Shown: piece by piece, positions 1 through 64,000 of the stretch
Layout: each line of letters begins with the position of its first letter
Position numbering within the stretch: the first letter of the stretch is position 1
From: Polychytrium aggregatum
Lineage: Eukaryota > Chytridiomycota > Chytridiomycetes > Polychytriales
DNA: 64,000 nucleotides
Assembly (NCBI RefSeq): GCF_025602895.1
Contig: NW_026516220.1
Location: 558,001-622,000 of the forward strand
Direction of reading: 5' to 3'
Position numbers and translations under genes: made by a program
The notes under the pieces: model-generated
The model's database searches: none
What the model saw: only the letters and a program-made list of their open reading frames with translations
Told to the model about the DNA's origin: nothing

Positions 1-1
1 T

Positions 2-3000
2 GTGCATCTCACACTTCCTGGCTCTGTATCATCGCCGCACAGAAAAGTCGTCAATTTTGCCTTGGGATGGTCTGCTGCCATCCGCAACGCCATCGCGGAG
101 AGGTGAGTGTCGGCGTCGGGTTGGGGAGCGGGAATCGATCGACAGTCCAGACTCGTGTTCATCGACAGAGTGGTCCAGTCGAGTTGGGAAGCCATCAAAC
201 AGAGACTGATTGCCATGCACTGTCGCCGCTCACTCACCCACTCACTCACTCACTCACTCACTCACTCACTCACTCACTCACTCACTCACTCACTCACTCA
301 CTCACTCACTCACTCACTCACTCACTCACTCACTCACTCACTCACTCACTCACTCACTCACATACCATCCCACCACCATCAACTCCCAGCCTCAACATCA
401 AGTTCATCCTCTATTCCAAAGTGCGACCTGGGCCCATCGCCGGCGTCACGGCCCACTCCGTCGAGTCCTTCCCTGTCCTCGACGCTGCGTCCATTCCGGC
501 TCCATCCATGGACTTGTTCGGCCCTCTGCCTGAGTTGGCGATGGTTGTTTGTACCTCTGGAACGACGGGTGAGTCTCTGTCGTGCTTGAGTGGAAGATGG
601 CCATGAAACCGACCTCGGTGTTTTTGAGGCATCTGGGACAAACAGCAGGGTACTCATCTTCACTCTACGATCATATGCATATCAAACTGTGACCCGCAAC
701 AAGGCATACCCAAAATGTGAGTATTCCAGTGTTTTATGTGTGGACAGCCCGTTCTCGCTTCCCTGTGTACCAGCTTCGTGCTAACGATACCGATCCACTC
801 CTCGCAGTATCAACATACCCCATCGTCTGGGTGCCTCTGCCGTCGGTTCGTGGAACTACCAATCCCGTGCCATTTTGCAGTCGCCATCGTTCATGGCCAC
901 GGTCATCCAGATTCTCGCCTTTGGCACGTACAATGGCTCCCTGTGGTTCCCCAAGTCGTCGCCCAGTATCATCGACAAGGCCAACGAGATTGTCAGAATG
1001 CTGGATGCTGGATGCTCCACCGTGACGCTGGTACGACTCGTTGTGGTATCTCTTGATGGACTCTGGGAGAGGAAGAGGGGGCGAATGTAATCCTGACGAG
1101 AAACTCGCTTTCATCTACAGTCGCCTTCCTTCATGAAAGCCATGATTCAGTATGCCCTGTCCAAGAACAAAGATGCATGTTGGCTGCAGGTCACCCTTGT
1201 TGCCCTTTCCGGTGAGATGGTTCCCGCTGACTTGGTTGCCCAGACCCGCAAGATCTTCCCCGCAGCTGTCTCGTTGAACATTTACGGCTCGAGCGAGGTA
1301 AGCGCCGGAATCGCTTGACGGCTTCCTTCTGGGCCTAAAACACCTGCACATGCGTGTGGACTCGTCAACAAACCCCCCCCCAAAATCTGGAGAAAACAAA
1401 GCAACCACATATCAGGACGCTAATGAACACTCGATTGATGAACACCACCGACCAGAGCGGCACGATCTCGGCAATCGCTCGATCTGAGATTCCTCCTGGA
1501 CTCCCGGCTCCTCGCACCCTTGTTTACACCATGAACAAGCCCGGAGTCCGATGTACGGTTGTGGACGAAAACGGCGACGAGATCACCACGCCGTACCCGC
1601 GACGAGGAATCCTGTGCTATGTCATCAGCAAGGACGATCCGCTCGCCAAGCACCCCAACTTTGTGTATGCCCCGCGCGGCAACAAGCTTGCGTCGTTCGG
1701 ACACTTCCCCGACGGCTCTCCTCGAGTCTGCACCATGGACGAGGCCGAGCTGCTGAACAGCAGCAACCAGTTTACCATCTTTGGCAGGTACGGCCAGTCG
1801 GGGTGTGGTGTGGTGTGGTGTGGTGTGGTGTGGTGTGGTGTGGTGTGGTGTGGTGTGGTGTGGTGTGGTGTGGTGTGGTGTGGTGTGGTGTGGTGTGGTG
1901 TGGTGTGGTGTGGTGTGGTGTGGTGTGGTGTGGTGTGGTGTGGTGTGGTGTGGTGTGGTGTGGTGTGGTGTGGTGTGTGCGAGGCGTTGACATGTCCTGT
2001 GCCCTCTGTCTCGAGCTGTCAATCTCACTCTCGCCTCTTGCACTGCACCCTGCACGGTCCAAATGCACAACCACCCCCATCGCCCCATCGCCCCATCGCC
2101 CCATCGCCCCATCGCCCGCCTCAGAACCGGCCGCAAGGTCAAGATCAACGGCGTCTACGCCGACCTCGAGGTCCTCGAGAACCTGCTGCTCACCCACCTC
2201 GACAAGGCCATCAAAGAGTGCTGCATCGTCCAGACCTCGGACGAAAAGATTGTGCTGCTGTACGTGCCTGTCCGCCGCTCGGCATCGGGCCCCGAGTTCG
2301 ACTCGCGCCAGATCCTCGACATGGCCCAGCGGATCTTTGCCCTCGAGAACATTGTCAGCATCCCGATCAACAACTGCCTGGACCTGTACGAGATGCCGCT
2401 CAACGACTCGGCCAAGCGCGACCTCAAGCGGCTCAAGCGCATCGCCGAGCAGGCCGACTACTACGGCCTCGCCATCACATACCCGCCGATCCCGGCCAAC
2501 GACTCGTCCGAGTCGCGCATCGCCATCAAGGTGTCGGCCCTCGGCGCCGAGATCCTCGAGATCGAGGCCTTCAACGGCCGCAACTACTACATCTCGGGTG
2601 CGGGCTTCAACTCGCTGTCGGTCGTGCAGCTGTCGATTGCGCTGCGGGCCGAGTTTGACATTGAGATCTCGCCGCTGATCCTGCTGTCGCACGGCATGAA
2701 CCCCGTGGGCGTGGCCCGGATCATCACCGAGCACCGGCTCAAGCGGCCGTTCGACCCGCCCGTCGTCAACCTGGCCGAGGAGGCCGCCAAGCTCGACGAC
2801 CCGACGGTGACGGCCGAGGGCCTGGCGCCGTTCGAGTTCCAGGCGGCGCCGCGGTCGGTGCTGCTGACGGGCGCAACGGGATTCCTCGGATCGTTCCTGC
2901 TGTTCGAGCTGGCCAACCAGTTCCCGTCGGCCACGATCGTGTGCCTGGTGCGAGCGGCCAGCGACGAGGAGGCGCTCAAGCGACTGAAGGACGCTGTGCA

Positions 3001-4480
3001 CGACCGGGTGCTCGGCGCCCGACAGCAGCTCGGCAACGACCGATACCGCATCTGGGACCGGGTCCGAGTCTGCAGCGGCGACCTCGGACGCTCTCGCTGG
3101 GGCCTCAGCGACGAGGCCTGGGATCAACTGGCGCGCGACACTGATGTGATTGTGCACAACGGCAGCGAGGTGCACTGGATGTACTCGTACGAGCGGCTCC
3201 GCAACACCAACGTCCTCGGCACGGCGACGGCCCTCAAGCTGGCCACGACGCACCATCTCAAGCCGGTGCACTATGTGTCGACGGTCGGGGCGATCCCGCT
3301 GCAAGCATATCGTGGCGAGCGGCTCAAGGAGCGGATCTACGAGGAGTGGACGGTCTCTGGCGGCTACGGCCAGACCAAGTGGGTCGCCGAGCAGCTGATC
3401 GACAAGGCGCACGCCCGCGGAGTGCCGGCGACGATCCTGCGTCCGACAGTGATCATTGGCGACAGCATCTTTGGAGGTGAGTGAGCGCGGGTGGGTGAGT
3501 GACTTGGTCATGGAATGGTCATGGCTTGGTCATGAAATGGTCATGAAATGGTATTGGCAGTGCTGCGACTTGGTATTGGCAGTGCCGTGGAATGATCGCA
3601 GCGAGACAGCAACTCGGCCACGGCGATGCCCTGTCTCGACCTGGATGAGCGACGGTGATTTCGGTGCCCAACACTCACTCCCTCGCACTCCATCCACACT
3701 CACTCCCTCACACTCCATCCGCACTCCCACGCCGCCGATCCGCAGTCTCCAACACCGATGACTACATCTGGCGCTACGTCCGCGGATGCATCCAGGTCGG
3801 GGCCAACCCGTCCCACGCCAGCCATGTGCACATGAACCTGTGTCCTGTCGACTATGTGGCCAAAGCCATTGCGACGGTGGCGGCCTCGAAGGAGGCCCTC
3901 GACCTGTTTGTCTTCCACCTCGACGACATCAGCAAGTGAGTATCCGGCCAGGGTGCGAGTGCGGGTATGGGCTGGGACACTGTGCATCGGTCTGTTCCTG
4001 TGCATCGATTTGCTCTGGTTGTCCACTGGCCACTTGGTTGGTACTTGGTTGGTACTTGGCTGGTACTTGTGCACTCTCAGTGATTGTGATGCTCACTACC
4101 AACACCACATCACCACATCGCCACCACGCAGCTTTGCGGAGCACGATCTCTTTGACCTCGTGCAGAAGCTCGGCTGGAAGCTCTTCTTCCAGACGCGCGA
4201 CCAGTTCCGCAACCAGATCGTCCAGCTCAACAACCCAAAGACCAACGTGCTCTATCCGCTGATGGACTTTATCACCAGCATGTCCTTCGACCTCGACAAC
4301 GAGCACTTCCACACGCTTGTCCCGCAGGCGGCCCCGGACCCGACCAAGGTGGTGACAAAGTGCCTCGAGTATCTCGCGCTTGTGGGATACCTGCCCGAGC
4401 CCGAGGGCGGGCTGCCGACCCGCACCCGCAGCATCGAGTATCCCGAGATGGAGGCCTTTGGCCGCACCGACCGCGCCTGA
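2..4480 (+). CDS. NRPS-like adenylation-carrier-reductase protein (5' partial)
   Basis: The protein activates a carboxylic acid as AMP ester, loads it on a carrier Ser and releases it by NAD(P)H reduction; the substrate is unknown. Exons read as 2(or 43)-102, 390-568, 704-716, 808-1030, 1121-1297, 1456-1787, 2125-3476, 3746-3935 and 4132-4480, giving about 971 in-frame residues with the start outside the window. The adenylation core motif TSGTTGIPK is split over three exons, one of only 13 nt. Motif A8 appears as FGRTGRKVKING, spliced across the GGTGT intron. The carrier site is GFNSL. The reductase domain opens with LLTGATGFLGSFL and keeps the short-chain-reductase Tyr/Lys pair in GGYGQTKW. 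This A-T-R order is known from Lys2-type aminoadipate reductases and fungal NRPS-like or carboxylic acid reductases. The short C-terminal part favours an NRPS-like reductase over Lys2, but Lys2 is not excluded. Confidence 0.88.
241..362 (+). repeat. (CTCA)n microsatellite in intron 1 of the reductase gene
   Basis: About 30 uninterrupted copies of the tetramer CTCA lie in the intron 103-389 and end 27 nt before the inferred 3' splice site at 389. The unit matches the loose branch-point pattern YTNAY. Confidence 0.97.
1801..1977 (+). repeat. (GGTGT)n pentanucleotide array in an intron
   Basis: About 35 perfect copies of GGTGT fill more than half of the intron 1788-2124. The array is G-rich on the coding strand and C/A-rich on the other. 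It is followed by a CCCCATCG octamer run at about 2075-2117 just before the acceptor. Open reading frames through it on both strands (VVWCG and TTPHH repeats) are artefacts. Confidence 0.97.
2075..2117 (+). repeat. CCCCATCG octamer run
   Basis: Roughly five tandem copies of an 8-nt unit sit next to the 3' splice site at 2124 in the same intron as the GGTGT array. Confidence 0.85.
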
Positions 4481-4787
4481 GCGACTTTGCGGCTGTGCCG
4501 GGCGATGGTTGTTGTCAGTTTACATATGCTGTGACCAGCTCATCGACTCTTGTGTCCAAGTATTGCCTCGAGTTTCAGGCTTCTCTTCTCCGCGAATGTA
4601 TGCTTTCGTGCCTTTAGCTTCATTCTGTCCGTTGTTTGTGTTTTCTTCCTCGCTCTATGATGTTTGCCGCTGTGCCTCTTTGAAGTTTGGTCGAGTTGTG
4701 CGTACGGAAATATATCGAGTTGGCCACCCTGCTTCACAGCTCCCCGATTCCGGTTGCGGCTCTGAAAGTGCGCCACATCTGATTGCC

Positions 4788-7469
4788 ATGGCTGATTGGG
4801 CCTTGCCGAGTTCCATCGATCCCTTCCCTGTTGATCCGCTCCTCAGATCCATCTTCGATCGTTGGGGCGCCTGTCTCCGCCGCTGCTCTTCCTGCCTCGA
4901 GACATACTGGGTCCTATGCTGTCTTCAGTCGATTCCTTTGACTCTGTCGTTTTCCTGCCACCCGCCACCGCAACGCCGCATTCTCTCTCCAAGACATGAG
5001 CGCACATATCGACGTGAATCCAGGCAAGCAACCCGCTTCCGTCTCTTGCTGCCGCTATCTCGGACGAGCGACCTTCACGCTGAACTGACGAGTCTGGTTC
5101 CTAACCCAGCGCTGCCCTCCGGGGCTGAAGCGATTGATCTGGAAATGCTGCTTCAGTCAGGGGCCAGAGACTCTCTTGTCCAGCAACGTGAGCACGCCCT
5201 TCGTGTTCGAATCGACCTCGAGGAGCGCATCGCAGGTCTCTCTTGTCGGCTCTCTCAGGTTGTTTGGTATTTGAAAACCATCGAGGGCAAACTGGGTCTC
5301 TGCCAAGACGATGAAAGATCTCCGGATCCTTGCATCGCCTCGCCTCGGCCCCTAAAGCGTCGGCATGTTGGTGGCGAGCCAGCACATTCCCCACCAGCCT
5401 CGAATCATAATACCGGCGACAGACACTCTGAAGCCCGTGTGCTGCTTCCGCTGCCTCTGTCTGTCGGCTGCCATCGCACTCCTGCCCTCGACATGAAGCC
5501 TCCAGCTGTCTTTCGCATCTCGGGAGGCAAGGTGCGCATGTTGGAGGCGAATCCGCTTGCGTCACTCCCTCCAGAAACCAAGCCAGCCGCCGACTCCTCA
5601 TCGAAGAAACTGCCGCAATCGTCGGTAGAAGCATATCCCGCAGATCCGACTGACAGCTCAATTTCCTCACAATCAAACGCTTCCTCTGAGCAGCCGTACC
5701 GACCCCACAACGCTCGGATGCTGGCTCTGCTGTCGGCGCATTCCATGGACTGCTCGAGCAGTTGTGTATCCGACGTCGACTCGAACAGCTCGATTGCAGG
5801 CACAAACGCTTCAGACCGATCGTTGATATCGTCCGTCGACCAATTTGAGCGGTATTCGGATCAAGTCCCTCCTCCCGAGGCAATCAAAGCACCTTCCCCA
5901 TCGGATCGAGCGCCGGATCATGCTGTCGCCCCGAGCGATAGACCCAACTCATCGGACAGCAACCCCCGTGTCCGTGGTGGCAAAATCGTCCCTGGTGAGC
6001 CGCAAAGGATGTCGCCCAAGCCAACCCAGCCACCTGGCGGCCTCGATCTGGATACCCAGTCTCATCATCCCCCTATCGCCGCTCGCCATGCACTGGATAC
6101 GATCGTGCGCGAGGACGAGGACGAGCTGACGTTTGAGTCGCAGCCCATCACCATCCCGCCGCAAAGGCCCTCTGGAGTCGATCCAGATGGGGGCCAGGTC
6201 TGCCAATCCAGTGCCCCGGTGAGCTCGAGTCAAGTTGGCGATACCACAACCACGATTGTCGACCATCGAGCTGACGATCTCGAAGAGGGCGAGCTTGAAT
6301 GCGACGGCAGCAGTGACGTCGCTGCGGGCGCTGCTTCTTGTCAGGATACCAAGTCGGCACCGAATCGGGAGCGGTTGCAGTCGATAGCCAAGCCGGAGGC
6401 GAGCCCGGCGGCTCCAAGAACTCGACGGCAAAGCCAGATTCCAAGCAAGGACCTGCCCAAGAGTCCGTCGAAAGCCTCAAACAAGGGTCATCAGCAAGCT
6501 GTCAAAAGTCCCCATCATCCAAATTTGCCTGGAGGCAAGAAAGGAGACACGACCCGCATGTCACTGCGATCGCATGCCGGCCGCCCTTCAACTCCAGCTC
6601 GGTCGAGCAAAGCCAGTCCTGCAGAGTCACCCATGCCGACCAAAGAAAGCGCACTGGAACTGCAGCCTCAAATGCAGCTGGCCGTCAAGCGACGCTCAAA
6701 GCGCTCGTCTGCTGCCGCCACCGCTAACACGATCCAGGTGGATGCGATGGCAGGCACATCGTCTGCATCGTCTGCATCGTCACAGCTGACTGAGGCGAGG
6801 ACTACTTCTTCATCTGCATCAAAGTTGTCTCCGGCAACAAGCACACTGAATCAAAATGCGCCGGATCAGACCGGGTTGCGAAGCGGCTCTTTATTGACGG
6901 CAGTCCCATCTGCATCGGGATCAGCGAACATGCCTTCCGTCCCGTCCACGCAGCCGCCAGGAACCCGGGCTGAAAAACAGAGACCTGGTGGTGTCAGCGA
7001 GCCTGATTTGAGTCGCAGCAACCATCCACCCCTGAATCTATCATCCTTGCTGGACCCTCAGATAATCCAGCGCGCGCAAATGATCCAGAGTCTGTTCCAA
7101 CGATCGCCACAAAGCCTGCCATCTCAGTTTAGCTCACCGTCACTACCATCAACCATGCCATATGGGTCGCCTCACGGACACACTCCCGCTCAGCCCGCCA
7201 GTGCCATTCACAATCCTTTGATGTCTCAAACGATGGCACCTTGGTCAGGAAATCCCGCAGACACTGCCGCTCCGGCTGCCAGCGCCTTTGGTAGCCCTCA
7301 GACCTATGCGCCGAGCCTGTATTCCTTCCCGGTATTTCAGAGCCAGGTGCTACCGGGTAATTTCAGCTATCCTGGCCAAGGGGTAGATATTCATCGACAT
7401 GGACTTTCGCCCTCGGTACCACACTTCCCATACTATGGTCCTGGTGCTGGCCCGTGGTTTGGCCAGTAG
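4788..7469 (+). CDS. Large disordered protein of unknown function
   Basis: One frame stays open for about 3 kb and ends at TAG 7467-7469. ATG 4788 (context GCCATGG) gives 893 aa. The frame is also open upstream with an ATG at 4596, and a spliced start near 4996 is possible. The 307 bp from the previous stop at 4480 to 4788 would be 3' UTR plus promoter or leader; I see no separate gene there. The only ordered part seems to be a helical segment encoded near 5140-5310, with heptad-like Leu/Arg/Glu spacing (LVQQREHALRVRIDLEER). The rest is rich in Ser, Pro, Gln and Ala with many basic SP and RR sites. The C-terminal 150 residues are Pro/Tyr/Gln/Gly-rich, as in low-complexity transcription or RNA-binding regulators. 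No family is recognised, so a nuclear regulatory role is only a guess. Confidence 0.7.
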   Translation: MADWALPSSIDPFPVDPLLRSIFDRWGACLRRCSSCLETYWVLCCLQSIPLTLSFSCHPPPQRRILSPRHERTYRRESRQATRFRLLLPLSRTSDLHAELTSLVPNPALPSGAEAIDLEMLLQSGARDSLVQQREHALRVRIDLEERIAGLSCRLSQVVWYLKTIEGKLGLCQDDERSPDPCIASPRPLKRRHVGGEPAHSPPASNHNTGDRHSEARVLLPLPLSVGCHRTPALDMKPPAVFRISGGKVRMLEANPLASLPPETKPAADSSSKKLPQSSVEAYPADPTDSSISSQSNASSEQPYRPHNARMLALLSAHSMDCSSSCVSDVDSNSSIAGTNASDRSLISSVDQFERYSDQVPPPEAIKAPSPSDRAPDHAVAPSDRPNSSDSNPRVRGGKIVPGEPQRMSPKPTQPPGGLDLDTQSHHPPIAARHALDTIVREDEDELTFESQPITIPPQRPSGVDPDGGQVCQSSAPVSSSQVGDTTTTIVDHRADDLEEGELECDGSSDVAAGAASCQDTKSAPNRERLQSIAKPEASPAAPRTRRQSQIPSKDLPKSPSKASNKGHQQAVKSPHHPNLPGGKKGDTTRMSLRSHAGRPSTPARSSKASPAESPMPTKESALELQPQMQLAVKRRSKRSSAAATANTIQVDAMAGTSSASSASSQLTEARTTSSSASKLSPATSTLNQNAPDQTGLRSGSLLTAVPSASGSANMPSVPSTQPPGTRAEKQRPGGVSEPDLSRSNHPPLNLSSLLDPQIIQRAQMIQSLFQRSPQSLPSQFSSPSLPSTMPYGSPHGHTPAQPASAIHNPLMSQTMAPWSGNPADTAAPAASAFGSPQTYAPSLYSFPVFQSQVLPGNFSYPGQGVDIHRHGLSPSVPHFPYYGPGAGPWFGQ

Positions 7470-7860
7470 CTGGAGCCTATATATGGCGCCATTCTTCCAC
7501 GGGGCGATGCATTGTGCTTCCCCACAGAAATACATGCATGGCATATACATCACGCTCGGAACGAAACAGAACAGCATCCATTTCCCGAATACACCCCGGT
7601 CAATCTCCTGTAACTATGATCGACTGACACTGATGCTGTGATGCAGGAGTGTGGTGCATGCATTCGACCATCCGGAGTGCATCCGTGGATCCTCGATATC
7701 AAGGGAGTCGGATGACTCGAGTCGCTTGGCTTCCAGGCACTGTGAGCACACTCTATGGTCATGATAGCGGCGAGCAAATGTGTATTCAGGGCCCAGAGCA
7801 AAAACTACGGTTCTGCCTCAAACAGGGCGCCCCGTTTCGCTTTGGGTACGCTGTAAGTGC
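7470..7860. other. Tail-to-tail intergenic region
   Basis: These 391 bp separate the convergent stops of the disordered-protein gene and the RCC1-like gene. They should hold both 3' ends. No conserved ORF or RNA gene was seen. Confidence 0.6.
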
Positions 7861-10475
7861 TTAGATTACCCTGTAATAGACCATGGTGTAGCCTGGCCCA
7901 CAAACGATTTCCTGGCGCACATTCCGCACATTGCGCTTTCCATCAACTTTGACTGAGCCCAATGGAGCCAACTGAAGGCGGCCCAAAGGCTCCGCATCCT
8001 TGTCGACAGCAACCTCGTGGAGCTTGCCGTAGTGGATGGGCTTGATCCACATTGGCGTTGGGGCATGGCCTTGTTTGCCGTCAATGCGCCGCAGCTGGTT
8101 CCAGTTATTGGCGCCCCACATAAGAACGTCGCGGCCAATGTCGGAGGTGTCGCTGGCGGTGCCCAAGACGGCGGCGTTGTGATCTCCACCACAGGCAATC
8201 TGAATCACACGAATGGGCTTGACGCACTGGTCCTTCTCAGAGTACTCCTTGAGATCGGAGAGCGCTCGGACAAGCACAGGGTAGAGTGAGACATGATTCA
8301 AGTTGCCGTTGCCAAGTTGACCAAGCTGGCCTGATCGTTGTGGGACAGGACACGGATCAACGGTCGAGTATAAACGGGGGGGGGCGAGAGCGATATTAGT
8401 TCTAATATCAGGGATATTCACGGACAGTGAACGAGGTAGGCTTGAGTCGTGTGTTCCCGCCTCGGTAAGTGGCGAACCAACGCATCAAACGCACTTCTAA
8501 GGATGCAGCCACTCTGGAGAGCACTACACCATCGCAGATATCTCAACGCCGACAGATTGCTTGTGGGACAAGAAACAGCAGTTACCTATGCCGCACACCA
8601 TAACTTCCGACGACTCTGCCCGATCCACTACAAACACGCTTGACTGGCCAGCGGCGGCAACCTGGGTGCATTCAGCATCCAGAGGCTTAGCAGACGTGCG
8701 GGGCCCACGGTTCCAAATGGTTTCGATCTGGATAGGCTTCTCGACCTTGTCCTGCAGGGGGCCAGTTCCGAGTTGCTGACAGGGAAAGACACGAGACAAT
8801 GTGCGTCAGCGCACCATTTAGATTATCCAGCTCCAGGAAACAGGGTACAGCTTGGTGGAAATGCATTCACTCGGTCGAGACACGGATGCAGTGGCTGGAG
8901 ATGGGCACATACCCCGGACGAATTGGATCCGAATCCAAAGACTCGACCGTCTCGGCTCCTCAAGAGCGTGTGCTCGGCCCCACAAGCGGCCTGAACAAAC
9001 TCTATCCCTGCGAGCGACTCAACCTTGGAGAAGACAGTGCAGCTGTCAGGTCGAAATGGCGAAGCATTGGTGCCTGAGGGGGCAAAGTTGGACGGCAGGA
9101 AGGTGTGGTTGAGGCCGAGCTGGCCCTTGGAGTTTCCGTATTGGTTTGTCGGCAGTACGAAGGCCTGGCCTCGCGATGAGATGGCGACGAGGTGGTTTTC
9201 ACCAGCAGCAATCGTCACGACTCTATAAAACGCAGATCCAGATCAGGTGAGTGAGATGCTGGCTGCGTGTTTGATCCAGCGGAGCTCGAGCACACAGAAA
9301 ATATGAAAGCGATTTGATGGCCCAACGGCAACTAGGGCGCTTACTTGTCCGAGATGCCGTTAGGAAGATTAACGGGCGTGCAACTCTGCTGCTGGCCGCC
9401 AAGCCAGCTCCAAAGCGACGGCGAAGCCTGGCTGGAAGCGCTGTCTTTCTGAGCTTGTCTGCGTGCGCTGACGGCATAGACCTGGCCAGACTTGGAAAGC
9501 GCATAAACGACGTTCGAGCTGCATGCCACTTGGACCAGATTCTTGCCCTTCAGAGTAATCTCGGGAGCCAGATCGGTCTCGGAGAGCGCACCGGGGTCGC
9601 TGCGGTTGCCTCTGGAAAGGTCCTGGCCATGATATCCGTCTCCCCACTGGAGCAGGTTGCCGTACTCATCAATCGCGGCTGCAAATGGGATGGCAGTGTG
9701 TTAGATGTTTCTGGGATGCCATATCTGCAAGGCATGACCTCGGACCGATCGAGCAGCGGCCCACACCGCAACCCAGGACGTCCCACGATATCGATTCTGC
9801 CTGCGCGTACCTGCATGCTTCTCGGTGACAGCCAGATGTCGCAGCACCTTTCCTTCAAAGGCCTGCAAGGTGTTCGGTCGGCGCCGTAGCACACCAGCAG
9901 AACAGAATCGCATAGAAGACTTAGTGGTCCAGCCGAGAATGAGGCCAGGTGCATAGTCGTATGCTCAATGCGTAGTGGGCGTGACGACTCGTTGATACCT
10001 TCAGAGCTGCTGGAACCTTCAAAACCGCCTGGTCCGATTCGGGAGCAACGATGCCAAAGTTGTTGTTTCCCCAGACGTAGACACCTGGATACTGTCGGCT
10101 CTCGGCAATACTGTGCCACTGATCCATCGAGACAGTTGAGGATTCCAGCAGCGCTGCCGAGGGCTGCTCCGCCTCCTCGTCGTTGCGGATGGCATAGAAG
10201 CAGGTCAAGCCCACGGCAGCGGCGCCAATCGCAAAGCTCAGCAGTCGATCCCTCGTGGAGTATTTTGGGAAGAACGGATGGGGGCTGGTGTAGTTTTTGG
10301 GATTAGGCGTCTCGCCGATGACTGGCTTGCGCACGGCTGCGGGATCAGGGCGATGGCTTGCGGCTTTGTCGGTTTCGGCGCTGAAGCAGCGGGATGCGAG
10401 CGATACGGGCGAGCGGCGCCTGGCGATCCGCCCCGAGAGCCGCACAGCAGGGTGGTTCAGTAGAGCCGAATTCAT
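7861..10475 (-). CDS. FMP25: RCC1-repeat mitochondrial inner-membrane protein (FMP25/RCC1L-like)
   Basis: Exons on the minus strand are 10475-9999, 9919-9811, 9678-9345, 9222-8913, 8775-8586 and 8330-7861, giving 629 aa in frame with stop TAA. Residues 1-35 are Arg/Ser/Ala-rich without acids until about 34, as in a mitochondrial presequence. A single membrane segment lies near residues 78-96. From about residue 128 RCC1 beta-propeller blades follow, with signatures such as GVYVWGNNNFG, LLQWGDGY, GAEHTLLRSRDGRVFGFGSN and CGGDHNAAVLG. Presequence, one TM and an RCC1 propeller is the layout of yeast Fmp25 (complex III assembly) and resembles animal RCC1L, a mitoribosome factor. The position of the TM segment favours the Fmp25 type. 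The start lies 258 bp from that of the divergent syntaxin gene, so the two may share a promoter. Confidence 0.82.
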
Positions 10476-10601
10476 GCTCGATGGCTTTGGGGGATGGCGA
10501 TCTGAGGGGACGGCGACGGTTTGTTGGCCAAACGATCAAGTGCAGACCGAACGATCCATGTTTTGTTGGAGATCAATCGGCGCGGGCTGGCTGCGCGTGA
10601 C

Positions 10602-10651
10602 AGAGAGAGAGGGAGAGAGAGGGAGAGAGAGGGAGAGAGAGAGGGAGAGAA
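10602..10651 (+). repeat. GGGAGAGAGA decamer array in a divergent promoter
   Basis: About five copies of a purine-only 10-nt unit lie in the 258-bp region (10476-10733) between the RCC1-like gene and the syntaxin gene. The array could be promoter or 5' UTR. Polypurine tracts of this kind often exclude nucleosomes, but that role is inference here. Confidence 0.85.
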
Positions 10652-10733
10652 GATTCTCGGTCCGCTCATGTCCTCGGCGAGAGCACAGGGGGATGTCTTG
10701 CTCCGTCTCTCATTCGATCGTGTCTTCATCAGG

Positions 10734-12515
10734 ATGGCCGTCGACATCACCCAGCTGGTGCTCCAGACAATACGGGAGCGATCGAGGACGCAGTCGGCCC
10801 TGGAAAATGGTGCAGGGCCTCTCGAGCATGGCCTCATATTCAGAAAACCGCTGGCTGCTCGAACCGATTTCATGAAAGAGGCCTACAAGCTGGTGAGGAT
10901 TGCAGCCAGATGCGAACCCGGCCCAGCTGCGACCCCAGCGGTCCGGGGCAGCGGCTGGGCATGTACTGATGTGCATGTGAGCTGCCGATCGAGAGCTGCG
11001 ATGTCGGTTGATGGTCGGTCCAACCCGATGACTGGGGCGTTTGCATGACTCATCCGGGTGATGTTACGCAGTCTCGACACATCGTCACTCTGCAGAGCTT
11101 CTTGGCCAAGATTCAACGGACCTATCTGGACATCCACCGCCACCTCCCCCGGGCAAGTGACGGCCTCGCACCATGTGAAAACGATCCTCTGTTCAACAGC
11201 GGCGACTCTGGATTGTTTCTGCAAACAATGCTTGGCCTGGAGTCGCTGACAGACCGACAGCGCGACGAGATTGATGCGTACTGCAAAGTGTTTATCCAAA
11301 GCACAATCAAGTCGATCGACCTGCTGAAGAGTGCTGCGGGTGAGGATCGCAGCGAGTCTTGATGCCATGGGGCACTTCCATACACTGTCCTAAATTTCCA
11401 TCATCTTGACGGTCTACTTCCCGGTGATGATGATCCCGATGAGCAGAGCAGTTGTCCAAAGGCCCGTCAAGCTTGTCAGTCGCCAAGAGCACATCGTTAT
11501 TTGGATCGCTTCTGTCCACCGAGGAAGAGAAAGCCGATGAATTGCGGCACCTCAACGAACACCGACAGGCCGTCATCTGGAGCTTGCAGAAGCGACTCCA
11601 GCGAGCGTCGCAGCTGCAAATGGAGATGCAGGAGGCTCGTCTGAAGAGAAAGTTGAATTCGTCGGCAAGGTATATCTGCGACTAGTGCCATTCACTCACT
11701 CACTCACTCACTCACTCACTCACTCACTCACTCACTCACTCACTCACTCACTCACTCACTCACTCACTCACTCACTCACTCACTCACTCACTCACTCACT
11801 CACTCCAATACTAGCTATGCCTCTCCTTTGCCCACTCCGACACAGACGTCTCAAGGCAATACCGCCTCTGAGCCGACCAAGACCTCGTCCTATGGAATCT
11901 CAAAGCTCGGTCAGACGCTCGAGGCGGCACTCGGATCCTTCAAGCCCCGGGATGAGACCCCGGTCAAGGGTTATCAAAATACCCCGGACATTCCAAGTTT
12001 TATCGAGAGTGATGCAAATATCGATGATGACGAAGACTTTGAAAGCACCCTCTCCGATGATCAGCGTCTCATGTTCGAAAGGGAGAACGAAGCGCTGCTC
12101 AGTCAGCTCGAGAACGAGACCGACCAAGTCAGGTACCCCAGGACGGGTCGATTGGGTGGAGGCTTTCAGCAATGCTGAGCACCGGCGCTTCGCTTCCGAA
12201 GCCAGAGTTTCATCGAAGGATGATCCGCAATCGCACGACCGATGCACTGACCCATCTGATGCAAACAGGACGGCAACCCGAACCATCCAGGAGATTGCCA
12301 GTCTCACCAACCAGCTGGGCCACCACCTGCAGGAGCAGCAGGAAATGATCGAGGGCATCTACGAAGAGGCCCAGGTTGCCACCAGCTACATCCAGCGTGG
12401 TAACGAGCACCTCGAAAAGGCACAGCGGCATTTTGGCGATGCCCGCATTTGGGTGCTGGTGTTCTTGCTTGTCGCCAGCGGCGTGCTGCTGTTTTTGGAC
12501 TGGTACGATAGCTGA
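10734..12515 (+). CDS. UFE1: Syntaxin 18 / Ufe1, ER Qa-SNARE
   Basis: The protein is the ER-resident Qa-SNARE for Golgi-to-ER retrograde vesicle fusion, acting with Sec20, Use1, Sec22 and the Dsl1/NRZ tether. Exons 10734-10892, 11072-11339, 11447-11669, 11815-12132 and 12269-12515 give 404 aa. The N terminus (MAVDITQLVLQTIRERSR) resembles the short Sly1/Dsl1-contact region of the family. The block LTDRQRDEIDAYCKVFI is the typical syntaxin-18 middle motif. The SNARE helix runs from about residue 323 to 380 with the zero-layer Gln in LQEQQEMIEGIYEEA. A C-terminal anchor (about 383-401) is followed by only three residues, as expected for a tail-anchored protein. ATG 10734 was chosen because it opens the family N terminus; an in-frame upstream ATG at 10668 exists. 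Confidence 0.9.
11692..11805 (+). repeat. (CTCA)n microsatellite in syntaxin intron 3
   Basis: About 28 perfect copies of the same tetramer, in the same orientation relative to the gene, as at 241-362. It fills most of the intron 11670-11814 and ends 9 nt before the acceptor. Confidence 0.97.
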
Positions 12516-13403
12516 GGCACTCACAAAGCACGATAAGACCATGCTCAGTCGACTGGAGACATCTTGCTGGATCTTGAATACACGAACCCCTGTTCTCTGC
12601 GCTGTCCGCCGCACACGAACATGGACAAGAGCGATTGCTGTCGCGCTGATCCATGTGGAAGTCACGTGGACCGCACGCCATTTCAATCAAGCGCCAGCCA
12701 AGGCGCGGGGACACACGCTTTCCTGTTTTGGCAAGGCCGTGGCTGGTTGCGCGTTCGGCGGCGAGGACGCAGCGAGGAGCGAGGCTGCCTCGCGCACGCT
12801 TAACTTCTGACGAGAGCGCAGGCGAGGAGCCACGAGCGAGAGCCGCCACGCCCTCCTGGCACTTTTTGCCTGGGCCTCTGGCGATGCTGCTTGGCCCCTC
12901 CTCTGCCTCTTTCGGTGTCCCCACCATCGAGAGATCTGCGAAAGCCCCCCCCCCGACCCGACTTCCCTGTTTCCTCCCTCAAGTTTGCTTGTCATCGCGT
13001 GGTTCTCCCGCACCGACTCGCTCGCTCGCTGAACCAAGTCTGTTTTCCAAGGTATGTGGCAGCCGAGGGCTTGGTGGATTGTCTTCCTCTCCCTCGGCAA
13101 CTGGAACCAAGCCAGGCCCCATGCCGTCGATTGTGCACTCCCTCCGCCGGCCAAGTGCCTGGCTCTCCTTGTGTCGTCACCATACCCTTTCGTAGTTTGC
13201 TTGATCTCTACTTTTGCGTTGCCTGCTGCTGTTGTCCGCCTGCATATGCTGTCTGTGCTGTTGTACGTACCCGCCTTTTGCGGCGCTCCTGCTCGGCCCT
13301 CCAGATCGGCCCAGATCTTCAGGCAGCAAACCTTGTCCGGCACATCGCCAGTCACTGAAACAGTCTGACACATCCAACTTCCCTGCGACGTGAAGCAGAA
13401 GAC
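12516..13403. other. Intergenic region upstream of the dynein gene
   Basis: These 888 bp hold the syntaxin 3' end and the dynein promoter/leader. The last 500 bp are pyrimidine-rich (CTCC, TTGCC runs), as in a long 5' UTR. The ORFs seen here on both strands lack any family signature and are probably chance. Confidence 0.6.
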
Positions 13404-16400
13404 ATGATGGACGAAGGTAAAGACGAGCTCGGACTGCCCCCAGCAACCGAGGCCTCGCTCGCCCAAGCCGTCGAAGTCTCAGCCCTCAAGACGCATATTG
13501 GCCGTCTGCTCTGGGTTGTTCTCGATGCCAACCCCCAGGACGTTGAATCTTCTCTGCTCAATCACGCCGATACCTGGGAGATCTGCCACAAATTCATCAC
13601 CGATCCCCAGCAGCAAGTGCTCTTCATTGTCAAGGAGAAGGGAGAGGCCCGCACCAACGCCAATGCCGGCCTCGGCTCCTATTCGGACTACTCCTCGAAC
13701 AGCTTCAGTACATTTTCGTACAACCTCGATTATGGCTCGCTGACCAGCCCCACGGGCTACAACTGGAGAAGCGGAGGTATGGGAGATGGTGCCATCGCAG
13801 CGCCACCTGCTGTCTGTCGGTGGAGCGGTGTTGCAGCTGACCGGGTTGGGTGTCTATCGGTCCTGTCTTGACGATATCTGCACCGTCATTGTCCGGTCTT
13901 GCCTACCGCCCAGTGGAAGACTCCAACAACCACAACTACAACTATGCGCTCCAACTCGAGCTGAGCTACTCTGATAGCCAGGTCGCCTCCATGGCCCTGA
14001 TCAAGCGTTTCCCGATTGTCGAGGAGGGTCGCCCCCTGCAGAACCAGCTGCAGCTCATCAACTTGCCGGGTCCTGGCGATGGCGGAAACACATACGAGAC
14101 GCTCCATTCGTACATCCACAACGCCGTGTCCCCTTTCTTCGATGCCTATGTGGCTTCCAAGGGTGGGCTCGTTCCCAGCACCGGTGGCCGCGACGACAAA
14201 GAAGCCAAGACAGGTAATGCCATCGGTCCTGGGTGATCTACATAACTCCGTCTGTCACCAACAAAAATGGCCTCGGTGTATTGTGAAGGATCGGCACCGG
14301 GCGAATATCTCGGGCCCGTCGGCGTTGAATGTCCATGTCTCCCGTGTCACTCTGCTCATGTACCAATTGCCTATCAAAACCCTTTCAGGTGTCCCCATGG
14401 CCAAGAAGAAGCTGGCTGAGCTTGAGCTGTCGCTGCTGCATCTCCAGCAGAACGTCGAGATCCCTGACATCACCCTGATGATCGACCCGGTCGTCAAGTC
14501 GGCCGTCACGACCTGCCGCGAGCAGAAGAAGAAGGTCACGGTCGACGCCGTCGGCAACATCGACGACTCGTCCTTCCTCAACAAGCTTCAGGGAGACGTC
14601 AACGGCTGGGTCCGTGAGATCCAGAAGGTGACCAAGCTTACCCGCGACCCTGCCTCCGGCACAGCCAGCCAGGAAATCAACTTTTGGCTCAGCATGGAGC
14701 GTGCGCTTGCCCAGATCGAGGAGCAGCTCAAGAGCGACCAGATCACCCTGACCCTCGACATTCTCAAGCACGCCAAGCGCTTCCATGCCACCGTTAGTTT
14801 CCTGGCCGACACCGGCATCAAGGAAGCCATGGACAATGTCGCCAAGTACAACCAGCTGATGCGCGACTTTCCCCTCAACGAGCTCCTGTCCGCCACCGAC
14901 GTCGACAAGATCCGCGAGTCCATCCTCCAGATCTTTGGCCACCTCAACAAGAAACTCAGGCTCTCACCCTATCCGATCCGCCGCGCCCTGCCCTTGGTCG
15001 AAGCCATCTCGCGCGATCTCAACGAGCAGCTCCTCAAGGTTCTGGGCAATCGTCGCCTGATGTTCATGGACTACAACGAGTTCGAGAAGGCCATTGCCGG
15101 ATGCGACAAGGTGTTTTCGGTCTGGGACGACCAGGTCAAGGAGTTTGTCAACGTTGCCCGTGAGGTCACGCGAAAGCGATCCGAAAAGTTCATTCCGCTC
15201 AGGGTCAACAATGCCCACGTAAAGCTCGAGGAGCGCGTCAACTTCCTCAAGACTTTCCGAAAGCAGCACGAGCAGCTTCACTCGACCATCCTCAAGGTCA
15301 TGAAGCCCGAGAAGTCGTCGATCGAAGTCTCCACTACGATTGTCAGCATCGAGCGCGGCGTCCACATCTCGGACGCCTCTGCCATCGACGATGTCAATGC
15401 CGCGTTTGAGGGTGTCAAGAAGATCGATGTGCTCGACATCACTCTCGAAGGCACCGAGGTCTGGGTGGCTGCCGAGAATGCCTACAACGACCGCGTCTCT
15501 CGGGTCGAAAACCAGATCATTGCTCGCCTGCGCGATCGCCTGGGCACGGCCAAGAACGCCAACGAGATGTTCCGTGTCTTCTCCAAGTTCAACGCCCTCT
15601 TTGTGCGCCCCAAGATCCGCGGTGCCATCCAGGAGTACCAGACCCAGCTCATTGACAGTGTCAAGGATGACATCAAGCGCCTCCACGACAAGTTCAAGGC
15701 CGGCTTCCGCAACTCGGAGGTCTACCGCATGTCGCAGCTGCGTGACATTCCCGCCGTTGCCGGCACCATCATATGGGCTCGTCAAATCGAGCACCAGCTC
15801 GGGCTGTACATGAAGCGAGTCGAAGACGTGCTTGGCAAGGGCTGGGAGAACTATGCCGAAGGCACCAAGCTCTACGAGGAGTGCACCGCCTTCCGCAGAA
15901 AGCTCGACACCAAGCCGGTCTTTGACGCATGGCTGACCGAGATCCAGAAGCGCGACCTTAGTGTATCCGGACGCATCTTTGACATTGTCCGTGCCCGCGC
16001 CGCCGGCAACGCCCTGACCCTGAACGTCAGCTTTGACTCCCAGATCATCACCCTGTTCAAGGATGTTCGGAATCTGCTTTGGTTGAATTTTAGCATCCCA
16101 CATGCGATCTCGAATGTCGGCAAGGATGCCAAGCGCGTCTACCAATACGCTGTCTCCCTGAGCGAGACCGTGCGCACCTACGGCCAGACCGTCAACAAGG
16201 TCACGCGCAACGCGGTCATTGCTCCTCTGATCGCCGTGTATCAGAAGGATGTGCAGACAGCCATCTCCAAGGGCATCATGTACCGATGGGAGATGTTTAG
16301 CGGCAGCGTGAGTATCCGTCGCCCGTGTTGTTTTTTTTTTTTTTTTTTTGCTTCGGGCGTGCACGTCTCGATGCTCGAGCGCATATATGCGGACATACAG

Positions 16401-19400
16401 CCATTATCCGCTCGCTCTGACGGCGAGTCCGGGCCCTGTACTCATCCCAGCCGCACACTCATTCATGCTAAGCTACATTTGCTCCTCGATTTTGCTAGTA
16501 CGACACTCGTCCCCAGTTCACTGTCCACTACCGCGGAGCCGACAAGGCCGAGAATCGCCAGGTCATGTATGTGCGCGAGTTTGCTGCAATCGTTTCCGTC
16601 TTCCAGGAAAAAGTCAACACGGCCTTGTTGATTTACAACGAAATCAACCTGGCTGTCGAGGAGCTCAAGAGCTGCGTCTACCTCAAGTCCAAGCTGATGG
16701 AGATCCTGGATCGCATCCAGCGCGACATTGACCGTCTCAATCTCGAGGCATATTCCAACCTGGAGGAGTGGACCGAGCAGATCGACCAGCGCATTGAGGA
16801 GGTCCTGATCACGCGTCTTCAATCCGCCATCAAGGTAGAGACAACAGCATAATGCCGATGCCACTCTCGCAGGGCGATGCCCGTATCCAGCAGATGTTGT
16901 GCAAGGCGTCGTCGCCCCTGCGGTCGTATCTCTGCCAGCTCTGAGCTAACAGCTGTCGCCGTATTCGCACAGGCATGGACGGCCGAGTTCCTGCAAGAAG
17001 ACGGATCAATCGACGCCCGTCGGCTGCACAATCGCCTCACCTCCGAGGGCAGCTTGATCCAGCAGCAGCTCGAGGAGTTTATGGAGCTGAGTACCCCTCG
17101 CAAGGACGAAAGCCGACCCCAGATGAAGTGTCTGGTTCACGAGCTCCGCCTCAAGGACCAAGTCATGTACCTCTATCCGCCCATCGAAAGTGCCCGCGCC
17201 CACTGGTACACCGAGCTTCATGACTGGCTGTTGGTTGTGTGTTCGCTCAGCCGTGTCCAGGGCTCTCGCTATGAGATGGGTCTCGCCGTTGATGTCGAGG
17301 AGTCCGAGAACACCTACAGCAACTTGGTGAGTGCCGTTTCTGCTCCTCTATTACCTCTGACAGCAAGTTGGATTGTCCGCACTTGCGGTATTGGTACTGG
17401 CATTGTGTTTGAGGTTTAACCGTGCATTTCGTGGTCTCTATCATTCCAATTCCTGCACCTTCGTGACCCCGTATCTCCCTGATCTCGAACTTCCATGGCC
17501 ACCGTCCATCGTGTCTCAGCTCACCAAGCTGCCGCAGAACACGCTCGAAAGTGCCTACGGTATCTTGGAGATGAAACTCAAGCTCGTCTCAGATTACGTC
17601 GGCATCTGGCTGCAATACCAGTCCCTCTGGGATCTCGAGCCCCAGCTCGTGCACTCCAAGCTCGGCGATGACCTCAACAAGTGGCAGCAGCTTGTCCTGG
17701 AGATCAAAAAGGCCCGCGCCACGTTCGACAACTCCGAGACCAAGCGGTCGTTTGGTCCGATTGTGATCGACTACGAGCAGGTGCAGTCCAAGGTCAATGC
17801 CAAGTACGACCAATGGCAGCGCGAGGTGCTCAACCAGTTTGGCTCCAAGCTCGGCAACTCGATGCGCGAGTTCTACACGACTGTCTCGAAGGCTCGCTAC
17901 GACCTGGAGCAGCAGTCGGTCGACAGCAGCTCCACTGCCGCTGCCGTGTCGTTTATTACGTTTGTGCAGGACCTCAAGCGCAAGCTGCCAAAGTGGAGCG
18001 TCCAGGTCGAAACCTTCCGCAACGGCCAAAAGGTGCTCGAGCGCCAGCGCTTCCAGTTCCCCAGCGACTGGCTCTACGTTGACAACGTTGATGGCGAATG
18101 GAGCGCCCTGAACGAGATCCTGACTCGCAAGAACAACGCCATCCAAGAGCAGATTGCTGGCCTGCAGAGCAAAATCGTCGCCGAAGACCGTATTGTCGAA
18201 CAGAAGATCAAGGATATCCTCGCTGAGTGGGAGAAGAGCAAGCCTGTCCAGGGACAGATCGAGCCCGACATTGCCATGAACACCCTAAGCATCTTCGAAG
18301 GACGTGTTACTCGCCTCAAGGAAGAATATGACCAGGTCTGCCGCGCCAAGGAGGCCCTTGATCTCGAGCAGACAGTCAACAACCGCCTGGATCCTGTCCT
18401 GGAGGAACTCCGAGACCTCAAGGGTGTTTGGAGCTCGCTCTCGGCCATCTGGCAGAAGATCTCGGAGCTCAAGGATACTCTCTGGTCGTCTGTCATGCCA
18501 CGCAAGCTGCGCCAGCAACTCGACCAGCTGCTGGCATCCACCAAGGAGATGCCCAGCCGCATGCGTCAGTACTCGGCTTTCGAGCACGTGCAGGAGACCA
18601 TCAAGAGTCACATCAAGACCAACGCCCTCCTGACCGACCTCAAGTCCGAGGCTCTCCGCGAGCGCCACTGGAAGCAACTGTTCAAGTCACTCAAGTTCGA
18701 CGGCAAGCTCATTCTCTCGGAGCTCACTGTCGGCCACCTCTGGGATGCAGACATGAAGCGCAACGAGACCGTCATTCGCGAGGTCATCACCACTGCCCAG
18801 GGCGAAATGGCTCTCGAAGAGTTCCTCAAGTTTGTCAAGGAAACCTGGACCTCGTACTCGCTTGAGCTGATCAACTACCAGAACAAGTGCAGACTGATCC
18901 GTGGATGGGACGACCTGTTTGCCAAGTGCTCCGAGAACCTCAACTCGCTCACGGCGATGAAGCACTCACCCTACTACAAGGTCTTTGAGGAGGAGGCCGC
19001 CACATGGGAGGACCGCCTCAACCGAATCCACGTCCTCTTCGATGTCTGGATTGATGTCCAGCGCCAGTGGGTCTATCTCGAGGGCATCTTCACCGGCAAT
19101 GCCGACATCAAGCACCTGCTCCCTGTCGAGAGCTCGCGCTTCCAGAACATCAACGGCGAGTTCATGGCCGTCATGAAGAAGGTCTACAAGTCGCCCTTCA
19201 TTCTCGATGTTTTGAACATCCAGAACATCCAAAAGTCGCTCGAGCGCCTGGCCGATCTGCTCTCCAAGATCCAGAAAGCGTTGGGCGAGTATCTCGAACG
19301 CGAGCGCTCGTCGTTCCCGCGCTTCTACTTTGTTGGTGACGAGGACCTGCTCGAGATCATTGGCAACAGCAAGGATGTGGTGCGCATCCAAAAGCACTTC

Positions 19401-22400
19401 AAGAAGATGTTTGCGGGCATCTCCAGCATCATCCTCGACGACGAGGCCACGACCATCCTCGGCATGGCCTCCAAGGAAGGCGAGACCGTCCAGTTCAAGT
19501 CTCCAGTGTCGATCAAGAGCAACCCCCGCATTAACGACTGGCTGACGCTCCTTGAGAAGGAAATGCGCGAGTCGCTCGCCCTCTGGACCTCGGACGCCCT
19601 CCAGGCCATGAATCAGTTCTACTACTCAGAGAACCTCGACGGCAGCGAACTCCTCTCCTGGATGGACACCCATCCCGCCCAGCTCGTTGTCCTGACCATG
19701 CAGATTGTCTGGACCCAGTCCGTCGAGAAGGCTCTTGCCGCAGCGTCCGAGACCCGCGACACCACCGGTCTGCAAACCTCGCTCAAGCTCACTGAGCGCA
19801 GCCTCAACGTCCTCGCCGACCTGGTCCTCACGGATCTACACCCTCTCAGACGCAAGAAATGCGAGCACCTGATCACCGAGCTCGTGCACCAGCGCGATCT
19901 GATCCGCAAGTTGATCCAGAACCAGGTGTCGTCGGCGTCCGACTTTGACTGGCTCTACCAGATGCGCTTCTACTGGAACTCGAGCGAGCCCGACCCGCTC
20001 AAGCGTCTCACCATCCGCATGGCCAACGCTTCCTTCCTGTATGGCTACGAGTACCTTGGCGTGCCCGACCGCCTGGTGCAAACGCCCCTGACGGATCGCT
20101 GCTACCTGACCCTGACCCAGGCCCTTGACAGCCGTCTTGGCGGCAGCCCCTTCGGACCCGCCGGCACTGGCAAGACCGAGAGTGTCAAGGCCCTGGGTGT
20201 GCAGCTCGGACGCTTCGTTCTGGTCTTTTGCTGCGATGAAAACTTTGACTTCCAGGCCATGGGACGAATCTTCCTGGGTCTCTGCCAAGTCGGCGCCTGG
20301 GGCTGCTTTGACGAGTTCAACCGCCTGGAGGAGAGAATTCTCTCGGCTGTCTCGCAGCAAATCCAGACCATCCAGATTGGCCTCAAGGAGGAGGGCGAGA
20401 TCGAACTCCTCAGCAAGAATCTCAAGGTCAACCCCAACACCGGCATCTTCATCACCATGAACCCTGGCTATGCCGGCCGATCGAACCTCCCCGACAACCT
20501 CAAGAAGCTCTTCCGAAGCATTGCCATGACCAAGCCCGACCGCGAGCTCATTGCCCAGGTCATGCTGTACTCGCAGGGCTTCCGCACCGCCGAGCTCTTG
20601 GCCTCCAAAGTCGTACCGCTCTTCAATCTGTGCGACGAGCAGCTATCGCCTCAGAGCCACTACGACTTTGGTCTCCGTTCGCTCAAGAGTGTGCTCATCA
20701 GCGCCGGTAACTTGAAGCGTGATCGTTTGAACAGCCTGCGATCGCTGCAGATTGAAGCCGAGACGAGCGATGATGCGGTCCTGAAGGCCACTGCGGCCTC
20801 GTCGCTGGAGAGCATCTCCGATAGCGGTCGCGAACAAGAACTCCTGATCCAGAGTATTCGCGAAACTGTTGTGCCCAAGCTCGTTGCGGAAGACATCCCG
20901 CTCCTGCAGAGGTTTGTGGTGCACCTGCCTCTTGTTTGGCTCTTGTTTCGCTGCGAACTGACACGACACTAACACACCATTGCCACCATTTCTACCATTG
21001 CCATCATTGCCATCATCGCCATCATCGCCATCCCCATGTCCTTCTAGCTTGATGGCCGATGTCTTCCCCGGCATCGAGTACAAGCCCGTCGACCTTGGCA
21101 AGCTCCAGACCGAGATCCGCAGGATCTGCAAGGAGCGTCGTCTTGTGGATGGCGAGTTCTGGATGGAGAAAGTCATTCAGCTGTATCAGATTCAGAGCAT
21201 CCACCACGGCCTGATGATGGTCGGCCCTTCGGGCTCTGGAAAGACCCTTGCTTGGCAGGTGCTGCTGGCTGCTCTCGAGAAGGTCGAGGGCGTCGAGGGT
21301 GTCTCGTACGTCATCGATCCCAAGGCCATGTCCAAGGAGGCTCTGTATGGCTCGATGGACGTCACAACGCGCGAGTGGACCGACGGTCTCTTCACGCACA
21401 CCCTTCGCAAGATCGTCGACAATGTCCGTGGCGAACACAGCAAGCGCCACTGGATCATCTTTGATGGCGATGTCGATCCCGAATGGGTTGAAAACTTGAA
21501 CTCGGTCCTCGACGACAACAAGCTTTTGACGCTGCCCAACGGTGAGCGCCTGTCGCTGCCTCCCAACGTCCGCATCATGTTCGAAGTCGAGACGCTCAAG
21601 TACGCCACCCTGGCAACGGTCAGTCGCTGTGGCATGGTCTGGTTCAGCGAAGACGTCATCACCTTCGACATGATCGCCACCAACTACCTCGAGACCCTTC
21701 GCCAGATCCCTCTGGATGACACCGAGGAGGAGTCTGTCAATCGGCGAACAGCCAACAACGAGGACGCTGCTGTGTCGCAGTCCCTGATCACCCAACGGCT
21801 GATTGCAGAAATCATCTCGCCCTACTTCCGGCCCGATGGCCTTGTCCAACGCGCCCTCGAGGCTGCAGAGTCCCTGGAGCACATCATGGACTTTACGCAC
21901 ATGCGCGTGCTCAACACTCTCTTCTCGCTCATCAACAAGACCGTGCGCAACGTGCTGGAGTACAATGCCGGCCATCCTGACTTCCCCCTGGGTCACGATC
22001 AGATGGAGGCCTACGTTCCAAAGCGCCTGGTGCTTTCGATCATTTGGAGTTTCTCTGGCGACTCCAAGCTCGAGACCCGCTCCAGACTCGGCGAGTTCAT
22101 CCGCACCTCGACCACCATCGATCTGCCTCCCACGGGCTCTGGCGCCTCCGTCATTGACTACGACGTCAGCCTCACAACAGGTGAGTGGATTCCTTGGCAG
22201 ACCAAGGTGCCCACCATCGAGATCGAGACCCACAATGTCTCTGCGGCCGACATTGTCATCCCCACGATCGACACCGTCCGTCACGAGGAAGTTCTGTACT
22301 CGTGGCTGTCGGAGCACAAGCCCGTTATCCTCTGCGGTCCGCCCGGCTCCGGCAAGACCATGACTCTGTTCTCTGCTTTGCGCAAGCTCAGCGAGATGGA

Positions 22401-25400
22401 GGTTGTCGGCCTCAACTTCTCCAGCGCCACCACACCTGAGCTGGTGCTCAAGACATTTGAGCAGTACTGCGAGTATCGCAAGACTCCCAACGGCGTGGTC
22501 CTGTCTCCCCTCATGTTGGGCCGATGGCTCGTCGTCTTTTGCGACGAGATCAACCTCCCTGCCACCGACAAATATGGCACCCAGCGCGTCATCTCGTTCC
22601 TGCGTCAGCTCGTTGAGCGCGGCGGATACTGGCGCTCGTCCGACAAGTCGTGGGTTCAGCTCGAGCGCATCCAGTTTGTCGGCGCCTGCAACCCCCCGAC
22701 CGACCCTGGTCGTGTGCCGATGACTCACCGGTTCCTGCGCCACGCGCCGCTGGTGATGGTTGACTACCCTGGCGAGATCTCCTTGCTGCAGATCTACAAC
22801 ACCTTCAGCAGAGCCATGCTCAAGGTCACGCCGTCGCTGCGAGGCTATGCCGAGCCCCTCAGTCAGGCCATGGTCGAGTTCTATCTGATGTCGCAGAAGC
22901 GATTCACACCCGACATCCAAGCCCACTACATCTACTCGCCGCGTGAGCTTACCCGCTGGGTGCGCGGCATCTTTGAGGCCATCAAGCCCAGCGAGAGCCT
23001 CACCATCGAGGGCTTGGTCCGCATCTGGGCACACGAAGGCTTGCGGTTGTTCCAGGACCGCCTCGTCTCTGAAGACGAGCGCCAATGGACCGACGAAAAC
23101 ATCGATGTCGTTGCCCTGAAGCACTTCCCCAACATCAACCGCGAGCAGAGCTTGACCCGCCCGATTTTGTTCTCGGACTGGCTCACGAAGGACTACCTGC
23201 CGGTGGAGCGCGAGGAGCTGCGCGAGTTTGTCAAGGCCCGCCTCAAGACTTTCTACGAGGAGGAGCTTGACGTGCCACTTGTGCTGTTCAACGACGTCCT
23301 CGAGCACGTCTTGCGCATCGATCGTGTGTTCCGCCAGAAGCAGGGCCATCTGCTGCTCATCGGTGTCAGTGGCAGCGGCAAGACGACCCTGTCCCGCTTT
23401 GTGGCCTGGATCAAGGGCCTCAGCGTCTTCCAGATCAAGGTGCACAACAAGTACACTGCCGAAGACTTTGACGAAGACCTCCGCACGGTCCTGCGCCGCG
23501 CAGGCTGTAAGGGTGAAAAGATCTGCTTCATCATGGACGAGTCGAACGTCCTGGACTCGGGCTTCCTCGAGCGCATGAACACTCTCCTTGCCAATGCGGA
23601 AGTTCCCGGCCTCTTCGAGGGCGACGAGTACGCCTCGCTGATGACCCAGTGCAAGGAAGGCGCACAGAAGAACGGGCTGATGATCGACTCGGCCGAGGAG
23701 CTGTACAAATGGTTCACCAACCAAGTCATGGAGAACCTGCACGTCGTCTTCACCATGAACCCTCCCGAAGGCGGCCTCGCTTCCCGCGCCGCCACATCGC
23801 CTGCGCTCTTCAACCGCTGCGTTCTCGATTGGTTTGGCGACTGGTCCGACCAGGCCTTCTACCAAGTTGGCAAGGAGTTCACCGACACCCTCGACCTCGA
23901 TGTCGGTGTGTACACTCCTCCGCTCAACTTCCCGATTGCCTACCGCGACCTGCCCATGCCTCCGTCCTACCGCAACGCCGTCGTCAACGCCTTTGTGTTT
24001 GTGCACCAGTCGCTCTACGAGATCAATCTGAAGCTGAGCAAACGACAGGGCCGCTACAACTACGTCACCCCGCGCCACTACCTCGACTTTATCAGCCACT
24101 ACGTCCGCCTCTTCCATGAGAAGCGCGAGGATCTCGAGGAACAGCAGCGCCATCTGAACGTTGGTCTGGATAAGCTCCGCGATACCGTTATCAAGGTCGA
24201 GGAGCTTCGCAAGAGCTTGGCCGTCAAAAAGGCTGAGCTCGAGAACAAGAACAAGCTCGCCAACGAGAAGCTGCAGAAGATGGTTGCCGACCAACAGGAA
24301 GCTGAGCAGAAGAAGGCCGCTGGACTCAAGATCCAGGAGGACATTGAGCGCCAGAACATTGCGATCGAGGAGCGCCGCACGACCGTCCAGGGCGATCTGG
24401 AGAAGGCCGAGCCGGCTGTCATCGAGGCCCAAAAGAGTGTCAGCAACATCAAGAAGAACCACCTGACCGAAGTGCGCTCGATGGCCAATCCGCCCGAGTC
24501 CGTGCGAATTGCGGTCGAATCGGTCTGTGTGCTCCTGGGCCACAAGGTCGATTCGTGGAAGACGGTAAGCATCGCGAGCATCGCATGTTGTCCTGGCTGT
24601 CGGCGCCCGCTTCTTCCTTGGACTGACTCCAACTTTGCTGCTCCTGGCCGCAGGTCCAAGGTATCCTCCGCCGCGACGACTTTATCTCCAGCATCGTCAA
24701 CTTTGACACCAACAAGATGAACACCAAAATCCGTGAGGACGTCAACTCAACCTACCTGTCCAACCCGAACTACAACTTTGAGTCGGTCAACCGCGCTTCC
24801 AAGGCCTGTGGTCCTCTTGTCCAGTGGGTGATTGCCCAGGTCACGTACTCCAAGATCCTGGAGCGCGTCGCCCCTCTCCGCAACGAGCTTGCCGACCTCG
24901 TCAAGGACGCCGAGAAGGCCAAGATCAGCGCCAAGACCATCCAGGACATGATCCAGGAGCTCGAGGAGAAGATCGCCCGTTACAAGGACGAGTACGCTGT
25001 TCTCATCAGCGAGACCCAGGCCCTCAAGACCGAGATGGAGAAGGTCAAGTCCCGCGTCGATCGCAGTTTGGCGCTGCTGGCCAACCTCTCCTCCGAGAAG
25101 GAGCGCTGGGAGTCGTCGAGTCAGTCATTCGAGGTGCAGATGGGCACCATTGTTGGCGATGTTCTGCTCTCTGCCGCCTTCCTCGCCTACGGCGGCTACT
25201 TTGATCAGCAGTACCGTGACGCGCTTCTGCAGTACTGGAAGATCCATCTCGTCCAAGCCGGTATCCGCTTCAAGCAGGACCTTTCTCTGCCCGAGTATCT
25301 CTGCACCGCCGACGAGCGTCTCGCTTGGCAGGCCAATGCTTTGCCTGCGGACGACCTGTGCACCGAAAATGCCATCATGATGAAGCGCTTCAACCGCTAC

Positions 25401-28400
25401 CCGCTCATCATCGACCCCTCTGGACAAGCCACGGCCTTCCTGCTCAACGAGTACAAGGACAAGAAGATCACCGTCACCAGTTTCCTGGACGACTCCTTCC
25501 TCAAGGTTCTCGAGAGCGCCCTCCGCTTCGGCAACCCGCTCCTGGTCCAAGACGTGGAGAACCTCGATCCCATCCTGAACGCCGTCCTCAACAAGGAGCT
25601 GCGTCGCACTGGCGGCCGTGTCCTTATCCGTCTCGGTGGCCAGGACATTGACTTTTCGCCTGCGTTTACCCTGTTCCTGTCGACGCGCGATCCCTCTGTC
25701 AACTTCCCGCCGGACATTTGCTCCCGAGTCACCTTTGTCAACTTCACAGTGACTCGTAGCAGTCTCCAGAGCCAGTGCTTGCACCAGGTTCTCAAGGTCG
25801 AGCGCCCAGACACCGATCGCAAGCGCACCGATCTCATCAAGCTCCAGGGCGAGTTCCAGCTCAAGTTGCGCCATCTCGAAAAGTCGCTGCTGCAGGCCCT
25901 CAACAACTCCAAGGGCAACATCCTCGACGACGACAACATCATTTCCACCCTCGAGACCCTCAAGCAGGAGGCCGCCGAGGTCACCCGCAAGGTCGTCGAG
26001 ACCGATGTGGTCATGAAGGAAGTCGAGTCGGTTACGTCCATGTACACTCCGCTGGCGCAGGCGTGCAGTTCCATCTTCTTCATCATGGAACAGCTGAGCC
26101 AGCTGCACCACTTCTATCAGTTCTCGCTTGATTTCTTCATGGAAATCTTCCAGCACATCATGCACAACAACCCCAACCTCAAGGGCCTCACCGACTACAA
26201 CCAGCGCCTGTCGATCCTGCTCAGGGATCTCTTCAAGGTCTCATACACGCGCGCCTCCCAGGCTTTGCTGCACGACGATCACATCACCTTTGCTATCCTG
26301 CTTGCACACGTTATGCTGCGAGGTAGCAACGACCAGATCGACGACCTCGACTATGACTTTTTCCTCACGGGTGGCGAGCGCGTTGGAGCCGCCAAGCCTG
26401 CCAACGAAATTGTCGATGTTGTTGGCGAGGAAGCGGCCAATCGCCTGGCGGACCTGGCCAGAATCCCCGCGTTCAAGTCGGTTGCGGAGCACTTGGCAGC
26501 CAACGAGGCCGAGTGGCGCGCCTTTAGCGGTGACCTCACCCCCGAGACACGCATTCCACACTGCTGGGCGGATGCATCTTCCGAGCGATGTAAGTGCTGA
26601 CCCGTATGCGGGGGGGGGGATGCAAATGGCAGCATCCCGCGGTTCTGTGGGAGTGGGATACGCATCGTTCATCTTAACGGGATATCCTGGAATTGCCATC
26701 TGACTGTGTCATTTCGCTCTCCATCGCCTTCTGCACGTTTACTAATCCTTGCCGAATGATCCCCTAATCGTCACCGTAGCCCCCGTGGTTGATGCTTTCA
26801 GGAAGCTGATTCTGATCAAGTGTGTCCGCCCCGATCGACTCACCTCGGCCGCGACGACCTTTGTGGACGCTGTCTTTGGCAGCACTTTCATGTCCGATCC
26901 GCTCAACCTCCGCAGCGTCGTCCTGGAGGAGCTCTCGAGCTCGACCCCGGTCGCTTTCTGCTCTGTGCCGGGCTTTGACGCCAGCTACAAGGTCGAGAAC
27001 TTTGCCCACGATGTGTCGACCCGCATCACCTCGGTGGCCATGGGCTCGACGGAAGGTTTTGCCCTTGCCGATAACGCCATCTCGACCGCGGTCAAGTCTG
27101 GCAGCTGGGTCCTGCTCAAGAACGTTCACCTGGCCCCCTCGTGGCTCGGCCATCTGGAGAAGAAGCTCCACAGCTTGAAGCCCCACAAGGACTTCAGACT
27201 GTTCCTCACGATGGAGACCAACCCCAAGGTTCCGGTGAACCTTCTGCGCCTGTCGCGCGTGCTCATGTTCGAGCCTGCCCCTGGACTGAAGGCCAACCTC
27301 ATCCAAAACCTGAACAGCATTCCGGCCGCCAAGCTGACCAAGGGCCCTGTCGAGCGCACCCGCCTCTACTTTGTTTTGGCCTGGCTCCATGCCGTCGTGC
27401 AAGAGCGCCTGCGCTACGCCCCGCTGGGCTGGACCAAGGTTTACGAGTTCAATGACTCTGAACACGACATGGCGCTGCTGATCATCGACAACTGGCTTGA
27501 GGCCACGAGCCAAGGCAGAAGCAACATCTCGCCGGATCGTATTCCCTGGGACGCCATCAAGACCCTGATCCGAGAAACGGTTTATGGAGGCAAGATCGAC
27601 AACGAGTTTGACCAAACCCTCCTCGACTCGTTTGTAAACAAGCTCTTCCGACCCGAGAGCTACGATGTTGGATTCCCGTTGGTTGAAAGGTCTGAGGATG
27701 GCGAGGCCCTCATCATCCCCGAAGGCACCAAGCTCGAGCAGTTCGTGTCGTGGGCGCAGCAGCTCCCAGAGCAGCAGCCACCCTCGTGGCTCGGACTGCC
27801 CAACAATGCCGAGAAGGTTCTCATGGCTTCGAAGGGTAAGTTGGGTTGCTGTGGCCTCGCGGCGATGCCACAGCTTGCAGCCTATTCCCGCAGCTGCCAA
27901 TCGAGGACATGGCTGCAATGGTTTTGCGGGCAGAGTCGCTCGAGCGCACACCGTCGCCGGAGGCGCCCACGCTCATGCTTGTATCCACCCCAGGTCTGTC
28001 CATGATCTCTAACGTTCGCAAGATGAGAAGTCTCAACGAAGAGGAGGATGTCGTTAACTCCTCGGGAGCCACGACCAAGGCCAGCTCCGCCGCCCAGCCC
28101 GCATGGATGCGCGTCATCATCTCGTCGGTCGACGAGTGGCTCGCCATGCTTCCGGAGGTTCGTTGTCTGATGTGCACGACATCGCCGTCTGTGCCTTGGC
28201 TGCTTCCACGTCGTGTCAGTTGGACTCATTGCGCAATGCGCCGCCTTTCTTGCAGAACCTCACCGCGATGATCAAAACGACCGAGAGCATCAAGGACCCG
28301 CTCTTCCGCTTCTTCGAGCGCGAGAACAAGATTGGCAAAAAGCTTCTATCGTCCGTTCGAAGCGATCTCACCGACCTGCGCAAGGTCTGCGAGGGCCAGC

Positions 28401-29350
28401 TGAAGCAGACAAACCATCTCCGAGCACTTATCGACTCGGTTACCAAGGGTAAGTCCGCACAGCCCTGCCGATTTTCATGCGTCTGGACTCGGGAGACCCA
28501 CCCCAGTGATCGATGCCACTTGCAGCGTCCGCCACCCGGCACCCCACACCTGCCCAGCTCTGTGCTAACGGTGAGACCGATACCCTCCCCTCATTTAGGT
28601 GTCATTCCCCAGCACTGGATCAAGTTCAAGGTCAGCAAGGATCTCTCGCTGACCCAGTGGATGAGCGACTTCAATATGCGCCTTGCCCAACTGTCCCACG
28701 TTTCGTCCAAGACTTCATTCAGCGACCTCGATGTCTGGATCGGCGGACTCTTCATTCCCGAAGCCTTCATCACCGCCTCTCGTCAGTCTGTGGCCCAGCG
28801 CAACCAATGGTCGCTCGAGGAACTCGAACTCCAGTTCGAGTTCAACAGTAGCAGCAGCGACGGCTTGGGTTTCAACATCTCAGGTCAGCATTGCAGCTTG
28901 CGTGCGCCAATCGGTCGGCGTTACGCATTTCTGGCGTGTATCTGGATATGCGAGCCAAGCGCGCCCATATTGGCTTGGCCTTGCTGACAGAGCACTCCAT
29001 GCCCACCGCTATTCCTTCCCACTTTCCACACAACTGCTGACCTTGCCTCGCTTCATTCTTATTTCTTCCATGGCTTCGCGCCTCCAGGTCTTCGTCTCCA
29101 GGGTGCCATCTGGAAGGACAATGCCCTTGTTCTCTCTTCCGACATTGCCACCAAGTTGTCGGGCACCCGCATCCGATGGGCCAAGACGTCCGAGGCGGCC
29201 TCGGCCAAGCGCCGCGCCCTCGGACTTCCTGTCTACCTCAACTCTGATCGTACCGAAGTTCTCTTTGTCGCGAACCTGCCTGCGGAAGCCCTCTCTGAGA
29301 ACTCCAAGGTGATCCAGCGAAGCGTTGCGATCATCGCCGCCAACTTCTAG
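13404..29350 (+). CDS. DYNC1H1: Cytoplasmic dynein 1 heavy chain
   Basis: This is the minus-end-directed microtubule motor subunit. Thirteen exons: 13404-13776, 13914-14213, 14389-16307, 16499-16834, 16973-17326, 17520-20911, 21048-24564, 24654-26589, 26780-27835, 27994-28157, 28256-28448, 28599-28883 and 29088-29350. They total 14,088 nt, or 4,695 aa, the usual family size. The tail covers roughly residues 1-1700. AAA1 has P-loop [10 protein letters not shown] (about residue 1973) and Walker B CFDEFN; AAA2 has GPSGSGKT (about 2284); AAA3 GPPGSGKT (about 2655) with [11 protein letters not shown]4 [13 protein letters not shown] (about 2996) with FIMDESN. The long stalk coiled coil and microtubule-binding tip follow across the intron 24565-24653. 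The AAA1 block LGRFVLVF with DFQAMGRIF and the block [20 protein letters not shown] near the C terminus are typical of dynein 1, not of axonemal or IFT dynein. All four P-loops look intact. Introns cluster at the 5' end and in the last 3 kb. Confidence 0.96.
16331..16349 (+). repeat. Poly(T) run in a dynein intron
   Basis: Nineteen T residues lie 22 nt after the donor of the intron 16308-16498. The run is far from the acceptor at 16498, so it is not the usual polypyrimidine tract. Confidence 0.9.
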
Positions 29351-29666
29351 GGGGCGCCAGCCCTTGTCCTCGTCCGCTCCCCCGCAGCCAAACACAACTT
29401 TCTCTGGAATTCAAAGTTGTGACCTCTTGAGTGCCTTGTCTGGCCACATTGGATCCTTCCTCTGCGCCCTCCCCCAGTCGTTCCGAATTCGCTCAGTATC
29501 CCTTTTATTTGCGCTCATAAGCACCCAACAATCTGCTCAAAAATATATCTAAGCGCACAACAACTCGCACAGGCCGGATACATGGCAATCGATGTTTGAC
29601 TGTGAGGGAGGGGAGGGGAACGATATTTGGGAAGGAAATGCACCACCCATCTGGAGAAAGGGCCAC
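29351..29666. other. Tail-to-tail region between dynein and the cyclase
   Basis: About 316 bp separate the two convergent stops. The stretch holds both 3' UTRs and has AT-rich pieces near 29505-29560. No ORF or RNA gene is supported. Confidence 0.6.
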
Positions 29667-32600
29667 CTATTGACTCAGGTTGCTGGTCGACTGTGCGCGG
29701 TGGTGATTGGCAGCCGACAGACAGGCCGTCTCCTCAGGCAGCCTTAGTGGCATGTCCTCCTTGCCAACCAGCCAATATGTTGTCATGATACCCTTGCCCT
29801 ATGCATCGGCATGGCCGTCGGCGCAACCCGTGAGCATTAGCTGCATGTTTTGGCTCATCGATTGATGCGACAGACCAACGTGGCTGGACCTGCTCGCCGA
29901 GCCGTCTCCCTCATACAACAGCGAGTCAAACCCTTGCATCCGACAGAGGCCGCAAAAATGCACATACCTTGACCTTGGTTTCACCTCGACACACCAGCTC
30001 GTATCCACCGTTCCTCTTGAGTGCCTGGTATGTCGCTTCGCTGATTTGAATGCGCATCGGATCGCCCGACGACATCATCCGGGAGGCAACATTCATGGTG
30101 TCTCCAAACAAACAGTATCTGTCGCGAATTGTAGCGATGAGAGGTCCGAATGGCGATAAGCGGTCCGAATGGCGATAAGCGGTCCGAATAACCATGAGAG
30201 GCCCGAGTGACGATGAGAGGCCCGAATGACGATGGGTCTCCATGCGCCCATGCCGCGTGGCAGATTTACGAGCCAAGAATGCGCTGTTGGTTCACGGCTG
30301 CACAAGCCCCTGATCGCCGTCAGCTTACCGAGGCATCTTGAGCCCGACCACTCCTGCCACCACTGGCCCCGTGTTGATGCCGATCTGGATCTTGAGCCGG
30401 AAATCAGGTCGGCCTGGCAGCGTGAAGTTGAGCGCTGCGGCGAGGAGATTCAGCGCCAGATTGGCGATTTCACACGGATGCATTTGCCCGTTGCGCATCG
30501 GCAGTCCCGAGGCAACGACGTAGCTGTCGTTGATGGTCTCGACTTTGTAGGCGTCATGCTGGCTGATAACCTGTGTCCAAAAGTTGTCAGTTGGGGCTGA
30601 GCCACAGTGCGGCGGCTGCATCTACTTCTGACAACGTTCGTATCTACTCTTGGCAGCGGTTCGCTCGATCGGCAGCGACGAAGCAGCAGCACTTACTCCA
30701 TCAAACAACGTGTACAATCCGTTGAGCAGATCCACCATCTCCAGGGCCGTGCTCTGTGCGCAAACATCGGCGTACCCGACGATGTTCGAGAAGAGAATGG
30801 TGCACGAATCGAATGGCTCGGGTATAATCTGATTGCCCGCGACCAGCTGCTTCTGGATGTCGGCCGGGAGCATCTGCGACAACAGGGCGTCGGACTTGGC
30901 TTTGGAAATGTCAACCTGCTTGATCAGTTTCTCGATTTCAGCCTGCTTCTGCATGTCCGTGGCTTTTCTAAACTCTTCGAGACGGACTTCTTCAGTCAAG
31001 TCTCGGACAATGCCCGTAAATAGATGGGCTCCGTCCTGGCAACAACAAGCAGGAGCGCATGAGCATGGGAAGAGCGTGGGCGTGGGAGAAGCATGAGTGT
31101 GCGTCTCTCGATTTCAGCCTCGATACAGAGCCCGAAATGTCGTCGCACTCGTGACCTCAATCAATCGAGCACACGGGCACAGAGAAGATACAGGACCATG
31201 TTGCATCGGTGCAATTACCTCCAACACCTCCGAGACTGAAATATGGACTGGGAACATTGTACCGTCTTTCTTGAGGCCGAATGCCCTTCGTCCATAGCCG
31301 ATGATTTTCTTGATGCCCGTGGTCAGGTAGTTTGTCAAGAAGGTGTCGTGGACAGCAGCGATCTCCGGTGACTGCAGGATCTTGACGTTAAGACCAATGA
31401 CTTCATCGGCAGTATAGCCAAACATGCTCTCTGCCGCACTGTGGCGATGACATCCAGCATTGACCCTGTTAGAGATGCTTCCAGCGTCGCCCGTGCAACA
31501 ATGCTCGCTTGGAAGCGCCGATGGCGAACGCCATCTCAATACAAGCACCGAGAGCCCGTATCACATGGCCAAACCCTATTTGGACCGCTCGATGGGTGTG
31601 GCCCACGCTTATTGCTGCATGATACCTTACCTGTTGAACCGCACGATGATTCCAGACGGATCAATGTTGATGATGCCGTTGATGACGGTGTCGAGCACAG
31701 AGTTGAGAACCCGTCTCTCAACAAGCATCTTGGCCTCGGCATCATGAACAGAGGCTTCCATCTGGATCTCCTTCTCCTGAAGGGAGTACAGGGCCTGCAG
31801 CTCGTTTTCGTGAGTCTCCAACAACTCCTTCATCTCGAGCTGCTGCGACGCCTCAAGCTGGAGAGTACGATCTTGGATGCTGCTCTCGAGTTTCTCGAGC
31901 TCCGCCTTGTGGATCTCCAAAGTAGAGTCACGGGCCTGTTCGTGTTTCTTGATGAGCCGAATTATGGTGGAGGCGCTCTTGTTGTCTGGGTCCGCCTCGA
32001 TATCGTTGCGTTCATCGTCCGAGTCTTCTTCCTTTGTAGTGTTCTCGAGGGGACCAGCAACGCCAGCAACACCAGCGACACCAGCGACACCAGCGACACC
32101 GGCAGTACCGGCAGCACCGGTAGCCACAACCGGGGCCAAAACAGACTTGATCATTGTAGCAGAGGCCACGGACGAGACATCGCTCTTTCCTCCGTCGCTC
32201 TTGTTATCGGAATGTGCATCAATATCGCTCATGGAGGCATGCTGCGAGGCAGGTTGGGACACCGTCGTTCGAACGAGCTTCGGGGCAGGGAAACCCTTGA
32301 TCGATTGCACTCTAAGCAAACGCGCAGAGGTTTGCAGCCAACGATTGTAGATGGTAGTAACAGGGACAGGAGAGAGGCAAAGTAAGCTACCAGACCGGTT
32401 CCAAGAGATAGGAGATTCGGACCGGCTATCACTCGCGAGTCGGGCGGCTCTGTGTGTGTGGGGGACAAACTCGAGTCGATATGAGACCACTTTGCACGCA
32501 CTGCCTACCGGGCTTCCTGCTGGCCACGAAGGGCCTTGAGTTGGATCCTGTGTGATTTTGTCATTTTCTTGCATTCGGCGATGTGCTGGGCCTCGAGCAG

Positions 32601-33713
32601 GGCTAGTTTTGCCAACTCGCGCTGAGCGACCAGACGCTCCTTCTCGAAATGCAACTCGATCGTCTGTCCGGCGATGAGCTCAGACATGGCAAGTACTTGC
32701 TGAGCCTTGGTGGCCTGCAAATCTTCGTAAGACTGGAACTCGAGGTCGAAGCGTTCCTTGGCCTGGGACATTACGATGCAGAGCTTAGTATGTCAGGAAG
32801 ATCAGCCTCTGGGCCCATGAAGACACCACAAGCAACTCACATGTTTCAGCTCAAGTTGCTGGATTTCTTGTAGCTGGTCTGAAACTCGCTTGTCTGCAGC
32901 GCTTTGATGGTTCATGCGCACGAGGAACTTTTTCTGCATCGTCCGCCGGACCTCGACCTGCACAGAGTGCGATTGTGTTAGAATGCAGCCAACATCGATC
33001 AGAGAAGAGGTGGGCAGGAGAAGAAAGGGCTCTCTATCGGAGGTTCAGCATTCGAAAACTAATATCTTGCCTTCCGGCCTCTCGACGACGGCTTGGGCGA
33101 CACTTACTCGCTCATGTACATTCTGCATCTCATCAAGCACCCGCTCGTACTGGATCTTGCGCTCCTGTGCCATAGCGAGCTGGCGGCGCTGCTTGTCGTG
33201 CTTGTTCACCATGTGTGCTGTCATGGCATCGAACATGTTGCGCTTCTCGGTCAGGGTCCACTTGACCCGGGCGGCTTCCTTGGAGGCTGCGTCCTGGTCC
33301 ATGATAGTCTTGTCTCTGCGCTTCATGTCGCGGACGGTCTGGCGCTGGATCTTCTTGGCTTTCTTCCGCGCATCGCGGGCGGCAATCAGCCGCTGGAAGG
33401 TATCTTTGAGCTGCTGGAACTCACCCTGCTGCAGCTTCTTGAGATGCACCAGCTCGGCGTCGTGGCGCTGGTTGAGATAGGCCTCGTCCTCCTTGCGGAG
33501 GACTTCCTTCTCAGAGTCCTTCATGCCCTCTTCGATGCGAATGCAGTCGTTGCGCAGACTCTCGAAAAAGTGCAGCGTCTGATTGGTCATAAAGCCTTTG
33601 AAGTGCGACTGCATCTCTTCGTTGGTGGAGTGTGTGCTGCCGCCAATATTGCCTTGGGCGTCTCGGCTGTCGCCGGCCCCTGCATGGGTCATGTCGTTGT
33701 AGGACAGCTCCAT
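29667..33713 (-). CDS. Coiled-coil / PAS / guanylate cyclase with altered metal site
   Basis: Minus-strand exons 33713-33108, 32957-32841, 32762-32509, 32311-31631, 31438-31219, 31035-30697, 30570-30329, 30118-29968 and 29798-29667 give 913 aa in frame. Residues 1-320 are almost pure charged coiled coil. A Ser/Asp linker with a GVA repeat and a second coil follow. A PAS domain lies at about 535-640 ([44 protein letters not shown]). The class III cyclase domain covers about 670-890. Purine-selecting residues are Glu750 (KVETIND) and Cys822 (YCLFGD), as in guanylate cyclases. Transition-state residues Asn829 and Arg833 are kept, as is the second metal Asp754. The first metal Asp is replaced by Asn710 (ILFSNIVGY). 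No TM segment is seen, so a soluble cGMP-forming enzyme or dimer subunit is likely. The ATG at 33713 is the first in frame; an upstream exon is not excluded. Confidence 0.88.
30133..30235 (-). repeat. Degenerate ~20-nt tandem units in a cyclase intron
   Basis: The intron 30119-30328 contains about five related units built on GATGAGAGGCCCGAATG and GATAAGCGGTCCGAATGGC. They explain the short ORFs here; they do not look like exon sequence. Confidence 0.75.
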
Positions 33714-34686
33714 GTTGGTGTGGTTGTCAGCTGAAATTGCTAATGTCCTGCGGGTGCTGTTAGCGTCGCTGGCAGGATGTTGGGACGTTTGTCGATAACT
33801 GGGCTGGGATGTGCTCGCTCAAAGCGTGGAGAAGCAGAAAGAAGCCGTGGAGCGAAAATGCGGGGCCCATTTTGTAAGATTCACACCCCGGATGGCTGCT
33901 CGTCGCTCGCAGAGGCCGGCGCACTCATTTTTCGCCGTTGCCATTGATCAGCTTCTCCATCCCGGTCTCAATCAGCGCGACTGGAATTTCCACCCTGCCA
34001 GCCTCTGTCTTCGACTCGCGCTGCTATTGTCCCGGCCAATCCTGCGGCCACAATCGCGGCTGGTTCCAGATCGTGTTGAGACGGACCGAGGCCCACCACC
34101 AGCGAGCGCTGTCGAGGCCCTGGACAAACCCCACTGCGGAATCTGCCACATGGGCGATCGAGTGACCTTCTGAGCAGAGCCCGGCCGCCGACCAACCAGA
34201 AGCAAAGAGCGCTGAAGACGCCGATCGTGGCCCGAGGAGCCCTCTCCCACCACAACCAAGGTTTGAGTCCAGTGTGCTGCTTTCATCAAGGTCAAGTGCT
34301 GCGAGTTCCCACGATGTCAGGAGCTGCGGGGGCCCCCAGATGCCACACCGCATGGAATCGTGGTGTGCAACGTGATCACTGTGCATGGCGAAGGTGGAGA
34401 CCGGAGAGGGATGAGCGGGCTTCGCTCGGAGGCGGTCGTTTATTGCATATGGCCTGCAGGCCATCAACAACTACACTGTGAAACGGGAGCATGCGCGCCC
34501 GTATTTCCTGAAAGCGTGCGGCTGGGAATGACGCGGACCAGGTTCTTGGCCAGCAGCCCGCCCTCCGAGCGACGGGGGGGGGGAGCTGACCAATGATCAG
34601 GTGTATTTGATGGTCGATGATGCCGCATCAGCAACAAATAAATGGCTAACGGACCCTTCCTTTCACCAGGATCCCCGGCAGCTATT
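33714..34686. other. Intergenic region between cyclase start and P5A ATPase end
   Basis: These 973 bp should hold the cyclase promoter and the P5A 3' end. A plus-strand ORF from ATG 33892 to 34173 ends with a Cys/His motif (PHCGICHMG), and several further short frames follow to 34530. None matches a family I know, so no gene is called. Confidence 0.5.
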
Positions 34687-37600
34687 CTAGTCTAGAAGCA
34701 GGCTGGGCTTGGGACGGTTGTCCGAGAACATGGTGGCCATTCCCATTTCCCACAGCCATGCACCACCAAAGTCAAAGACCATGGTCGCCAGCAGCTTGTA
34801 GCGGAACTAAGGGACAGGAGGCAAGTTGAGTGGTTGCGCAAGGTTTAGTAGCTACTCTAGGCGCTTGGGGCGCTGATGTGGGGCGCCTGCATAGCATACA
34901 GATCCAGATCAACACCTACATCGTCAGGGAAGGGAACCAGCTGCATCCAATCGTTCAGGACGCTGGAGAACTCCGTTGCTGCCGCAAAGGCAATGCAGGT
35001 GACCGAGAACAGGCTGTTGTAGAGTGGCTTGTTCTCAACAAGACTCTCCCGGAAGGGCCGTCCTTGGTAGTTGATCGCAAACGTCGAGATCTGCATGATC
35101 AGGGAGACGAGGTACACGGCGCTGTTGAGGAGATTGGGCTGGAACTCGGCATCAAGGTTGATGTTTTCGTCGCTGAGGAGGAAGGACATCGAGGGGGGGG
35201 GTGAGCATCAATGCGTTGTAGACCGGTCGATTTGGCCAAAGGCCGTCGCTGCCTCCACGACAAATATAGATCCAGCGCCACTCCGAGGCGGCGAGCAGCA
35301 CGGGATGCTCGGTGAAAACCAGAACCAACACTTACAGGTCCTCAGAGTAGTCGATCGCAAGCTGGCGGATGTAGATCAGGGAGGTAACGTGGATGGCCGC
35401 CTGTCCCAAGACCGACAGTATGATATACAGATTGAAGATGTTGGCCTGGGGGCGCTTCTTGGACAGAGTTTCGACAGACTATTGGGCAGAATCGGATGAG
35501 GAGGTGCCCCAGTTAGTGCCGGTTGACAATTGCAAGGGCGGCGACAGACGATGGCGACGATCTCACAAGGACCGACCGCCAACGAGTGTGCTCGCATGCA
35601 AGCCAATAGCATGGTGGGCGATCGATGAGGGAAACAGTGCAGATAGCGGCAAAGAGGAAGCAAGATGCACCCGAAGCACGCTCCGCCTTGTTCGAAATCG
35701 CCAGTGGATAAATGGTCGACAACATACCGAAGACTTGGCGATGGCAAAGAAGCACACGGTCATCATCATTCCTCCGATCGTCGCCTGCCAATCGCCTTGC
35801 TTGATGCCAGCGAGATAAAGGACACTCATCGAGTATGCCGAGATCAGGCAGTTCAGGGCTAGGATCTTGTACATCTGCATCATCGCGACGAGTGTCGAGC
35901 GGCCCTGGCGAACAATGTTGACGACTGTCATCCGCGCCGCACCGATGGATGAGTACAAGGAGCAGTCGAACGGCACACAGTGGTTTGAGAGATAAGGACA
36001 GCGTCCAACTGCAAGTCGCACCTGACATCACGCTGGACAACTTCGAGGTGAACGGGGCGGCAACCGAGGCATCGCCAAACTTGATAGTCGGCACTTCGCC
36101 GTCCATGTCGTTCATCATGTTCTGGATCTGCTCCTCCAACTGCTTGGTCTTGGCCTGCAAATCGGCACCCCGGGCGTTCTGAATGGAGGGAAAGCGGCAC
36201 CAGCAGTAGTCAGTACCGAGGACATGGCCAAGCCTGTGCATCATCGTCACCATTTGGATCGTAGCATCGGAGTCTACTTACCCTGTTTGGTTGGCCGACG
36301 ACTTGTGTCTGGGGGGGTTGATCGGGCATGGCGGGCAGGCCCCACTTTTGCCGCATGGCTTCCTGCTGCTCCTTGATCGCTTTCAGACGTCGCTGCTTCA
36401 TGATCTCGTTGAGCCTCTCGATATCCTCGGCCTTGCCGTCGAGCAGGGCAATGCCGACATGTGCCTGCTTCAGCGCACCCACATCGTTGGTTCCGTCGCC
36501 ACACATCAGCGTCGTGTAGCCAGCCTTCTTCATGTCCGTCAAGATCGTCTCCTTCTGAGACGGTGAGACGCGGGCATACACCCACAGTCTCGGCAGGAGC
36601 TCGGCGTACATTGGCGTGTTTTGAATCACAGCGAGACCACGGCCCGTGATGCACAGATCGTACTGGGTCAGTCGCTTGGCAATCGAAGACTCCTGCAGGT
36701 CCACGGAAAACTCAATAGACTCGTCGATCGTCCTCCAGGTCAGGGCGTCGCCATCGCGCACATCGCCGATGAGGACGTCGCGGGTGGCAATCTGGACTTC
36801 GCTCGCAACGTGGCAGGCCGTCAGGGCGTTGTCGCCCGTGATCATGACGACGCGATGAGACGAGCTCGAAAGCATCTTGACGGCTTGGACAGCATCGGGC
36901 TTGAGCGGGCAGTGGAAGACAAGGAAGCCGGCAAAGTGCAGGTTGCTCTCGATTTCCTCACGCAGGAGATGGCGCGACTGCGCCGCCTTGGTGCCCTCCA
37001 AAAACTTGTAGCCCAGAGCCAGAACGCGGCTGCCTCGTCGAGCCCAGTACTTGTATATGTCGTCGTACGATTCGGGAACGGATGTGTACATTTCGCGCAG
37101 GGTTTCGGGGGCGCCTTTGACGGCAACAAAGGTTCGGGGTTGGGTGTGTTCGGCAGTCGCGAGCAGAGACACAGTCGACATGCGCTTCAGGCTGCTCGAG
37201 AAGGGGAAGCGTCTCAAAATGCGGATGCTGTCTTTGCTGGACCGTTTGGTCGCAGCATCGGCAGCTGGAATAACAAAGTCGCCGGGCTGCATGGCCCACT
37301 CGATCGACTCGAGGGTGTTCTTTTCCATGGGATCGCCAATGGTGCCGTCCTCAAGCTGAACGAGGGCATGGGCAGCCGCTAGCGTAAACGTGGTCTCACG
37401 AGGGAACCGATCCTTCTTCTTGATGGCAGCCTTGTCGGCAAGGGTGGCGTCCTTATCAAAGTCCAAGCCGGCAACGCCCTCGACGAGCAAATTTTCGACG
37501 GTAAGCGTGCCAGTCTTGTCGAAGCAGGCAATGTCGATCTTTCCGGCAAACGGAATGCGGAAGGGCTCGGTGCAGAAAATGTAGACCTTGGCCAGGGCGA

Positions 37601-39429
37601 TGAGCGAGTTGTTGACGGCGAGAGAGAGCTCCATCGGGAGCTCGGGCGGAACGACAGATGTGATGATGAGGATGCAGTCCAGCAGCACTTTCGAGCGCTT
37701 TCGCTCCTCGTTCTGGCTTCCTTCGACCCAGACGTACCAAGAGGCAGCGATGGCAAAGATCAGCAGGAACAAGATAAAGAACAGAGACTCCAGGTTGTTG
37801 GCGGTGATGCGCTCGGTGCTATAGACGATGGTTCGAACGAGCTTGCCCTGTTCTGTGGCAAATCCAGTGCGCAGGACAAAGGCCAGACAGCCGTCGTCGG
37901 GGGTGTTGATGCTGGAGGTCGACTGCGGAGGGGTCACCTGCAGCACCTTGGTGCCGCCAAAGAGAACGTTGTTCTTGTCGCTGGAGATGTCGAAGAGATC
38001 GGTAGCATCGCGAGATGCGATGGACTCCTTGAGCTGAGGAGTCGACTCGCCCGAGAGCATCGCCTCGTTGGCGATGCAGGAGCCATCGATGATGAGCATG
38101 TCGGCCGGGACGGGGTTGTCGTCCACACATCGGCTCACGGAGCAAATGTCGCCGGGAACTAGATCGTCGGTCTGGATTTGGGTCCACTTGCCGTTGCGGT
38201 AGACTGGGATTGGGTAAGGCTTGATGGACATGGAGCGGAACTCCTGGAGGTTGCGGAGTCGCTGGAACACCACGGTCGACTCGAAGACAAAGAGCATGAA
38301 GAGCGTAAAGAGAGAATAGTACCACATGTCGTCGAGGAACCAGAGAGCGACACAAAAGAGCTGGAAGACGAAAAAGGGCGCGACCAGGTGCTCCTTGAAA
38401 AGTTCCTGGAAGCTTGGGATTGGGATATCGAATCTGCGGAGACAGCAAGAGCCCACCCCCAAAATAATAGACGTGTGTGTGTTGCGGCGTTAGTGTGAAG
38501 GAAGCCTCGTTCGGCACTGCGACTGGTTTTGGAAATCAGTGTCGCTACAGCAGAGGACAGGACGAAGCAAAACACATACTTGTTCTGCCCGTATTTGGCA
38601 GCGAGGGCATTTAGATCATCGTCGCTGATGACTCCGGTCTTGCGGCGGTACTCCTCAAAAGTATGGCTGGCCGAGTCGGGATAGTCAAGCTTGCAGAACT
38701 GTTGCTTCTGCTCATCGTACATGAACTTTTGCTTCTGGAAGAAGAAAAACAGCTCGCGCTTCTGCTTGGGCGGCCAGCGACGCCACAGCGGCAGAGGAGG
38801 ATGTGAGCAACGGAACCATGGGCGCCGCCTCGGAACGGCGATCGATCGACCTCCAAAACGCTATCCCAGCTGAATATCTGAAACCCAATGTCCCCAGGCC
38901 AGTACCCACTGGGTTTCCGCATACCGCATACCGCACACCGCATACCGCATACCGCATACCGCATACCGCATACCGCATACCGCATACCGCGCCGTCCAAC
39001 AACAGTCATCCAGGCCGAAGCATCACGGCTTACCGAGCCCTCTGCGGTCTTGATTACAGCCGACTCGATAGGACACATGGCAGACTGGCCGTTGTGGACA
39101 GTGGGGATGACACTGATGACCTTTGCCTTGAAGGGATCGGACTCACGGGTGCAGGTGAGGAAGGCCTTCAGCTCGACGCTCCACTGGCAAATCAGGAAGG
39201 CGAGCGCATGGAGCGCCAGACACAGCAGGAACGAGAGCAGAGTGAACTCTCGCGAGCCCATAAACTGCTCGTACTTGTAGAGGTACAGGTACAGCCACAC
39301 GGCGTAGAGCACCAGCGATGGAGTCGTGTAGATGTGCTGCTCGATCGGACGGGGTGTGTGCAGTGTTGCGTGCTGGATTGTGGGTTCGTCCACCAAGGGG
39401 GTGGACGAAGCCGGTTGCTTTGGAGCCAT
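34687..39429 (-). CDS. SPF1: P5A-type ATPase, ER transmembrane-helix dislocase (Spf1/ATP13A1)
   Basis: P5A ATPases extract mis-inserted transmembrane helices from the ER membrane. Minus-strand exons 39429-39034, 38860-38580, 38433-36282, 36178-36022, 35924-35728, 35478-35336, 35172-34920 and 34806-34687 give 1,232 aa in frame. The N-terminal TM pair (LVLYAVWLYLYLYKYEQF and a second near 80) is P5A-specific. M-domain motifs include FVFQLFCVALWFLDDMWYYS and the P5A signature PPELPMELSLAVN in M4. Catalytic motifs are the actuator LSGES, the phosphorylated Asp531 in DKTGTLT, TGDNALTA and GDGTND. After the hinge comes FGDASVAAPFTSKLSS, also family-typical. The last exon supplies a final membrane segment; the frame 34857-35172 alone would stop early and is an unspliced reading. 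The 38860 acceptor (after an intron with a heptamer array) is the least certain junction. Confidence 0.94.
38918..38990 (-). repeat. (CCGCATA)n heptamer array in intron 1 of the P5A gene
   Basis: About ten copies of a 7-nt unit, one with CCGCACA, lie inside the intron 38861-39033. They create VCGMRYA-type shadow ORFs. Confidence 0.95.
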
Positions 39430-40092
39430 GGAGAGGGGAAGCCTGGGGCGGGCCGAATTCCGAAGCGGGGGATCCTGGAGTGGCCTGGGTAGATTAGAGA
39501 TGGGATCGTGTGAGTCGGGGAGGACAGATTGTGCACATTGGGCAGGTTGCGATCGCAGCTGCCGGCAGACAGGAGGAGCGGGTCCTGTCTCGATCGTCGC
39601 CGTGCCGACCAGTTGATCTGGATCGCTCCGGCTGTTACCGCGGAGCAGAGCAAACAGCAGCGCTTTGCAGTCTACCACGGTCAGTGCAAGCAGCCGTCGC
39701 CACCCTCTGTCCGCCGGCCGGTCGTCGGTCGGTCCGCCGTTCACAGCGGCCTCCTTACCTCGGGCTTGGTCCGAGATGGGCTGTTTTCCGAATCTCGGGA
39801 CTTTTTCTGCCTTGGGGAGCCGCTGTGGCGGGCTGGCACTGGACGAGGGGCGTGATGGCCACGTGACGCGACTGCGGGTCTCGATCCGACAGCGAGACCG
39901 GGCGAGACCGGGCGAGGCTGCGCTCTCGGCCTCGCTGCGTGTCGCCAATCCGGCACGGCGATCTGGGGACACAAGCAAGATCCGCTGTCGACATTCCTGC
40001 GACTGCACATCACCCCATCGCTCTCGGCCCGATCGCAGGCGAGCATCCGACACACAGGCACCGGCATTCAGCCCCAGCGCATCCACAGCACC
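39430..40092. promoter_or_regulatory. Divergent promoter region, P5A ATPase and LYR protein
   Basis: These 663 bp lie between two divergent start codons and must contain both promoters and leaders. The region is GC-rich. No TATA box stands out on either strand, and ORFs in it have no recognisable content. Confidence 0.55.
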
Positions 40093-40573
40093 ATGGCCGT
40101 CGCACCCGCACTGATCCCGCGCCTCGAGGTGCTCCAGCTCTACCGATCGCTGCTGAAAGCGTCCCGCACGCTCAAGTTCACATCGCGCGAATACTATGTT
40201 GCTCGCATGCGCCAAGAGTTTCGAAAGAACCAGAATGTCCAGGATCCGAGTCTCCAGTCCAAGCTATTCAAAGTAGGTGGACAAGGATGCCTGTTGGCAG
40301 ACCGATATGCTTTTCCCAGCGTTTGGGGAACGCATTTGCTTCGGCTTTGCAAAGAGAGCAAAACCCGTCCTGCACCCGTTTTCGAATGGCCGACGGGATC
40401 GGATCGGATCGGATCGAGCTGGAAACAGGACGCAGTTTGGCTCGGCCAGTACACTGTGAGTTATATTACTTCGCGACAACGAGCGGGCTGCTCATTTGCT
40501 GACTGCTTTTTTTGGTGTTGGTTCGCAGAAAGGACGCTTCTTGCTGGAAAATGATCTGGGCGGACTGCTGTAG
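40093..40573 (+). CDS. Small LYR-motif mitochondrial protein (MIEF1-microprotein-like)
   Basis: Exons 40093-40272 and 40529-40573 encode 74 aa. The protein is all helical by composition, with the motif LEVLQLYRSLLKASR, then FTSREYYVARMRQEFRKNQ, and an end LLENDLGGLL. Complex1_LYR proteins act with mitochondrial acyl-carrier protein in respiratory-complex, Fe-S or mitoribosome assembly. From memory the closest human relative is the roughly 70-residue microprotein encoded upstream of MIEF1 (MiD51), which shares the LYR, the FRKNQ block, the length and the Gly-Leu-Gly-rich end. That protein binds the mitoribosome large subunit with MALSU1 and mtACP. The start sits in CACCATGGCC. The gene is divergent from P5A and convergent with AMMECR1. 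Confidence 0.85.
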
Positions 40574-40854
40574 CAACATGCCACCCGCCCTCCGCGACTG
40601 CTCGCAAGCTGCCTGGACAGATATGGCCGATGGTCTTCTCGCCTGCGCACTGGTGTTTGTCATCAAACGCAGGTCGATATGTTTTTATGCACGGATCCAA
40701 AAGACTCGCCAGAAATTCAAAGCAGAAATCCAGACGAGACGGGGCGCATGGAAATCGGGGTAGGCGGCGCATGTCGACAGCGGTATCTGAAGCACTACCC
40801 CGTCAGGAGACAATGCACCCCCTGGAGCCATTCGACCGGCCCGAGCTGCGTGTG

Positions 40855-42172
40855 CTACTCGCTTGCTTGGCCTTCAAGAAAGGACTGGTATTCGCTGTAG
40901 GTGGCTCCGATTTCAGAGGACTGATATCGAGTCACCTCGAGAGACCCGAGGAGCTCCTCCGTGATGCTGCCGCGATAACCGGCTTTTCGGATGAGCGACT
41001 CGATAGCTTCGCGCTTGGTCCAGCCTGGGAGCCCCCGCACGCCGAAACCAGGACAGGAGGGAACTGTTAGAGAATCAGTCCCGTCTTGCTGCAGCCCAAG
41101 CTGTCGTAAACCCAGTGTCCGGGATGTGTAGCCTCAGCGACTCACGGCCTTGGCATACCTTGCTCGACCGCAACTTTCGGAAGATATGTGCCTGTGGACA
41201 AAGGCACGCACATCAGCAACCAGAAACAAGCAGTTGTGGGAGTTGCCGTTGAGTCAGATATGTGCCAAGCACATGGCAGGCGTTGTTGCTGGGGAGACAG
41301 CACTGTTCCAGGGTTCAGAGATACCCCCGACAGAGCGATATTGGGCAGAGTGCCTACCATGTCGTCGAGTCTTTTGGTCTGCAAAGGCGATTTGGATACC
41401 ATGGGTGCCAATCTACCAGCATACGGCGACTCCGTCAGCGACGAGCCTGCCAACGGACTGCTCGTTTGGACATGGGCTGGTCAACTCCGTTCCGACAAAT
41501 CCCACCGCACATACCTCCCAGTCCAAATAGTTGTCAGCTCCTTCGAAGCAGGTTAGCAAATTGACACTGCACTTGAGCAAGGGAACCTCCTTGAGGGTGA
41601 TGGGCTCAAAGCGGCTGTCCCTGAATGCACTGGGGACCGCGCAATAAGCCGGATGCCCCGATGAGTATGGGTCTGTTGGAGCCAGGGCAAGCCAATCGGC
41701 GGATATGCAGATATGCAGACACGCAGATATGCAGAGGCCACCGTACCTCGTGGTGGCATACTCTCTCAGGCTCTGGTTCAGCGGCTTGGAGGCAAAAGTG
41801 CCGATGCAGCCTCGGAGCTGATACTGAGAGGAGCCCCAGCGACGTGTGCTGATGTCCCAGGTGACAAAGAGCGGACTGGCATGGATGACCGCGGAGGCAA
41901 ATGCAGCGGTAGCCGGTGGACAAAGAAGGCATGTAGATAATGAGTATGCAGCATGAGCGAGTGGGCATGCAGGCATGTCGCTCCTCGGCGGTAGGTCTGA
42001 GGATCAGTTCCCCCCAGGTGGGTGCGCTGGCGAGAGGCCCGATGAACTGGCAAAATCGTTACCAAGAGTCCGATTCCGCTTCCCATATCTCTCTGCTCTT
42101 CTGCTGGGAGAGCTGCTGGACGATGGTCTCGAAGCAGATGTAGCAGTGCAGTTTGGTAGCCTTGATCGTCAT
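40855..42172 (-). CDS. AMMECR1: AMMECR1 family protein
   Basis: Minus-strand exons 42172-42063, 41875-41747, 41629-41515, 41412-41358, 41191-41159 and 41024-40855 give 203 aa in frame. The family signature LRGCIGTF is present, preceded by PLFVTWDIS. It is followed by SLREYATTSAFRDSRF, the block YLDWEIGTHGIQIAF, TYLPKVAVEQGWT and IRKAGYRGSITEELL-TRYQS. The N-terminal CYICF pair also fits. AMMECR1 proteins occur from archaea to man and lie in the nucleus or cytoplasm; their molecular function is not settled, and a thiol or radical chemistry role has been suggested. The length equals the core domain, without the long N-terminal extension of human AMMECR1. One exon is only 33 nt and another 55 nt. 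Confidence 0.92.
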
Positions 42173-42624
42173 GATCCGAGCAGAGAACGCAAGTGCAGCC
42201 CAGCGAGCGATGTTGGCGAAGAAGACCCGCAGCGACGGGGGGGGGTGGTTGCGGAGGCAGGGTTTGTTTGTCGGCTGAGGCAGCGCTGTCCGGGTGGGCA
42301 AGCCTGAGCGCCCCGGAGCAACATGACGAGAGCACCGGCTCCCGCAGCCCGAGTGTCTGTCGCCGGTCTCGATCGATCCGGCTGCATCGATTGCCGCTGG
42401 AATGGACCGCCCCAGAGCAAGCATCGTCCGCAGCGCCCGATTGATGCCATGCCCGCACCGAGCTCTTGGCTGGTCGTGCTCGCACCGTTGTCCAGGGAGC
42501 CTTGGTTGGGCTGCTTGCTCGGGGTTGGGCTTGCCCGCCTTTGTCCCTGATCTGCCTTGCGCTGCAGAAGCAACCGACTGCAAGCTTCCAAGGCCATCTG
42601 CGCACGCTGCAGCTCTCTGTCGCC
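42173..42624. promoter_or_regulatory. Divergent promoter region, AMMECR1 and CTNNBL1
   Basis: This 452-bp GC-rich stretch separates the two divergent start codons and is the only room for both promoters. No TATA box was recognised. Confidence 0.55.
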
Positions 42625-43409
42625 ATGGACATCGATAGCCTATTCAAGGTGAAGATCCACTCGGCCCGCTGTCCATGAGGCCCGCTGATCTGGCCCCGCC
42701 AGCCCGATGACAATGATCGCGATCGAACAGCAACGATGGTGTCATGTCGCCGAAACGATCGCGGCATCCACAATAGCCGCGACGACTGCGATAGCCCAAG
42801 CCAGAGATTGCGGCCGCTGGCGTACAGCTCGTCGATCCTGACCTTAGTGCTTGCTTCATGGCTCTGTGCTGTCGCTCTCGCAGGTCCCATCCGCACCCAG
42901 CAAGAAGCGCCCCTCGGAGGCAGGCGCTCTGGGTGCCTCGCAGTCCAACTCGGCCAAGAAAATGAAGATGCCCGTTCCACAAGACTTTGAGGCATCCGAC
43001 GACAGCGATAGCTCGGTGCTGCCGCGGGGATGGACCAGGATGAAGAAGGAAGATCTGGACAAGGACGTCATCATAGCCCCGGACGAGGACGACGATCGAT
43101 TCATGGGCGATGGCTTGAGCGACGAGCAACGACGCATCTTGGAGCTCGTTGACGCCGCCGAGGACGTAAGCTGCATCGGGGCATCGGGCCATCGGGGCAT
43201 CGGGGCATCCCTCGGGCAACTGTGAGACGACGTGGTGGCATCGGGCCGATCGAAGCCGGCAGCCGTGCAGGAGGAGCACATAACGCAACTTGCGGCAGCC
43301 CTGGTCCGCCTGAGCCATACTCGACCAAGCTCGAGCAAACAATGCTGACCACACACTCATTATATCTCTGGTTGGTCGATCGATTGGAACGATGGTTTGG
43401 GCCATCAAC

Positions 43410-43444
<35 letters not shown>

Positions 43445-46195
43445 CCGCGGCGCCCACAGATCCCCGAAGCGATCGACTTGTCGACCCTCAAGAAAATGGT
43501 CCTCAAGTTCGAGAAAGCCGTCAACAAGAACCAGGAGCTCCGCATGAAACATGGCGACAGGCCACAGATGTACGAGGCCAATTGCACGCCTGATCGAGTT
43601 TTGCCAGAAGCACAGTCTATGGCAGTGCCGCATGGCTGCTTGAATGCCGGGCTTGACAACGATTTCTTTATCCCGCCAGGTTTATGGAGTCCGAGGCCGA
43701 TCTGGACGAGGAAACCAAAGGGCTGACGGCAATTTCGTCCGTGCCGCATCACTACCCGGTGCTAGTGGAGCTGGGGACGCTCGGAACGTTGCTATCGCTC
43801 CTCTCGCATGAAAACACCGACGTCGCCATGACAGCGGTTGAGGTCCTGAACGAGCTCACGGATGAGGACGTCGTGGGCGAGATTGACGAGAACGAGGCCG
43901 CAGTCGAGGGCATGTCTGTGCTGGTGAAGGCACTGGTAGGAAGGAGTCGATCTTGGCGGAGGAGCGGCGGATGCAGGGGGGGGGATCGCTGCGCTTGTTC
44001 TCGGGAGCTTTGCTCGGCATGCCTTTGTGATGTTTGATGCCAGCGCTTGCAGATCGCCCGCATTGACTCTATCCGCTCTCAGGTTGAGAACCAAGCACTG
44101 GAGTTGCTGGTGCAAAACATGAGTCGCCTGAACGAAAACAATGCTGAAGACAAGCAAGGCATTTTCAACACACTGGGTATGCACTGTAAAGGCGGAGTGG
44201 GGGCATGCTTGCCACCGAGCGTTGCTGTATGAAACCACGCAAAAGCCAGGATTTGGAGACAGGGGTGACAGAACATCTCAATCCGACTCAGCCAAAACAG
44301 CACAACCCATCCCAGCACAACCCATCCCAGCACAACCCATCCTAACGCGACTGATCGATGGCTCTTGCTTCTGAATAGGCGTCGTCGAAAACATGATCTC
44401 GGTTGACCCCTCTGTCGCCGAAAAGGTCGTTGCCCAGACCCAGCTCATGCCCTTCCTCCTGGCCCGCATTGGTCAGCGCGGATTCGACAGCAATCGCCAA
44501 TATGCAAGCGAGCTGCTCTCGATTCTGCTCTCGAGCTCGAGCTCGAACCGGCGCAAGCTCGGGGAGCTGAACGGCATCGATACGCTGCTGGTGGCTTGTG
44601 CCTACTACAAGAAGCGTGACCCCACCCAGCTCGACGAGGTTGAGCTGATGGAGAACATTTTCGACTGTCTATGCTCGGCCCTAAGTCTGGAAAGCAACAA
44701 GGCTCAGTTCTTGGAAAGCGACGGCATTGAGCTGATGCTAATTATGCTCAGGTGAGCACGGCAGCGAGTCTCTCTTCCTCCCTCCCCCCGCCAAGATCGC
44801 CTCGCAAAAATCTCGGCGACACCTGTATCGCCGATCGGATCAAGAACTTTTTATTTGGCAAACAGACCGGCAGGACTCGGCAGACTATGGCAGCGCTCGA
44901 GGCATCATCCCTTTGTTGCATGCTAAGCGTCCCTTGTGATGGCTCGACAGAGAGAAGAAAATGTCGAGAATGAAGGCCATCAAGGTCCTCGACCACGCCC
45001 TGATGCGAGCAGAGCAAGATCCAGGTGCAGACAGCGCCGATGCAGACGCAGTGGCTTCTCCCGAAAGCAGCGCCGTCCACCGGGGCTGCTACCGATTCAT
45101 CGAGGCCCTGGGCCTCAAGACGCTCTTTGCCATTTTCATGAGAAAGGGTCTCAAGGCATACAAGAAAGAGTACAAGACCTTTTCCGAGCGCGAGGACGAA
45201 GGTATGGCAGCACGATGCCCTCTGGTGGTCACGGTGTATCCACCGAGTCTGGCCAGGAAGCGCCGTGGACCGCAGAGGTGTCCGAGCTTAACCTTTTCGT
45301 GTGTGCTCTCTGCATCCTATTGTGTCCCTGTAGAGCACGTCATGTCGATCATGGCATCGCTCCTCAAATACGCCTCGTCTGAGAGCACCCACCCAGGGCA
45401 GCGAATCCGCGTATTCAACAAGTTCACGGAGGGCGATGGCGAGAAGGTCGACCGCCTCATCGAGATGTATGGGTCCTACCAGGCCAAGATCTCGGCGCAG
45501 GACTCGCGCTCAGACGAGGACAAGAATGACGATGACAATGACGACGACGATGACGACGACGACGGTATCCAAAAGTACCTCGACCGCCTCGAAAACGGAC
45601 TGTTTACGCTTCAGCTCGTCGCGTTGGTGGCTGCATTTGTGTGTTCTGGAGACGAAGGCGAGCAGGCAAGTAGTAGCCTGCGTTGTAGGGGGGAGGAGGA
45701 GGACACTGGGTTGCTGTCCGGCTGAGTACGAGTGTTTGTCCCTCTGATCACCTCGCATGAGACGGATCAGCTGATGTTTCGAGATGACGATGAGTCGGCT
45801 CGGGGCAAACGGGCTCAACTGACTTGGGACGAATGGGCTCAACTGACTTGGGACATCGTTCAAACACATACAGATCAAGGCACACATCCAGCTCCTGCTG
45901 GAGCGGCAAGACAAAAGCTTCGAAGACATCAAGGCGATTCTCAACGGTACGTGTACGATTCGTCAGAAGGCGGTGCCCACTTGAGACCTGCTTTGCGGCA
46001 GTGGGGGGAGGGCGAGGGGCCGGAAGGGCTCGCTGTTTCTGCGTCTGCTTGCGGGTCGATGGCTTACAATCGATGCTATCTCTCCGGTTGCGGGTTGGAT
46101 GGGTTATTGAAACGACAGAGTACCGCGACAACATGGGTGGCGACGACAGCAATCCCGAGAAACAGTTGATTACCCAGCTGGTCAGCCAGCTGTGA
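42625..46195 (+). CDS. CTNNBL1: Beta-catenin-like protein 1 (spliceosome-associated)
   Basis: CTNNBL1 is an armadillo-repeat partner of the Prp19/CDC5L spliceosome complex in the nucleus. Ten exons: 42625-42648, 42884-43165, 43460-43569, 43680-43935, 44044(or 44053)-44176, 44379-44751, 44951-45201, 45334-45665, 45874-45946 and 46119-46195, for 636 (or 633) aa. Clear family blocks are FMESEADLDEE, LLSLLSHENTDVAM, VVENMISVDPSVA, LLGELNGIDTLL-like KLGELNGIDTLL, LMLREKKMSRMKAIKVLDHA, EEHVMSIMASLLKY and NKFTEGDGEKVDRLIE. The N terminus is basic (PSKKRPSEAG, SAKKMKM) and fits a nuclear localisation signal. An Asp-rich loop near 45520-45570 is longer than in human. The first exon has only eight codons. 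The intron 45666-45873 uses a GC donor (CAG/GCAAGT). Confidence 0.93.
43411..43443 (+). repeat. CGAACAT heptamer run in a CTNNBL1 intron
   Basis: About four to five tandem copies end 16 nt before the acceptor at 43459. A CATCGGGG run at about 43173-43208 lies just behind the donor of the same intron. Confidence 0.85.
44299..44342 (+). repeat. 15-nt unit AGCACAACCCATCCC, three copies
   Basis: Three tandem copies lie inside the CTNNBL1 intron 44177-44378, 36 nt before the acceptor. Confidence 0.85.
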
Positions 46196-46756
46196 GGCCG
46201 AGGATGTGTGATGCTGCTGGGTCATGCATCGTCGGTGCTGCTCGGGCATTCGCCGGTGGTGCTCGGGCATTCGGCGCTTATGGCGGAGCAGTGTTGCCAT
46301 GACGGGCAAAATGGCGGGGATGTTTCCCAGGCCCAACCAAACACGAATCATTCGCTGGCCCCATCCGCCTATCGATCCGATCGTCGTGCATTCGCTCTTT
46401 GGCCTGGCCGGCAGCGGATTCCGCCCAAGGAGACTGCCGATCCTGCCCTCGGCGAGGATCGCCTGGCCCCATCGGTACCGTCCTTGCCTGCTGCACATCT
46501 TCCACGATCGCCTGTGTCGGCGCCCGCCTGCACTTCCTGGCGCCGTCTGCTCCGTCTCCAGCGGCGTCGGCTCGGTCGAGCCAGCATTTCGGACACTTGA
46601 TCCTCGGGGTCGTTGCTGATCCCCCCCCCCAGCATCTCTCCCTTCTCTCTTGGCGGCCCTGCCTTTGCCTCTCAACACACACCAGTATCGTACGGGCCTC
46701 AAATCTCGAACCAGCGTCATTGAGTCCGTCCTTCCTCCGAATCTATCTAGCCGCTC

Positions 46757-46787
<31 letters not shown>

Positions 46788-47174
46788 GTGTTGTTATTCC
46801 TGGACTTGGTACCCGATTGCTTTCCCAGTCGACCCCGCACCAGACTCGCCACCACCACCACCATCACCACCATCGTCGCTGTCGCTTCACTGGCCTACCA
46901 GCCGTTATCATCTTTTTTGGTCTCGCTCCAACTCGGGCATCGGAAGATTCGTTTGCACCACACTGGCGACCTTGACTTTTGATTCCCTCTTCGATGCTCG
47001 AGCTGTGCTTCCTGTTGCAGCGGCTGCCCCCCTGCTTCTCCCGCTGACTCGTTTGGGGCGGGGGACCACCGTCCCGATCCCATCCTCCTACTCTCCTACC
47101 CTCCATCCTTCCATCCTCCCAGCAATATAGAAAGAAAGAAAGAAAGAAACCGACAAGACAGAGAAGAGAAGAAG
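46196..47174. other. Intergenic region upstream of the LRR gene
   Basis: These 979 bp contain the CTNNBL1 3' end and the LRR-gene promoter. They include a short duplicated segment (GCTCGGGCATTCG, near 46236-46275), a CTG/TTG triplet run at about 46757-46795 and a GAAA repeat directly before the start at about 47132-47150. ORFs here read through triplet repeats and are not called. Confidence 0.6.
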
Positions 47175-48792
47175 ATGACGGCCTCGTCGACATCTCTGAT
47201 CCTGCAGCTGCCTGTCGAGCTCATTATAGCGATTGCCGGCGCGATCCCATCGCCCATCGACGCCATGAACTATGCCAGCGCCATCCGCTTCACCGAGCTC
47301 CTCGGGAAGATCATGAAGCAGGCCCCCAGCCTGCAATATTACGTTGCAGTCACGAAATCGGCATCGCAGTACGAGCTGGCCCGCTGGCTGCCCATCCCGG
47401 ACACGATCGAGGCCGTTTCGTATGTGCTTGAGGGTGTCAAGAACCACCACACGCTCACGCATATCGGGATCTCAGGTAAGGCAAGGCCGAGGGAGCGAGC
47501 GGGCGAAGAATCCATTGGGATTATTGGGATTCATTAGAATGGATATGCCGCTTCCCCAAGGAGGCGTGAGGGTAGCCGAAAAGTGTTGGCGATGGGTGCC
47601 ATCCGAGCAGCGCTGGTGGAGACGTCCACTTGGCTAGATGGTTTTGCGACGAATAGACCATGGATGGGCCATGAACGGCCCATGAGCGGTACATTGATGA
47701 TCGACAAATGCGTCGTGGATGGGTGAATGCCTGCTCATGAACTCACAAGACCGCCTCGTGCGCCGACTCAACCGCACTTGCAACCGACATGGGCCCTCCA
47801 TGCTCCACAACTCGGTGCCGGCCATCGACACTGCTCCTTTTCGGCAGGACACAATATCGGCTCAAACCTCATCCAGCCGATATGCAGCGCTCTCAAGGCC
47901 AACCAGAAACTCAAGCATGTTAATCTGAGCTGTAAGTCGACCGTGGACAGCAGAAGAGAGCCGTATATGCAGAGATTGGTGGATCTTGGACTGACTGTCG
48001 CTGGACCGCCACCACTTGGCCAGATAATCGCCTGGGCGACGACGAGGTTATTGAGCTCTGCAAAGTACTTGAAACGCACCAAGGCATCGATACCCTCAAT
48101 ATGCAGTGTATGCATCCAGAGCACGCCGCGATCTATAAGGCGTGATAGGGACAGAGTGGATCTGGAGTCTGCGATGTTCACTTGGATACGGCTCTTTCCA
48201 TGCGACAGACAACATGGTCAGCGACGAAGGAGCCGTGGCTCTGGCGGATGTTCTGAAAACCAACAAGTCCCTCCGACACATCGACTTGTTCTGTAAGTAC
48301 GCCACCGGGGTCACCGGGCAACCATCCGGCCAAATGCCGGTGGCTGACTTGGGCGAGAGGGCCCAGGTGGACCAAATAGGCGATGTCCCTGGGATGTCCC
48401 TGTCCTCCTGAGTGCTTACATGCGTCGATTGCTTGCGAATGTCCATGCACCATGACGATGCTGCCATTTCTGCCGTGACTGACCTATCGATGGCGATCCG
48501 CTGTGGTCCAGTCAACCATATTGGAGACCGGGGTGCCATTGCGCTTGCAGAGTCGATGCACGATCAACCCAAGCTGTACAAGGTCAATCTTCGATGTGAG
48601 TGTCAAAATGTCTGCTGGTTGTGACTGGAGGGATGGCAAGCTGGGGCGGCGAGGCTTGCAGTTGACTCGTCCTTACGACAGAGCATATCTCTTACTTCTC
48701 GGCTCTGGTCCTCACGAACAGGCAACATGTTGGGTTACCAAGGAAATCGCGCCATCAGGATGATCGAGGATCAACTGGCTGTTCGAACATAG
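47175..48792 (+). CDS. Leucine-rich-repeat protein with F-box-like N terminus
   Basis: Exons 47175-47475, 47848-47931, 48024-48107, 48209-48292, 48512-48595 and 48722-48792 give 235 aa in frame. Exon 1 encodes a hydrophobic start, ILQLPVELIIAIAGAI, that resembles the first helix of an F-box. Each following full exon is exactly 84 nt (28 codons), starts and ends in phase 1, and encodes one ribonuclease-inhibitor-type leucine-rich repeat. Repeats begin with an Asn-X-hydrophobic-Gly segment (NIGSNLIQPICSAL, NRLGDDEVIELCKVL, NMVSDEGAVALADVL, NHIGDRGAIALAESM). The last exon is a partial repeat ending in DQLAVRT. RI-type repeats form curved protein-binding scaffolds; the partner is unknown. The N-terminal F-box match is weak. 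Confidence 0.85.
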
Positions 48793-50640
48793 TCACCAAA
48801 CGGAGCGACCGTGTGAGCCCGGAGCGGTGCAGCGGGGATGTCGGGACGACAGGAGAGAAGCGGCTGGCGGCGTTCCGAAGATACCACACTTGTCCGGAGC
48901 GACGCAGTCGATATTCCGCTGTGGTGGCCAGAGGGGCCCATTCGATTCCGTAATGAAGTCGTCGCACCGAGGTGCCTCCTTGGGCTTTGTCGTCGCCTTG
49001 TGATCTCCCCGGCCACGAGCGGTGCGATGGATGGGCGAGAGGGACTGGAAGCAAAAGGGTCCGTGGGCAGGAGCGTGGCGACCAAATGCGGGAGCCGGCG
49101 GCTGGCGCTGTTCCATGTCGATGTCGATGGACGGAGGCCGGATGGCGACAGCCGAGCCCACGGAGTTGAAGCGGGCTTCGAATGGGGCTCGTGCACGCAC
49201 CAGATGGAGGTCGGGCACGATTGGATCGCGGGGGTAACCGACAGCGACGTCCCATGACCCTGCCGTGCCAGGCGCGGAGCTTTGGGGGGGGTGGACCGAG
49301 TCTGCGCAAATGCGAATATGAATGCGAATATGAATGCGAATGCGGCAGCCGGACGCTGGAGGCCGGACATGGCGGCTGAAGCCCTGTGCAGGGGCAGGGG
49401 CGCCCTTGCGTCTTGCGCTTGCACACACCCCCCCCATGTGCAGCAGCTGCCTCCACCAGCCTCGAAGAGCCCCGCTCGCAGGACATGGGCGAGGGACAAG
49501 CCCAGACGCACCAGCAAGACGGTCTTGCCTTTTCGCCTTCGCCGCGGGTCCACGCACCCCCACCCTGAGGCGCGCCTGCAGGCCGGTCACGCGTACGCGC
49601 AGCAGGCACGCGAGCGCCCCCGCACACTGTGCTGTCGGCCGTGTGCGGCCACAGGCGCCTGCTCAGCAAGGCCGCGTGCGCGTCGCCCTGGCGAGCACAC
49701 GGCGCACAGGGAGTGTGGGATGGTCGCACACGGGTGCACAGGCGCCGCACACGCGGCCCCACATGACTGCTGCAGCGCTGCAGCTGTGCGACGCATTCAA
49801 ATTCGCGTGGCCGAGTCGCGGCTTGGTGTCCAGCACACAGACAGCGGGCAGGGCGGCCGAGATCGCGCCACAGGCTCTGACGCACTCTGGCCCGCCACCC
49901 GGCCTTGCTCGGTCGCGGCGCGCCTTGTACAGCGCTCGCTGTCGGCATGGTGCAATCCCTCACACAGACAGCGCACAGGCGGGCGGCTACAGTTCTCAGT
50001 GCGGCACAGCGCTGTGCGACAAGGTCATGTGCACACGTGATGGCGATGGCGCCGTCCTTGTCGGCGACCCGACTTGGCAGCGAACGTGGGACGGCAATCG
50101 GCAGATGATCGACGATCGGGATGGCGGTCGAGAAGGACGGGTTGGGACGGCGGGTCGCTGGGCGGGATCGAGGTGGCAGACGAGGCAGACCGAGGCAGCC
50201 TTCCTGTTCCTGCTCAGCCACGTCCCTCCTGCCTTCCCCCTCCCGCCGTCGCCTTCATCCACCCACCCCTTTCGCTTCACACTGCGCCCAAGCCAGCTCT
50301 TGCTCTCGCCCTGCGCTCGTCTGCTTTCGCTTTCGCGTCGCCAGGCCCTTTCCCTCTTTTCGCGTCGCCCTTTCCTTTTCTCGCGCCGTCGCCCCGTTGT
50401 CGCTGTGCAAGCCCGGCGCGTCCCCGTGCGACCTGTCCTTGTGCCCGTGGCCTCGCCTTGCGTTTGCGCGTCGTCCCTGGCCGCCATCCCTCCGGTCTCG
50501 CGGTCCCCACCACGGCCGGACGTGCTATAAAGCGCCCCCCATTGCCCGGCCTCGTCGCTGTTTTCCACCACCACTGCCTGCCTCTGCTTGTCGCTCTCCC
50601 TCCCCCCCCCGTTCTCCAAAGTCCCAACCCTCTTGCCACC
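48793..50640. other. Long GC-rich region upstream of the acidic secreted protein
   Basis: This 1.85-kb stretch is rich in CGC, GCAC and GGCC and has open frames on both strands (minus 48755-50221, plus 49334-50530). Their products are Arg/Pro/Ala/Ser-rich without domains, as expected from GC-rich noncoding DNA. A GAATGC/GAATAT run lies near 49310-49345. The part from about 50200 on is pyrimidine-rich and leads into the TATA box at 50526. Confidence 0.6.
50526..50531 (+). promoter_or_regulatory. TATA box of the acidic secreted protein gene
   Basis: TATAAA stands 110 bp upstream of ATG 50641 in otherwise GC-rich DNA. A transcription start about 30 bp downstream would leave an 80-nt, C/T-rich leader. 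The motif is a good candidate for strong or regulated expression. Confidence 0.7.
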
Positions 50641-51252
50641 ATGAAGCTGTCTGCTGCCATCATCCTTGCTGCCGTCGCCACCGCCGTCGTCGCCGCCCCC
50701 TTCCCCAACCAGGGCTACCGTGGTATTGCCGGCGCCAACATCGTCGCCGTCGGCACCACCGGCCACTCTGCCCACAAGGCCATCTCCACCTCCCAGCGTG
50801 CTGCCAAGGTCCCCCAGCCTGCTCCCACCGTCTCCAACGACGAGACCGAGGACGACGAGACTGAGGACGACGACGAGGAGGAGGAGACCGAAGAGCCCGA
50901 GGAGACCGAGGACGATGAAACCGAGGAGACTGAAGAGCCCGAGGAGACCGAGGACGATGAAACTGAGGAGACCGAAGAGCCCGAGGAGACCGAGGACGAC
51001 GAGACTGAAGAGACTGAAGAGCCCGAGGAGACTGAGGATGATGAGACCGAGGAGACTGAAGAGCCCGAGGAGACCGAGGATGATGAGACCGAGGAGACTG
51101 AAGAGCCCGAGGAGACCGAGGATGATGAGACCGAAGAGCCCAAGACCCAGGCCTTTGTCGCTGTCTCTGGCGACTCGTCCGATGAGGTAGTCTCTGCCCC
51201 CGAGTCCACCGTTATCTATGCCAACCGGCTCTCGGCCCTCAGCCACGTCTAA
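50641..51252 (+). CDS. Secreted acidic tandem-repeat protein
   Basis: An intronless gene of 203 aa. Residues 1-18 form a clear signal peptide (MKLSAAIILAAVATAVVA) with cleavage probably before APFPN. A Gly/Ala/Lys segment of about 45 residues follows. Then comes a repeat region of six 14-residue units (EETEEPEETEDDET) containing only Glu, Asp, Thr and Pro, and a tail ending in RLSALSHV. Start context CCACCATGAAG is near ideal. The TATA box, short leader and C-ending codons suggest high expression. The acidic Thr/Pro repeat is a likely site for O-glycosylation or cation binding at the cell wall or outside the cell; both are inference. I know no named family with this repeat. Confidence 0.88.
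   Translation: MKLSAAIILAAVATAVVAAPFPNQGYRGIAGANIVAVGTTGHSAHKAISTSQRAAKVPQPAPTVSNDETEDDETEDDDEEEETEEPEETEDDETEETEEPEETEDDETEETEEPEETEDDETEETEEPEETEDDETEETEEPEETEDDETEETEEPEETEDDETEEPKTQAFVAVSGDSSDEVVSAPESTVIYANRLSALSHV
50880..51131 (+). repeat. Coding minisatellite, 42 nt x 6
   Basis: Six near-identical 42-nt units encode the 14-residue acidic repeat. They differ by silent changes only (GAC/GAT, ACC/ACT), so the protein repeat is kept exact while the DNA varies. Confidence 0.9.
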
Positions 51253-51955
51253 AGACGTTCTTTAATTCGCGTCCATTCTTGCTCTCTGCTCTTTCTCCCC
51301 CGCTCTCTTACTCTCCTCTCCCCTTCCGTTCTTCCCACCACCACAGTAAAGCTCCCTGCCGAACACTAGCCGATACCGGCGTGCTAACTCGGCGGTCGCT
51401 TGTGTCCGCCCTCCTATACACCTACGTTGTTTTACCGCGCACACCCTTATCCTCCCTTTCCTCCTATGCCTGGCTTGTTTATACTGCGTTTTTAAATTAT
51501 GATGCCCCCTCCCCCTTAATGCCTCGGTCTGATGGGGAGAGAGACCCCCTTTCTAGACTCGACCTTTCCCCCCCTCCCCGCTGCCTGTTTATTGCGCACT
51601 CCCCCGATCCCACGGCGTCATACTTTCGAATACAGGGTAAAATCGGCCTTTTTGTTGTCTTGGCCGGATCAACAACAATCATAGGCGTATCCTCATACTC
51701 TTGACCACCGTCCAAAAGCGCCGCGCTCGTGTGTATATGGCTCGGTGCAGTGCGGGGCGGTGGCTGTCCCAGGTCTCGATGTCGCCCACTCCAACGACGA
51801 ACCACCAGACAAGCTCACGTGCGCCCAGATCCGACCGCGTGACTGCTGCGTGATCCCGCTCGTGTTGGGGCAGGCTTTCCGCCTCGCTGCTCTCTCCCCG
51901 CCCCGCTGTCAGTCCAGATCCGTGCAAACACCCTCCCGTCGCTATCCCCCTAATC
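51253..51955. other. 3' region of the secreted protein gene and ELL promoter
   Basis: About 700 bp, pyrimidine-rich in the first 350. No supported ORF. It should hold the 3' UTR of the secreted protein and the promoter and leader of ELL. Confidence 0.6.
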
Positions 51956-54731
51956 ATGCCTCTCGAGCCCGGAGTACAGTATGCCGTCGAGGTCCCCCAG
52001 GCAAGGGGACTGATCCCGGTCATGTCCATCCATCTCGGCAAAGAGATCATATCTGAAATCACCAACAACAAGAGCCTGCAAATGGCCATCACCTTCGGCA
52101 AGGGCGGCAGCAAAGATGTAATGTATCTGTCGATGCCTGATACCGTGGGCTCTGCAGGGGAGCACGTCTTCCATGGATGCCTAGTGAGCAGCCAGATCAA
52201 CTCGCCATAGCAAGCGCTGTTCGGGTGTGCAATCGTTCCCGGCGTGCCAACATCTCGACGCACAAGATATCCAACCGGCGAGGGAGAGACGGCCATCATC
52301 ATCCGTCCACCCCACCGATACAGCGTCCTGACGATTCTGGAGAAATCGTGCCGCTCCATTCACTCCCGGTGTCCGAGGCGTTCACTTCTGCTTATCGACA
52401 GCGACCACGGGCATATCCCTCCTGCCACGAATATCCCTTGTGTCTGAAACTCGCTGATCATGCCCTCGACTTTTTGTTGCACCCCTTCAACCCGCATGTA
52501 TTCCCATCCCCCCCCCTGTCTTTTGATATCGCCCTCTCGTTACCATCACCACCCCCTCCGCCGCCATCAGATTCTGGTTGTAGAAGACAAGGTTTTCGAA
52601 TGCACCCGATCGGTCGAAAGCGGCGATCTCTATCAGCACAGCATCAACTCGCCTCATGTGGAACTTGTCGGGGCATTCGTTCGCAAGTTGAGGACGCTTC
52701 CGAGCACACAGCGGATCGACAATATCGTTGACGCTGACCGCCTTTCGAAGCAGAACACGAGGTACGGCGGAGCAAGCGCGGACCGGCATATATGCATCGT
52801 GCTGATCGCTGTCCCGATGGTTGTCAGCACAATGGCCGTCCGCCGAGAGGATCGGGGATACCAGAGGGGAGCCAGAGGGGATACCAGAGGAGCCTCAGAA
52901 CGTGGGGACATGGGGCCGTCCCCAAACTCACACGCACAGTTCCCTCTCGGTTCAATCTCAAACAGAAAAGCCGTCGTGATCGACATGAATACGAGTGTCA
53001 TCTTGCAAAGTAAGTATGGCACACGACCGGATTCCCCTGGATGGGGCGGCTTCTGGGTCTGCCGGAGCACCTGCGCGGAAGCCGATGCTTCAACTTCCCA
53101 CCCCCTCCCGCCTCGCACCAATCGCTGCAATTACGGACGCTGGATTTACTAACATGACCATCTGTCGACTCCTGGAGAGGGCGCCAAAAGCAGAAAGACC
53201 AGCGGATCAGTCATTCTCAAGCGAGGTCCAAAGTCGACGATCATCAAGCCTAACTTACCACTTCATCCTGCCCCTCTTGTCGCCGTAGAGCCTCTTGCCG
53301 ATTTTTCACGCGATAAATATGTGCAACAGCCTGAGGCACGAAGAAACATCGACACGTCTGACCTGCGCAAGACGCTGATCCATGTCCTGGCACCAGGACC
53401 GGCAGATATCCAGACGCTCTGCGATCGGCTGAGGCTTCCAGAAAGCGCAATCAAGAAGGAGCTTGATAGCTCGCCGGAGGTAGGCTGAGCTGCATCCGGG
53501 AAGGGGACTGTGGCGTGGTGCGCGGCTGGGTTGTGAATCCAATCCAATCCAATCCAATCGCAACCAGGGATTTGTATCGCACAGCGCATCTTGGCCGAGG
53601 CAGCTCGAGAGGCAGGTCGAGAGACTGATATCGCCGTCCTGTCCGCCCCCCCCGTAATCTTGGACTGATTGACAGATTGCCAAGCTCCAAAGCGACAAGA
53701 AGACCTGGCAGCTGCGTAACGATGCCTACCGTGAACTCGATGCTAGAAGCTGGCCCTATTACACCCCCGAAGAGCGAGAGCTTGCTCTCAAGGTCGCACA
53801 GCAGGCTCTGGCGATTCGCCCGTCGCGGATGGCTCCGGCGCCAGTATCGGAGCCACCAGCCGTGGTACCGAAGCAGCCGGATACCACTACCCTCCCAGCC
53901 AGAGTCTCCACGACCACAGCAGCCACTGCACGTACCGAGCCGCCCTTGCGCCCATCGGCGCCGTCCTCTATGAGCTCGATTGCAACGAACAAATCGGGAG
54001 CAAAAGGACGCACTGGGGGCGAACGGATCAACAAAGACCCTAAGGGCAATCCCGACAGCTCATACTCGTCTCGCCTGGGGCCTCAAAGCGAGACCCAGCC
54101 GGGGCCAAGCAGTGGGTATCGTCGTCAACATCCAGCGCCGGTCGTGGGAGACAAGCCCCGTGAGAGCATGATCGGCCGATACGAGGACGACAACGAGACC
54201 GGCAAGGGCGAAGCTAGACATGTCAGACCAAACAGCCGACGGGCCACAACGACGACAGCAGCAACAGCAGCAACAACGGCGACAGCAACAACAGCAGCAA
54301 CAACGGCAGCAGCAGCAACAACAACAGCTACAGCAGCAACAGCGACAGTTGCCTCGGTCACCAAACCCCCGTCTTCCGCTGGATTCGAGGAGATGTACCA
54401 GCAGCTCGAGGACCGGCAGCGCGAATGCGACAGGCTCTATTCTGTGTTTCAGAAGCTGCGACTGGTCGAGGCCACTGCCAGCGGATCGCAGGACGAAAGC
54501 CAGATACGCACGCGGCTGGTTGAGTTGGCCAGGGATATTGGCATCGCAGTGAGCGAGGGGGCTCTAATCCATAGTGAGACGCATCGCGAAGATTTCAAGA
54601 GCCAGCTGGTTGACGTGCTCCGCAAGCAAGTCGAGCAGTACAAGAAGGCTCGACAGGAGGCCACGGCTCTGTACCAAGCGATACAGGAGCGGTTTGCGAC
54701 CGAGCCTTGCGGCGAGCCAGACCGGTCGTAG
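51956..54731 (+). CDS. ELL: RNA polymerase II elongation factor ELL family
   Basis: ELL raises the RNA polymerase II elongation rate within the (super or little) elongation complex with EAF. Exons 51956-52183, 52571-52761, 52966-53009, 53178-53479 and 53676-54731 give 606 aa in frame. The N-terminal domain fits the family pattern: LEPGVQYAV start, LVVEDKVFECTRS, VELVGAFVRKLRTLPSTQR, then RKAVVIDMNTSVIL. A winged-helix part follows (DLRKTLIHVLAPGPADIQTL, LRLPESAIKKELDS, WQLRNDAYRELDARSWPYY), which closely follows ELL spacing. After a disordered Ser/Thr/Ala region, residues from about 480 form a helical C terminus (FEEMYQQLEDRQRECDRLY) that could be the occludin/ELL domain; this match is weaker. 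The large intron 52184-52570 could hide another short exon. Confidence 0.8.
54255..54348 (+). repeat. CAG/CAA-rich triplet tract in the ELL coding region
   Basis: The tract is read in the ACA/GCA frame as a Thr/Ala run of about 30 residues. The next frame would give polyglutamine; that frame is not the one used in the spliced model. Confidence 0.8.
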
Positions 54732-56264
54732 ATCGACGGTACGAGGCGAATGCTGACCTACGATGGCCGATGGTGATGCACGATTGGTCGATCGACAAAT
54801 TCATCAAGTCGCACTCAAGTTGGCCGGACTATGAATATATTGCCTCCTGTCGGAGATGACACGCACGACGACCTGGAATCCAGCGGCGCCATTGGTGGAC
54901 CGACGGAAAGGCGTTAGCGAGAGCCCTTCGAGCGCGAGCGGGCGATTCCGAAACAATCTGGGACTCCTTTGTGCGTTTCTTGCGAGAGCCAAAGTCGCCT
55001 GAGCAGGAGCCGCAGCGACATGTCACAGCGTGACCTCTGCCATGTGATCGCAGGACCCGGCGCCGACAAGCACTGGCAGGCGCTGGCAAGCGCTGGCAAG
55101 TGCGGACATGGGCCTGATCGTGGCTGCCTTGGTCCGTGTCCCTGATTGCGGGAAGGCCGCGGGGTTTGCGCAAGCGCTTTCCTGAAACGACCTCGTCCAC
55201 ACGCTGAAACCATGCTCTTCACAAGCCACGGCCATGTCCTTGATGGGCCGGCCCATGACCGCACTTTGGGTTTGCTTGGTGCGGTCTCTGGCGACGACCC
55301 AAGCAGGCGGTGGCTCGGCCTGGCCTGATCCTGATTCTGATCCTGATTCTGATTCTGATTCTGGTCCGGCAGGGCCTGGCAGCCCGTTCGCCGCTCGCCG
55401 CCGACAAGCGGCCTCTGCCCGCCCCTGGCCCGTGCCATGGGCATCAGAAGCGCTATTTCAGGCGTGGCCAGGGGCACCCCGTTGCCGCCGTTGTTTGGAG
55501 GACAAGCGCCGCGTGCTGGGAGCAAGCCGGGGCGGCGGCGTCGCGTGCTCCCAACACAGCGCGCTGCAGCAGTGTGCCTGTGTGTTGTGCTGTGCTGTGC
55601 TGGGCACTGTGCGACGCCGCCTCTGTATTCGTGGGCGCCCCGCGCCGGTGAGTGTCGCACAGCGTGGCCGCCGTGTCACCGGACTGCCCCTGTGGCGGCG
55701 CAGCTGTCTCCCGCTTACGGCGCTGTGGCCGACCACGCGGCGGCAGCGGCCGCTCTGTGCGCGCCCGTCCAGCAAGGTGCGGCCGACCGCCCCGAAAACG
55801 GACTGCCTCCGACCCGCCAAGCGTCCGCCCTTCCGCCCACATAAATATCGCAACGGTGTCGCAGTTCACTTGCGTCTTTGCGTCCTCCAGGTGCTCTCGA
55901 ACCCTTGGGCCCCTCTGCTGCTGCTCTCGGCTTCCGTTTGCCCCTTCCCCCCGCTCTTCGCTCTTCGCTCTTCGCTCTTCGCCTCTGCTCCCCTCGGCTG
56001 CCCAAAACCCCCTCCTCTTCGGCGCCCGACTCCCAATCCCCTCGGCACACGACTCCATATCCCTCCGTCCCCTTGCAACTGCCCAGGGACACTGTCCCCC
56101 ACCGCCGACAGCCCACAGCCTCCATTGCAGCCGCTGTTCCAGCCAGCTGCACCCACGTCCGCTCGCTGACGCACTCGCCCGCCACCCACTGACTCACCCC
56201 GCTCTGATCGAGTCGGTTCCTCCGCCCGTCGTCTATAAATCCCTTCTCCCGTCCGGTCTCTGCC
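54732..56264. other. GC-rich region upstream of the 56265 gene
   Basis: About 1.5 kb with several overlapping long frames on both strands, all Arg/Pro/Ala-rich and without domains. A GATTCT/GATCCT hexamer run lies at about 55326-55366. An AT-rich CATAAATA element near 55842 and the TATA box at 56234 suggest promoter DNA in the distal part. Confidence 0.55.
56234..56239 (+). promoter_or_regulatory. TATA box 31 bp before ATG 56265
   Basis: TATAAA in GC-rich surroundings. Initiation about 30 bp downstream would fall at or next to ATG 56265, so the second in-frame ATG at 56394 may be the real start. Confidence 0.6.
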
Positions 56265-57149
56265 ATGGCCAACCACATCAAGTCAAGACGCCCATCGCTG
56301 ACCTGCCTGCCCTCGCCCTCCAAGGCCATCCATAAAGCCCTCACCGCGCCCTGTCCATCGTCGTCCATTTCCCCCCTGTCTGTTCTCTCGGCCATGGACG
56401 TCGCCAGCCATCCCACCGATACCGCCGGTGCCCAGCCCAAGTGCACACCTCCTTCGTTCTTTGATCGCAAATTCAAGCAGCTCCTCTCCAGGCTCAGAAA
56501 GAATCAGGATCCTCGCCATCCGCACCACGACCACACATTCGTCTCTCGCTCTCCCCAGTCGGCGACTGCTGCTCCCCGGCGGGAGCGGCGCAAGTCCGAG
56601 GTCTGGTCCATCAAGAAGGAGCTGATTGGCGCCAACCCGACCCGCAGAGCCTCGATCGGCACCAACGACACCTTGGTCGATCGCTTTGGCTTTATCGAAG
56701 ATCCCCATCCTCGCTACCACCCGCCGCCCCACCCGCAGCTCGCCTCGCTGGTTTCGCCCATGCCCGGCCCCTTCCCCGATATGGACTCGACGTTTTGCTC
56801 GAGCCCCTCGGACTGCGTCTCGCCGGTGCCTGTCACCCTGTGGTCCCATAAGGACGGACTGGGCGTCCCCGTCAACGTCACCGAATCCAACTTCCCGACC
56901 TTTGAGGAGCTGCTCGTCAACGACCGCACCCTCAAAGTCTCGCTGACCCCCAAATTCGCCAAGACCGAGTCGGAGATCCAGCAACTGGCCTCGGCCACGC
57001 CCTCTCCGGTCATGTCTGTGACGGAGCTGCCGCCTTCCAAGCCCAGGTGGCGGAAACAGCCTTCCCAGCGAAATCTGCGCAGCCCAACGCCGTCGCTGCG
57101 ATCCGTCAGCTCGACGCTGGAGGAAACCAGCATCAGCTTCAAGTACTGA
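56265..57149 (+). CDS. Basic, Ser/Pro-rich protein of unknown function
   Basis: An intronless frame of 294 aa; 251 aa if ATG 56394 (GCCATGGAC) is used, which the TATA position favours. The sequence is Pro/Ser-rich and mostly disordered. It has a basic stretch FFDRKFKQLLSRLRKNQ near residue 65 and two sites that fit protein kinase A (RRKSEV and TRRASIG). A more ordered piece, NFPTFEELLVNDRTLKVSL, lies near residue 215. The C terminus is again basic (RWRKQPSQRNLRS). No family is recognised. The kinase sites are pattern matches only. Confidence 0.65.
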   Translation: MANHIKSRRPSLTCLPSPSKAIHKALTAPCPSSSISPLSVLSAMDVASHPTDTAGAQPKCTPPSFFDRKFKQLLSRLRKNQDPRHPHHDHTFVSRSPQSATAAPRRERRKSEVWSIKKELIGANPTRRASIGTNDTLVDRFGFIEDPHPRYHPPPHPQLASLVSPMPGPFPDMDSTFCSSPSDCVSPVPVTLWSHKDGLGVPVNVTESNFPTFEELLVNDRTLKVSLTPKFAKTESEIQQLASATPSPVMSVTELPPSKPRWRKQPSQRNLRSPTPSLRSVSSTLEETSISFKY

Positions 57150-57566
57150 GCCTGCCTTCAGCCCAGCCCAGCCCACCCCACTATCTCGCCTCGCCCCCAC
57201 CTCGCCTCATCCTCCGCCGCGACATTGGACGAGCCGGGCCAAACTCATACAAGCCAACCTGATCGCGCCACATCGGATAGAGAGCCCATCTCACCGCCCC
57301 CTCCACGCCCAGGCACATGCTCCTTTGTCGCACTCATATGTGTATAGCCTCGCTTCTATCCCATCGCCACCAATTGCATTTTTAGACGCCCATCGGGACA
57401 GATCAAACGGGCTCATCTGCTCCCCCCGGGCCTGCGCATATTTAAAACGCTTTCCCACTTGCGGTCAAATTCGCCATCCAATCCAATCCAACCTACTTCA
57501 ATCCCATCCGGGCTCCTGCTTTGACAGCGGGTTGCTCGTCATCGTCTGTTCTTCTGCACCAATACA
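57150..57566. other. Spacer with TATA-like element
   Basis: It holds the 3' end of the 56265 gene. TATTTAAAA at 57439-57447 is a TATA-like element 120 bp before a small ORF. A short CCAATC run follows at about 57478-57490. Confidence 0.5.
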
Positions 57567-57752
57567 ATGCATCCCAAAAGTACATGTCTGGTCTCTGCAA
57601 ACTGCCGTTACTTTGAGTGGCACCGGTCCACGGAGAACCAGCCTTCACCGATTCGAGTGGTCCGACCGTATTTGAGAGCTGGGGATTGTGAGCAGTGTTT
57701 GCTCATACTGGCTCTCTTATCGGGCCATCGCCAGTCGCGACTGCAAAGTTAG
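57567..57752 (+). CDS. Possible small cysteine-containing protein, 61 aa
   Basis: The ORF has two spaced cysteine pairs (CLVSANC and CEQC), which could bind a metal or form disulfides. It lies in an apparent transcription unit: TATTTAAAA 120 bp upstream and AATAAA at 58041 downstream, in DNA that is clearly more AT-rich than its surroundings. No signal peptide and no known family. The 3' distance to the poly(A) signal (290 nt) leaves room for more exons. Coding status is uncertain. Confidence 0.35.
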   Translation: MHPKSTCLVSANCRYFEWHRSTENQPSPIRVVRPYLRAGDCEQCLLILALLSGHRQSRLQS

Positions 57753-58040
57753 TCTTGGTTGGGATGTCTGTGGATCCAGCATATCAGCGCCTCTCGCAGC
57801 CATGGATCTGGCTGTATTGACCTGGATTATGAGCTGGCGAATCGTTTTGCACCAGCGACATCGACTGCAGCCTCAAGCGCACTTTGATGGATGTGTGCGT
57901 ATATTTCGTTCAAAATGAAACCAGGGTGTCCTGCTGCTACATGTTTGCGGGTGGCGCTGTCATCAAAAAGGAGAACTTCATCATATGCGACTCATGTGTC
58001 CAAAAAACAGCAGATAGAAATGGCTGATATTCAACAAAAG

Positions 58041-58046
58041 AATAAA
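58041..58046 (+). terminator. Poly(A) signal AATAAA
   Basis: A canonical hexamer in an A-rich stretch (58030-58070), on the plus strand, downstream of the small ORF at 57567. Confidence 0.5.
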
Positions 58047-58303
58047 ACAAACTAACAATAATAAACAAAAGTCTGGCTCCGGCGACAGCCGCAGCAGCCG
58101 CTAATGGTTCTCGCAGATACTCAAGATCTGCTTGGTTGAATCGACAAATGTCGGACCAGAGGCGATGGGCTTGGATTGCGTGGCTTTGGAGATTTGCACT
58201 TGCAATTTGCCCATGCTAACGTCGCCTTGCCGATCATTCGTTGGAGGGGGTGGTGGTGGCAGAGTCGCCTCGGGAGAATGAGAGGACGCCGGTGGTGGAT
58301 TTC

Positions 58304-58534
58304 TTAGAAGGCACGCTTGAACCAGGCCTTGATCTTGTCCACGGAGCCCCGGCTGGAGGCAGAGTCCCTGGTGGCCGAGAGCGTCAGCGGCACTTGAGAC
58401 GACGAGCTGTCGATACGATTCCAGTTCCGGGCATGGCCAAAAGAGCTGGCGGCCTTCTGGGCATGCTTGCCCTGGAGGAGCGAGTTCTTGGGAGCGACGG
58501 CGGCAAAATAGGCGGGCGAGCGGTAGTTGGTCAT
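58304..58534 (-). CDS. Small protein of unknown function, 76 aa
   Basis: The product starts MTNYRSPAYFAAVAPKN and ends KIKAWFKRAF. It is Ser/Ala-rich with a basic, amphipathic C terminus (about residues 65-76). An ATAAATA element on the same strand at about 58680 lies 150 bp upstream, and a CAA/CAG triplet run (about 58570-58612) falls in the putative leader. A second open frame, 58101-58300, ends in TKQILSICENH and could be a spliced 3' exon, but no good junction was found. No homologous family is recognised. Confidence 0.5.
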   Translation of the reverse strand: MTNYRSPAYFAAVAPKNSLLQGKHAQKAASSFGHARNWNRIDSSSSQVPLTLSATRDSASSRGSVDKIKAWFKRAF

Positions 58535-59828
58535 GGCTGCTTGGTGTGCTAGGCTTAGGGAGGGAGGATGTGTGCGGGTGCTGTTGCTGTTGCTGTTGCT
58601 GTTGTTGTTGCGTAGATTCAAGTGCTGGTGTGGAGGTGCTTTGATGCCGAGGCAAGCCGGGGAGGCCAGACCGACCTCCCTATTTATCCCTCTCGCGATC
58701 AGGAGAGCTCCCTCGTCGGTGGTGCTGGCCCACTCGGCGGGACAGCAGCGGCACTCACCAGTCCTGTGGGGAAGCAGCCCTTGGCGGCGACCAGGGGTGT
58801 TGTCTGCCAGCACCGTGGACTGGGATTGGCACAGCAATTGTACAGCGGGCCCCTGGTAGCCTGTGTCCGAAACTCAAATGTACCGCCACGTCGCCGCACC
58901 AATCGTTGGTGGACAGCACAGGGGCTGGCAAGCCTCACAAGGGCAGCGGGGCGGTGAGGCGTGACTGCCCGCTGCATCGCCCTCGACACCCAACACCACC
59001 CATCGCTGTACAGCCATGTCGCACGGACCTTCTTGGCAAACCCAGCCCTGGAACGAAGCCTCTGGAAGGTGCTGGAAAGCAGCGGTAACTCTCTGTGGTT
59101 CGCTTGCTGGCCCGCCAAGCATTTCCTTGGCAGACCGTGTGTTTGGGGTGGGACGATGAGGGCAAGCCGCAAGACCAGAGTCGGGCGTCGTCGGATGACT
59201 GGTCTGCTGTTGAATGTGGGGTGCGTGCTGTTGAATGTGGTGTGCCTGCTGATGTGTGCGTTGACCAACCCCCAAAGAGAAACGGTGTTGCCACTCTCTT
59301 GGCGGTGCCGTCTCTGTCTTGGTGTTGGTGTTGCTGCGGCAGGTCCCTTGCTCTGCGGCGTTATCCATGCCGCAGCCCGCCTTGATCGCGGGCCATGCTG
59401 CACACTTGGCCGAGAACAACCAAGTCGATCCAATCGCCCCACCGAGTCCACTCATGACTCCGATATCATTCAATCCACATGAATGCCGCGTCCCGTGTCA
59501 GCATGAGTGGGCTGCAAGCATCAGCCCACGCCCGCCAAGCTCCAGCCACCGTCGTCCACACACCTCGAATGGAGCGTTTGTGTCTGCGTCAGCAGCATTC
59601 GCTGGGTGGCGAGACGGGTTTGTTCACCCAACAAACGGACACATGGATATGAGTGTGTGAGGGTATGGTGATTTGCATTTGCGTCACGGATACAGCTGAG
59701 GGGCAGGGAGAAACGGACACGCTCCGCACCGAGCTATCGCGCATGAAGACTTGTGTGTAGGGACGGCAGAGAATCGTAGCGGCGGCAGGCCCCTCGCTGT
59801 CGTCATCCGTGGCGGTCATCCGTGGCGG
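58535..59828. other. Intergenic region before the SMG6 3' end
   Basis: About 1.3 kb. It starts with the putative leader and promoter of the 58534 gene. Open frames on both strands between 58700 and 59480 have no family features. A TTGAATGTGG unit is duplicated near 59211-59245. No RNA gene was recognised. Confidence 0.5.
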
Positions 59829-62800
59829 TCATCCGCGGCGGTCCATCGCCTTCTTGACCTCAGCCATGCCGCACGCTTGGATCCCAGAGTCCAGAAAGGG
59901 CGTGGCCTTGAGCCGCAAGTTGACATCGTCCGTCACCAGCAGGACACACTTGCGCTGCTTGAACGGTAGCGGTGTCGTCGGCAAATGTGGTGGGAGCAAA
60001 TGCTGTGCTGTTCTTTTGGCGACCTCCAGGATAGCATCGTCGTTGTTGCGGATGGTGGACGGCTGGAAACGAGAGCGACCAAGACTGGATCCGCTGCTGC
60101 TGCTGCTGCTGCTGCTGCCGCCGAGGTTCTCAGTGCGGATGCGGAGGTCCGGCAAGAAATTGCCCTGGCTTGTCTGAAGCCAGATGTTCTTTTTGAGGTG
60201 GCGATTGAGTGACTGGCGCCGACTATCGGCACTACTGGAACTGCCGAACGGCGGGAAGATGCTCTCCAGAAACTCGATGGCGAGCGTGGCTGCCAGCCGG
60301 ACACGTTCAGAGCTGCTTGCCTTGAGCCCGTCCAGTTCGGCAACAACTGCATTGAGTGAGGCAACTGGTGTTAGCATATGCCTCGCGCCAAGTACTTGCG
60401 CACGACATACTGCCTGCTATGGCGGAAGCAGTCGTTGTACTCACCAATGAGCGGAACAATCATCACGCACTGATGTTGGGAAGCCATGCTGTCCACGAGG
60501 TCGAGGTTATCCACCAAGCAGTTGGTGTCCAGGACCAATATGCATTCGTGGCGGATGCTTGAGTAGCTTTGGTGCACATTCTGGGACACACGCTTGCCGC
60601 CTCGGTTGGTGCTTTCGTTCAGCCTGCCGTGCAGCTGCTGGTGTCGCGAGTGGAGGGCCTTGAGTTCCAAGTCATCTTCAACCGGATCATCGCCAGCGTC
60701 TACGACGGGCACAGAGAGCTCGAGCTCAGAGTCGCGGCTCTCGATCTCCAACATGAAGAGCCCTGTGGTCGGGTTCATTCGGTAGACATTGGAGTGCTGA
60801 GGAAGCAAAACCAAGCCGAGGGGGGGGGTCGCCCTCCAGATCAGCAACGTATACATGTGTCGAGGCTCCATCATGCTGTGCCCTGGTTCATGTCTCGCCA
60901 GTCTGCTCTGCACTTGCCTCAAGTATGGAAAGACTAAGTTTGGTGAATCGCATAGCCCGGAGTCCAGCCACAGCAGACGCCGATGCTCCGCGCTGGGTAG
61001 CTCCTTCGTGCAGACTCATGGAGGCCCGGATGTGCTGTCGAAGGTCGGACCAATCACTGTGCTTGGACGCTTCGGGGAATCCGAGGAAATCAAATGACTC
61101 GAGTTCGGAATCTTCGAGCAGCGCAACGGTCTTGTGCTCGGGTTGGGCCTTGGAGCTGTTGTCGAGCTCGATGGCCTGTATGTTGTAAATATCGACGACG
61201 GTCTTCCAGGCTTCAGAATCCATCTGAGCGGGTGCAGAGAAACAAACGTTCATCCCAGATTTAGAGCCTCTCGGGAATAAACTGACGCTCGGGAGCGGAG
61301 TCTCTGCAGCACACGAGCACAAAGACACAGGCAGAGGCAAAAGTTACCACAGCATCAAAGACGGTGCGATTGCTGGCGACGTGTTGGAGCAGCCAGCGGA
61401 AAATGAGGCTGCTGAGGATGATATCGGCCTTGATGAATCCAGAGTTGCTGTACCGCTTCATGGCATCAAGCTGTCGCTTCAGCGCCATAATAAGCAAGCG
61501 GTTGAGCAGCTTGGCAGTCACTTCCTCGGCTCGGCTTGCGCCAGCATATTTGATGAGGTGATGGTGGATGATATTGAGGATCGAGACCGTCAACTGGAGC
61601 CAAAATTCGGTGTTTGTGTGGGTAAAGTCGAGGTAGCGATGCTGGACAGCATAGATTTTCTGGATGAATAGCTCGACGGCCTTCAGGTTTGTTGGTCCGC
61701 TGGGTAGAGGATTGATGTGGAGTGAGGCGGAGCGTTGGTCACAGAGCGATGGTCACAGAGCGTTGGTCACAGAGCGTTGGTCACAGAGCGATGGCCAGAT
61801 TCGCCTCGCTGATGCGCGATTGCCCTGAATTGTGTGCACCGTTGTCTCCAACTCCCTGCGAGCCCAGTTCAATACAGCCCCCTGTCGCTCTTTACACACA
61901 GAATGGCAAGAAACACAGGCTGGGCTTACGGTTTGTTGGTATACACTCCAAACAGAGCATGGACCAGCAACTGCTCCAGCGTTGCCTCGCTAGAAATCAC
62001 CAGGTGCGATTGCCGCTCTGAAGCCGCGTTGACGACGATGCGCTTTTCGTTGGTTTGGAAAAGCATCAGGAGCGACTGCTTGGCGGGCAAGTATTGTTCT
62101 TTGGCGAGCAGGCTGAAGGTGTAGTGATACACGGCAGGGATGAGTCGGTTGGTGTAGAATGAGATGATGGCAAGTTGATTGTGATAGAGACCTGTGGGGC
62201 GCGCAGTACAGACAGATGAGGCAGAGGGTGCAAAGGCTCGGTCAGACCATCGACAGCCATCCTCGACAGATTGCACACAGCCATGCCAAGATGTGCATCG
62301 AGAGCACACCCGAACATTCTCGATGCAATCCGCTTCAGTAACCTAGGCACCATCACGCCTCCACCATATGCGAACCGAGCGACTTGTTGATGTCTCCCTG
62401 ACAGCTAGCGGATATCCCAGAGCATTTGCGAGCCACAGCTATCGTATCAGGAGCAAGGCGATCGGCTCATACCGAGCTGGGGTGCAGAGAAGCGGGCTTC
62501 TAGATAGCGCTGATACGCAGCAGCCCAACATCGCTTGCTGACGGGCGTCGCTTGATCGCCAGTATACATTTCTTTGTATCTCAGTAGATCGCCGAGATAG
62601 TTGAGCGTCCGTCCCCACGACATCACGAACGAGCTCTGGATCGTGAGAGGCCCAAAGTGAGCATCCAGGCGATCGAGAAAAGTGGTGTAGACATCGATGG
62701 CGTCGTTGAGGAAGGCCTCCCAGCGCTTGATCCATGTTGCCCGCTGCGCCAAAGAGTAAGGGTCAACTTCGGCCTCGCCGCTCTTGCGCCTCTGCTCGAT

Positions 62801-63955
62801 CTCGGGATAGACCCCGGTCATCCAGGCTTTTCTTTCCATGTCGCGCTGAACGCTGCCGTCAAAGTCCAGCAGCACATATGCGATCGACGCTCGAACGTAT
62901 CTATGCCGCCACCATCGCGGACGAGCAGTTTGCGGTTGACAAGGGCGTCAGCGATTTGGTCGGTGTTCCGATCACGGTGATGAGTGTCCGCGGGAACAAG
63001 TTGACGGCAGGGGCCATGGAGGGCCGAAAAAGACGTTAAATCCAAGCTACAGAGGATGCTCGCCTTCAAAAGCGACACGATTCAGCAGCATCAAAGGGAC
63101 GGTATCAGGTTGATACCCTCCGTTCGTCCGTCCCGTTCGCATCGAGCAGGCCGGTCGGGCAGGCCAAAGAACCTCCTTCCCGCTGGCCATTCGAAACAGC
63201 GTACACGAAGCGACTTACTTGAGGCGCATTTCAAAGACCCGAGGATGCTCCTCAGAGCCGTAGGTGGGGCTCTGGAACTCGGCCAACAACGTTTCCATCT
63301 TGTCGATCTGGGCGAGGAGGGTGGTTGCATCATGGCGTGCCCCACGGGCACTGCGGTCGCCAGCGCTGTCATGTTCCTCTGGATTGCTGTCGGTGGAGGC
63401 GCTGCGACGATAGCGCCTGGATCGCCGCTTGCTTTTCTTTTTGGACTCGGTGTCGATATCGGCATCGGCGGCGTTGGTGTCGGGATCGCTGGATTCCAGG
63501 TGGGCGGTGGCGGGCGCCAGGCACGTCCCAGCCGACCTTGAATTGGTGCTGTAGAAAATCGTCTTGGTCCCAGTTTCGTGATCAAAAAGAACACGCTGCG
63601 ACGGCTCGTTCCTTCGATATTTGCCGTCATCGTCGGGCTCGTCCAGCGGGGCGGGCGACTCTCCTCGAGGCCTGTGCCGCGAGGAAGCAGACTTGGCGAA
63701 GCCTGGGTTCGATCCTCCTCGGCGACTTGCAGACGAATCGCCGCGGCGATTGGGCGTCGAGCCCGAAGAACGGAGAGTAGAGGAGGCACCGGCGGCGGGT
63801 GCGGCCTTGTTCTTTCGGGAAGACGGAGCCGAGAGCGACCGGGCTGGAGACGGGCCGCTGGGGGCCTTGGCCGATGCTGGCGCAGGGTTGCGCTTCCGCG
63901 ATTTGCTGTCGGTCGTGTTGGTGCTTTTCGAGGGATCGGTGCTGGTTCTGTCCAT
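59829..63955 (-). CDS. SMG6: SMG6/EST1-like protein with active-looking PIN nuclease domain
   Basis: SMG6 is the endonuclease of nonsense-mediated mRNA decay and an EST1 homologue. Minus-strand exons 63955-63219, 62900-62473, 62191-61930, 61699-61348, 61223-60918, 60796-60445 and 60346-59829 give 984 aa in frame. Residues 1-240 are a basic Ser/Arg/Pro-rich disordered arm. The EST1/14-3-3-like TPR part follows (LLDFDGSVQRDMERKAW, LGDLLRYKE, YHNQLAIISFYTNRLIPAVYHY, AKQSLLMLF). The PIN domain keeps acidic residues at Asp785 (VLDTN), Glu816/Asp818 (AELDGL), Asp915/Asp916 (NNDDAIL) and Asp952/Asp953 (VTDDVNLRLKA). These match the metal-binding positions needed for cleavage. The intron 60797-60917 uses a GC donor (GAG/GCAAGT). 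The acceptor at 62901 was chosen because it joins in frame to the EST1 motif. Confidence 0.88.
61731..61794 (-). repeat. 14-nt tandem unit GGTCACAGAGCGTT in a SMG6 intron
   Basis: Four to five copies, alternating GCGTT and GCGAT, lie inside the intron 61700-61929. Confidence 0.85.
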
Positions 63956-64000
63956 GGGGGTAATAGTAGGGCAGTGGTGCGCAAGTGGGCTGGAGGGAAT

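Follow-up and report, generated by a model that had tools for sequence, protein, structure and literature searches.

Complementary active-site losses suggest that PAS guanylate cyclases of a chytrid probably pair as obligate heterodimers

The window analyzed here, a 64,000-nucleotide stretch of Polychytrium aggregatum DNA (C90:558001-622000), carries on its minus strand, at 33713-29670, a nine-exon gene that we call B1. Its 913-residue protein looks like a guanylate cyclase in which Asn stands where the first metal-binding Asp of the active site would be. The question is whether such a protein can work alone, has left catalysis for a regulatory role, or is one half of an enzyme made by two genes.

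We modeled B1 by spliced alignment, placing its splice junctions from GT-AG sites and paralogues, not from transcripts. The exons lie at 33713-33108, 32957-32841, 32762-32509, 32311-31631, 31438-31219, 31035-30697, 30570-30329, 30118-29968 and 29798-29670, and a TAG stop (29669-29667) comes directly after the last of them. A long helical region opens the protein; a variable linker and a second helix lead to a PAS domain (residues 530-641), which is followed by a class III cyclase catalytic domain (residues 699-881). The N-terminal helical region (residues ~44-330; 32299..33584, introns inside) is probably a coiled coil, called by eye in B1, and it is kept across six paralogues with an identity of 52-89% over the 15 paralogue pairs. 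The PAS domain (30991..31701, two introns inside) was matched by Pfam PF00989/PF13426 and had FixL as its best PDB match. The catalytic domain (29766..30819, three introns inside) matched PF00211 (Guanylate_cyc) with an E value of 1.1e-58 and a score of 198.2 bits, against a curated cut-off of 21.9. PAS and Guanylate_cyc were the only Pfam domains in the 913-residue model. Two repeats lie within the gene: a 9-bp tandem repeat (window 32053-32124) codes for Gly-Val-Ala repeats in the linker, with similar stretches on C371 and C13, and a 19-bp minisatellite (window 30135-30234) sits in an intron that splits the cyclase domain. On the plus strand, from 14001 to 28002, pieces with dynein heavy chain domains run convergent with B1, and that gene appears by eye to end near 29350.

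Protein searches of the genome identified six loci that encode the coil/PAS/cyclase architecture. Besides B1, these are B2 (C2:952854-948983, minus strand), A1 (C2:960653-956887, minus), A2 (C2:315909-311711, minus), A3 (C2:705019-708572, plus) and X (C2:961554 to about 965.2k, plus); B2, A1 and X are clustered within ~16 kb (C2:949.0-965.2k). Searches with one B exon and with one A exon each retrieved the same six loci, and the next matches were other cyclases (E 0.0065 and 5.6e-4). Three exons that together encode most of the PAS domain and the N-terminal two thirds of the cyclase domain measure 220, 339 and 242 nt in all six genes. The only cyclase domains seen with the GTP-selecting Glu/Cys pair were those of this family. 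The N termini are incomplete in the models of B2, A1, A2, A3 and X, the last short exons are doubtful in A1 and X, and in A1, A2 and A3 the modeling of the coil-PAS linker is poor. The A3 model spans an in-frame stop inside a likely GTGAGT intron, which was entered as an unknown residue (X) in alignments. Many cyclase and phosphodiesterase loci of this assembly occur as near-identical pairs or trios across contigs (e.g., C113/C405 and C17/C135/C386); the PAS-cyclase loci on C2 and C90 each occur once.

We then compared the six proteins at eight active-site positions, using the class III residues named in the available portions of PMC3591389 and PMC2576301. At position 1, codon AAC (30784..30786; GTT on the plus strand) gives Asn710, in the context ILFSNIVGY, in place of the first metal-binding Asp; NPR1 and GC-C have FSDIVGF there. 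This residue is also Asn in B2, whose codon is AAT, and is Asp in A1, A2 and A3 and Ser in X. The base-selecting Glu at position 2 (Glu750, 30538..30540) is kept in B1, B2 and all three A proteins and is Asp in X. The second metal-binding Asp at position 3 (Asp754, 30526..30528) is likewise kept in both B and all A proteins, with Gly in X; the Gly that precedes it is replaced by Asn753 (30529..30531) in B1 and by the same residue in B2. Position 4, the metal-side phosphate-positioning Arg of the MRIG/LRIG strand, is Arg in A1, A2 and A3 and Gln in B1 (Gln801, 30385..30387), B2 and X; we matched this column by alignment to R574 of soluble guanylate cyclase (sGC) alpha, a residue named in the accessible text of PMC3591389. 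The base-selecting Cys at position 5 (Cys822, 30112..30114) is kept in all B and A proteins and is Arg in X. The ribose-orienting Asn at position 6 (Asn829, 30091..30093) is kept in B1 and B2 and is Val, Thr and Ala in A1, A2 and A3, respectively, and Gln in X. The transition-state Arg at position 7 (Arg833, 30079..30081) is kept everywhere except in A1, which has Lys. At position 8, the phosphate-binding Lys (Lys870 of KVKGKG, 29968..29970) is kept in B1 and B2, is Arg in X, and aligns with Thr, Glu and Asp in A1, A2 and A3, the A1 residue depending on the splice site used. This last row is the weakest, since splice sites in the A genes come from inference, a GC donor is an option in A1 and every A protein has a nearby Lys; A1, A2 and A3 have probably lost the phosphate Lys. 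The B1 coordinates were read from the spliced model and the paralogue alignment. A sequence-only reading had called Asn710 and the retention of Glu750, Asp754, Cys822, Asn829 and Arg833, and the DNA and the spliced 913-residue model agree with it down to every residue number; Asn753 and Gln801 are further changes outside its list.

Cys at position 5 of the A proteins is easily missed. An extra intron, common to A1, A2 and A3, leaves a 13-nt microexon that codes for YCLF in the active-site loop, so that the Cys is kept (L010 3302-3290 in A1, L012 3202-3190 in A2 and L013 5150-5162 in A3). A reading of the A genes as lacking the Cys was ruled out by this microexon, which lies between two introns in each of them. 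The sequence-only reading had proposed a search of the rest of the genome for a coiled-coil/PAS cyclase with FSD but without the Glu or the Cys. Three genes with the first Asp intact are there, but all of them keep both Glu and Cys.

Could Asn710 be an artifact? B1 is known from one assembled sequence, and its Asn codon might in principle stem from faulty sequencing or assembly, or from a recent mutation in a gene that is decaying. However, B2 shares both FSNIVGY and KVETINDSY with B1 and reaches Asn through a different codon, although the two cyclase domains have diverged to a dS of ~1.8 (values above 1, this one included, being near saturation) with a dN/dS of 0.076. The frame and splice sites of B1 are also intact. 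Because B2 has its Asn by another codon at this dS and dN/dS, the substitution has been preserved across a long divergence. Judged from this comparison, Asn710 is not a base-call error: B2 rules out a sequencing or assembly error, and we give the error or fresh-mutation reading as a whole practically no weight. The A genes have cyclase-domain dN/dS values of 0.144 (A1-A2) and 0.116 (A1-A3); both kinds of gene are under purifying selection. A DNA search of the same genome found paralogues and no second copy of the B1 locus.

None of the six paralogues has the complete set of eight residues, and all residues missing from B are present in A, and vice versa. Genome searches of the assembly found no complete guanylate cyclase. 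To ask how readily such a pattern arises, we took the 112 columns that are identical in NPR1 and GC-C, of which 23 are changed in all three A proteins, 29 in both B proteins and 16 in both kinds. When eight of these columns were drawn at random, an equally complementary pattern, defined as two or more losses among the positions that each half can dispense with and no loss among those essential to it, under either assignment, appeared in a fraction of 0.00064 of 200,000 draws. With columns taken as independent, a simpler binomial calculation for the assignment actually seen gave 0.005. The three A proteins form one clade and the two B proteins one group, so each half counts as one lineage and the independent losses are few. 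The statistic therefore lends support to a split active site and is not proof of one.

From the observed residues, their sharing among paralogues and the purifying selection, we infer pairing, activity and regulation as follows. B1 and B2 probably supply the beta-like half of a guanylate cyclase that works only as a heterodimer, with A1, A2 and A3 as the other half. A and B would dimerize through the long coiled coil and the PAS domain, which would also carry the signal. In the complete A:B site, A would supply both metal-binding Asp residues and the phosphate Arg, and B would supply the guanine-reading Glu and Cys, the ribose Asn, the transition-state Arg and the phosphate Lys. The mirror site would have no full metal side, with Asn710 and Gln801 coming from B, and neither ribose Asn nor Lys, from A. 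Because the metal side is incomplete in B and the ribose Asn and the Lys are missing in A, this second site is predicted to be unable to turn over; it may serve as a regulatory pocket. Some features argue against this model. B1, on C90, is unlinked to the C2 cluster of B2, A1 and X, and B keeps the second Asp. With Glu and Cys in all A proteins and the position-7 Arg in A2 and A3, weak A homodimers may form.

Two other readings of B1 have to be weighed against the heterodimer. In the first, B1 is a working homodimer in which Asn710 binds metal weakly, together with Asp754. Other enzymes use Asn for metal coordination, and Asp754 and all base-side residues are kept in B1. Active homodimers are moreover reported for some sGC beta subunits in the part of PMC5225109 available. 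However, a self-sufficient homodimer has two metal-binding Asp residues in one subunit, and B1 has Asn710 at the first; a second metal-side residue, the Arg replaced by Gln801, is lost as well, and this is so in both B genes. The human sGC beta catalytic domain, which also lacks the first Asp and that Arg, had no significant homodimer activity (PMC3591389, as excerpted). We regard the homodimer as quite improbable. In the second reading, B1 is a regulatory pseudo-cyclase that binds GTP or a partner and stays outside catalysis. B1 has lost the first metal Asp as well as the phosphate Arg, and a clearly degenerate paralogue exists in X, which groups with B (93/89) and is changed at 7 of the 8 positions, keeping only the position-7 Arg. 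In the heterodimeric rhodopsin-guanylyl cyclase NeoR/RGC1, the mirror site is non-catalytic and yet affects activity (PMC12264004, available text). Against this, B1 and B2 both retain the full set of five base- and ribose-side residues under purifying selection, and X shows how such residues drift when they are free to do so. A pseudo-cyclase would also leave the A proteins without a donor of the ribose Asn, which among the six is kept in B1 and B2 only. We consider the pseudo-cyclase unlikely, and the heterodimer remains the reading we favor.

The heterodimer has a close counterpart in sGC. We worked from human sGC alpha and beta fragments that matched PDB chains; at positions 1 to 7, alpha has D, E, D, R, C, T and K, and beta has G, E, D, T, C, N and R. 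Like B1 and B2, sGC beta has lost positions 1 and 4 and kept the Asn and the Arg. sGC alpha resembles A: both Asp residues and the phosphate Arg are kept, the ribose Asn is lost (Thr in both A2 and alpha), and the transition-state Arg is Lys in A1 and alpha. Glu and Cys are kept in both halves of sGC, as in A and B. For position 8, we take K593 of sGC beta, by counting along the sequence, to be the first Lys of the xKGK motif. K593 is named as a phosphate Lys in PMC3591389 (available text), where the human sGC catalytic domains were without significant activity as homodimers and active as an alpha and beta mixture. The C1 and C2 domains of mammalian adenylate cyclase also fit: at positions 1, 4, 6 and 7, they and sGC alpha and beta diverge in the same sense as A and B. 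C1 keeps both Asp residues and the Arg, like A, and C2 keeps the Asn and Arg, like B. Unlike A and B, however, mammalian adenylate cyclase is one polypeptide and a membrane protein, has Lys and Asp at the base positions, and lacks both metal Asp residues in C2.

Despite this likeness, the six genes are not soluble guanylate cyclases by sequence. The best PDB matches of the B1 cyclase domain were the receptor cyclases NPR1 (E 1.3e-70) and GC-C (5.4e-60). Behind them came two-domain adenylate cyclases, with E values from 1.2e-50 to 9e-43, and the sGC chains ranked lower still, at 7e-39 or weaker. A tree of 12 rows placed all six paralogues in one clade (98/98) apart from sGC, and the A clade had support of 100/99; B (86/76) and B plus X (93/89) were less supported. 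Leaving out the eight catalytic columns, the clade of six was still recovered (88/98), a clade of B with sGC beta was rejected (p-AU 0.016), and a clade of A with sGC alpha was borderline (p-AU 0.052, above 0.05). The order in which the six, sGC, NPR1 and GC-C diverged is not resolved by the trees. Domain content differs as well: the six genes have a FixL-like PAS domain and a long N-terminal coil. The heme-NO-binding domain (HNOB, PF07700) was found neither in B1 by Pfam nor elsewhere, with 0 matches in the genome in a search whose positive control matched in 1 of 14 genomes (Caulobacter). HNOBA (PF07701) likewise had 0 matches in the genome, in a search without any positive control match; a piece of A1 scored 21.7 bits (cut-off 23.4), in an alignment confined to the final 42 of 216 positions. 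Membership in sGC is ruled out by the heme-NO search, the PDB matches and the tree. Since the six form their own clade, have catalytic domains nearest to receptor cyclases and come from a genome whose search turned up no heme-NO domain, this lineage most likely evolved the alpha/beta-like split itself, independently of sGC. The earlier proposal of a beta-type half of a PAS-cyclase heterodimer thus gains three sister genes of the same architecture that carry the first Asp, but B1 falls outside the sGC beta family. Nor is B1 a receptor cyclase in its architecture: its catalytic domain is nearest to NPR1 and GC-C, but Pfam found no kinase-homology or extracellular domain in it. Heme sensing of the FixL type was also ruled out. 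The proximal His of the FixL DPHIIG motif is the heme His, and all six paralogues have Lys or Arg at that site.

We also scanned contig, viral and phage collections and found no orthologue-like match in these three. The contig collection gave one weak locus from 34 stretches, covering residues 1-29 only, at the PAS end; the viral scan gave none from 28, and the phage collection gave one distant match, with 34.7% identity over 75 residues.

The nearest fungal case is NeoR/RGC of Rhizoclosmatium globosum, the heterodimeric rhodopsin-guanylyl cyclases of a chytrid (PMC12264004, in the text available). B1 differs from these in having no microbial rhodopsin domain by Pfam, and PF01036 had 0 matches in the genome, in a search without any positive control match. 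NeoR, the metal-giving half, lacks NxxxR (Thr and Lys), like A1 (Val and Lys), and the pair has one catalytic site (PMC12264004, same excerpt). RGC1 and RGC2 retain the residues known to matter for cyclization, according to the part of PMC8815786 available; on these accounts only one half of NeoR/RGC has decayed, whereas both halves have in the six PAS cyclases. In the RGC1-D379A mutant, in which the metal Asp of the base-giving subunit is removed, light-triggered NeoR/RGC1 activity rose ninefold (PMC12264004, available text). We took D379 as equivalent to Asn710 because it lies 40 residues before Glu419, as Asn710 lies before Glu750. Because removing this Asp raised activity, the loss of the first Asp in a base-giving half seems compatible with an active enzyme. 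The same excerpt of PMC12264004 reports that RGC2-cat was inactive alone despite its kept residues and that restoring NxxxR to NeoR-cat gave no activity. By this analogy, residue content is a poor predictor of activity.

The heterodimer principle itself is already known. In C. elegans, the receptor-type cyclases DAF-11 and ODR-1 pair obligately, both monomers contributing essential catalytic residues to a single site (PMC5225109, available text). These are nematode transmembrane receptors with kinase-homology domains, unlike B1. What does appear new is the case itself, its architecture and its lineage: by title and the start of the abstract, none of the matches listed in open-licence PubMed Central described a fungal PAS guanylate cyclase with a split site. 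The NO receptor, DAF-11/ODR-1 and adenylate cyclase have one complete and one broken site each, and A:B would add a further case. This genome retains two B genes, three A genes and their dead relative X, similar enough for all of them to be aligned. With six such close paralogues, the order of residue loss and the control of a good site by a broken one become testable by single-residue swaps. If the model is true, it describes how a fungus could make cGMP without rhodopsin, with a PAS sensor. A broader version, to which we give about an even chance, is that PAS guanylate cyclases were rebuilt here, independently of animals, into heterodimers that are both obligate and combinatorial. Two subunits of the beta-like kind and three of the alpha-like kind would make six enzymes, no single gene would make cGMP alone, and the catalytically dead X, whose gene lies head-to-head with an alpha-like one, would possibly be a competing or regulatory partner.

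The X model is open throughout and starts ~900 bases from the start of the A1 model, on the opposite strand, the 5' end of A1 being incomplete. Arranged head-to-head, X and A1 perhaps have a common promoter. A2 and A3 have almost identical cyclase domains (dS 0.12), and the introns inside them are likewise almost identical (C2:312k and C2:707k), whereas their coiled coils are much older (dS 0.67); gene conversion confined to the catalytic part is likely. The residues at positions 6 and 8 nevertheless still differ between the two.

The cyclase domains read elsewhere in the genome look to be of another kind. PF00211 gave 48 exon matches, which we sorted into 18 places, 12 of them outside the six-gene family. 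Six of these 12, one per near-copy group, were read by eye and have adenylate-type residues: on C371, C17, C113, C168 and C364 there is Lys where the base-selecting Glu would be, and on C390, read at the Cys position only, there is Asp where the base-selecting Cys would be. The C371 adenylate cyclase has leucine-rich-repeat-like and PP2C-like sequence ahead of its cyclase domain, which we take to be the fungal adenylate cyclase arrangement. Phosphodiesterase domains (40 exon matches) and cyclic-nucleotide-binding domains (64 exon matches) occur in the genome, so cyclic-nucleotide signaling is present, with no specificity for cGMP implied. Around the C2 cluster (C2:945-956k; L038 8054-9826 and L009 2-757), a photolyase/cryptochrome gene (PF00875 and PF03441) on the opposite strand separates B2 from A1, and past B2 comes a gene whose product has a cyclic-nucleotide-binding domain (PF00027).
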